A DNA stretch of 64,000 nt from Norana najaformis (taxonomy: Eukaryota > Annelida > Clitellata > Crassiclitellata > Hormogastridae), in assembly GCA_964023275.1 (NCBI GenBank), contig OZ029918.1:32793739-32857738 (forward strand), written 5' to 3'. This document shows positions 1 through 64,000 of this stretch, piece after piece (the first letter of the stretch is position 1; every line of letters starts with the position of its first letter). The notes beneath the pieces are model-generated. The model had not been told where the DNA came from. It saw only the letters and a list, made by a program, of their open reading frames with translations, and did not search any database. The position numbers and the translations under genes were made by a program.

Positions 1-117
1 TAAAGGCAGTCTGAAGGTAATCAATTCTAAGTGGACTCCTTTTTTCAGATTTGGGCCCCGGGTCTCCAGTTTTGAGCCAATAGTTATGCTACTTCCTGAA
101 AGATGGTCATTTCTCAC

Positions 118-1457
118 CCTTCGATAGATTTCTGAAGGTCATAGATTTCTTCCACTTGTACTCCTTGAACACCTGAACGCATAAAGTCCAATAAACATAG
201 ATTACAAACTTTAAGTTAACCATGCTGTTGCTAACCTATTAGGCATCAGCAATGGTGTTTGCAACAGAAGCCAATCTAAAGTGTGTGCAGTTCTTTGTGA
301 AGTATACTATGTGTCTTGGTACATGCATACTCACCTGATCAAGAACACGTGGTTAGTGGTAACTTTTCTAGTTATCTCAGATTCAGATGTACTGTCAATG
401 CGCATGCTATAAGTGCTTAAATAAATTTAAAAAATATCTGAGCATTGTTTGCTTTCTAATGAATCAATTGTTCTAAAAGAACTTTACATCACTTAGGCTA
501 ATGTAAGCACCACTTGTGTAAGGTATGTATGGTGTTATATAATGTGTTTAGGTAGAAACTAATATGTGTTTACTATAAAGAGGAAAATGGTCAAGCAGAA
601 TTCAACTCTTAAGAGGATGCTGAACTGCTACTGCTGATTTAGAGAAAGATTACAAAAGAAGCATGTTTCCAATTATTGATATTGAAGCAAAGAAAAGCAA
701 ATCAAAGAAGGAAACACCAACTTTAGCAAACACCAGTACTTATATCTACAAGAGTCAGCATTAGCAACTTCTTGTGTAGCTCAAACGACACTGTCACAAA
801 GTAACTGCAAAAAACTGAAAATAATAATAAATTGTCACAAAGTAACTGCAAAAAAACTGAAAATAATAATAAACTATGCTCTGGCCACATAAAATCATTG
901 AAGCTTTAGTTATGTTCCAATACCTGTCTATGGTCATTAAAAATTGCTTTTCAGCAAGAGAAAGTAACACCATTTACCAAAGTCTTCAACCAAAAGAGTA
1001 AACAGTCCTGAAATCAAAACCATCATAATCCATAGTCAGTTTTTAGTATTTAATCTAATCAATATTTCACTGTTTAAAATGGTACATAATTCACTCGAAT
1101 AAGTGGTGAATGAAAAATTGTGCACTGTTAATTTTGTCTGAATGTTTTTTATGTGAAACATTCACGAAATTAAGGACATCCAGTTAATCATGGAAGGTGT
1201 TGCGCGGCCAACAAAACGCGTCTACAAAACAATTAACCTGTTTGTTCTACGACTTTACTCTGCTTTTGCTCCACGACAACACGGGATAAAGCTCTGGAAT
1301 ACGCTCTTTAACGCTATTTTCCAGTACAGTTGCTAGGACATCTTGGTACGGGCCAACTCCGGCTTCTGGGGATAATACAGTAAGCAGGCATCCATGTACG
1401 CCCAAATTCCTGCCACTTACCAGGATCGCTCTCCAGCTCCAACCAGCCTTTATTCAT
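118..1457 (-). CDS. BAP1: BAP1 deubiquitinase, N-terminal exons (partial)
   Basis: BAP1 is the UCH-family nuclear deubiquitinase that removes ubiquitin from histone H2A in the Polycomb PR-DUB complex. Three coding exons are visible, read right to left: 1421-1457, 978-1007 and 118-172. The first encodes MNKGWLELESDP and ends in the first base of a Gly codon; this matches the known N-terminus of vertebrate BAP1. The second gives GLFTLLVEDF and the third gives VQGVQVEEIYDLQ, both close to BAP1. Donors are GTAAGT, GTAAAT and GTGAGA, acceptors end in CAG, and the phases agree (1, 1, 2). The catalytic Cys and His exons lie beyond the left edge. UCHL5 is the nearest alternative, but its start lacks the MNKGWLELE pattern. 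Confidence 0.9.
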
Positions 1458-1790
1458 TGTTGAAGCCACTATGTAACGCAGTTTTTGGACGAACGACGAC
1501 GATACATCTGTGCTTTCCTGCCAAACACAGCGCTATCGGCTACCGGAAGCATGCGTAACACAACAACGTTAGACGCGTAAACAAGTAAGTACGTCGAGAA
1601 TTCTAATAAAAGACCTTTTCCTTAAGCTAACCCCAGAAGCAATCAACCATTAGTATAATCGAAGTGTTAGCGACTTCATTTTCTTAGCTTCGGCATATGA
1701 GGGATGTTAGCGACAATAGGGCAAAGTAGTTTGGGGCAAAGGGGAGAATTAATCGGAATGGTTTAATTGTAAATATACTGTAACTGTTTA
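1458..1790 (-). promoter_or_regulatory. BAP1 5' UTR and probable promoter
   Basis: This stretch lies directly upstream of the BAP1 start codon and is richer in CpG than the surrounding AT-rich DNA (about 1490-1580). No TATA box stands out. The promoter role is inferred only from position and composition. Confidence 0.4.
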
Positions 1791-2110
1791 TTCCCAGTCG
1801 CTGGCGTCATTTCGTTCTCAACTTAAGACTTACCTTTTTCAAAATGCTTATCCGCCGTATTCTGCCTCTTTGTCTTAGTGGTGTGATCTCCTGAATATTG
1901 ACCAAGTTTCGGCTTGGTTTTTGTCGGCCGCTGCTTGAGCCGCTGTCTCTCTACCCGACTCTTGGATCTTGACCCGGAACCGAACCCTTTTGCCTATCGA
2001 TTTTGTTTTGACTGAGAGCCTGTGAATATGCTGGTCCCCACGGCGCGGCTTTCGTTGGGCCCTGTAGAAATCTTGGGATTACGATTACGATGTTTTTTGC
2101 ATTAAACACC
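1790..2110 (+). mobile_element. CR1/L2-like LINE 3' end, family A
   Basis: The left part translates to SFRSQLKTYLFQNAYP, the typical C-terminus of CR1/L2-clade reverse transcriptase ORFs. The 3' non-coding tail follows and includes CCTATCGATTTTGTTTTGAC, ending near ATTACGATTACGAT. The same tail recurs at 10.9, 24.2, 37.5, 48.7, 60.3 and 63.6 kb, so this is a dispersed family, here 5'-truncated. Confidence 0.75.
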
Positions 2111-2263
2111 GGCGCCATAGAACTTAATTAATTAATAATAATAGCTATAGGACGATTACAGTGAGTTGTACATGAGTTAAAAGATTTTGTTATATTCGTT
2201 CGGGTACTTTCAGTCACTGCTGACATTTGGGAAGTGATCTTCATTCTGGTGACAGCATATGGT

Positions 2264-2295
2264 CCGGGGCTACATTGTTCTCAATGTAGCCCCGG
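2264..2295. repeat. Perfect 14-bp inverted repeat with 4-nt loop
   Basis: The arms CCGGGGCTACATTG and CAATGTAGCCCCGG are exact reverse complements around TTCT. It lies in the BAP1-CDK7 intergenic stretch. No poly-T follows and no transcript is implied, so a terminator role is not supported. Confidence 0.8.
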
Positions 2296-2754
2296 TTGAT
2301 CTATGGGTCGTATCCATGTTCAAGAACAGTAAATTATAGTGGGCACAGCTAGTTTTGAGTGAACTGTTGAGGTAGCAATCTTCGACTTGACCAAGGCAAA
2401 ATCTACATTGCCTAGCAACGATGCTCATCAGATGCAACTTTCAAAGCCGCAACTTTTCAAACATCCAGAATCCAAAGTCTTTCCCTGATGCCGTCTTCTG
2501 CACTGCAAGTGATTTTGGACCAAACCAAAAACTAGAGTGCTGCTGACAAGTTTCTTTTAAAAGACACTACAATAAATATCTGCTTACATTACAACTTGAA
2601 CCTCCAACCCCAATGAATATTTAACAGCAAGCAGCAACTAACACATAGAAAACTTGATTACAGCAATTTAAAGTGGTTTACATGTCACTTGTGGCTGCAT
2701 TTCACGGCAGCTTAAAAGAAAGTTGATTCTGTGCTAAAGTCCGTCTTGGTGAAA

Positions 2755-2890
2755 AGCACAGTATTATTTATTTATTTATTTCTGTATTTATTAAACGCCT
2801 TTATCCATTAACTAAGTATCAACTGATGCCCTCAGCAACTGTGTGAAGGACTTGCTCTAAGTTCCTACTCAGCAGAGGCTCGAAGACGAA
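2755..2890 (-). mobile_element. SINE-like repeat fragment
   Basis: The sequence after the TTTATTTATTTCTG run (TATTAAACGCC, then ACTAAGTATCAACTGATG and GGACTTGCTCTAAG) resembles the elements at 26610-26800 and 62995-63055. The better copy at 26.7 kb carries a reverse-oriented tRNA-like B box, so this looks like a diverged SINE of that family. Confidence 0.5.
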
Positions 2891-4338
2891 GCTGTGCACT
2901 CCACAACACGGGTCGTTCATAAAAGACGTCCGCAAAGAGGGCGGGGTCAGCCAAATGCAGACAAGGAGGGGTTTTCTCAATGCAAATGCCCACCCCCACA
3001 TCTAAATCTAGTACAAGCGCTCGTCATAAAATCAGATGTGAATCCTCGGCAATGTATGTCAAACTATTCAAAGTTAGGCTACGGTGGGTGAGCAAGTAAA
3101 TGAAATGAACAGCTGCAGTAACCAAAAAACAAGTGATGGAGAACTACAGTCAACAATTATTCTGCATTTGTTCCTAAAAGTTACAATTCAATCAAATGCT
3201 GACAAACCCCAACAGAAACAGCAATTCCACATAAACTAGGGACATAGTAATTTGGATCAAACGTCACCACAGAAATATAACTAGGACAGTAACTGCTAAC
3301 TTTAGACTGCCTTTGCAACAAAGTGCTTAGCTTAATAGCAGAACCCCACCACAAAAATGCAATCTAAAAATTTTCCAGCAAATAATTTGTTCAGTTTGAA
3401 CGGATAACTATTGTTTCAGGATGCACACACACATTTAGCCGAACATTTCTTGTAAGTGGTCAGTTTTACTTCAAGGACACAGGTGCCGACTACTGATGCT
3501 TCTCAGACACCAACCAAAATTTGCTAAGGTTCTGCTCAAATTATGAAAGGCAGATACGTTGACCCACATTACAAGAATGTTTTCTTTACGCATGAAAATC
3601 TAGGTAAGTGAATGCCAAGATGCGCCTCATGCAACAATGAAGTGAGACAGGTGATCTTCCAAGCCCTGACAAAAACAGCAGATGCAGAGGCCACGAAGCT
3701 AAGAATTCAAAATGTGAGTTTCTTCACCAAACCTGAAAAGTACATCAGGAAACACATTAGGAGCAGGTTAAAACAAAAAGCTAAAGCAACCTTTCCGTTA
3801 TTAGCCAAACTAAGCTGATACACTTCTGAAAGCAACAAGACAGATGCGTGATACAAATACCTATAAAAGGCAGGATCAGCTGTCAGGAATGATAACATCG
3901 AAGACAGCTAAATAAGGCAAATTGTATAATAAATACTAAATGCACCAAGAAACTGTTCTCAGACACAGGTGAACACTGTATGACAGTTAAGCTTAAAACT
4001 CCCAGGTGATAAGTAAGCCAAAGCCATTGTTTGATCCCGAATATTTTCATCAATACATAAAACCTGAGACACATCATCAACCCATAATCATTAGTGACTT
4101 GTCACATTCATACAATTCTATACTTTTTACTAAATTTATTTATTACAAGTGCATCATACAAGTTTCTAACCATAGGTACAATGATTCCTTAGTACCTAAA
4201 AAATCTCCAGCAAGTAAAGAAATTTTATAAATATAATTTCAAATGAAGTAGGAATAATTTTAAATAATCCCACAGAAATAAAAAATTGGGCGTAGATATA
4301 TGTATATATTTCTGTGTGAAATATTGTGCATATATATA
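2890..4338. other. Gene-less stretch downstream of CDK7
   Basis: No homologous ORF was found. The ORFs seen here are short, overlapping and without recognisable motifs. Part is probably CDK7 3' UTR; a minus-strand AATAAA (TTTATT on plus) occurs near 4134. A few TA-rich microsatellite-like tracts are present. Confidence 0.4.
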
Positions 4339-4510
4339 AATTCCAAATGCATTTGCATTGCACATATGCACATGGGATTTGAATTATGGTGCATCATGTG
4401 AAATATATATATACGTATATTATGTAACCTCAATATATATATATATTTCACACGATGCACCACGATTCAAATCCCACATACATATGTGTAATGTAAACGC
4501 ATTTGGAATT
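4339..4510. repeat. Foldback element, about 75-bp imperfect arms
   Basis: The left arm runs from AATTCCAAATGC to GTGAAATATATATA and the right arm is its reverse complement, ending in GCATTTGGAATT, with roughly 85-90% match by eye. The short centre is AT-rich. It lies about 70 bp beyond the CDK7 stop, so it probably falls in the CDK7 3' UTR. It could be a small MITE or a transcribed hairpin. Confidence 0.7.
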
Positions 4511-4578
4511 TTCCGTAGTGTCACCCAATCTATTAATTTAAGTTGTGCAGTAATCGATTAAAAATTTAGCCTGAACAA

Positions 4579-7500
4579 CTAATCACAGTACAGGCTGCAT
4601 AACAGACAGCAGCCCACGTTCTTACGTGTTTCCCCATTTTCCTGTTTCCGTTTAAGGCTCTTTTTTGTTGATGCGCTGTGCTTGCCATGTTTCATTGAAG
4701 CTGGAAGAGGCAATTGCGAGCCAGTGGTTGGAGCCGGCGGGTTGCTGAAGTAAGCCATCTGCAATGCCTATAGCAAGCATCAGAACAACCCTTGAAGTCC
4801 ATGTTATCATAATCGTAAGTGCACATCTAAACAGCTAAGAAAGCTACTTATCAGAGGTGCTCCCAACCTGACACAACAAGAACACTATCAAATGAAATGG
4901 TCTTAATCGCGGGCAAAATAGAAGCAGAGCAAGGACAAGAGGCTCATGTCGCAGGCAGCATGTTCCAGATGACTGCAAGGCTACTAAGCATAAGCACTAA
5001 GACCATAAACTCAATGAATTTGTGCATTGGCAACCAGTGCAATTCCTCCTGCATGAAACCGGATATAAGCCCGACATTGGTATGCCTCCATTGAACCAGC
5101 CTTCAAGATAGTCTGCGTTTGGTTAATGCAGGAAAGAGTTAGCCCTACACAAAAGGAAATACCATAATCAACCCTGGTGCATAAAAATACATGCATCAGG
5201 GTGACAGTGGCTTGAGTTGTAAGCGAATGGCATATTGCACAAATCTGGCGCAGGTGATAGAAGCACATCTGAAATATCCCTCCCACCGAGAACCCAACAC
5301 CATCCTGTACGAGACACCACAAGAGTTACAGTGTGCACTGAATGAAGTATTTGTTGGTATGAGGAGTAAGCTTGGAACAGAGATTGGTTGGCTGATTTAA
5401 ATGTACACTGTAGTACTCTGTGAACTACCCAGGCATAATACAATTTTGAAACTCTAGTTATGCCACTGCACATCTTGTATGATGTAGGTATTTAATAGAC
5501 AATATTACTTTTATGCAACAGTAAACAAATTAAAAGAAAATATTTAACTGCATAACACATATCTATTATTGATATATTATATTTAACTGCATAAAATATA
5601 GCTATCATTTTTATATCATGTTGTCAATATAACTGCATAAAATAAAACCACTGCTGATACATTTAAAATAAAACCATCGCTCATACGGTTAACAGACGTT
5701 AGTAGTAATAGTTGGTAATTACCTCTGATGCGGTGCAGCGTTTCAATGGATTCAAGCAAAGAGTTTTACCGATAAGCGCCAGGAGATCATCGTTTGCTGC
5801 GGTAAAAACATGACAGAGTGGCACCGCCGGAAATGTCTTGAAAGATATGTAGCTCGGTAATGACGTCACACCCTGGCAACAAAAATAAACTCACTGTCAC
5901 TGTCAAAACACCACTCTGCATTTCAAGGCACAAATTATATGCCAGAGGAAAACAAAGTAACAGAATGCAAAAATTAATGAATTAACAGTTAACACATCAG
6001 AATGGAAACCAAGAGAGAGTTCTCACCTGCCAAGTGTCCTCCGTGGGATTTCCAAGCAACTCAAATATCTTTGTCAGCTGGTCAAGATCGCTTTCACCAG
6101 GAAAGAGTGGACTCTAGAACAGAAACGCACAAAACACAGCTCAGTAGAATTTGAAGCATCTTCAAATGACTGACATAAGAAACACATTACATCAAACAAA
6201 CTACATCAAGGGTAACTGCACAAATTTACTAGAAAGTGAATAACAATTTCTAAAGTACGCAGCCAATTAACACACACAATATTTGGCCCTCAGAAAACCA
6301 ACCTGTACTAATTATGTACTAATAAATGTTCTAACTATTGTACTAACTAATGTACTAATAAATGTTCTAACTATTGTACTAACTAATGTACTAATAAATG
6401 TTCTAACTATTCTACCAACTATTAATGTACTAATAAATGTTCTAACTATTGTATTAATCAATGTACTAATAAATTTTCTAACTACTGCACTAACTAATGT
6501 ACTAATTCGTGTATAACTGATTACCCGTAGGAGTAGTTCCGCAAGTATGCATCCAGTTGCCCAAATGTCAATCCCAGTGGCATAGTTCCTAGCACCAAAC
6601 AACAATTCCGGTGCTCGATACCACCTACGGATAGCAAACAGTTACACTTAACTGAGGTAATCTAATTTTAAAACATTTGTAGCAATCCAAGAATAAGGCA
6701 CAAAAGGCAATCTGAAATTCAGGATCAGCATTAAAAATCCTGTGATGCAAACAATGGGGACAGAGAAATTGCCTATGACACATCTACATTTGTCGCTGAG
6801 AGGTCCCTGAAAGGAGCTACATAAATACTTCACATGCAAACATCCACACATCCTTCCTTTTCCACCTCCTCACCTGGCTCTGTGAATGTGCCCTTGCAAT
6901 CAACTGCAATGAATGCTGAATAGCCAAAAAGAGATGTTATTTAAGAAACAGACTTCCTCTCCTCAACCATACCTGAAGTACAAATATGTATCAAGGCTGC
7001 TGATAAAAGCAATGCCTTCTTGTCCGACAGGATTTCAAAGGCCAAGGGAAAAAACAATATGCTGGCATGATGGCTTTGTATGTTGCCATGTTTCCCTGGA
7101 GTACTATCTCAGCAACAATGAGATGTCATCCATCCACCACTGGTTAATCCAGTTTTGAAAAACCATCCCTTCATCCAGATATTTCTAATTCTTGGAACAA
7201 CAGAAATCAAAATATGAACAACTTAAAACCATAAAAGGAAACAAACCACCTCAACACGTCTCTATATTATTACAAGCAAATTATGCATGCATACCTTGTA
7301 ACTACTTGATGTGTATAAATTCTGTTTGGTGAGCCATAGAACTTTGCCAGACCAAAATCTCCAATTTTTAATACTCCGTGTTCGTCAATAAGAAGATTAT
7401 TTGGCTTCAGATCCTAAACGGATAGAAAAACAGCACCATGCACTCATTATATAACCCTTGAAATCTATTACTCTTGGTTTTACTTGAGTTTTTACATTTT

Positions 7501-10500
7501 TATTTAAATTTGTTATTTCACCCTTTAGACTATAGACTATGCACATATTCTTTCCTACTTTCACAGCTGCCTACCTCTAAAGCAAGAAAACAGTTTTTGT
7601 CAGTGACCATCTGTTGTTTATTCAGATATCAACCTGAAAATGTTACGAAGCAGATGCCATTCAATAAGCTCCCAATTCGCCACAGAGATAATCTCACATT
7701 TTATGAGAATTATTTAACATAAATGTTGTAAAATACAATTTCCAAAACTCATCACCAACAATTGTTTTTTGTAAGAGAGCTGAACACTGTAAGACGTATG
7801 ATCTGCTAAGAGTTTTATTCACAACTGCAGCCATTAGCCAAACCAATATTGTACCCTTGGTCTATTCAGTCTTTCCGAGAAAAATTCCAAAACTAAACGT
7901 AATTGATATAATCCCTATAGAGGGAGTTAATGTAGTCTGTCAGTTTAATCCTTATGCAGAACACCAAGGTCAAGGACAGTTTATTGCAGTTTCCAGCTCA
8001 AGAGTGCCTATGCCATCTTCTCCTTGTCCCTCTGCTTGCACTAGAAGTATACCAAGACATGGGTACAACATACCTTTGACTAAGCCCGAGCTGATTGAGA
8101 CCACCAAGGCCTACACTTCTGCCATGATTGTCTGCGTAATAACCCACAGTATAGTGCATTTGATGGATCACATGTCAAACACGGTGGGATATCAACAGCA
8201 TATGGATGGACCCAAGCTTCAAGTGCAGTCACAAGGTAGGTCAGATTAGCTGCATATTGTATATAGTAAAGGGGTGCAAGGACGGAGCTCTGTGGGATAC
8301 TGTCCCATGGCGCTCTATTCGCTACATAAATTCCAGATAAACACAGATACAAGCATTCTGACTAACCCTGTGCAGAATCCAAAGTGCATGGAGATATTCT
8401 AAGCCGAGGAAAGTTTGTAGAATGTAGGATTTGATGTGAGCTAAAGTGAGTATGATGGTTGTGTCTTTGATAATTACCTACATCAAAAACAACGGAAAAT
8501 CATCTGGCTTCTTTTAAGTTACTTTAGACATTCAAGTTTGACTTCTGGCACAATGATCTATAACTATTACTGCTAAAAACATCAAGAGAAATGCTTGGAA
8601 CCTAAATAAAAATACAAGTCAGAGCATTGAAAGTTTATAAATATAAAGACATAAATTTGGCTTTAAAAATGAAATATTTAAGATAGATTCAGAATAACAA
8701 GTTAACTTCCTCACCATGAGCCCTGATAACTTTTCCATTGGCAAATCAGCGTACAAACCAAATAAGCAAACTGAATATGCGACTTGTGCAGTCCCCAACA
8801 CCAGCAGATTACTCTGCTATTCACCACTAATTTATTGGAGATCTGTGTTACTGCAGCATGTATTACTTGTAATAAATTGGTAAAATAACTGGTACACTTA
8901 CACAAAACAAAGTAAGCTTATAAATAAATATAAGAACCTAGCTCTCAAAGCAGAAAAATTAACACCTAAAGAATTTCCTTTTTGTTTTTGGTTAAAACTC
9001 GTTACACGTGCAGTCAGTCAGTCTGAATCATGAGCACATAAAAGGAAGCATAATCTTCATTTTTTTAAATTACACTAAGTTTTAGCACTGTGCAGCAGCA
9101 TGAACAACATACACGCAATTAACGTGGAGCCTACTAAAAATACAGAAATAATACAATTTGTATCTAATGACTGGAGAGTTCTAATTAATTTACCAACTTC
9201 GAGATCTGTATCCATAAAGTCGTATACGATGCTGATATTTGACCTATGCCCGAAAACATCAAGCAGCTAACAAAAACACAACAGTCAACACAGTCAAAAC
9301 ATGCTTAATAAGCATAATACAAGTAACCTGGAATTGAAAAATTGTTAATTTTATCTTGACTTTTCAGTATTAATTAGTAGCATATTAGTTCAATCCCCTC
9401 TCAAACTGACTCCACAAAAATGCAACAGAACTTTACCTCTGAATTCCATGTAATGATTTACAGGGCATGCAAAGCTACCCAACAGACCACCGCATGACAT
9501 TATATAGTTCCTGTCAATCAAGTCGCATTTCATTCCACACTTCTGTGGTTTAGTGTTTTCCTTTCCCTCCTAAAAATACCTAAACACGATGACGAGAACA
9601 ACAACGAAAATGACAACGATAATCAAGACGGCCAGAAGTACACTCACCCCAATGACATTTGGATGGCTCAGTTCCTGTAACAATTTGATTTCACGTAAGG
9701 CTGTTCGGTTTATACCATCTGCAGCATCTATTTTCGTTCCTATCTTTATCTAAATCACGTTACATAAAAAGATACAACTCCATTAAAGTTAATAACGACT
9801 AACGAAAAATGAACACAAGCAGTTTCTTGGATGATAATGAAGAAAATCGCTTCAAACTAAATAGAAATTTCCACATCTTGAACTATATGCAAGAGATCAA
9901 TGGTGCCCAGTTGAAAACAGAACTGAATTCAAGGTTCTCCCCACGAGGGCCGGCCTTGACAGTTGACCCGGGTCATCACACTTTCTCATGGGTTGCACCA
10001 TCCTTCTAAAACAAATTCCTTTTGCAAATTCAAATTCAATGCAACCTTATTCATATTTACTATCAAATCATCAAGCCCAAAGATTTGTGACAGCAAAGGT
10101 GCAAACATGACCATAGTCATCCAAATGATAGCCACTTTCTAACCCCACAACCAGGAGGGCTGACTGGGCACCACATGGTTTGGCATTCCTAGGATGAACC
10201 AGGCTCATGCTGCCACACTTCACTGCACCTGACAGTGTCGCATCCACAGTGCCAAGCCACCACCAAATAATAACAATAATAATTAGTAACTTCCAATGCA
10301 CCAGTGTCTAATGCACAAGGCATCAACCGATGGCACACCAAAGCCACAATCAGGTCAATATCCAGAAGGTCAGACCACAAGACAGAGGCAGCCCATGAAG
10401 GATAAGCGATCTGGAAAATATAAGTTTTAAGTTGCAAACGAAATGACAGAATACATGCATACACACCAAAGAATGTACAGTATTAAGCAACATAGAGCTG

Positions 10501-11248
10501 AGTGAAATAAATAGTTACCTTCTTAACTGCAACTATTTTGTCATTGTTACATCGATCTTTGGCCTTATACACCGTGGCAAACTACAAGACATCAAAAACC
10601 ACAGACCATTAGAAAGCTGTTACCACATAATCAACTTACAGTTGCTCTAACTTTTGGAACAGTTTGCCTCCCTATCGAAGCACATCACAGACTTGAGCTT
10701 TAAAGCATCTGAAACTGATTACAGACAAAACCAAGTTTCTGTGTGCAGCAGCTAGGGTGCTGCATCACGATCTCCACTGCCTTCCAATCAGCTACCAAAT
10801 CGTGGCATTTATCAATTACATCCAGACCACTTTATTCCAATTCCAAGTTGGTTTGATATTCACATTTGTATCGTAATCTTAATCCCGAGATTTCTACAGC
10901 GCCCAACCAAAGCCACGTCACGGGGACCATCTTATTCACAGGCGCTCAGTCAAACAAAATCGATAGGCAAAAGGGTTCAGTTCCAGGTCAAGATCCAAAA
11001 GTTAGGCAGAGAGACAACGTGGCAGCTACGGTGGGTGATAACTGGATTATGGATATTATGGATATACTGGTATTATGGATATATCACCCATACCGAATAT
11101 CCAATATCCGAACGTGATTATCAAACCAACTTTATACGGAGGTTGATCGCTGAAAGGAACAGACTGGTCATTCTAGTTTCATTTAACTTGCCTGGCCTTC
11201 ACCGAGAAATTCGATCTTTTCGTATCGTTTCAGTTTATCTTCGTCCAT
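4579..11248 (-). CDS. CDK7: Cyclin-dependent kinase 7 (CAK/TFIIH kinase)
   Basis: CDK7 with cyclin H and MAT1 forms the CDK-activating kinase and phosphorylates the RNA polymerase II C-terminal domain as part of TFIIH. Ten exons in transcript order: 11192-11248, 10519-10581, 9648-9749, 9198-9266, 8367-8477, 7295-7413, 6525-6624, 6027-6113, 5723-5872, 4579-4767. They join in phase to 1047 bp (348 aa; human is 346). Visible motifs: glycine loop GEGQFATVY (16-24), ATP lysine in VAVKK (Lys39), [17 protein letters not shown] (133-140), DFG (153-155) and T-loop SPNRIYT. Ser162 and Thr168 match human Ser164 and Thr170. [11 protein letters not shown] and [15 protein letters not shown] follow. Intron 1 has a GC donor (CAG/GCAAGT). 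The C-terminal tail is basic and diverged. The start is the ATG giving [11 protein letters not shown], aligned with human MALDVKSRAKRYEK. Confidence 0.95.
5000..5450 (-). mobile_element. CR1/L2-like LINE reverse transcriptase fragment
   Basis: It lies in the last CDK7 intron, same strand. In translation [16 protein letters not shown], then TRVDYGISF, then [10 protein letters not shown] correspond to the CR1/L2 consensus around SRLDYCNSLL and LQ-ILKAAAR. Frames are interrupted and the usual YCNS is altered, so it is a decayed copy. The segment GATTTAAATGTACA near 5395 recurs in the copy at 19.5 kb. Confidence 0.75.
6310..6516. repeat. Tandem repeat of about 36 bp in a CDK7 intron
   Basis: The unit contains AATGTACTAATAAATGTT and CTAACTATTGTACTAACT and occurs about five times with small gaps. 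It ends only a few bases from the 5' splice site at 6524. The open frames across it on both strands come from the repeat. Confidence 0.85.
8060..8360 (-). mobile_element. LINE reverse transcriptase core fragment
   Basis: It sits inside the CDK7 intron between exons 8367-8477 and 7295-7413. The minus frame reads [20 protein letters not shown] followed by VHPYAVDI. These are the RT motifs usually seen as VPQGSVLGPLLFILYTADL and VHLYADDT of CR1/L2-type LINEs, with the catalytic YADD changed to YAVD. The copy is short and decayed. Confidence 0.8.
10270..10465 (-). mobile_element. LINE 3' end, family B
   Basis: In CDK7 intron 1. The minus frame reads [16 protein letters not shown], the C-terminus of a CR1/L2-like ORF, then a tail containing GGTTGATGCCTTGTGCATTA and ending in an AT-rich run. 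The tail recurs at 14.2, 16.3, 22.4, 37.7, 41.9, 54.2 and 58.7 kb and differs from family A. Confidence 0.75.
10862..11040 (-). mobile_element. LINE 3' end, family A, in CDK7 intron 1
   Basis: The stretch from ATCTTAATCCCGAGATTTCT through CAGGCGCTCAGTC, ATCGATAGGCAAAAGGG and CTACGGTGGGTG is the reverse complement of the family A tail. It lies about 150 bp downstream of the CDK7 first coding exon. Confidence 0.8.
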
Positions 11249-11394
11249 AGTTATTGCTAACATCTGTATCGCTTACAGGAAATGCAACTGTTGTTAGTCG
11301 CTTAACAAATAATCTTCTTTACCGCTTCCACAATGCTACCATTGCACTCGGCGCAATCGTCAACCTGAATGATTAGATATATTTGTGTAGAGGC

Positions 11395-12130
11395 GGTACT
11401 AACTGACGTTCACCAAACACCTCCTAAGAGTGCTTAGGCGGTATCCGTTTTTAAGTGGGTATCTCGGTTTCGGTTTTTCTAGGTATTTTTCAAAGTCGGT
11501 TCGGTTTAGTTTTCAATTTTCTAAATATCGCAATATCGGTATCGGTTTTCGGCTTTTATGTGTTCTTTATGCCTTAAATTCTTAGCCCGACTTTGCTGTT
11601 GTACAGAGTATACTTCGCAATTGTACAGTATACCTGAAGAGATGCTGTTTTAATGTAACAAATTTGCATACTAGAAAATAAGTTGTATTTCACTTGTTCA
11701 ATTACATATGTGTTATCAGTTCTTCAAGTCTGTAGTTCTCTACAAGTTGCTTCATGAGCAATAAAGCAACTTATTACAGTGTCATCTTAATAGGCCTACT
11801 GCAGTACAGCACGGGTATCCAATATTTGTCAAATAGTTCATTCGTGATCCGAAAAACTGATGTGAAATATAATTGGGCCTAAAACACCGCGCTGTCCAAA
11901 GTGAACGAAGAAAACTTGTGAAGGAAAATAATGTTTTCATATTTGCATTCTGCGCGTACCTACCTTTTGTTGGTTTATTACCTTCAGTTTTCGGTATTTT
12001 TGAATTTCCGATTATCGACTTCGATGTCGGCCTCGGTTTTTCTGCATATCGTGATATCGTTCTTTTTTATCTTTTGCAACCGATTGTTGACTGGTCACCG
12101 ATCTTTCCCTCTTTGTTTAATTCTGACTCG
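11395..12130. other. Possible DNA-transposon remnant with CGGT-rich ends
   Basis: Two clusters of CGGTTT and TATCG words (about 11438-11560 and 11985-12080) bracket an AT-rich core. Such subterminal repeats are typical of some hAT-type non-autonomous elements. I could not find convincing terminal inverted repeats or a target-site duplication. Confidence 0.25.
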
Positions 12131-12899
12131 CCAGTCGCTTGTGTTCAAGAAATTGTGTATCTCATTGTCATAGTCTGGATCCCTAGCTGTTTATCCTAAC
12201 AAGTCTTCTCATAATGATGTCTATCATGCTTCAGGACAGAATACCTAAGGAAAAGAACAAGATACATATACTTGGAACACTATTCAGCTGCACTTACTGA
12301 TATGCAATCCCTGTGGAGCAGACGGAATAATTTTGAATATAGGAATTTCTAATTATTCACCTACTTACAATGTATCAATTTATGCGCTACAAAAATATGG
12401 TTGTGGTGTTAAACATATGAGGTTTTTGTTAGGACCAGTAGCGGTCTAGGTTACAAATGGCGACAAAAGACTTATGATTTCCTTCTTGAAATAAACAATT
12501 CTTTTTGTGATGACGTGAAGCTCTGTTTTATATGATTTTATGTGTCTAAATAAGTTTGGGTTAATACGATAATAGGTACGTAACTGCCGTGATGCTTGCA
12601 AGTTTTTTGCATTCTATTTAATTGCCGCAGTAACAGTGTTCCTGAAGTCCAGACTAATGGAATCACCAGATATAGTGGAACTAGCCAATCGAAAGAGTTA
12701 ACGATTTTCGTAGTCTCGGTCTACAAGAGGGGGACCAGTCTTCGCAGTTGAAAAAATACCCTCAAAATTATATTCTAGGAACTGATTACTGCAAATTATT
12801 GATAGCTGTTGATTATTTTTGGTTCTTTGGCTACAGCCCAACTATCTGTGCAATCGCTGTAAATTTAAATGCAATGCAACACGTTTTGAAAAAGGTCGT

Positions 12900-13560
12900 G
12901 GATACCGTAACGCCCGACGTTAGCCTATACACGGGACTCGAATAACGCCCGCTATGCAATTGGTCAACGTATAGCACGTGATTTTGTGCACGTGAACAGG
13001 GCTGATGGGCGTGATTGAAGTTGTCAAGGATGCGCTCACGTCCGCCGGGCGTGACCGAATTGGTCGCAGATCCTCTCACGCCCGAATATAGTAAAGCGTA
13101 ACACGTGTTGTAAGTTAGGAAAGGACTGCTGCAAAAATGACCAATTTTTGACCCTTTTCTGATAAAATATCTGCATATTAATAACTGGATGTTGTTATAA
13201 AAACCTGCATTACTGCCTATCAGGCATTTGCAAACAAATAAGAACGGGGATTTTCTAAAAACAATTTCAGTCCAATACAAGTTTATTGCTTCATAGCCCA
13301 TTTTATTGCATTTTTTGTTGGCACAACGTGACCTTTGCTATTTGTAATTAAAATGCATGAAGTAGCAATCAGGGTATGGAATTACGACATTATCTTTTTA
13401 AGAGAAATTGATGGAAAGCTAGCTAAACTGATGCAGCCCGATGGCCGCCATTTCAAAATCTAGAAATCCATCCGGAAGGGACCAAAATCACAACGGAAGT
13501 GCAAAATTCACGTGACATGCTTTAGCCAATAGCGTGACGGGCGTGAATCTAGTTGCTGAG
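12900..13560 (+). promoter_or_regulatory. CpG-rich block with four E-boxes, probable promoter
   Basis: CACGTG occurs at 12975-12980, 12989-12994, 13102-13107 and 13509-13514. GGGCGTGA or its complement occurs at 13007-13014, 13047-13054, 13076-13083 and 13539-13546. ATTGG/CCAAT boxes lie nearby (about 12958, 13059 and 13525). It stands out from AT-rich neighbours and sits upstream of the zinc-finger gene, so a promoter role there is the simplest reading. It could also serve CDK7, whose start is 1.7 kb to the left on the other strand. Confidence 0.5.
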
Positions 13561-14039
13561 TTTCCGCTAATGTCCCGGGCATTTACGGAACCACTACTTT
13601 TGAAAAATCGTGTGTGAAGTTGTCACAGAATCGGATTTGTCCCTGAAAGTTTCCTTGTGAACTGTGCTACAGATTCAGAAGCACTTCTTTTTAGTGTTTT
13701 AAGTTTGTGAATTGGGGTCGTCCCAAATCCCTGAAAGTGCAGAAAATACACAACAGCTTGATTTCACGAAAACAGTTTTATAGAAAACAGTCAAAATCCT
13801 GAAAACTAGTATGGGCTATCTAATCAGTAATAGTAGCTGAACATATACAATGAAAGTGTTTACCCTATGTAATAACATCCCATCGTGTAGACATTGACTT
13901 TCAGGAGAAAATCGTCATTCTGCCATACAAAAGTTATCTTTTTAATTTTTGGGAATCTGGGTTGCACTTAGAAAATCGATTTCGGGGATCCGGTCGAAAT
14001 TTGTTTCGGGGATCCGCTACATACCTGTCCCATTTACCT

Positions 14040-14275
14040 AAGCTTAGTTTGCAGTATGAAATGCTTTGACTTCCCTTCCTTTTCTTCATCTTGCTTCAAC
14101 TTCAGCTCTTTCAACTTGGTCACACTGTAGCCAAACATTTGTCTCCCTGACATATAGGATTTCAACCAGGCTTCCCTAAAGATTATGGTTTTTACTATGA
14201 TTTCACTTGAAGTGACCATCGATTGATGCCTTGTGCATCATGATAACGGCACTGTAGAAGTCTTTATATTAAAAT
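14040..14275 (+). mobile_element. LINE 3' tail, family B
   Basis: The right end holds ATTGATGCCTTGTGCATCAT followed by CACTGTAGAAGTC, the shared family B tail. It ends about 90 bp before the acceptor of the first recognised zinc-finger-gene exon. Confidence 0.55.
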
Positions 14276-14365
14276 TTCCTTTAGATTTTAAAGCAGTCGT
14301 TTGTTTGCTGTATTGATAAACCCTGCTAGGTAGTTTTTGCAACTACGTCCTTTGTTTTTGTTCAG

Positions 14366-17300
14366 GCATATATGCAAAGCATGAAAGCTGATCAGGAGAG
14401 AGTCAGTAAATTGCTGACTGATACGGTGACGTTACTGTGCAAGAACGGACTGATTTACAAGGACGAAATCAAGATCCAGGGGTTGCTTGGCATTACTCTT
14501 GACAAGAATGACGTCTTCATTGTTCACATAAATGAGACGATCACTTCCAAGGATGGCTCATCAGATGGTGCCGGTAAGAAGGGCCCAATGCCAGGTGTTC
14601 CGGTTGTGGATCTTACTAGAATTGCAGACACGCCAATGATTCCTGCTCAGCAGCTACGCGGAATGGGCGGACTGGTGCCTGGAATGCCCCAGTCTTTAGG
14701 AGGAGCAGGAGGTGGAGGGATGGGACCCCGAAAACAGCGGCCGGTGATGCCACAGATGATGGCTCGGGGTCAGTACATGCCAGTGCCAAGGTTCCGAATG
14801 GGAATGCCACCCCACTCTCCAGCCAGCCTACAAGCTGCAATGGCATCTCAGATGAACAATCACATGATGTATTCACGACAGCCAGGAGCGCACCCCGGAA
14901 TGCCTCAGGTCAGACACCGAATGCCACAAGCACCGCCTCACCTGGTGACGCCGAGACGCCAGCAGATGCAGCAGCCTCCAGCGACGGTTTCCATTGATGA
15001 CGACGAGGACGTTGTCATCATCGGCACTGGTCATGAAGAACCAAGTCCAAACTGGAACTCACCCGTCAGAAGAAACCAACAGGGTCGGTCCAACAGTCAG
15101 CAGCTGGGCAATTCATCTCATGCCAAGTCAACAACTAGTATTTCACTGTCTAACGCGGTTACACCAACTACACCAGCTATCAGTTCTGGAGCATCATCAT
15201 TAGTTGAGGTTGACCAACTGCCAATAACGGTAACACTTCACGAAAACATTCTCGAAGAAGCAAACGACTTGGAACTATCGCTTAATGAAACAGATAAAGA
15301 TGGCGAGAGTCAGCCAAAGCTTATTCAAATACTTAATGAAGTGGACCAAGCGGCATCCGACGAAACGGTGCCGGTGACTGCAGCCGCTATGCTTATTGAG
15401 CCGAATGACAACGTATCTGATGGAGATGTTGATCATGCACGGGCAAATCCAGAGGCTGATGCAGTCAGTGAGCAGTTGCCAAGTGAAACCGTGCTCAAGG
15501 ACGATAGAGTTCTGAACCAAGAGTTGTCGGAGTCGAAGATTGATGCAAAAATAGATCCAGACCTAGAACTCGAAGGCCATCAGTCGTCTGGAGAAACAGA
15601 AAGGACAAATTCAGCTGAAACAAATAACAAGATTTCTAGAGGAATGTCTTCCTCTAAGCTTTTTGTGATTCCACAAGGAGACAAGCCGGTTAGCGAGAGC
15701 AGTGATGTTGTTCTGCCAGTTGTCTACACAGACATTGCAGTTGATCCAGAGCCTCCACTGGTATGTAACTTTTGCTCTTTGGCCATGTATGTATGTATGC
15801 ATGTATACACATGTGTATGTATGTATTTATGTTGATCCAGAGCCTCCACTGCTATGTAACCTTTGCTTTATGGCCATGTACGGTATGTGTGTATGTGTAT
15901 GCATGTACATGTGTATGTATGTAACTATATGTATGTATGTATGCATCAGGTAACAATATATCACCTTTCAAGTACCTCTTTAAATGTTACACATAATTGT
16001 TCTAAGCATGTTAGTGGTAAAGTAGTGTGAAAACGTATGCTTTACAGTCAGTAAAGTTTCTTTGTTTGGTGTGATAGAAAGTCTTGTTCTTGTGTAAGCC
16101 TGAAAGATAAATTCATTTGCTCGAATACCTGGTCTTTAGTAGTTTCATGTAAGAAGTTGTACTACAGTTACAGTGAAAATCATTTAACATGAAATGCAGG
16201 GTCTAATGTGAACAAGTTGTGTTCACCCAATTTCATCTTAACCATTTTTCAATTTCAAGGCATCAACCAATGGCACATCAAAAGAAAGCCATAGTCAGGT
16301 CAATACCCAAAAGTCAGTCCACTGAAACAGAGAGGCGGTCTGTGGGGATAAGCCAGGTGAAAAAGGTAAGTCTTAAGCTGAGATCAGAGTGCCGCAAGAT
16401 GCTGAACAGAATGGACAGGTGCAGGAAGAGAGTTCAAAATTTAGGTCCAGCAACCGAAAAAAGTTGTCACCAAGAACAGTTCTAGTTTTTGGCGTGACCA
16501 GAGAAAGACATTCAGATGACCTGATTGAATAATGAGAGGTCTAGAGAATGAAGACTGATTTTAAGTATTGTGGTTGGAAAGAGATTAATGCGTACAAACT
16601 ATAAGCCATAATTTGAAACAAATTTTTTGTGAATAGGACGCCAGTGCAAATATTTAAGTACTGGGGTTCTGTTCTCATAATTGAACGTATCAATTGTTTA
16701 GCAGTTATGGCTCTAGCTAGAGTTCTGAACTTTTTGGAGTGTCTGCATGTTTGACTGCAATACCAGTAACTACCACCAGCACACCGGCCCAAAAGTTCAA
16801 CTTGTAACAAAATGCTACCGTTTAACATTGGATGAGTGGAGCCAGAAGTAGAAAATAAATCAACATTTTGTTATCCGTGGTTTTGTATTGCATTTTCTGT
16901 TGCAGGACTGACATATTTTTTCTTGTTAAGTGATATTTTTGTGTTATCATTTTCATGATAAAGAGACTAATTTACAATAAAAACTACTGATGCTGGAATG
17001 GACTAAGCTTTTTGTTCGTCATGACCAGTATTTCGTATTAAACATTTTTGTGTTAAGTATTTTCCACTGTATGTGCGGTTTAATTTCTGTGGAGATCCAA
17101 GTGTATTTGCTTTCAAAATCCGTGAACCATATTACCTTAACTTGTTGCAGAGAACCAATTTACTGTTGATTTTTCAGTTTGATGCCAGTCAGGTTACTGA
17201 TATGGACATCCAGACTCTGGGTTTCGACATACTGACAGAAGATGATCACGATGTTGTCCATTCTTCATCGCATCTAACTCCTTGGATATGTAAGTTGCCT

Positions 17301-17978
17301 GTCTGTAATGTCTCATTTGCTGAAGCCAAGGACTTGGCGACACATTATGTTCAGCAACACACGGATCTCCTGACCTTGATGTCTTCTTCCTGTCATCTGC
17401 CGTTGACAACTGACAGCAGCACAAGCGAAGGAAGCGAACGTGGATCGTCGGATGGCACTGGACGCAAGAAGCTTGTGAAGATGATGTGCTGTCCATTTAC
17501 AGGATGCCAGAACAAGTTCTCGTCATGGCCCGGCTTGAATCTGCATCACAAAAAGGTCCATGGTGCTCCTATATCGCTTAAAGAGCGCAAGGAGATTGTG
17601 GCACTCTATGGCAAACCGTTTAAGTGTACAGTCTCGGCCGGCTGCCAGAAGAGCTATATGACAAAGAGGGAACTGTATCGACACGTCACAAAAGCACACG
17701 AGGCCCCAGAGGGCTCGGACAGCAGTAGTCTTAGCATTCCAACGAGTACTAGTAACACTGGTGCAGCTGTGTCTGGCGAAGCAGGGGCATCTCAGGATGC
17801 GGAAGCAGCCGCGACTGTTGCTAAGAACTTCCTCTGTCTGTACAGTGACTGCGAAGTCCTCTCCACTAGTCGCGAGGCACTTGTCGAACACTTGCAGGCC
17901 TGTCATGGATCTGTCTCTGGGCCCGATAATTCGTCAACGTCTGGGGTTAAGGAGGAAACGACTGAAGAGGATCAGTGA
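14366..17978 (+). CDS. C2H2 zinc-finger protein with conserved N-terminal domain
   Basis: Two exons are supported: 14366-15760 (after TTTTTGTTCAG) and 17178-17978 (after TTTTTCAG), joined in phase 0 with donor GTATGT. From ATG 14372 this gives 729 aa; an upstream exon, coding or 5' UTR, is likely. The N-terminus (about residues 14-55) has a dense, conserved-looking stretch, LLTDTVTLLCKNGL and IQGLLGITLDKNDVFIVHIN, that I cannot name. A Gly/Met/Pro/Gln-rich region follows, then DDDEDVVIIG (about 208-217), which looks like a SUMO-interacting motif, then an acidic disordered region. Exon 2 has four C2H2 fingers at about 499-525, 567-591, 611-637 and 681-707, all with long C-x4/5-C spacing. A nuclear regulator is likely; the family is unknown to me. 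Confidence 0.8.
15739..15955 (+). repeat. Tandem duplication of exon end plus donor, with TATG repeats
   Basis: The last 20 exon bases, TTGATCCAGAGCCTCCACTG (15741-15760), recur exactly at 15832-15851, 91 bp later, followed by a diverged copy of the intron start. After the first copy comes GTATGTAAC; after the second, CTATGTAAC, so the second lacks the donor GT. GTAT/ATGT microsatellite follows each copy. Confidence 0.9.
16255..16830 (-). mobile_element. CR1/L2-like LINE 3' half, family B
   Basis: Inside the zinc-finger-gene intron. Reading right to left, frames give LQKVQN, then LHWRPIHK, then FQIMAYSLYAL and, near the end, LKTYLFHLAYP. These are the successive C-terminal landmarks of CR1/L2 ORFs (LQRVQNAAAR, LHWLPI, FKIALLVYKAL, LKTHLF). 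It ends with the family B tail around 16260. Several frame changes show decay. Confidence 0.8.
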
Positions 17979-19480
17979 CCACAGACGTAGCAGCAATCAG
18001 TTTACAAGACAGCTTGTGCATGTTTAGTCAAGCTTCTTGGTTTTTAGGTCAGTGACCACCGAAGCAGACCTATTTAAGAGACGTGCGTTTGACCGCGCTT
18101 CGCAGTAAGATGTTCTAATTTAATCGATTTGTGGACAACATCGTGTACACCTGATTTGAAAAATTACTGTTTCAGAAGATAACAATGTTTTGTTGTTTAG
18201 TTACAGTGTTTTATCTGTTTTGTTTCTGTTTCAGGTACCAGAAGGTTCAGCTGAGATGGTTTGGTTTTTTAGTAGGAAATCGTAAATGATGTGCCACCGT
18301 AATGTATTTTCGGGTGCTTTGCAGGCCTTTTCCAAACGTTTTCCAAATATCTTGCTACCACTTAGTGTAATGTAACTCTTGTGAACGAAATCCGTTAATG
18401 ATTGCAGACAAAATTGTTAGACTTGTTTTTCGTGAAGAGTTGAATCGGCAAAAGATAAGTCTAGATTTATTCCACATGCCCAGACTTCTCTTCATCCTCT
18501 GTCTGCCGTCCTCTCTGGTCAGTGGCATGCCAGGCAGGGGTCGTCCTGCTATGATGGGAAGGAGTAACCCACTGAGTTGCTTCTTGAGTATGGTTGAGGT
18601 TAAGGTTCCTTGCTGAAGTGGTTAAGGGAAAAGAGGTAATCTAAATTGGGAAACTAAAAAGGTTATTGAAGTCCTGCAAAGTAATGAAAATACCTGGGAA
18701 ACTGAAAATCTTCAGGAAAGTCTGGAGACTGAAAAGTTTAGCAAAAATATGGGTGGCCCCTTTGTAAACTTCTGGATCTACCTGTGTATAGTGTATAAGA
18801 GATGAGTCTTAGTTATATCCGTCTAATGGTCAAATCAGTAAATATTTTGCATACCTAACAGAAACTCCTCAGAGTGTGGACCTGAGGTTGAGTAATTATT
18901 TGGCAGAAGTGCAGACGTGGTCAAAACATTTTTGATCCTACCAGTTTGCGTTGGTAATATTTACTGGTCCCAAAAGGATGGAGGGCTGAGTGGGCATCAT
19001 GTGATCTGGCTCACTATGGTCACCATTTGAGTGCTAACCAATAGGAACATGTATGGATAGAATGGCCAGAATGAGCTGCATGAGGGAAACCAGTTATTTG
19101 ACAGGGCTATATCAAATGGGTACCGTATTACGAAAGGGCCAGATTGGGTCCGCAAGAGCCAAGTTACATCCTTTTACTACACAGAATTAATACACTAGGA
19201 TTATGAAACGTGTATGCACGTGAAAGTGACTGTGCAAATGAAGTGTGTTTGCCTAGTTGCATTCAGGAACACGTTCCTCAACGGCCGTTTTAGGATGCAG
19301 TAGACTCCCTTTGAAGTACGGACGAACGTATGGACAGTGTCACTGAACGCTGGTACAATCTATCGGTATAATAAACTTGGATGGCGCACCCAGTGAGATT
19401 CCGCCACTGCCGTGTGCGGGTGGTGCCAGTCCCAAGCCTGGATAAACGAGGAGGGCGACGCTAATCGTCTTCGTTATGAC
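17979..19480. other. 3' flank of zinc-finger gene and non-coding spacer
   Basis: The first few hundred bases are presumably the 3' UTR. No recognisable coding segment follows; the 72-codon frame at 18398-18616 has no motif. Nothing further is supported. Confidence 0.35.
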
Positions 19481-19489
19481 GCACCGTTG

Positions 19490-19830
19490 TTAAAATGTTG
19501 AGCATGGAACAGAGGTAGGTCGGCAGATTTAAATGTACATGTAGTACTTTGCGAACTATAGGACATTTTAAACTGGATTATTTGGTCGATGGGTTACCAT
19601 TGTAACGAATGCAATGTTGGTGTAATATGCTGCTACTTATTTGTTCTTGTTGACTATGGACAAAGTTTTGAACCATTTGTAGCCACTGCAGATCTCTCTG
19701 TGACGCCAATAATAAGCGAGTTACAGTAGTCAAGCCTGCTGGAAACCAACGCATTAGCTAGTGTGATTAAGAAAGTATGAGGCAAAAGATATCTGATTCT
19801 TCTGATACGGGCATGTGAATTTGAGCGGAT
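19490..19830 (-). mobile_element. LINE fragment related to the 5.0-5.4 kb copy
   Basis: The words GATTTAAATGTACATGTAGT and GCGAGTTACAGTAGTCAAG are shared with the LINE copy at 5.0-5.45 kb; the second is the reverse complement of the LDYCNS-coding stretch of CR1/L2 RT. The copy is heavily decayed. Confidence 0.6.
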
Positions 19831-20014
19831 TTGCGTATGGCGCCGACATGATTATAAAATGACAGTGGAGTTAAATAGGTCTATTATGCGTTCGCATTTG
19901 GTAGGCCTGCGGTTAAAAAGCAAGCAGCGCATCTGGATAGACGTAAGGTAACAAAATTTACGCAGTTCTTGGCTTGTCCTTAGACAAAGGAATGAAGCTC
20001 TTGAAGGATTCAGA

Positions 20015-20425
20015 TTGGCATCCACCCGTCGCTCGGCCCTTGAGGGCTCGGCGACACGAGGGCCTGGCGACGGGCTGACGTCCGCGGGACGGCCCGGGCC
20101 CCAGGAACTCCGCCAATTCGCCCATCCGCTTTCTCCTCTGTCAGTGCAAGCACTCCACTTGCCCTCTCTTCTGCTACTTTTCACTCACGACTGAAATCCG
20201 AACTTTTCAAGCTATCCTGTCCTGCTTCGGCTACTGTACTATCCCATGATCACCATCACCAACGATTTCCACCGTAGCACCATGTTGTCTGTCTGGCTTA
20301 ACCCTTCCCCAGTTTCTGACCTGGCACCGAAACTCACCTATCAACCTGGCTCTTGCGGACTTGATTTGATATAGCGCCGGCGCTTAAGTCTGTCTCCGTA
20401 ACACAGCTTTTGTGTGGCTCTGAGA
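20015..20425 (+). other. Very GC-rich block followed by LINE-like tail
   Basis: About 20025-20110 is roughly three-quarters G+C, including GCGGGACGGCCCGGGCCCC, in otherwise AT-rich DNA. After it comes a C/T-rich stretch and GTGGCTCTGAGAAATTTCGA, which resembles the family A tail (GGCGCTGTAGAAATCTCGAG). It may be a LINE 3' end with an unusual GC-rich segment. Confidence 0.35.
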
Positions 20426-21487
20426 AATTTCGAAGATTCGTAGGCCTACATACAATGACTGGTACCAGAGACATGTAAAATTGACACAAATTCAGAACTT
20501 TACAAATTCACAGCGCTAGGTTTATTTTGTTAGACATTATACATAGAAATTATTTTATTAATATATATTCAAAGTTTGCAGCGATATTGCAGTTGGCTTG
20601 GTATTATATAAGAATGTGCAACATTATTAAAAATAATTTAATATTTTGTAAATTTTGCAGTAGAGACTTCTTATTCATTTTCACCATTCAAGTTCTGGAT
20701 TGTAAATTTTTGATATGATTACATAGGCCTCATTTTCTTCATCTTCTACCACTAACGTAAACATGCAACACTATTAAAATTATTTCGTTAACATATAGTT
20801 AAATAAATTTCACAATAAAGCTAGCATTTCTTTCTGTATATTTCATTGTATAAGCTGCTTTCTGCCAAGCATGATGTTCACTTCAGACGTCTGTCTGTAT
20901 GTAGCATCTATAATCTCTATGGATGGAACACTGCCGAAAGTCCCACTACCACTGGCAACAGAGACGACGCCAGGTTACTTGCTCCAGACTAAAATATCAA
21001 CATCCTGCACAATTACTGTAAGGTAATGTAAATTTTTATCTCATCTGTTTCAACTTGCTTACCCGGAGTACGTAGCCTGACTTCTGGTTTCCCTGACCTG
21101 GGGTAGTCCATTAAGGGCGTCGGCAAAGAAGGGCAGGGGGACAAAGGGATGGGGTCATGCCCAATGCGTATGTGCGCATCTGAAGTTGGTTGGCCCTGCA
21201 GTTAGTCATTTCAGTACAGCTTGTGCCTTAAGGACCAACTTCAGTCTGGCAGCACACAATGTATGCCTCTGTTTAGTTGGATCACCGTAGGTGGACTTCG
21301 CTGAAAGCAGCCTAAGATCTGGCGGAATGATGATGCTCCGTGCCTTGGTTATCGGTCACTTGATATCGAACTGCAATCCAGAATCGGATGCGCAGGCTAC
21401 TGGATGGAGACTAATTCTCATCTGCGGTCATAATACTAGGGCTGGACACCAGATGACAAGACCGTCATAATTATTAGGTCTATAATA

Positions 21488-21619
21488 TGTGAGGCACGAT
21501 GGTCTAGCGGTAATGCGTTTGGTCGATGATCATGCGGTTGCAGGGTCGACTCCGTGTAACGACCCTAGGCATGTTGTTTGCGCCCAACGTGCTTCTGTCA
21601 CCAAGCAGTAGTATACTTT
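21488..21619 (+). mobile_element. tRNA-derived SINE head
   Basis: GCACGATGGTCTAGCGGTAA has a tRNA-like A box and GCAGGGTCGACTCC a B box, spaced as in tRNA genes. The acceptor stem and structure do not support a working tRNA gene. Its body leads straight into the 81-bp tandem repeat. Confidence 0.7.
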
Positions 21620-22047
21620 GGTACCGGCGTAACCTGGGAAGGAAATGACAAATCCTGCGATGATTTGGACCCGTGTCCAGGACCTTGGGATTCGTCCATT
21701 GGTGCCGGCGTAAGCTGGGAAGGAAATGACAAATCCTGCGATGATTTGGACCCGTGTCCAGGACCTTGGGATTCATCCATTGGTACCGGCGTAAGCTGGG
21801 AAGGAAATGACAAATCCTGCGATGATTTGGACCCGTGTCCAGGACCTTGGGATTCATCCATTGGTACCGGCGTAAGCTGGGAAGGAAATGACAAATCCTG
21901 CGATGATTTGGACCCGTGTCCAGGACCTTGGGATTCATCCATTGTCACCAAGCAGTAGTATACTTTGGTACCGGCGTAAGCTGGGAAGGAAATGACAAAT
22001 CCTGCGATGATTTGGACCCGTGTCCAGGACCTTGGGATTCGTCCATT
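21620..22047 (+). repeat. 81-bp tandem repeat grown from a SINE body
   Basis: Units begin GGTACCGGCGTAAGCTGG at about 21620, 21701, 21782, 21863 and 21967. The first four are exactly 81 bp apart and almost identical; a 23-bp piece (TCACCAAGCAGTAGTATACT) also found before unit 1 separates unit 5. As 81 is divisible by three, long frames run through on both strands, but they are repeat artefacts. Confidence 0.9.
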
Positions 22048-22379
22048 GCCAGTGGAAGGGCATAAAGAAAAGGAAATGAGCACCTCCCATACGTCTCACT
22101 AGTGGAATATGGGATAGTTTACTTATTTTATTTACTTATAATATGTAGAAACCTTTTGCTCGACACAGCAGCATCAAAGTACCGCACCTCGTAGGACAGT
22201 TAGCCACAGGATATGGACTTCCACAAAAGGAAGTGGAGGGTAATGCCACATGCGGACAAGGGGGAGAGGTGCCAACAGTAAGTCATTTTGCGGACGTCTT
22301 TTATGGACGACCCTTCTGCTGGATTTCTGCCGGGCTTCCCAACAGATTACAATTTTTGGCTGGATTATACTTTAAGCGA

Positions 22380-22450
22380 CCATCAACTCATGCCTCATGC
22401 ATTACGATAACTGCGCTATGGAAGTCATTTGATTAGATGAGATAAAGTGA
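22380..22450 (+). mobile_element. LINE 3' tail, family B (short)
   Basis: CCTCATGCATTACGATAACT and GCGCTATGGAAGTCATTTGA match the shared family B tail. Only the extreme 3' end is present. Confidence 0.5.
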
Positions 22451-22639
22451 GATAAGGAGAGATTTAGGCCTAAGTATGGTATGGTATGGCAAGACAATGT
22501 AAAGGTTAATCGAGGCAATAAGACATGTAAAGTCAATCGAGGTAATGTAATTGTTCACTTATGCCTCCATTTTAGTCTTGGGTTGAGGCCTTCTTGAAGG
22601 ATATTTCGGCTCTAGTGCATGCACGATATCGTCAGTTCA

Positions 22640-22980
22640 AGATTGGGTTGTATAAATCGACTTCTGGGGGAAAATGCGCTGTATGAATATCCACGTAGTA
22701 AGTATATATAACAGGAAATCTCTCACGTGTGTAATAGTTTCCAAGGTCGAGCCTCCAGCTGGGAAGGTCGGGGGTCCAAAATCGATCGACCCCTGGGTCA
22801 AGGCCGAGGCAGATGGAGCGGAGGCGAGGACGGTGGCGTTAGAACCAGGTGCGGCGGTAATGGTGGTTGTCGAGGAAGTGTTGACCGGAGCATTAGCCTC
22901 AACCCACAGCAGCTGATGACTTAGCACTATAGGCGCACATGAAACATGTCGAAATGTCACTGAACTCGAACAATACAAGC
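22640..22980 (-). other. Thr/Ala/Ser/Pro-rich coding-like fragment
   Basis: An open minus frame of 113 codons contains NTSSTTTITAAPGSNAT and GSIDFGPPTFPAGG and is GC-richer than its surroundings. Its composition suggests part of a low-complexity protein, perhaps from a mobile element. I see no domain, start signal or splice partner. Confidence 0.25.
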
Positions 22981-23275
22981 GGTTAATTGGCGATTCAACG
23001 GTAGGGTGTGGTAAAGTAAGGTATGGTAAGGTAAGTTTGAGTAATGTAAGGCATGTTGAAGTAAGCTAACGCATGGTATAAGATAAGGAAAGGCAATTTA
23101 TGGTATGGTAAGTCAAGGTAAGAAAAGTAAAGTATGGTCATATAAGGTATGGCAAAGTATGATGAGAAAAGGTAAGATACGGTAAGTCAGGGTAAGGTAA
23201 GTTTGGTTTAGGGTAAGGTATGATATGGTGTAAGGTAATTTAAGGTAAGGTAAGGCAAGGTAGATAATCGTTGAT
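22980..23275 (+). repeat. Degenerate GGTAA/GGTAAG repeat tract
   Basis: About 300 bp are built from variants of GGTAAGGTAAG, GGTATGG and GGCAAGG on the plus strand, with drifting unit length. No coding content. Confidence 0.85.
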
Positions 23276-23284
23276 TTTCTGCTT

Positions 23285-23530
23285 TATTGCCATATGGTTC
23301 TAACCAATAGGATGCATGATAGTCTGGTGGCTCGACTAGCTATCGTAAGGTCAGGGGTTCATATTCACGCTCGGTCAGAAAATTCTCTCGACATTTCGAC
23401 TCCACTTGCACCGGATATAGCAATCTCAGCTATAATGAGTACACTGACTCTACGCTGTCAATGGGAAGATCAATCGGTGAGGGAAAGGACTGGCCACCAG
23501 CCGTCATATGCCGAGGCTAACACTTCAAAC
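23285..23530 (+). mobile_element. tRNA-derived SINE, ACTGGCCA family
   Basis: TAGTCTGGTGGCTCGACTAG and GTCAGGGGTTCATATTC are tRNA-like A and B boxes. The body (GAGTACACTGACTCTACGCT, GGAAAGGACTGGCCA) matches the SINE at 41205-41470. A C/T-rich tract and then a TATGTTATG-type tract follow. Confidence 0.7.
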
Positions 23531-23845
23531 CCATGGCTACATCTCGGGGCTAGCATTCTCTTCTTTTCTCCTCTTCTTCTCTACTTCTCCTTTTCTTTCT
23601 TTCTCTTCTTCTCATCTTCTCTCCTTCTATTCTTCTAGCACCTTTGTGTTTATGTTACGTTTATGCTATGCTTATTCTGTGTTATACTGTGTTTATGCTA
23701 TGTCATGTTACGTTTATTCTATGTTATGTTCATGTTATGTTTATGCTATGTTATGCTTATATGTATGTTATGTTATATTATGCTTATGCTGTGTTATGTT
23801 ATGTGTTTGCTATGATATGCGATGTTATGTTATGCTAAAATTTCC
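23530..23845 (+). repeat. Polypyrimidine tract then TATGTTATG repeats
   Basis: 23560-23640 is a CTTCTT/TCTCC-rich tract. 23645-23835 is a degenerate repeat of TTATGCTATGT and TTATGTTATG. The open frames here read as Tyr/Val/Leu/Cys-rich nonsense typical of repeats. Confidence 0.85.
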
Positions 23846-24179
23846 AGCTACACGATTAGGGGCCTAAATTATTTAATCATCCGAGTTCCGCCCCACATAA
23901 ACCACAATAAATTTGCCTGGAAAACTGTTATGTAACTGTTGGAGGTAACTTGCTTCCCTCCGCTAAACGTAGAGAACACTGGCAAAAGTAACACACAAGC
24001 CTAACAGTTAATTGCATAATGCTTACTTGCGGTAAGAGCAACGAGAATCACGGCTGTCTTCATATTACTTCTGTATAGGCCTACTTCTGTATGTAGATAA
24101 AAGTTCTACGAAGAAAACGATCCTGAAAAGTAAGAGAGCATACGAATTCGTTTTACTTCAGTTCTATAATTTATAATGT

Positions 24180-24490
24180 ATGGAAGTAATCGTAATCGTA
24201 ATCTCGATATTTCTACAGCGTTCAACGAAAGCTAAGTCGCGGGAACCAGCTTATTCACAGGCGCTCAGTCAAAACAAAATCGATAGGCAAAAGGGTCAAG
24301 ATCCAGGAGTCAGGCACTCAGACAGTCGGAGGGCTACGGTGGATGCTGTTTGAAATTGAAGCGAGAAGAGAGATAAGGGGAAGAGGAAGAATCAGTATAA
24401 GATTTCTGGAAAAGAAGTGTTTTCAGTCTTGAGTGAAAGACCTGCGCAGAAACTGAAAGAGGTGAAGTGTTGGTGAGTTCGTATGATTGA
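24180..24490 (-). mobile_element. CR1/L2-like LINE 3' end, family A
   Basis: The reverse complement starts with a frame giving LSLKTENTSFPEI (ORF C-terminus), passes through a C/T-rich stretch and ends with the full family A tail (CCTATCGATTTTGTTTTGAC to ATTACGATTACGAT). It aligns with the plus-strand copy at 48.3-48.9 kb. Confidence 0.8.
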
Positions 24491-25084
24491 CCAGACAACT
24501 GTCTCAATCGTAATCGTAAAATTGAAACTGCTCAAGAACTCTTTAAAACCTAAGCGCGGGGCACCAGCTTATCCTAGATTGTTTTTGGAATAGGGAAGGT
24601 GTAAGCCCAAAACCGTTTTCGGGTTAAGGGTCTCTCAAGTTTAACGCAAACATTTAAATGAGTTGGAAAAATTCATCTGGAATTGAAACTTGAATTGGGC
24701 GTGGCTGTAAATCACTGTGCTCACCCCGAAAGATATAAAGGTAGGATTTTATGTTTAGGCTACTAGGAAATAGGCCTACTCAGCCAGCATGTCCATAGAT
24801 ATCTGTGACATTAAAACGCGAGATGTCCACTGTAAGTCTTGCCAATAGAGACCTAGTTATCCGATGTGATGTCTTTCAACTGATTTTGAGTGTACTTTAA
24901 ATTATATCATTAACCTACTGATTATATGATTAACCACCAATTTTGGCTGTACCATTCCAGTGTATAGTTACAAAAATAATAAGATACGTTGGAGGCCTTT
25001 TCTGTATGTGAGGCCTAGACCTAATGGCCCTGCTGCCCCCTGTGATAGGCCGTGCTGACTCGTACTGCGACATCCGAGTTACAC

Positions 25085-25290
25085 TTTGCATGTTACGATA
25101 GCAAACAAAGTCATCTTTAGATTAGATAAGAAGACAATATGATGCCTATTTCAAACATGCCATGATGGAAGGCATAGTCGTCCTTAGAGATTAGATAAGA
25201 AGCCGATGCCAATTCCACACATGTTACGATAGGAGACATCGTTAGACGATAGAAAAATCGGATGCCAATTTACAACGACTGTGTTCTGCA
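25085..25290 (+). repeat. Three diverged tandem copies of about 70 bp
   Basis: CATGTTACGATAG, TTAGATTAGATAAGAAG and GATGCCAATTT recur in the same order three times (near 25089, 25158 and 25226). No open frame spans them. Confidence 0.75.
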
Positions 25291-25739
25291 ACACTTATCT
25301 ACGAAGTCTGTTATCTCGCTATCTGTATTCACATGAAAGGAATACGTTCAGCGCAATACAGTAAGTCGAAGATGCCTGCGCTGCTAAGTCCTCACCTGCC
25401 TGTAGCTTCTTCCTTTTCTGCTGCAGATGTCACGAAGATCTCCTCTTTCTGGAGGTACCTGTAAGAGAACGACTTCTCAACTAATGAGCGGTTCAGAAAG
25501 ACACGGACTTATATGTGCCACGGATTAAGAAGCGCACTCACACGTACCATATTTACCTCATTTATGCATACCCCATACATACCTCATCTAAGGGCCTCTA
25601 TATCCCCTTTTGTACCAGGGTCTCTACCCATCAGTTCCCCTGGTAACGCCAGCCCCACTCGAAGGAGAACTATGAGGTCACGGATGAGGGAGAGACCAAA
25701 TCCGAGAGGTATGAATGAGAGCGCATACCACATAGGCCT

Positions 25740-25870
25740 ACATACATCCATGATAAATACATGCATATCACACAGGCCTACATACATACATATATAAGCC
25801 TACATACCCACATACATGCAAGCCTACATTCATACATAGACCTACATACGTAAATTTGGCCTACATTAGA
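25740..25870 (+). repeat. GCCTACATAC-type microsatellite
   Basis: AGGCCTACATACATAC and variants recur about every 20-30 bp. This is one of several places in the window rich in the word TAGGCCTA. Confidence 0.7.
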
Positions 25871-26186
25871 AGTAACCTATTTGTATTAGTTTATACAAGC
25901 TTGAACACGTTTCATTTCGATATTTCCAAGATTTCACGATGGTCCATTTTTCTTGCGACGAAAAGCAAACTTTCTCCATTTTGCCTGCTCGCAAATAGAT
26001 TGTTAATCTTCACGCTTTCCAGCATGTTTGGACATAGACTTCGTTCGCTATTTGTCTGTAAGTCTTAAATGTCTTCTTGATCCTGAAATGCAAATTAAAA
26101 GGTTCCCCAATATCCCTAGAACTGGGCTTAAGTGTCAAGCCATTCATACCGATAGACAACCTGGCATTGTGCCCTGGGGGGGGGGA

Positions 26187-26470
26187 GTTCTGATGGTCAA
26201 TGCGTGTCTATATGACTTCAGTAAGCTCACGTTCAGGGTCAAGTCTAAACAAGTTCTCAATGCCTGATTATCAAAAGGCTAAATACAATGAATAAATGTT
26301 TAATTGGAGCTGCTTGAAGCCAACAAGAGGTTCTGATGGTCAGTGCATGTCTATATGACTTGACTAAGCGCTCGTTTGTGGTCAAATTTATAAAGATCTG
26401 CAATGAATGATTGACAGAAGGATAAATACGACGAATTAATGTTTAATTGGCGCTGTTTGAAGTCAGTGGT
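26187..26470 (+). repeat. Tandem duplication with 143-bp period
   Basis: GTTCTGATGGTCAATGCGTG at 26187 recurs as GTTCTGATGGTCAGTGCATG at 26330. Both copies run to TTAATTGG(A/C)GCTG and differ by roughly a fifth of positions by eye. No gene is recognised here. Confidence 0.8.
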
Positions 26471-26609
26471 CGTCAACAGAATCAAGTTCCATCCACTAAA
26501 GTCGAAGTATTTGCGATAGTGTTTCTTCCAATTTGTTGTCACGGCGAGTAGCTGCGAAGGGAGACGACGATGTTTGTTGAAGACGGGCAGCGTTGATGCT
26601 GATGACTCA

Positions 26610-26800
26610 TGTATTAGTTCTGCATTTATTAGGCGCCACTATCTAATGACTTAGCATCAATCGATGGTGCCGAGAAATTGTGAGTTAAGGACTTGCTCAA
26701 GGTCCCTACACAGTAACCGTCTCGGAGGAGACTCGAACCCGTACTCTCCGCGTTACAAGCCGAGCGCTCTCTCCAGTATGCTACCGTGCCCCCCATGTAA
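26610..26800 (-). mobile_element. tRNA-derived SINE, CATTTATTAGGCGCC family
   Basis: The plus strand reads CTGCATTTATTAGGCGCC, then AGGACTTGCTCAAGGTCC, then GGAGACTCGAACCCGTACTC, which is a reverse-oriented tRNA B box, and ends near GCTACCGTGCCCCCC. So the element lies on the minus strand with its tRNA head at the right. Confidence 0.7.
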
Positions 26801-27034
26801 AATGGGTAACACTCAGGTTGGTCAAACAAGTGGAAAACTTGCGATCGACGCCATTAGGCTTTGAGCTCATGGACTTAAGGAAGGAAGGATTTGCGATATG
26901 AACAGTTAGGAGGGTAATATTTAAAATCGTTCCTTTGTTCCAGTTTACAGCGACACGTTTAGTCTGTGGAGTCACGCGACGTCTGAGTATGCCAAGTCCA
27001 CCTACGACTGTCTGACTGTCGATCTCTTTGTCTG

Positions 27035-27250
27035 TCTTCTTACACATACATGCGTACATACATGCATGTATGCATACATTCATATATGAGTACATACATA
27101 CATGCATACGTATATACGTACATACATGCGAACATTATACATACATGCGTACGCACATACTTACGCACACTCATGCATGGATATATCCATCCATCCTTCC
27201 ATCAATCCGTCCAAGCATATACAGGCCTACATATATTCATACTCTATACC
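27035..27250 (+). repeat. CATA/CATG microsatellite
   Basis: Degenerate ACATACATGCATA repeats, grading into CCATCCATC near 27185. All frames opened here (Tyr/Ile/His-rich) are artefacts. Confidence 0.85.
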
Positions 27251-27569
27251 ATTTAACTCCTCGTCTCTGCGCATGCCCGCCATCTTCAGCTGCAGCAGCA
27301 ACTTCACATGCATACATCAAGAATCTTCCTCCTTCTCCTTCTCCTCTTCAGCCTACGCTGTGTCCCTAGTGCCGAATCTCTAGAGCCTATGTTAAAGGTG
27401 TCGACTTAATTAAATTAATTATTTTAATTATTTAGGCCTGATAGAATACTTATATAAGCAAACAAGTTATTAGGCTGGAGTGAATCGCTACAGTCTTCTT
27501 GTGCTCACTATCGTTGGCTTTAAATACTCACGACCAATCGATACAGCTAAAGATTATTAAGTCGTCACC

Positions 27570-27675
27570 TTGATGATGATGATGATCATCATCATCAATA
27601 TCATCATCATCAGCTTCTTCTTCATCTTCATCATCATCAGCCATCATCATCAGTAGCAGCAGCAGCAGCATTTGC
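27570..27675 (+). repeat. ATC/ATG trinucleotide tract
   Basis: GATGATGATGATCATCATCATC is followed by TCATCATCAGC and CAGCAGCAGCAGC runs. The acidic minus-strand frame here comes from the repeat. Confidence 0.85.
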
Positions 27676-28338
27676 TGCAGCAGAAGACAAGACAGACATG
27701 TCTCAACTAGCATGACCATTGCCAGCCACGGCTGCTGCTCGCAGTCATCATTTGGTCATGGAAGACCGCACAAAGCAGTGGGCAGGCATGCAGGTCGATC
27801 GTTCCATCAGACTGACGGTCGACAGGCACTGCTCATCCGTATAGACCTACCTGCTGCAACTCACATCTAGCAGGCGGAAGGAAAATCGCGTTGACGCTTG
27901 TTTGCATCACTCTGTTTAACAGACATAGGAATCTCAATGTCGTAAAAACGTAATAAATAAATGTTAGCCACACATTTGAGACATAAATTGGCCTATTTTA
28001 GTGCTATTAGACATCTCTAATACGGATATTTTGGTTTATTCTTGTGGATTTTTAGCGACTACATTGTCCATCGCGCCTGGTTTCGTAAAAACGTAATGGG
28101 CAATATTGGCCACATATTTTAGAAATAATTACATCTATTTTAGTACTATTAGACGTATTTTAGCAACGTTAGGCATGTTAAGTTTAATCTGGTGGATCTG
28201 ATATCGATTGAACTGCGAATCTCGTTCGCAGTCTCACTTGGAAGCGAACCTCGTTAGCGATCTCCCTTGCACTAAGTAAGCTGTTGAATTCTGACATTTT
28301 CTTTCGGAAAAGCCAGAAAGGAAATGGTTCAAAACTAA

Positions 28339-29145
28339 ACGGACACGGTTCAAAAGGAAGTGCAAAATCGAGACGTGGATTGTGGTCAAGAGAGTAAACT
28401 AATAGACCATGACGACAATCACCTGGACCGTGACACCAATCAACTGCACAAAGGGAATAACCAACTGAACCGTGGCGCCAATCAAGTGGACCGTAACGAC
28501 ATTCAACAGGACCATTACGCCAACCAGCAGAATAAACAAATGGACCAAGAGAAAAAACAACTGGACCATGACGCCAATCGACTGGATCAAAGGTATAAAC
28601 AAATTAACCAAGATAATAAACAACTGGACCATGACTCCGATCATCTGCACCATGACGACATTCGTCTGAACGAAGGGAATAAACTGAACCATGAAGCCAG
28701 TCAAATGGACCAAGCAGTGGACCAAATGGAACTTGCGTTTAATACACCACACCACGAAACCAACGATTCAGTAAGAACCGTCTCTTCTTGTCCGACTTCC
28801 GATGGTTCAGTACCGGAAGCGACGACCTTGATACAACGGGCAAGATCAAGGACCGGAAGCCGTCGAGACGGTAAGACTTCCGTTTCCGGTGTGATTCCGG
28901 CTAAGAAGCGCCGACCGAAGATCCGATACAAGGGCGTCTGCGCCTACTACGCCTGCTACTTCATATTTCTGGCGGCAATCGGGTTTCTCTTCCTCGGTAC
29001 TCTGCTTCTCCTGCACTTCCTGCGATGCCTGGCTTTCGACGAAGGACCACTCTACGCCTGTTTCGTCGATCTCCACTTGGGCCCTGATGCGTCCAAGTCC
29101 CACCGGTCCATGTGGAAACCCAGGACTGCTCGTGGACCAGCCTAG
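28339..29145 (+). CDS. Unrecognised protein: 7-residue repeats plus one membrane helix
   Basis: An open frame of 269 codons ends at TAG 29143-29145. Residues up to about 130 form some 17 repeats of seven residues of the type NQLDxDx (LDHDANR, INQDNKQ, LHHDDIR), with Leu/Ile/Met/Val at one fixed position and Asn/Gln/Asp elsewhere. A Ser/Thr- and Arg-rich part then leads to AKKRRPKIRYK, a hydrophobic stretch of about 30 residues (FIFLAAIGFLFLGTLLLLHF) and a short tail. This suggests a single-pass protein with a polar repeat domain. The only upstream in-frame ATG (28324) is followed by a TAA after four codons; the first ATG inside the frame is 28540, giving 201 aa. Codon use after the repeats is C-rich at third positions, which favours real coding. 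An upstream exon or a pseudogene is possible. No homologue recognised. Confidence 0.5.
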   Translation, partial: TDTVQKEVQNRDVDCGQESKLIDHDDNHLDRDTNQLHKGNNQLNRGANQVDRNDIQQDHYANQQNKQMDQEKKQLDHDANRLDQRYKQINQDNKQLDHDSDHLHHDDIRLNEGNKLNHEASQMDQAVDQMELAFNTPHHETNDSVRTVSSCPTSDGSVPEATTLIQRARSRTGSRRDGKTSVSGVIPAKKRRPKIRYKGVCAYYACYFIFLAAIGFLFLGTLLLLHFLRCLAFDEGPLYACFVDLHLGPDASKSHRSMWKPRTARGPA

Positions 29146-31996
29146 AACCCAAGACCAATGAGCCCAGGGCCCCGAGATAGTCACGTACATTCGCCGGGGC
29201 ACTGATGGCCCCAATGGTGCAAACTGACGGCCGGCTAAAGGCCCAATGTGGACCCAACCAACGTGACTATCATGCTCACTGATGGATCCATCTAGAAGCC
29301 AAGAACAATAGTCTGACGCTCAAGAATCTTAAAACCCAGTATCACAATTCAAAAGAGAAATTATCCAACGACAATTGTACACAGTGTAATGGTCCTAACA
29401 GAGATGAGTGAACGTTACAGAATTAAAAATTGCATCTAACAATGTCTGATGTTCCAGCTGCTGTTGTAACTTTTGTTTCTTATGGATTGCTCACACCCAG
29501 TGTAAACAAGAAAAAACAAATAAACAGAGAACTAAAGAAAGTCTTAAGGTAATCACCATCTTAAGAATTAGTTACTCAATAAGAAATTATACAATAAACT
29601 TAATAACAAAGACGAGTATGAAAGCAAATATGATAACCATCATCTGAAGGATGGTGAATGTCGTACATTAATCCACTACGAGTTCTGGTCAGCATCTGTG
29701 GCAAGTAAACAGAGAGATATTCATGCAAAAATAATAACACAATCTTGTTGCTGTTTGTGACAATTCGTAAACAAACTACTGAAAGTAGAACTATAGGCCC
29801 ATTTAAATTCCAGCACCACCTATTCTGGGTAACAATCCCCATTAGTTGTTTTGGGGCCTCAGAAAAGCACTGAAGAAAAAACAGACTTTCTGATGTCTTT
29901 TATCATTCCATCAAGAAAACATACCAACACACAATGTACAGAAACATATGCACACTGTTCTTTTGGGACTTCAATTCCATCCAATGTAAGGCTTATTAAC
30001 CCATATCGTTCCACATTCAAAAAGTCATTAATAGCAAATTAATACTAAATTAGTAATTATGTCATGCCGGCCAATGCTCTTACAAATTATACACAAAAAA
30101 GATCATTTCACATACACATATATTTATATACATGTAGCTATTTATAAATAGACATTATATATGTATAATATAGACATACACATATAGGTATTTATACTAA
30201 ATGAAGAGAAAGCTGCATATAAAATCAAATGTGGAATGAACGGAAGCTTAGAATCAAAGAAAATCTTTTAAATTAAACATAGTGCCAAATCAGTAGCATT
30301 CTGGCTATCGACAAATCACATTTCCATGGAAACCATTTTCCACACATCTGATCCTGTCAACCTGTTCGGTAAAAATTGCTAAGCAACCAAGTTGAGTCCG
30401 GCATTGAAATCTCCATGCATTTTGGTCTTTAAACTAAGACACACAAAAGTACTGATGTGCTCCAAATGGATAGTTACATACCACTTTTTAGAAGCCTCTC
30501 TAAACATTGTAACAGTTCAATCATTAAATTACAGTTATTACATGTAAATACAAAGCAGTGAAAAATTCAGGTAATTTCAAGGGCCATGTCATTAACAGCT
30601 GTCATTTGTTGATGATCCACAAAATTAAAAGCTGTACAGCAAAGCCGTTCACAACCAAATGTGGCAGAGAAATAACAATAATAATAATAATAATGCACTG
30701 AAGCCACCTTAATAGCACATATCTGTGTTGTAAATACAAATCTATTTATTTCAAATGCTAATTACTAATAATTAATTAACCAGAAACCAAGGTGCAAACG
30801 AATGACAGAATGATGTAATTAAAAAAAGTGGTCGGAAACGTGGATCCCAAATTCAGCTTTAGAACATAACCCAATAAAGGCAGGATTTCCTACGGCACTC
30901 AAAGGTAGCATTATAATTCCAGCTTAATAATGAGAAAAATGAGAAATAACAATAAATAAACGACAATAAAAATAATAATATCAGAACCTCTTTAACAGAA
31001 ACAGTAGGACCATTGCAATCATTCATTTTACATCTTCAACATTTGGCTCTAAACACAACAAATTCCACACTGAAAATCTCAGACAATAATTGAATTTAAT
31101 TAGCCACTCATCACCCATAAAATAGCACAGTGCCAAAAAAGTGCCTGCGTCTTTAACAAGATTCCAGACACATTATCTCCGGATTCAATACAAAAAGCCC
31201 CAGTTCAGCCCAACAAACTCTGCCAAAAATCCTAGCCAAATCCTTCGATGACTGCTACGCAAAACAGCATTGGTATGTACACATACATCCATACATGACA
31301 AGATACATATGCTTACGTAACTGAGCATTTACATAGAGCCTTGGAAAACCTCTCAAGCACCAGCCTAAAATCGACATCTGTCACATTCCTCCACAAACCA
31401 AAAATCATACTGGACCGGTAAACTGTTTTCACCCGTCACCTCAAAAACTACATCACAACCCATGAGAAAAAGTCTTTTACATTCACAGACAGTAAAATTC
31501 ATCAGCTGAAAATCCCAACAAAAACCAACATAAAATGAAACACAGTTCTCATCAAGTGATGTAAGAAAACAGCAATTACGTTGCATCGACTGAACATGTT
31601 GTGGGCACTTGGCGATACAGAAAGCAACAGGCCTGGAAGGTCACAAAGCAGCAGGCCTGGAAGGTCTGACTCAAGCACCTAACAAGCCACAAGTAAAATA
31701 CAAAAAGTCGTATTTCGACAATAAATTAAACACTGTAAAGTCAAATTTCTGGAAATTACTTTTACACATCTGCCACTCAGAATCAAATTACCAGAATTGT
31801 TGCAGGCAACGATATGGATTTATTCATTGCAGACTGCATGCGTAAAGTCTCGTAATCTGAATCAGAACGTTACGACTTATGGACGACAGGACAGTATGCA
31901 ATTTACAATTCGTAATTTTTCTAGCATGCGTAAATTCCGCTGTACACTTGAGACTAAAGACTGTACAATAAGACAGATCTTGAGACTAGATGGCGC
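29146..31996. other. Gene-less AT-rich stretch; part probably ICA1 3' UTR
   Basis: No domain-bearing ORF was seen on either strand. TATATA/ACATA tracts lie near 30110-30190, and short TAA repeats near 30670. The right end should include the ICA1 3' UTR, which runs leftwards from 31996; its polyadenylation site was not identified with confidence. Confidence 0.4.
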
Positions 31997-42556
<10,560 letters not shown>

Positions 42557-44227
42557 AGTGTTACAGATGAAAGCAGCAGAAGAAACTGTAGAAAAACATA
42601 CACAAATTCATTTGGATATGTATAACACATTTTCACTTTGAGATAATGGCCATTAGCTGTTATACTTTTCTGAAAAGGAAACGTATTCCATATAAAGTTG
42701 TACATTCTCTTCACTCTCATACACAGATGATCAGAAACAGGGTCTGAAGTTACATATGTGAAAAGATGCTAGAGCCTAACAAAATTTGTTAACCTGCAGA
42801 TGAACGAAGTTTGTAAGTTTCTGTGAACCAAATAAAGCCACCACTGATTACACTCAGTCCTGAAGGTAAATCACAGTCAGCTAATAAGCTAGATATTTTG
42901 ACTGGACATTTTAGAGTACTAAACATTTTGTAATATCTTTCTGCTTGCAGAGTTCTGAACACCATGCTTTTGGACAAGATGTACTGGACCATCTTCCTGA
43001 AACAGTTTTCTTCTGAAAAGCCGAACTGTTCTGCCTGATGCAGCAACAAACGCCGTTAAAACCCACCCATCTGATGCCACCCTGGATACAACACAAACGG
43101 CGCTACATTAAGTGGCTAATGGGTAACCTAAACAAACAGTAACCGCCAATCGCATCTCTAAAAATAAAACGGCAAACCGGACAATTAGCTTTAAGCATGT
43201 TAAAGTCTCAATCAGTGACAACTAGGTCAAACTTTTCTAGCGCCAGCCAGTGGTTACTTAAGTGGCTTACACAATATGTCAAACAGCTGAGGTGTCGCAG
43301 AGCTCAAACGCCTTTACCTATGCGCGGTCAACAATCAAATATTCCAAGAAAAACAGGGTTTTAAAATGCAAAAATTACTCGGCACCCGGTAAGACGATCA
43401 AGACTTGAAGCATTCAAGGAAAAAATTACCGTGAATTCTGACCCAGAAGATAATTCTTGTCAGACGTAAGCTACTATAAAACTTCCGGTCAAAATGTTCA
43501 ATTGGGTGTCTCAGACATTTTGTCCATGTCGAATTACTTTCTCCAGACTAAACTCAAATAGACATCGTCCACGATTATTAAAGCAAATTTAAATTCATCG
43601 TTTCATTTTATTGCTCCACAAAAGAAACAACAGCATAAGACATATTACATAAAAAATTCATGTGGGATACAACAGAAAGAATATGTTCCGCTTATTTGGG
43701 ACGCCTACGTCACATGGAATGATATTGAAATGACAAATAATCAATTTAACTGGCCTATAGTCCAGCTGGACTTGAGCAGAATATCATTAGTAAGTTAATT
43801 TTATATCTTAATAACCATAGTCAAATGAACAGCAGCCAAATGTAGACTGCAGGCCACTCGCTGTACAGGTGAGACTCATAACACAACGGAAAACTCAATA
43901 ATAAATGCAACCGCGTCATATTTGAAACAAAAATGTGCTACGCATGGCGCTTTTACTGGGGATTATCAGCGTAGCTATGAAGATTTTCATTTGTGAAAAT
44001 TTTGGAAGCTGAATGACAGTAAGTTCAAGGGCGCGAAGCGCCCGTAGGTAACCCAAACTTCCTTCTTAACACAAAAGAGCAATGACCAAAACACCGACTT
44101 TAAAAACCAATACCGACTCAGCTCAGCTGTATACAGCCTCAAACTTATTGTCATTCTACTTTCAAATTAATAGGCCTAACGAGTAAACTGTGGACCACAT
44201 TCATTCCAGCAAGAGGAATGCCGTTAG
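42557..44227. other. ICA1 upstream region; unexplained minus-strand frame
   Basis: It holds the presumed ICA1 5' UTR and promoter. A minus-strand frame of 87 codons at 42789-43049, open further upstream in another frame, has no recognised domain. No core-promoter motif is clear. 43.2-44.2 kb looks like plain AT-rich intergenic DNA. Confidence 0.3.
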
Positions 44228-46365
44228 TAGAGAGTGACTCAGTGACACGGGGAATGCGGCAATACCGCGGTTACTCCGGATTTTACCGCGGTAATGGTGT
44301 CAGAAGCGACGGTAATACCGTGGGGATGGAATAGAGACTTGCGGTAATACGTGGGGATGGAAATACGAGCACGTTAATTCCCGCGGTAACGGTTGTGGCA
44401 TTAGCAAAAACCCCCCACTGCATCAGGTTATTGCTTTTTGTTCTAAATTATTCGGCCGATTCAGTGTCACTAATAAAGCACTATATTGAAATTCTTGAAT
44501 ATTCGTGAATTCTTGAATATTCAATATGGGTTAGAAAGTAAATAAGAACACTCTTTCTTGCAGTGATATTCGACCTAAGAAATAAGACACCTCTTTCTGG
44601 CAGTGATATTCGACCTAAGAAATAAGACACCTCTTTCTTGCAGTGAACGGCCCTCGTTGCCATACGGCGTCATAAAACAACATCAGAAACTCTCTTGCAG
44701 TGATATTCGACCTAAGAAATAAGACACCTCTTTCTTGCAGTGATATTCTACCTAAGAAATAAGACACCTCTTTCTTGCAGTGATATTCTACCTAAGAAAT
44801 AAGACACCTCTTTCTTGCAGTGAACGGCCCTCGTTGCCATACGGCGTCATAAAACAACATCAGAAACTCTCTTGCAGTGATATTCGACCTAAGAAATAAG
44901 ACACCTCTTTCTTGCAGTGATATTCTACCTAAGAAATAAGACACCTCTTTCTTGCAGTGAACGGCCCTCGTTGCCATACGGCGTCATAAAACAACATCAG
45001 AAACTCTCTTGCAGTGATATTCGACCTAAGAAATAAGTCAACTCTTTCTTGCAGTGATATTCTACCTAAGAAATAAGACACCTCTTTCTTGCAGTGATAT
45101 TCGACCTAAGAAATAAGACACCTCTTTCTTGCAGTGGTATTCGACCTAAGAAATAAGACACCTCTTTCTTGCAGTGAACGGTCCTCGTCGCCATACGGCG
45201 TCATAAAACAACATCAGAAACTCTCTTGCAGTGATATTCGACCTAAGAAATAAGAAACCTCTTTCTTGCATTGATATTCAGTGATATTACCTAAGAAATA
45301 AGACACCTCTTTCTTGCAGTGAACGGCCCTCGTTGCCATACGGCGTCATAAAACAACATCAGAAACTCTCTTGCAGTGATATTCGACCTAAGAAATAAGA
45401 CACCTCTTTCTTGCAGTGATATTCTACCTAAGAAATAAGACACCTCTTTCTTGCAGTGAACGGCCCTCGTTGCCATACGGCGTCATAAAACAACATCAGA
45501 AACTCTCTTGCAGTGATATTCGACCTAAGAAATAAGAAACCTCTTTCTTGCATTGATATTCTACCTAAGAAATAAGACACCTCTTTCTTGCAGTGAACGG
45601 CCCTCGTTGCCATACGGCGTCATAAAACAACATCAGAAACTCTCTTGCAGTGATATTCGACCTAAGAAATAAGACACCTCTTTCTTGCAGTGATATTCTA
45701 CCTAAGAAATAAGACACCTCTTTCTTGCAGTGAACGACCCTCGTTGCCATACGGCGTCATAAAACAACATCAGAAACTCTCTTGCAGTGATATTCGACCT
45801 AAGAAATAAGACACCTCTTTCTTGCAGTGATGTTCGACCTAAGAAATAAGACACCTATTTCTTGCAGTGATGTTTGACTTAATCAAACGTAGGGCCTAAC
45901 GATCAAATAAATGATGAACAGTTTTGAAGTATTATGTATTATATGACCTACTAAGATCAGGCCTACAATATATACACATATTAGTCTACGTGATCTACTC
46001 TGACAACAAGAGTCAAGTGACATTCTCCACATTTTCAGCTTTTCTTTTGTCAAATAGTGAACTCAATTTTTTACAGTGGTATATCATTTATGTAAATATT
46101 CCAATTAATGTAGTTCCTGAGATTATATCAGTTTCTTAAAAACTGAGTTTGCGACTTAAGAATTATTTTGGCAGAGCGGATCACATGTGTGAGCATTTCA
46201 TTGTTTTTTGCTTCCCTGTGACGGGAATGGGGACGGAGACGGGGAAAGACCTGACGGGGACGGGATGGGGATGGGGACAGGTCTGATGGGATGGGTGGGG
46301 ATGGGAACAGACTCGCAGGTATGGGGTGGGGATGGAGAAATATTTTGTCCCCGTGTCACTCTCTA
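44228..46365. mobile_element. Non-autonomous hAT-like DNA transposon
   Basis: The ends are inverted repeats: left TAGAGAGTGAC then ACGGGG (with an 8-bp insertion TCAGTGAC between), right CCCCGTGTCACTCTCTA. An exact 8-bp direct repeat GCCGTTAG flanks it at 44220-44227 and 46366-46373, the target-duplication length typical of hAT elements. Subterminal regions are rich in GGGGACGG/GGGGATGG (46215-46335) and in CGGTAATAC/ACCGCGG words (44255-44400). No transposase frame is visible; most of the interior is the satellite array at 44555-45875. Length is 2138 bp. Confidence 0.85.
44555..45875 (+). repeat. Satellite: 40-bp monomer in a 137-bp higher-order repeat
   Basis: The basic 40-bp monomer begins TGATATTCGACCTAAG and ends CACCTCTTTCTTGCAG. 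A 57-bp variant beginning TGAACGGCCCTCGTTGCCAT recurs eight times; its spacing is mostly 137 bp (57+40+40), with 177 and about 218 where extra monomers lie. Both unit types end in CTTGCAG. The identical 61-codon minus frames spaced by 137 bp are repeat artefacts. Homogeneity suggests recent expansion. Confidence 0.95.
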
Positions 46366-46454
46366 GCCGTTAGCTTCGCATGCCGGTAAAGATGTCTCGC
46401 ACGTTTAAATGTAAATGTAGCCTACTCGTTTTTCTGTAGCAACCGTATGACCTC

Positions 46455-46560
46455 GACCCTGCTCATTTTTCAGTGAATGTATCTGGTGAGATTCTTTACC
46501 ACCGTTGCCCGTTTGAATGAGCGCCACGCCATTTAAGGTCTCCGTGTATGGTTTAGGTAT
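46455..46560 (+). repeat. Dispersed repeat shared with 63.05-63.15 kb
   Basis: CTGGTGAGATTCTTTACCAC, GCCGTTTGAATGAGCGCCAC-like words and CCATTTAAGGTCTCCGTGTA also occur, diverged, at 63050-63145. The repeat type is unknown; it could be a SINE core. Confidence 0.55.
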
Positions 46561-47017
46561 CTATAGGCCTACTAAAATGTAAACAGGCTGTAGGAATCAT
46601 TTGCATTTCTTTATCAGTGAACTGACTCCTCCAATAATTATAGCCCCTGATCTGCATATATTTTGTAAAATCTTTCGCACATAATCATTATGCAAATCTT
46701 TCGACTGTGACATGATGCTATTGACGCTGATCCTGCTTGCGTCTCAAACTTCAGAAGACTATGTTAAGCCAACCTATCGTTCTCATAATTGTGTGTCGGT
46801 CCCTAGAAACCAGTAGACTTATTATTAAAGTTATAACTTGACGCGATCCTTAATCCTACTGTTAGGCATATCGTAGATTCATTAGCACTTCTTATCTGTT
46901 GGGGGGCTATGTCAATAAGTGACTCCGTATTTACTCAAATGACCTCACATAGGTCTACTACGCTGAACACTGGGCGCCCGTGACTCGGTGGAGGTCATTG
47001 GCCTAGCCACTGCTTAT

Positions 47018-47390
47018 TCTTGAATATTCAATGTGGGTTAGAAAGTAAATAAGAACACTCTTTCTTGCAGTCATGTTCGACCTTAGAAATAAGACACCTC
47101 TTTCTTGCAGTGATATTCGACCTAAGAAATAAGACGCCTCTTTCTTGCAGTGATATTCGACCTAAGAAATAAGACGCCTCTTTCTTGCAGTGATATTCTA
47201 CCTAAGAAATAAGACACCTCTTTCTTGCAGTGATATTCGACCTAAGCAATAAAACACCTCTGAACGGCCCTTCTTGCAGTGATATTCGACCTAAGCAATA
47301 AAACACCTCTTTCTTGCAGTGATATTCGACCTAAGCAATAAAACACCTCTTTCTTGCAGTGATATTCGACCTAAGCAATAAAACACATGT
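47018..47390 (+). repeat. Second array of the 40-bp satellite monomer
   Basis: After TTCTTGAATATTCAATGTGG and GGTTAGAAAGTAAATAAG, the same left flank as the first array (44505-44550), come about nine monomers, later ones reading CCTAAGCAATAAAACACC. The 57-bp variant is absent apart from a stray CTGAACGGCCC. It lies outside the hAT-like element, about 650 bp to its right. Confidence 0.9.
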
Positions 47391-47394
47391 GTGC

Positions 47395-47531
47395 ACATGT
47401 TACCTGCTTATTAAACAGGGCTATAAAAGGACTGATCGTCGGTGCCAAAGCCTTAGTCAGAGTTTCACGGACGAAGAAGTGATTGGAAAACGAGTGAAGT
47501 CTTCTCGAAGTCAAATATAATTTAAGCGAAC
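47395..47531 (+). promoter_or_regulatory. TATA-type core promoter-like sequence
   Basis: TATAAAAG at 47422-47429 in a GGGCTATAAAAGGAC context is followed 30-37 bp later by CTTAGTCAGAG, a plausible initiator. An ATG comes about 75 bp further on. The sequence is GC-richer than its flanks. No transcript evidence is available. Confidence 0.45.
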
Positions 47532-47844
47532 ATGGACGGAAACAGCTTCAGTCATGATTTAAACAATTTTGATTATTTTGAATATCAAAATCCGTTTGAT
47601 CACCTCAGCAGACATCAAAGGTAAATGTTTTTCTGCAAACGGTGCTTGTAATAATTTTCAGCTTGTGGGCCAATCCAAAGACCTGACCAAGAGGGGGTCA
47701 GATAAGTTCATGTTCGAGAGGAAAATGACGACTTATATCAGTGATAAGATTATGATAGTCGAGTTCGTTTGCCCGGCACTGGGCCCTCAGCTGGCCCCCA
47801 GCTGCCACAAGTGGCACAATGCGCGCCAGTTACTGGCCCAATAA
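47532..47844 (+). CDS. Short unrecognised ORF(s) after the TATA element
   Basis: ATG 47532 opens a 30-codon frame (MDGNSFSHDLNNFDYFEYQN and 10 more residues) that stops at a TAA overlapping a possible donor, CAAAG/GTAAAT. A candidate short intron would end at AATTTTCAG 47662, but the joined frame stops soon after. Another frame stays open to 47844 and contains SDKFMFERKMTTYISDKIMI. It may be the first exon of a gene or a relic. No homologue recognised. Confidence 0.25.
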
Positions 47845-47947
47845 ACCTGATTGTACGGGAAGGCTTCCGACGACCACTAAATTTGTTGTGTCGTCAAAAT
47901 TTTTGACGACCTTTCAGTCAGTAATGATCAATGGCCTGCACCAAAAG

Positions 47948-48002
47948 CAACTCAATGAAGGGCTGATCCAGGGATACCCTGGATCAGCCCTTCATTGAGT
48001 TG
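47948..48002. repeat. Perfect 26-bp inverted repeat with 3-nt loop
   Basis: The arms CAACTCAATGAAGGGCTGAT plus CCAGGG and their exact complement flank ATA. No mismatch is seen. The flanks show no direct repeat, so a mini-transposon is not supported. Confidence 0.9.
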
Positions 48003-48289
48003 ATTTGGGCAGTTAGAGTTTACATCTTTTATTTACTTAGTTTAGTGTAGGCCTACTTTGCTTTTATTTGAATGATGCTCTGAATCTCAGTTTTTTGCTT
48101 GCTCTTTACGAAGATTCTGACCCTGCTAATCTCCTTGTCGCAACTTTTAGGCCTATTTTGGCACGGAGAAATTTCGGAGATTTACATTAAAGTAAGACGT
48201 GCCTAAGTTGTAAACATTAAATTTTTCCTATAAACTTCTTACTTACATATTAGTGCTCATCCCGCTTGTTTTCGTGTCTTGAACGCCAT

Positions 48290-48875
48290 AGATACCGATT
48301 GTTTTCACAGAGCAGCTGAGGCTGACATTGTTACCGTCACATAAAGTAGTCTTATCCCTTACCTATAACACACTTCAATCCAACCCCCTATCTTCGTCAG
48401 TTATTTACAATCCAACCACTCCGTTCAACCCGCTCCTCTTCTTTCTTAACCCTTCATCGCCCTCCCGTCACGTCATCCTTAAAATTTGGAAATCGCTCAT
48501 TAGCCATAGCTGCTCAACCCTCTGGAATAAATTCCAGCCAGAGTAACGACAATTATCTGATCCATCATACCAATTCACCAACACTTCATCTCTTGCAATT
48601 ACTGTACTAATCTTTCACTCAAAACCGAGAACATTACATTCCACAAATTTTGTCCTAATTCTTCTTCTTCCCCTTATCTCTCTTCTCGCTTCAATTTCAA
48701 ACACTATCCACCGTAGCCGACTGCCTGCATGACTTCTGGATCTTGATTTGGAACCGAACCCTTTTGCCTATCGATTTTGTTTTGACTGAGCGCCTGTGAA
48801 TAAGCTAGTTCCCGTGACTTAGCTTTCGTTGGGCGCTGTAGACATCTCGAGATTACGACTACGATTAAGTAATAA
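48290..48875 (+). mobile_element. CR1/L2-like LINE 3' end, family A
   Basis: A frame holds CSTLWNKFQPE, the LWNSLP landmark, then SLKTEN- and FPK-like positions. A C/T-rich stretch and the full family A tail follow (GCCTATCGATTTTGTTTTGA, GAATAAGCTAGTTCCCGTGA), ending ATTACGACTACGATT. It aligns along its length with the minus-strand copy at 24.2-24.5 kb. Confidence 0.75.
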
Positions 48876-48959
48876 CATAACTTCAGAAGGCATCCAAACG
48901 TGAGCAATTATGACTGCGCCCTACTAACAACACTATTTAATAAGCAGAAGTTAATGCTA

Positions 48960-50217
48960 TTTTTAATTAACAAAATGATGATATAATTATGATAATTATA
49001 TTATTATAAATATCATAATATTATGATAATATTATGCCAAAAGTTTCCTTTCCGATTGCTTGCTTGCTTACTTGCTAGTCTGCATATTTATTTTTCTTAC
49101 TTGGGCATGCGGTTCCAGTTCAACGGAGGCGGTTGTCCAGTCGGTTGTTCTAGTCTAATTATAGCTCTTTGGTATGCGAAACGTTAACGGATTGTTTAAA
49201 CCCGCAACAATTGCTAAATAAAATTTATATCCGATTACAGTTTGTTCCGTTGGAATATCTGTTGTAATATATTGTCTGCCTTTTTTGAAATTCGTTATCT
49301 GAGTTTATCCCACTCTGAAGTAGATTAGTTAGTTTGAATGTAAAATGGCGACCTTAGTTTATTGTATCCCAGTCGCACAGGTTCACCATAGCTGTTAATA
49401 CTGGATTTTCAGGTTACAGACAAAGAATTTTAGGCGATGTTTTCGTTGCAACTTGCAATTTAGGAGGTTCTAATTTTCGCGGATTCTTTGCTGAATGATT
49501 TTGGACCCCGTAAGACTAGATTTTATGTTATAGTTCGCTTGACTACCGATGCGAATTAGCCTCGTGCTTAATTGCGCTGCATTTCGATGAAATTAGTAAA
49601 TAATGTACCACGACAAGTGTCGTGGTACATTATTTGAGAGCAGAATGCATATTCGGCATGAAACGGTTTTTGAATTGGAACTGGAGACCTCTGCATGAGT
49701 TTTATGACAGTCCAAGAAAGGAATCTGTAGGGTTAATTTGGACTTGAAGATTTAAAAGAACTGGGTTAAGAGGTGAAGGTAAGGTAATCAAACACTTTTG
49801 TATTAATATATTAGATACTTGAATTGATATTATATATTATGTTACATATTTCTATATTAACAGAGTCAAGTATCAGTGATTTAATTGGCTGGTGTGCACA
49901 TGTTACCTGCAATCCAAAGAAGTCTAAACAATCCAACATCTGGGTAACCTTTCCTTGCAGGCTGCTTGACTCAGAAAAGTGTCACTTTCTTATGGTGCCC
50001 TATTTCAAACCCTGCACAAAGGTGCAAATCTGATGTATTTTCCACAAAGCAAAAAGCAAGACAAGCAATGAGGCCAGAGCCAAGAGAAGACTTTTTTATG
50101 ATGTTTGATGAATATGGTTTGGTGAATGCTAAGCTTATTGTAATAGCTAATCGCCTACGATTCCTCGCTCAGCCGATGGACATATGGTGGGTTAACAAAT
50201 GTCTTACTTACTTATAG
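48960..50217. other. TBPL1 upstream region
   Basis: The left end is AT-rich (ATTATGATAATATTATG). 49.3-49.7 kb should hold the TBPL1 promoter and a 5' UTR exon, since the coding exon is preceded by an acceptor-like ACTTATAG near 50217. No TATA box or clear initiator is identified. A perfect hairpin lies at 49598-49635. Confidence 0.4.
49598..49635. repeat. Perfect 18-bp inverted repeat with 2-nt loop
   Basis: AAATAATGTACCACGACA and its exact complement flank AG. Located 0.6 kb upstream of the TBPL1 coding start. Confidence 0.9.
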
Positions 50218-50247
50218 CTGTTGCGTTTTAGCACGATCGCCACAGCA

Positions 50248-53200
50248 ATGAACAACTTCCCAATTGAGCCGCCGACGGACTTGTTCTCTAGTGGATTACT
50301 GAGCCCTACTAGCAGTCTGTTTGATAGTCAGCTGAACTACCTTACGGACGTAACACAGATGCCAGATACAACTCACATGAACTTCTTTGCGGGCTTTAGG
50401 GATGACTTCTCAGTCTCGACGGGCTATGATGCATTGACAACAAGCATCTTGACAGGCTATGATACATTGACTACTAGTGCCTATGGCATGCCAGCATCTA
50501 GTGCTGGTCAGAATCAAGTGGCTGGTGGAGGAGTGAGTGCTGATGCAACAGTAATCTCTGGCACAGATGGGATGGTAGCTTTCACCAGCGCTGACACCAC
50601 AATGTTTGCAATCTCAAACACAGAATCCAGCACGGTTCTGTCAGGCGCTTCTTATGAAATGCAAGTGGTTGATAATTTGGCGGCACCTATCCCCAGCAAT
50701 ACTAGTGTGGCTTATGACACAAGTGTGGCTGGTACAAGTGTTGAGAGTTACGGTGCTGTACAGGAGGTTGTCGAAGCCAAAGAAGCAACGAATTCCGACG
50801 ACGACGTGCCTATTATTAACATTGCAATAAACAATGTCGTCTGCGCCTTTAACACAAAATGCTACCTCAATCTAAGAAAGATAGCCCAAAACGGGATGAA
50901 TGTCGAACACAAGAAAGCCCAAGGGGTAGGTAGGATTTGTGCTGTTTATTTGCTTAAATTTTAGTGTGATAAGACATATGCAGTTTTTTGGTGTAAGCGT
51001 CTTCAGGGAATCTCAGCAGTTCATTGACTGTACATGTCTCGACTCGTTGTTCTGCAGTTTCTAAAATAATTATTCTGATTCATTGTTCTGCTGCTTCTTT
51101 GCACAGAACCATCTATGCTTGCTCAGTTATCTGTAGGGGATACCAACTGAAGTCAGCGTAGCCTCGAGGCTTTTAAACACAGTACTTCAGACGAACTTTC
51201 TGTTTTGTTATATTATTTTATCTTTTTAATGTTATGTTGTCTGTACAACTATTTGTGTACTTTTGAATTGTATAACTTTAATCTTGTTCTGTACTGCTAA
51301 TTTAGTGAGCACTGCTGTTTAGTATTGATAATTGTAATAATATGGGACGTGGTGGTGTAGTGGTATGATCTGTGCCTCATAATCGGAGGGTCGCGGGTTC
51401 GAATCTGCCTCAAGCCTCTGCATAGTGACCTTGGACAAGTTGCTCGCCCACAGTCTGTGTGGAAGGCAACAGGAAACCACCTCACCCATCCCATCCCCGC
51501 TGGCATAAAGCCAATGGACCTGTCTTCGGGCAGAGAAATCATCATCATCATCATCAATTGTAATAATGATGACTTACCAGTGGCATATCACATGCTTCAT
51601 ATGTTAGCCGTACATATGTTAGCCGTACATATGTTAGCCGTACATATGTTAGCCGTACATATGTTAGCCGTACATATGTTAGCCGTTACATATGTCAGTA
51701 ATCCAGACAGTTTTTTTAATTTTAAGATTTTATGTACCTGAGGCAAAATGACACTAATAGTCATGCTAATAATGTAGTAATTAACGATTTGTGATTACAG
51801 TTGGTTTCTATGAAGGTGAGACATCCAAGCGTAACAGCCACTATTTGGGCAAATGGAAAAGTAACGTGCACAGGTTCTCGAAGGTACTGCTGATTCACAG
51901 AGCTTGAGCAGAACTAAATTTTGCCTTGTAAAATACAAATGACTCAGTAATATATGCATGCAAGAGTTTTATGCATGTTGTTATTCATAAAATCACTAAA
52001 ATCTGTTTACCATTCTGGTAAATATCTTTAAGAAACCAATATTTTTGTTTTGGAATGTTTTGCCTAAGCTAGACATTGTGATATGTTATTGGTGTGCAAA
52101 GAGGAGAGGTTTAAAATTTGCCAACATCGGTTTCAGGAGGATATATATGTTCTAAGTTTTAAAACTCTGTGGGAAAAAGGTGTCAAAGAGACCATAAGAT
52201 TAATTTAGGAAGTGGAAAGTTTCTCTTGAAAGCACCAACTTTTGGAAAATTGTATTGGCTGTGTAAAATGTGGCATGTGTTGTGTTTAATTTAAACTTTA
52301 ACGTGTCTTGATTTTTCTGCAATTTGACAGCGAGGAAGAGTCACACATTGCTGCTCGGAAAATCGCTCGCTGCCTACAGAGGATTGGCTGCAAAGTCAGA
52401 TTTACCAATTACCGTGTAGTCAATGTCCTTGGAACATGTTCTTTTCCATGGGGAATACGTATCCCTGAATTTTCTCGCAAATATCCCAGAGAGGCCAGGT
52501 ACGAAATTCACCATTTACCATTGCCATAGAGGTGGTAATATGTCAGCCTTGGATGAGAGTTTGTTGCTTGATGTGTATGTGTCTGAATGAGACTGCCAAC
52601 GGAGACTTTCTCAAGCTACACGAGCATAGTGTGTATGCGGATGAACTTGTTTGTTTAAAACTCTAATGTCATTTAGGCTAGTGGGAGGTGCATGTATGAG
52701 GTACTTGAAAGGTGTTATAAAATGCCCAGTTTTTAAGATGTATTTCAAATGAGTGGGATGTGGTGGTGTAGTGGTATGGTCGGTGCTTCGTAAATGGAGG
52801 ATCGCGGGTTCAAATCTGCCTCAAGCCACTGTGTAGCAAACTTGGACAAGTTGCTCACCCACAATTGTCTGTGAGGAAGTCAAAAGGAAACAACCTCGCT
52901 CATCTCATCCCCGGTTGGCATAAAGCCAATGGACCTGCCTTCAGGCAGAGAACTCATCATCATTGTTTCAAGTGTATATTAAGATGTGCATACATAGATT
53001 CGAGAGACTGAGGTCAACTGCAAGTAAACTCCATGTTACTTCAGCTTAAATTTTTATAGCTCCCAATGTTCCTTAAATTCAGTGATTCTGTTTCTGAACT
53101 TGCTGTGTGGAAAATTTTTTTAGATGACTTTGCCTGTTTTTTTGTGTTGCACAAAGTCAAAACAGTTGTGTAGCTACTAGACTTAAAAGGAACTTTTTAC

Positions 53201-54956
53201 AGGTAGAGGAACACTTGAATATAAGCTGAACACAGCTTGGAAGGATAGAAATTGAAATTGTAAATTGTAATTGTAAACGAACATTTATAAAGTGCCACTT
53301 AGGAAACAGTGGCGCTCCCGACTTGAACAGACAAAAAGGATTTCAGGCGTTTGCGAGACTGGGTAGGAGAGAGACCAAGTAACTGAAGCCGCAGTTCAAG
53401 AGGAAGGCAGTTCCAGCTGGAAGGGCCAACAAAGGCAAAGCTCATGGACTGGGCAGTTGTAGTGCGGACACAAGGGACTACCAAGAGACCACGGGTAGCT
53501 AAGCGAGGCATGGGCAGGCAACAAGGAAACCGGAATACAAAAAGAAGTAGGACGGAATAATTCATCAGTGTATCCTTGCAGCACTGTGATGTGAATTCTG
53601 CTACAACTTTATAAAGTATGTGGATCCCAGATTTAATTCAGCTTTAGAATACAAGGCTGATGTGGCGTTGTTACTGTGAGAAGTTTCAACTTTAGGAGGT
53701 GGTTCAATAAGGAAGTTACACTGTGGTCATCATTTTCAGACGTTTACCTGGAGATTGGCACATGTTAGGAGCTCTAAAAGTGATGGGCTGTTGGAGGTTT
53801 GTAATAAATGTTAGCTCTTACCTGTACTCTGCTAGTTTTCACTACTTCAAAGGAGTTCTGCACCATTTCTTCTTAACTTCTGGTTTAGTTCTCTCGAGTG
53901 TTTCGCTATGTTATATGGATTTGTGATACTTGTATTCAGTTATGAGCCAGAGTTACATCCAGGTGTTACATACAAACTTGTCGATCCGAAGGCAACACTG
54001 AAGATATTTTCAACTGGAAGCATTACTGTTACAGGCAAGGGCTGTTATATGTAGGGGTGATGCGTAAATGTTGACATTGCATGTCTTATGATTGTGTGAC
54101 ACAGTAGCCAACTGGTTTGGGTGCTTGCCCTGTAACATGGAGTGTGTGGATTTGAGCCTCCAGAGATGGTTCCTGTGTAGGGACTTTGATAAATTGTAAT
54201 TGTAATTTGCGACTTCTGTAGCGCTGGTGTCTAATGCACTAGGCATTGACTGATGGCAAACCAAAATTAAGCTGCAGTCAGGTCAAAACCCAGAAAGTCA
54301 GTCTGCTGAAATAGAGAGGCTGCCTGTAAGTGAATGGGAAAATGTATGTTTTATGTTGAAACGAAATGACACAAGACAGAGCAGAATGTTTGTAGCTGAA
54401 CTTATAAGTAATGACTCGAGCCAGTTCTGAACTCTTTGGAGTTTCCACATTTTTACTTTATAGATACCTGTTAGAAGCGAGTTACAATAATCAAGGTGAA
54501 CATGTAGCTGCTTTTCACAAAGACCAGCAAGGTTATTAATTCGTTTAAGAGCCAATGTATCTATCATTTGTCAGTGAAATTATTTCATTTACTTAGCAGT
54601 TTTTTTGGTTGCCAAAAAATTAGTGATCTATTATTTAATGAAATTGTCACTAACATAAAATTCTTTTTAAGTTTGTTATTTATATAATTACTTGCTTTTG
54701 TGTTCTGACTGCAGCTCCTTGTGTCAGCAATATCGAACGAGCGGTTGAGCACATCTACCCTCTTGTCTTTGAATTTCGCAGAGAATTGGTCAAAGCACCC
54801 GAAGTTCTGGACCAAGACCCACTGCTCATGCAGCAATCCAAGCGCCAGTTTCACAACCTGTTGAAAAGACCCATGCCAAGCCAGTCAAATCAAAATCAAG
54901 GTCGTCTCATTAATACGGACAGCAACGGTGCCAGTTCACCTGATTCAGAATATTGA
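50248..54956 (+). CDS. TBPL1: TBP-like factor TBPL1/TRF2/TLF with long N-terminus
   Basis: TBPL1 is the TBP paralogue that does not bind canonical TATA boxes and serves TATA-less and germline or developmental promoters with TFIIA/TFIIB. Exons: 50248-50925, 51801-51883, 52331-52498, 53940-54034, 54715-54956, in phase, 421 aa. The core starts near residue 186. Landmarks typical of TBPL1 rather than TBP: NVVCAFNTKCYLNLRKIA, ATIWANGKVTCTG, EEESHIAARKIARCLQRIG, VVNVLGTC, IRIPEFSRK, YEPELHPGVTYKL, IFSTGSITVT and VEHIYPLVFEFR. Human TBPL1 is 186 aa, so the ~185-residue acidic Ser/Thr-rich N-terminus (with GYDALTTS and GYDTLTTS) and the ~35-residue tail are extra. The intron after 54034 has a GC donor (ACAG/GCAAGG). 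Start chosen as the first ATG after the acceptor near 50217. Confidence 0.93.
51343..51560 (+). mobile_element. tRNA-derived SINE, GGTGGTGTAGTGG family
   Basis: GGTGGTGTAGTGGTATGATC (A-box region) and GTCGCGGGTTCGAATCTGCC (B box) head a body with CTTGGACAAGTTGCTC and AAAGCCAATGGACCTG, ending in an ATC repeat. A second copy at 52755-52965 shares the whole length. Both lie in TBPL1 introns, sense orientation. Confidence 0.9.
51597..51690 (+). repeat. 15-bp tandem repeat in TBPL1 intron 1
   Basis: TACATATGTTAGCCG is repeated about six times without change. The HMLAV-repeat frame it opens is an artefact. Confidence 0.95.
52755..52965 (+). mobile_element. tRNA-derived SINE, GGTGGTGTAGTGG family, copy 2
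   Basis: GTGGTGGTGTAGTGGTATGG and ATCGCGGGTTCAAATCTGCC, then ACTTGGACAAGTTGCTCACC and CATAAAGCCAATGGACCTGC, match the first copy. In TBPL1 intron 3. Confidence 0.9.
53280..53595 (-). mobile_element. CR1/L2-like LINE C-terminus and 3' tail
   Basis: The minus frame reads VPCVRTTTAQSMSFAFVGPS then SWNCLPLELR and KRLKSFL, the standard end of CR1/L2 ORFs (AFSVAGPRLWNSLPLELR, FKRKLKTHLF). It ends in TTGTAAATTGTAATTGTAAA-type repeats at 53240-53285. In TBPL1 intron 3, antisense. Confidence 0.85.
54195..54570 (-). mobile_element. CR1/L2-like LINE 3' part, family B
   Basis: The minus frame contains HLDYCNSLLTGI and WKLQRVQN, RT landmarks, and then, with frame breaks, the family B tail (ACTGATGGCAAACC, TAATGCACTAGGCATT on plus). 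In TBPL1 intron 4. A tRNA-like word GTGTGGATTTGAGCCTCC just to the left (54120-54185) may be a separate SINE. Confidence 0.8.
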
Positions 54957-57900
54957 TTGTTGATGCTGGAAACGATGGAGAGCTTGTTTGTTCGCTGTTT
55001 TTGTTTCTTGCTGTCATAGAAGTTTAACAGAAAATTGCAACTGGGTTGTTCTTTCGATGTGATTAGTCGTAGAGCAACTGTTCGAATAGATTTGGTTCTT
55101 TTCATCGGCTGGTTTTGTACGTCACAGAGAATTGCTTTCATAGATGGTACTGGGGAAGTAGTTGCTGCTGGGCGTAGAAATTTTGACAGTGCGTGAAATA
55201 AAACAGATGCCCTGTTGTCTGATAAACTAGTAGAGTATCAATAAAAAGGATACCCTATTTTATGATGAACTCGGAGAGTATCAATAACATAGATTAATTT
55301 AGTTCGTGTCAGATCTCTTGTTTCTGATCTGGCTGTTATGTTTCTGCCAACCGGTTTTGAAGGTGCAAATAATTGCTTTAAGCAGACGAGTTTTGTGAGC
55401 TTTTGTTTGCAAACAGCAACCCATTGTCAGCCAGTTTTCTAGCTAAAGGCAGCAAGGGTTGCAGGCAGTTGATGAAATAAAGCTTTAGGTTTAATTATCA
55501 ATATAAAAATAAGATTTGGTTGCTTGAGTTCTTGTCAGTTTGATTTAAATGGTTACATACCGAATATAGAGCCTAAGTTTTATGTAGGTATGCTGAGGCT
55601 AATAAAAGAGTTTAACCACGGGGTAGAGTTGCTATGGTGTACACCTTCATTGTCCCTGTGGGGCAAAGGAACTGGAACTTGAAAACAACTGGAAACTGGC
55701 TTTTAGCTGGAATAGACATAAACCCTGCCTTTTCAGCTGTTGGATTTGTGCAGTTGTTTTGAAAGGCACTGGACAGAATACACAGAAAATTAATTACGTT
55801 GTGAAATACTTTTAGTGGCATAAAATAAAACTGCCAAAGTAGATGCTAATATGTGCACCATCCTTTCAAGAGGCCGTTTAATGGTGCTATCCGATGTGGA
55901 TCAGTCAAGAGAAAGATTCTCTGAGGGAGTACGTGAAAAGTCGTTAATGTTTGAAAAATAATATTTAGCATAGGTTAACAAGTGACAAGTTGCAGCTATA
56001 TTGGTGACCTTTGTTGCCAGTTTAAATGTCTTCTTTTGATAATCTGCATTTGAGATATGGTCGTTTGCATATTTATATATCTCGACTAATGTGTGCTGTT
56101 TTCTTTTCTGTGGGGTTGTAGTAGAACTCTGCGTGACAAGATATTTGAGTGACAGTTGAGAAACTGGGGAACAGGGATGAGTAAAATACTTTAGAAAAGT
56201 ATTTAAAATAGCATTTTGTAAAGATTTTACTCATCGCTGAAGTCGAACCTTAATGTTTTGGCTGCAAACGCAGACAGGTCACAAAATTGGTGTTACATGG
56301 TTTACTTGGGGTAACATGCATTGGTGGTTAGCATGGGTACAACAGTGTAGCCTAGTTACTTCGTGCAGTGGAAACAATATCCTGAAATACCAGATACCAA
56401 GTTTGGTATGTCAGGGTATTAAAACCATACGATTGGGAGACAACCAGTTTTTTGCTACAAAATTGGAAGTTTATAGTATTGCATTCAGAAGTGTCTGCAC
56501 TAAACTTGGACCAGGAGTAACTTCTTGGTAAGAGAATATGTTAGAGGTTTGTTATAAATTTGTTGCAGAAATGTAGGCTTATTATGTTTCAGAATTTTTC
56601 GATATTGTCTACTTGGTGTACTATTCTACGAAATACTAGTAGTAATACTTTCTCAACTAGCCCCATTTTTGGATTAGTCAATGTGTGGCCCTTAAATAAG
56701 CTCCTTATTTCAAAGGCAAGAACTAAAATTCCTTTCCTACTTTGCAAAATTTGCTCGCAATCTTTCAGTGATGGAATTTTTATTTGACATTAACCAGTTG
56801 TGATTGCCCGGTACCTCGCTATTATTTTTCTGTGTCGTGCTCAGCAGGCCAGGCAGTTTTGAACAAGCTATTTTAGTTTAGGTAGTTCTTTCTCTATATT
56901 TTGGCATCCGTTTGAGGACAAGACTTAGCTGAATTGTATGTTTGTGGAAGTGTGCAGTTTGAAATTTGCAATCGCGGATCATTTCACTTGGTGTATGTCC
57001 TAGTCATTTCGTCTGCTTGTGCAGAGGTGAGAGACCTAGCAGTACCCACCTTTTAAGAAAAGAACTTGGTAATAATAACAGTGTGCTTTCACTACTACTT
57101 CGAGTTTTCAGAAATGTGCAGCTAGTCTGCAACGATTACTTTTGATCCGTTAAAGCTACTCCTGCTATGTTGAAAGATTTAGTACTTAAAACTTGGTGAA
57201 TGTAGCATACACACTATGTACCTGTCCTGTTACCTTGCTGTAGGTATGTGATTGATTTTGCATATTAAACATGCTAATACTTTCCTATGACTGTATCATG
57301 TGGGCTTGATGATTCTTTTTGTTTGGAGGACATTTGCTGTAAATGTATGTTGAAATTTATAACTTTGATCCACCACAGATCCTTCTGTTGTAGGGTGGAT
57401 GTTCATCTACCTTTTGATACTTGTAAGTGACGATGGCACCTTCGTAGTAAACTTGGCCCCTGAAGGTTGCTTTGGTCAGCAGCATTACACTGCAACTTTT
57501 AATTCTTGCACAATGTATTTGGCTGTTTTTGTCCTTGTTCAATCAGCAGTTTCGTCACCTTTGAGAGATTCCCTGAAAGGCGCTGAATGTCCAGGTGTAA
57601 ATCATTTCATTTGGTTTTGTGCGGTCATGGCGAGAGCACCAATGATTAAATTCTTGTGGTGTTATGTACAGTGTATATGGCAACCTTTGGCTGGGACAAT
57701 CCAAGAAAAAGTGAATGCATCTGCATGATTTTGGTTTCCTCGTGTGGTGTCGTCTTGTGTTGACCAGACCCGAGTTAAATCTGCATCTAGGTAATTTTCT
57801 ATTCACAGATTTAGTTGGAAATAAAGTAAAATTGGCAAAATTGTTTTCAAGTTTATTTTTAACGACACTGCAAGTTTATTGTGCATTATTTCCCTTGAAA

Positions 57901-58259
57901 GCCCTTTAGATTCCGAGTGGTAAACCAGTTAAGGTCATCTTATATGATTTGACAGTTCCTGATTATACAGATGTGTTCTTTGATATCAATGCCCATGCTT
58001 TTAAAAAATTCAATTGCCATCGAATTCAAAACCTGCTGGCCACATTAAAGCCAAAGTCCTCAATTTACACAAAGTACCCCATGCTGTGCTCTCATATTGT
58101 TTTTACACCAACTCCAATAACGTTTTTCACACATTAGTTTCAGTTTCAAAATACTTGTTAGAATTAACAAAAACACAAAAAATTAAATGTTAATGTATTC
58201 TGGTTTCTGATGTTCCAATAACTAAAACCATTGTGTCTGATGACATGAAACAAATTCCT
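54957..58259. other. TBPL1 3' UTR and convergent intergenic stretch
   Basis: AATAAA-type signals follow the TBPL1 stop near 55196 and 55477. Beyond that no motif-bearing frame is seen on either strand, including the 109-codon frame at 57399-57728. TBPL1 and SF3B5 point towards each other across this gap. Confidence 0.45.
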
Positions 58260-58517
58260 CTAGTCTTCTGGCTTCTCTGGTGGAGGTCCACATGGCTGGA
58301 GCATTCTCTCCATCAAGTTAAATCGGACTCGAGCTTTTGACTCATTTTCAGCGATTGCAAAATAGTTGAGCAAGTCTGGGTGACCCATGTATGAGGAATA
58401 GCTGTCACGGTGCTGATTTGTCAGCCACTCCCATTTGTTCGTGTCAGCATGACCTGTTCCGATGTACTTGGACTGGAGGTGCTCGAGCTGACTGTGAATG
58501 TTGTAACGGTCTCCCAT
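58260..58517 (-). CDS. SF3B5: Splicing factor 3B subunit 5 (SF3b10)
   Basis: SF3B5 is the small SF3b subunit of the U2 snRNP that packs against SF3B1 and helps branch-site recognition. The 85-residue single-exon frame starts MGDRYNIHSQLEHLQSKYIG, continues GHADTNKWEWL, HRDSYSSYMGH and NYFAIAENESKARVRFNLME, and ends MLQPCGPPPEKPED, almost identical to human SF3B5 (86 aa). A TTTTTTAG/TGTTAACC acceptor-like site nine bases before the ATG suggests a 5' UTR intron. Confidence 0.98.
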   Translation of the reverse strand: MGDRYNIHSQLEHLQSKYIGTGHADTNKWEWLTNQHRDSYSSYMGHPDLLNYFAIAENESKARVRFNLMERMLQPCGPPPEKPED

Positions 58518-58604
58518 GGTTAACACTAAAAAACCAGAAATAATCACGGTTGATACTTATAAGTGATATGCTGACACACAGCTATAGATATATATATATA
58601 CTGA

Positions 58605-58795
58605 TCTGTTTCAACTTGCTTACCCACTGTAGCCTCACCACTGGTGTTCCAGACTTGTTGGATTTCACCAGGCTTCTCAAACAAATTACTATTTTTAGAA
58701 TATGGTTTCCCATGAAGCAGCGGTCAATTGATGCCTTACGCATTATGATGATTAGTGCTACCGAAGTCACTAGATTACGTGACTTCTAATATATT
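58605..58795 (+). mobile_element. LINE 3' end, family B
   Basis: TCTGTTTCAACTTGCTTACC also occurs at 21.05 kb. The right end, TTGATGCCTTACGCATTATG and CGAAGTCACTAGATTACGTG, is the family B tail. It lies just upstream of SF3B5, antisense. Confidence 0.6.
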
Positions 58796-58799
58796 GTTA

Positions 58800-59668
58800 C
58801 AAACTAAATGATTCAGCAAAGCAACACGTTTTGTCGTTCACTTAACAGAAACTAACACAATATACCAGTATACGTTTGACAATTTATTACTATATATAAT
58901 ATTTCAGTTTAAATAATTTTAACAATCATTGATACGTCTTATCCATGAACATCGCTTTTGCGACTATCCAAAACGCAGAGTGAAAAATTGTTGCTACGAT
59001 CCTCTTCGTAGATTTTCGCAGAATATAGGTCATTAGTTGTATCATTTTTTAATCTGGTTTTAGTATGGCCACTATGGAAACACTTCCTTTTTCACTGTTT
59101 GCCGTCATACAAATTTTCTTCGTTATATCAAAATACCTTAGTCGTACATTCAGTTCTTTTAAATGTGGAAATATTTTTTAAAAGTTACCTGCGACGATTT
59201 TTTTTGCGAAAAACAATTTACCGCACCACGTTGCTCAAAATAAAACTCGTCTTGTTGCTGACTCTTGAACGCCAATACTGACTACAAGGTAAAGTCTTGT
59301 CGCGGGCATGAAACATGTAAGTAAATAAACTGCCCACTGAAACTAAAGATCTTCGCGGATCTCGACAATTATGTTCTTGTATATACCTGTATAATTGCAC
59401 ACTATACTCCTTTAATCTCAAGACCTCAGTTTGTAGACAAAAACTGGCATAATTCATGCTATACAACCTTCCCTCTAATGCTATAGTCTTAAAGCTTGTA
59501 AAAACCTATATGCTTTTTATGCTTGTGCCTACCTGTGTTGAAATTAAACATTCCCTTCAATGCTTGAAAACATCCATCATCAGCACCTCTGAGGTAAAAC
59601 GGGCAGTATATAAATTTTCACTGCATACATATAGTCAGTTTATATTAACCAACTCCTTGCATATGTTA

Positions 59669-59754
<86 letters not shown>

Positions 59755-60526
59755 TGACATAAGGACTACCATCAAATTAGCAGGTTAACCATTCAGAGCT
59801 TAGGTTGTCATGTGAATATTCACCTTCACAGGCAACTAAAACTGAATTGGGTTTATTCCAGTCAGTGCAAAAGACATTCAATTTTTCTCTGACTTGCATC
59901 CTCTAGCAGTGAAGGATCACGAATGCAGAAAAGAGCAATTAAGATATACTAAAACCATTCCCTGCATATACAGATGTGCCAAGAAAATCATTGGCAATAC
60001 TTCACACTTATCTGTCATATCAAATAATAAGGCAGACCTTGGATCTATACAGTGTCGGCGCTAGGATTGCTTGTGAGGAGGGGCAAGGGCATTTCCAGAG
60101 GACCGCTACATTCTGGCAGTCCCCCATGCACATTCTGGTCTGAGAGGCACCAGCACATAACCAAGAGGGGCGCAAGGGTGCGACCCGCCACATGCCTATA
60201 GCTAAATCTGCCACTAATACAGACCTAAAACCTTATCCAACCATTCCTGCCTAAAAATTTTGTTTTGACTGAGCGCCTGTGAATGATCTGGTACCTGGTT
60301 CTTGTAGACTCTATTTGATAAAAGTTTTTTTGTGTGGTGCAGAAACGGAGTTTGTGCAGCAGGCTCAAACCCACAATAGATTACAGACCCAGAACACTAC
60401 CAAACACATAATCGCACCACACTTCTTTAGATCTGCATCCTCTCCTACCTCAAGATGCTACATATGCCTTTCTGATAATTAAATAAGATGTATATTCGAG
60501 TGTATTGACGCGTTTTCAAATGCTTT
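58800..60526. other. Spacer upstream of SF3B5 and downstream of the F-box/NHL gene
   Basis: It should include the SF3B5 promoter and 5' UTR near 59.0-59.4 kb and the 3' UTR of the next gene. A family A LINE tail fragment lies at about 60258-60310 (TTTTGTTTTGACTGAGCGCC). No recognisable coding segment otherwise. Confidence 0.4.
59671..59755. repeat. AT dinucleotide repeat, about 37 units
   Basis: Uninterrupted ATAT from about 59671 to 59742, then ACACACATATAC. Confidence 0.97.
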
Positions 60527-62502
60527 CTAATTTAAAGCATAAACTTTAATTTTTCCGTCAAACTCTCCAACAATCAGCTGCTTATTTGTTTCGTCAAAGC
60601 ACAGCCTCGGTAATCGGACCCTGTTTTCATGGTTTGTCAGAAGAATCTGCCTCCAACAGAGAGACTTGGCGTCAAACAGTAGAACACGATCATTGCCGTA
60701 GTCGGCAATAAACAGCCAACCGTTGTTAAAATCCTCACACAAGTGTCGTGGATATTGCAGTTCTTGCAATTTGTCCCGAGGACAGAACTGACTTATCAGC
60801 CGTCCGTTGCTGCTCAGTTGACTTATGACCCATTTTCCAAGTCCACCCTCCATCTTCTTCCAGTGACTGATGATTAAGCTACCATCTGGCCTCTGAATGG
60901 CATGGAGTGGCATCTGAATTTCTGTGGGCAGCAGAAGGCACTGAACAAGGACTGCGTCAGATGCATAGAACTCCAGCTGACTAGAGGGAAGCGCATCCCT
61001 CAGAACTAACATACGATTACTACTGGACACTGACATGGTAAAAGGATTGCCAACATTTGCCAACCATTTTCTCGTTTGGCGACTACCTTGGTCTATCTTC
61101 CAGACGCACTTTTCTGCTTTGTCACTGACATACAGTGCTTTGGAGTTCTTGAAGGATGCAATGCTGTGGGGTGACTGGATCTCTTCAATTAAGATTACTT
61201 CCTCCAGATGAAATGGTTTTTTATCCCTGTACAGACGAACTACCCTTGGTTCACAGCTCAGAACACAGATATTTTCGTCCAGCTTTGTCACACCATAAGC
61301 GAGAAACGATGACGAAGAATTCAATCTACCCAAGACTTGGACAGAAACTGAAAAGAAACAAAAAACCTTTCATATCAACGTGAAGATGGAGAAGTGTCCC
61401 TTAAGTCAACCCAGAAACACATCCCTGATAATGAAGTGGTAGCAATTTAATTCTTCCTTGCCTTGCCATATGACGGTGGGTGGCCACTTCTCTTCCTTGC
61501 TGCTCAATCTTCTTACCAACAGTGCACAAAGTACTCATTTATAGTCGAGTTCACCAGGTGGCGCAATCTGAACAGAAATCTGGAAACTTATTTCTGCCCT
61601 GGAGGGATTCGAACCCCCAACCACTGGGTTGAAAGTCCAGCACACTGACCAACAGATTATTATTATTACTGAACCAGATGAATCACCTCATAAAAATACC
61701 ACTGGAACTATGTTAAGTACTCTTATAATAAGACTGTATTATATACATTTGAATTAAAATAGGCATCCTTAAGCCCAACCCTTGTCTAAGAGGCAACTCC
61801 AACCTAATTTTACTTAGAAACTTTACTACTAGTTTATCAAGAAAAGGGTACGGTAAGTTGCATTAAAGAACATAAAGGACCATTTCTCAAGTGTAAATAA
61901 ATAGTGACCATTGGTGGTGAGTCAGCCATCTCAATCTACATGTACATGTATGTATATAGACTTTTCTTACAGTGCCTTTTATGTACCCCACAAAAGCACC
62001 CCTAAGATGGTGCTAAATTTCATTCATAACAAACTGCTTGGAATTTGCAAATATTTAGTTTCTACAAAATGAATTAGAAAGTTACAAAATTAAAATAATT
62101 TTGTGCACATATAAACATTAATGTAGTGTTAGAAGATTACTATGTAGTCTGGACAAAGATCTTTTGTTTCAACATTCAGTTCATCTCATCAGTAAGCGAA
62201 CAGCATTCAGTTAACTAGAAAAGTCACCACTGGTTGGATTCCGCACAAGTTAAGCAAACCAACATCAAAACACGACAGAAACTAACCACACCTGTTCTGT
62301 TCTTCAGACGACGCCTGAGTATTATCTTAAACCATCGAGTTGTAAGACGATAATTCCACTCGGACCAAACCATCCGCAGCGGAGTCATAATCCGAGGCAC
62401 AAGGTAATCAGAGGCCTGCTCAGCTTTAAGCCAGATGGAATGATTTAGCAAAACCGCCTTCATTAGGATCATATCCAGCATCTCAAGAGGTAGGTCCTGC
62501 AG
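60527..62502 (-). CDS. F-box-like / NHL-type beta-propeller protein (5' end missing)
   Basis: Two exons, 62292-62502 and 60527-61347, join in phase 1 (donor GTGTGG, acceptor TTTTCAG). The first encodes LQDLPLEMLDMILMKA and later RMVWSEWNYRLTTRWF, which fits an F-box (LPxE-x-L-x-I-L ... VxxxW). The second, 273 codons, shows propeller repeats: GVTKLDENICVLS, ALYVSDKAEKCVWKID and PRHLCEDFNNGWLFIADYGN, then DRVLLFD (a clear NHL signature), and finally KQLIVGEFDGKIKVY. F-box/propeller proteins often serve as substrate receptors of SCF ubiquitin ligases, so that role is inferred. The exon with the start codon lies between 62503 and the right edge or beyond; I did not find it. Confidence 0.75.
61495..61665 (-). 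mobile_element. tRNA-derived SINE, ACTGGCCA family
   Basis: On the minus strand TTGGTCAGTGTGCTGGACTT is the A-box side and GGGGGTTCGAATCCCTCC the B box, followed by GGGCAGAAATAAGTTTCC, matching the copy at 41.2 kb. It lies in the intron of the F-box/NHL gene, same strand. The B box is perfect, but no closed acceptor stem is seen. Confidence 0.8.
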
Positions 62503-63540
62503 CTGAAAAGTGAAGCAAATTGTGACACTGGTGGTAATTACTAGGTAAAGTACATCAAGGCTGTTGCTTATTTATTTACTTACACTAGAGTGATACAACG
62601 TAGTTCGAGGCTTGCAAAAAAATTAATTTAAAAAAAGTCGTTATAAAATGACGTCATTATAAGGCAGTTCTTGATATCACCAAAAGACAACGCTGTGTAA
62701 TCATTTATAACATGCCTCAATCAATAAGTTCTCAGTTGGGGTGATTTGTGGTAAACAGCAATGGGCTGAGGGTTTTGAAGACCAATGTGCAGGGGAAATT
62801 ATCATCAATGGAAGACAGTCTGAACCAGCACAATTTGTAGGATAAGTTATCCTCCGCCAAAATCACACCATGATTTTTATATGCATGGTCTTCCCAGGCA
62901 GGTCCTCGAGTTGAGAATCTTGACTGATGAAAAAACACGACAACAACCGGACTTTCCTTGGGGCTATATAGCTTAACAACGAATTTCAAATTTGTTATTA
63001 TTATTTCTGCATTTATTAAGTGCTATTATCTAATGACTAAGCATCAGCCGTGCCCATTTTTCAATGGACTGATTGGGTGAGATTGTTCACCACCACTGCT
63101 CATTTGAATGGGTGCCACACCATTTAAGATGTCTGTATACGTACCGTGGTAGTCCAAGATTCAAATCTCATAAATAATTATAGTCACAATTGGTAAGTGA
63201 ACCGGCAGCCTGATGCACAGATCTTTGCTTTATTCGATTTAGCTATCAAGCACCACAACCCACAAGAAGTCATAAATAAACTGTTCGCAAAATAACCCTT
63301 ACAAATTTTCTAAATTTTCACAGCTTCTTACTAAGTGCAAGAGACAGATAGAAGGTCAAAACAACTATCCCATACAAAAAATTCCTACTGTTGTTATTCT
63401 GATGCTATTCATATTTTGAATTTTCCCAACACCGATTTTTCAATGTTCTTATCTGCAAACAAGCAAGACAAAGCTATATGTAAACAAGTATTCCTGCAAA
63501 TAATATGATGAAATGTTGACATTTGTACCGATTCCTACAC
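62503..63540. other. Upstream part of F-box/NHL gene and repeats
   Basis: A minus frame at 62732-62989 (85 codons) has no recognised motif. 62995-63055 resembles the SINE-like element at 2.8 and 26.6 kb, and 63050-63145 matches the dispersed repeat at 46455. A missing first exon of the F-box/NHL gene may lie here. Confidence 0.35.
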
Positions 63541-63544
63541 TCTC

Positions 63545-63722
63545 AACTAATCGTAACCTCGAGATTTCTGCAGCATTAAGTGAAGGGAATCAGCATTATC
63601 ACAGGCGCTCAGTCAAAACAAATCGATAGGCAAGAAGGGTTCGGTTCCAAGGTCAAGGTCAAAGAGGCAGGCAAGCAGGCAGGCAGGCAGGCAGTCAGAC
63701 GGCTACGGTGGGTAGAGTTTCG
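63545..63722 (-). mobile_element. LINE 3' tail, family A, with GGCA expansion
   Basis: GTAACCTCGAGATTTCTGCA, ACAGGCGCTCAGTC and CTACGGTGGGTAG are the family A tail in reverse. The CAGGCAGTCAGACAG part has grown into a GGCA microsatellite (AGGCAGGCAAGCAGGCAGGC). Confidence 0.8.
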
Positions 63723-64000
63723 AACTGGATCTGCAGAATAGACACGAGTGGAACAAACTGCTTATAGCTTTAAGTACATTTTAGCTAGCTAGTATTTTTA
63801 TTAGTTGCCGTTTCACCTATAGTCCATAACTTCTATGAAAATTTAATTCCTAGTCTGTTTGGTTAATCTTATCAGAATATTACATCGTATAACAATTTTT
63901 TCTATGTAAATGAAACTTACATGCCTTCGCTCAACCTTTTCCATTTAATTTGTGTAGCGCTTTTCATTGCACTTACTTGCGCGCCTTTCCTTAGCTGTTT

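What the first reader, a model, noticed from the sequence alone, without database searches (positions are those of the whole stretch)
44228..46365. hAT-like non-autonomous transposon that carries a satellite array
Exact 8-bp direct repeat GCCGTTAG flanks matching TAGAGAGTGAC...CGGGG inverted ends, and the interior is mostly a homogeneous higher-order tandem array rather than transposase. A mobile carrier would explain how the same monomer reached a second place (47.0-47.4 kb).
Basis: partly seen in the sequence, partly recalled or inferred. Interest (0 to 1): 0.75.

Follow-up and report, generated by a model that had tools for sequence, protein, structure and literature searches.

The report
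Transposon-like element carrying a satellite array
A 2.1-kb stretch of animal DNA has the hallmarks of a cut-and-paste jumping element that cannot move by itself and is mostly filled with a short repeated sequence; such repeat-carrying elements are known, and how this one got its cargo is still open.

Summary
A 2138-bp element (44228-46365) lies between exact 8-bp direct repeats GCCGTTAG and has inverted tips TAGAGAGTGAC. At that stringency it is the only hit in the window that is not simple sequence; 25 Markov-resampled windows gave none. New here: both ends share a 42-bp subterminal segment with paired GTGGGGATGG motifs, in direct orientation. About 63% of the element is an array with a 40+40+57 = 137-bp higher-order unit; no transposase match was found. 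The hAT-like, non-autonomous reading is structurally supported but rests on one copy: no host genome is held.

The explanation offered for the second array (47.0-47.4 kb) is not supported. That site shows no trace of the element's arms. The two loci share an internal module: a 56-bp leader (55/56 identical) plus monomers. Capture of a leader+array module by the element, or export from it by recombination, fits better than insertion of a second copy. In passing: the two leaders hold all 4 perfect three-unit heat-shock-element patterns of the window. Tandem-repeat-carrying MITEs are known: a new member of a known kind.

The parts
44220..44227 (.). target-site duplication GCCGTTAG, left copy
44228..44253 (+). 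left terminal inverted repeat: TAGAGAGTGAC, then TCAGTGAC (8-bp duplication), then ACGGGGA
44320..44361 (+). left subterminal segment with two GTGGGGATGG motifs, alignable in direct orientation to 46295-46336
44492..44522 (+). cluster of heat-shock-element-like patterns (TTCnnGAAnnTTCnnGAA at 44492, TTCnnGAAnnTTC at 44510), overlapping a duplicated leader start
   Evidence: function inferred only
44509..44564 (+). leader shared with the second array (55 of 56 identical)
44540..45882 (+). tandem array (TRF span): 40-bp monomers A (TTCGACC) and B (TTCTACC), one 48-bp variant, and eight copies of a 57-bp unit C; C-to-C spacing 177,137,217,145,137,137,137
45883..46200 (+). right arm, inner part; no similarity elsewhere in the window, no transposase match
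46256..46310 (+). G-rich right subterminal region; G-quadruplex pattern matches start at 46256, 46257 and 46288 (end approximate)
   Evidence: pattern only
46295..46336 (+). right subterminal segment, direct match of 44320-44361
46348..46365 (-). right terminal inverted repeat TAGAGAGTGACACGGGGA (read on the minus strand)
46366..46373 (.). target-site duplication GCCGTTAG, right copy
47016..47071 (+). second copy of the leader, with one heat-shock-element-like pattern at 47017
47047..47386 (+). second, shorter array of the same 40-bp monomer (TRF span, overlaps the leader), with a remnant of unit C at about 47261 (TGAACGGCCCT, read by eye); no hAT arms nearby

Best explanation
44228-46365 is a non-autonomous cut-and-paste DNA transposon with hAT-type ends that inserted once at GCCGTTAG, and whose interior is not transposase but a leader+tandem-array module. 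Inferred steps: (1) a hAT-like parent lost its coding interior, for example by abortive gap repair after excision; (2) its interior came to include a leader with some tandem monomers, the same module that lies at 47016-47386 (0.65 kb past the element's right end, upstream of a TBP-family gene), copied from there or from a common source; (3) the array grew by unequal exchange or slippage at the 40-bp and 137-bp levels and probably in a 274-bp block, before or after insertion; (4) a transposase supplied in trans, recognising the TIRs and the GTGGGGATGG subterminal repeats, placed it here. Shown: the ends, the flanking duplication, the subterminal segment, the array structure and the shared module. 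Inferred: transposition by a hAT enzyme, the capture, its direction, and trans-mobilisation. The confidence given is for the core claim (non-autonomous transposon with hAT-like ends and an array inside); the capture step alone I put at about 0.45.
For: Exact 8-bp TSD and 11-bp TIR, 0 comparable hits in 25 Markov versions of the window. The tip TAGAG fits the hAT pattern Y-A-R-N-G (recalled). Published hAT features, TIRs of 10-25 bp and 8-bp TSDs, are stated in PMC3942097 (passages). Both ends share a 42-bp subterminal segment: score 21 against at most 18 in 400 Markov versions of the last 180 bp of the element, and at most 13 in 156 stretches from the first 44 kb of the window. All 5 TGGGGATGG on the plus strand of the window lie in the two ends (0.05 expected), none on the minus strand (0.2 expected). 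Hermes also has subterminal repeats, asymmetric between its ends and bound by the BED domain (passages of PMC10368747). No transposase match in six frames of 42.0-52.0 kb. The array has a 137-bp higher-order unit, and the monomers at 45233 and 45515 share the same two changes, as expected from duplication of a two-unit block. The leader is shared 55/56 with the second array while neither arm is found there.
Against: Only one copy is seen; no second insertion, empty site, autonomous relative or transposase could be sought in the host because its genome is not held. GCCGTTAG misses the Hermes-type consensus nTnnnnAn at position 2 (consensus) and, by recall, the Buster pattern nnnTAnnn. The subterminal segment is in direct, not inverted, orientation. 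The left TIR is broken by an 8-bp duplication. The element (2138 bp) is mostly array, so little of a parent element is left to identify. The dispersed repeat in the right flank (46457-46548, copy at 63048-63139) starts at the 84th base after the TSD and so gives no empty site. For the capture step: the order of events between the two arrays is not resolved.
Confidence: 0.72

Rival explanations
1. The array was born inside the hAT-like element, and the second array is an internal piece of this or another copy, moved by ectopic recombination or repair, or left after loss of the ends. (A rival to the capture step, not to the transposon reading.)
For: The second array holds A- and B-type monomers and a short remnant of the 57-bp unit C, so it is related to a mixed A/B/C array like that in the element. 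A model in which MITEs with longer arrays lose their ends and become plain satellite arrays is described for miDNA4 in PMC12628747 (passages).
Against: No remnant of either arm flanks the second array: local alignment scores are near the shuffle means (left arm 10 against 9.8, right arm 12 against 11.1, 150 shuffles each). The second array is the more diverse one (7.3% against 3.6% within-array difference), which fits an older array, although a short array may also homogenise less.
Confidence: 0.3
2. The leader+array is a mobile or satellite family of its own (for example the core of a Helentron-like or other repeat element) that is nested in, or was captured by, a hAT MITE.
For: The left boundary of the module is shared at both sites. 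The second copy is flanked by a 9-bp direct repeat CTGCTTATT (47010-47018, 47404-47412), and the 19 bp that follow its array recur at 49892. Central tandem arrays are common in Helitron/Helentron elements (PMC12628747, passages).
Against: The 9-bp repeat is weak: 6.5% of 5000 random segment pairs share a 9-mer, and it overlaps the leader. I recognised no termini of another element class, but ran no dedicated search for Helitron ends. The right boundaries of the two arrays differ.
Confidence: 0.25
3. The ends belong to another superfamily with 8-bp target duplications (P, Merlin, MULE with variable TSD, Zisupton-like), not hAT.
For: The TSD misses the Hermes-type consensus, no transposase has been seen, and TSD length alone is shared by several superfamilies (recalled).
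Against: The TAGAG tips and short TIRs fit hAT best; Merlin tips begin GG and P tips CA (recalled, not tested).
Confidence: 0.2
4. The flanking repeats are a coincidence and the locus is only an expanded minisatellite.
For: Single copy.
Against: 0 comparable TIR+TSD hits in 25 Markov versions of the window, plus an independent subterminal match between the two ends.
Confidence: 0.03

Closest known systems
miDNA4 MITE/satellite of Xenopus (Scalvenzi and Pollet 2014; seen only as described in passages of PMC12628747 and PMC9659126)
   Same: A non-autonomous TIR element with a satellite-like array of variable copy number inside; [quoted passage not shown]
   Different: miDNA4 is Tc1/mariner; here the TSD is 8 bp with hAT-like tips, and the array has a higher-order unit.
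Pearl-family MITEs of bivalves, such as DTC84 and CvA (passages of PMC5139131; the original DTC84 paper is not held)
   Same: Modular non-autonomous elements with short internal satellite-like arrays.
   Different: Those arrays are described as up to six monomers long; here the element holds 21 monomers of 40 or 48 bp plus eight 57-bp units. Ends and monomers were not compared.
Tetris foldback element of Drosophila virilis (passages of PMC4079207)
   Same: Non-autonomous, 8-9 bp TSDs in its three complete copies, internal tandem repeats that seeded satellite arrays, no autonomous relative found.
   Different: Its repeats lie inside long TIRs; here one array sits between short TIRs.
hAT elements Hermes, hobo and BuT2 (passages of PMC10368747, PMC2803484, PMC3942097, PMC12628747)
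   Same: 8-bp TSD, short TIRs, in Hermes subterminal repeats that differ in arrangement between the ends; hobo is reported to have expanded to 16 tandem copies.
   Different: No transposase here; the TSD does not match nTnnnnAn; the array is inside the element, whereas for hobo the report is of tandem copies of the element itself.

Membership tests
hAT superfamily (non-autonomous) | 8-bp target-site duplication | tested here: met
   GCCGTTAG exact on both sides
hAT superfamily (non-autonomous) | short TIRs of 10-25 bp with hAT-type tip | tested here: met
   11 bp perfect, TAGAG tip; left end interrupted after 11 bp; length range, tip consensus recalled
hAT superfamily (non-autonomous) | target consensus nTnnnnAn (Hermes; Ac group by recall) | tested here: not met
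   GCCGTTAG has C at position 2 and A at position 7. The consensus and an in vivo Hermes table, in which some single sites also deviate, are in PMC2803484 (passages). By recall it marks a subgroup, not the superfamily
hAT superfamily (non-autonomous) | subterminal repeats near both ends (shown for Hermes; not required of all hATs) | tested here: met
   GTGGGGATGG pairs within 134 bp of the left tip and 71 bp of the right tip, direct orientation
hAT superfamily (non-autonomous) | related autonomous element with hAT transposase (BED, hATC) and the same ends | not testable with these tools
   no host genome held; no transposase match in six frames of 42.0-52.0 kb; the rest of the window was not scanned in six frames
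MITE | multiple copies with different target duplications | not testable with these tools
   one copy in 64 kb; genome not held
Tandem-repeat-containing MITE | non-coding element with a tandem array between unique end segments, the same repeat also outside | tested here: met
   copy number not testable
Helitron/Helentron with central array | no TIR and no TSD at the element boundary (recalled) | tested here: not met
   the element has TIR and TSD; for the leader+array module alone the question stays open

The most novel reading that the evidence does not exclude
The leader+array is a stress-responsive transcription or promoter module that travels. The two leaders hold all 4 perfect three-unit heat-shock-element patterns of the window, most monomers carry a strong 3' splice-site-like tract (CTCTTTCTTGCAG), and one copy rides in a hAT-like carrier while the other ends about 36 bp upstream of the TATA-like box of a TBP-family gene. 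A transposon would then be spreading an HSF-driven satellite transcript or enhancer.
Probability: 0.06. Interest if true: 0.75.

Novelty: new member of a known kind. Interest (0 to 1): 0.36.

Why it matters
It is a clear anatomical example of a DNA-transposon end pair enclosing a higher-order satellite-like array, next to an end-less copy of the same leader+array. A pair like this lets one ask whether transposons pick up satellites or breed them, once the host genome can be searched. Otherwise the phenomenon is already described in several animals.

Tried and rejected
Empty site: the joined flanks were aligned to the dispersed repeat at 63048-63139; the similarity starts at the 84th base after the TSD, so it says nothing. 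Degraded second hAT copy around the second array: no signal of either arm. Second array as a TSD-flanked insertion: a 9-bp direct repeat exists, but 6.5% of random pairs share one too. Rfam: no match at the gathering score in the window. Transposase: Pfam on six frames of 42.0-52.0 kb, E up to 0.05, gave TBP in two + strand frames (one above, one below its curated cut-off) and LCE6A in two - strand frames (both below the cut-off; by their positions they fall on the array). Six of the ten long ORFs were also scanned; none gave a transposase. The TBP ORF had no match among solved structures by sequence.

Exact-pattern scans gave 0 stretches in viral contigs (monomer, TIR twice, unit C, leader) and in genome contigs (monomer, unit C). 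These collections are viral and prokaryotic, so the zeros say nothing about copies in the host. Paper searches that combined hAT with satellite or tandem-repeat terms (listed 20 of 52, 1 of 1, 15 of 22 and 9 of 9 papers) or with its target duplication and tip (6 of 6 listed) showed none that I could recognise, from titles and starts of abstracts, as describing a hAT-ended element with a higher-order array inside. This is a weak negative.

Full report
SETTING. The window is from an animal by its gene content: split genes, including a TBP-family gene on the + strand (Pfam TBP at about 50.82-50.92 kb, below the curated cut-off, and at 51.76-51.88 kb, just above it). A first-exon-like reading frame from about 47532 and a TATA-like box at 47422 were read by eye. 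By recall the sequence looks like the TBP-like factor TBPL1/TRF2; this was not tested, and the species is unknown. No genome is held for the window, so everything below rests on 64 kb.

OBSERVATION. The element is 44228-46365, 2138 bp, flanked by GCCGTTAG on both sides, the only two copies of that word on either strand. The tips are TAGAGAGTGAC, 11 bp perfect. In the left end an 8-bp tandem duplication separates the tip from ACGGGGA; in the right end they are continuous. Among pairs of 11-bp inverted repeats with exact 8-bp flanking duplications within 10 kb, 4 were found: three are CATA/TA simple sequence and one is this element; 25 Markov versions of the window gave none. That control does not model simple repeats, which is why the other three appear.

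SECOND LINE OF EVIDENCE FOR THE ENDS. The subterminal regions of the two ends are related: 44320-44361 aligns with 46295-46336 in the same orientation, with a GTGGGGATGG motif at each end of the segment. Its score of 21 was reached by none of 400 Markov versions of the last 180 bp of the element (maximum 18) and by none of 156 stretches taken from the first 44 kb of the window (maximum 13). All 5 TGGGGATGG on the + strand of the window lie in the element's ends, against 0.05 expected, and none is on the - strand. Subterminal repeats with different arrangement at the two ends are known in Hermes, where the transposase BED domain binds them (PMC10368747, passages). The direct orientation here is unexplained; one possibility (inference) is that one end was copied from the other during gap repair.

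INTERIOR. The array takes 1343 of 2138 bp. It consists of 40-bp monomers A and B, which differ at one position, one 48-bp variant, and a 57-bp unit C, most often as A-B-C of 137 bp; C-to-C distances are 177, 137, 217, 145, 137, 137 and 137. Of the eight C units, six are identical to the consensus. The monomers at 45233 and 45515 are identical to each other and carry the same two changes, consistent with duplication of a two-unit block (TRF also reports period 274). The longest stop-to-stop frame touching the element has 76 aa and runs into the left flank. The six-frame Pfam scan of 42.0-52.0 kb found TBP, and weak sub-threshold LCE6A matches that fall on the array.

SECOND ARRAY. 47047-47386 (TRF span) has the same consensus monomer and more divergent copies: mean difference 7.3% over 15 pairs (6 monomers), against 3.6% over 190 pairs (20 monomers) in the first array. 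Left out before these counts: the 57-bp units and one 48-bp unit of the first array, and one 49-bp and one partial unit of the second. The similarity does not begin at the monomer: the 56 bp up to the first standard monomer are 55/56 identical at the two sites. The second array also carries a remnant of unit C, TGAACGGCCCT (read). Neither arm of the element can be detected around it (scores near the shuffle means). A 9-bp direct repeat CTGCTTATT around the second array is suggestive, but 6.5% of random pairs of segments also share a 9-mer.

MECHANISM. The most economical account is a hAT-type internal-deletion derivative whose interior contains a captured leader+array module, followed by array growth through unequal exchange or slippage, and a last transposition into GCCGTTAG by an enzyme supplied in trans. 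Abortive gap repair is named as an origin of MITEs in PMC8504770 (passages); that it can copy nearby sequence into the gap is recalled. Direction is undecided: capture from the second site, birth in the element with later export, or a common third source. The 0.72 is for the core claim; the capture step alone is put at about 0.45, and the rival confidences are not exclusive of the core claim.

WHAT IS KNOWN. MITEs and other DNA elements with internal satellite-like arrays are described in Xenopus (miDNA4, Xstir), bivalves (pearl family, DTC84, CvA) and Drosophila (Tetris, DINEs) (passages of PMC12628747, PMC9659126, PMC5139131 and PMC4079207). In PMC9659126 the word hAT was found twice, both times in the reference list, so its table of TE-derived satellites does not name the superfamily. 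hobo, a hAT element, is reported in PMC12628747 to have expanded to 16 tandem copies, which is a different arrangement. The present case is a further member of the known kind, with hAT-like ends and a higher-order array.

SIDE OBSERVATIONS. The two leaders hold the only perfect three-unit heat-shock-element patterns of the window: TTCnnGAAnnTTC at 44492, 44510 and 47017, and GAAnnTTCnnGAA at 44497; about 0.3 of each expected. This was seen after the fact, among many motifs that could have been tried; three of the four come from one duplicated stretch, and the fourth is its homologue. HSF1-driven transcription of human satellite III is described in PMC9032817 (passages); nothing here shows transcription. 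Of 23 matches to ten pyrimidines-N-YAG on the + strand, 22 lie in the two arrays (16 in the first: 15 of its 20 forty-bp monomers and the 48-bp unit; 6 in the second: all 6 full 40-bp monomers), and 4 more lie on the - strand, none in an array. As the motif is part of a repeated monomer, this is one event multiplied. The right subterminal region contains G-quadruplex patterns.

LIMITS. One copy, no host genome, no transposase, no empty site. The negative collection scans are uninformative for an animal element.

Noticed in passing
44492-44522 and 47017-47029: All 4 perfect three-unit heat-shock-element patterns of the window lie in the leaders of the two arrays.
   Followed up: partly
44565-45868 and 47072-47386, + strand: Most 40-bp monomers (15 of 20 in the first array, 6 of 6 full ones in the second) end in a 3' splice-site-like tract, CTCTTTCTTGCAG; 22 of 23 such matches on the + strand of the window are in the arrays.
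   Followed up: partly
47389-47407 and 49892-49910: A 19-bp exact repeat GTGTGCACATGTTACCTGC follows the second array and recurs 2.5 kb downstream; local alignment does not extend it.
   Followed up: partly
47941-48009 and 49598-49635: Two near-perfect hairpins (33-bp arms, 94%; 18-bp arms, 100%) in the putative first intron of the TBP-family gene.
   Followed up: no
51343-51548 and 52754-52963: Two copies (85%) of a repeat that begins like a tRNA-derived SINE and has an ATC-rich tail; SINE reading by eye from the first copy.
   Followed up: no
24187-24503, 48548-48867, 1941-2091, 10870-11019, 37436-37683, 63548-63678: A dispersed repeat family with at least six copies or pieces in the window, in both orientations.
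   Followed up: no
51598-51695: A nearly perfect 15-bp minisatellite (6.5 copies, CATATGTTAGCCGTA) in the TBP-family gene region.
   Followed up: no
21618-22048: An 81-bp tandem repeat, 98% matches, inside a minus-strand stop-to-stop frame of 165 aa at 21598-22095.
   Followed up: no
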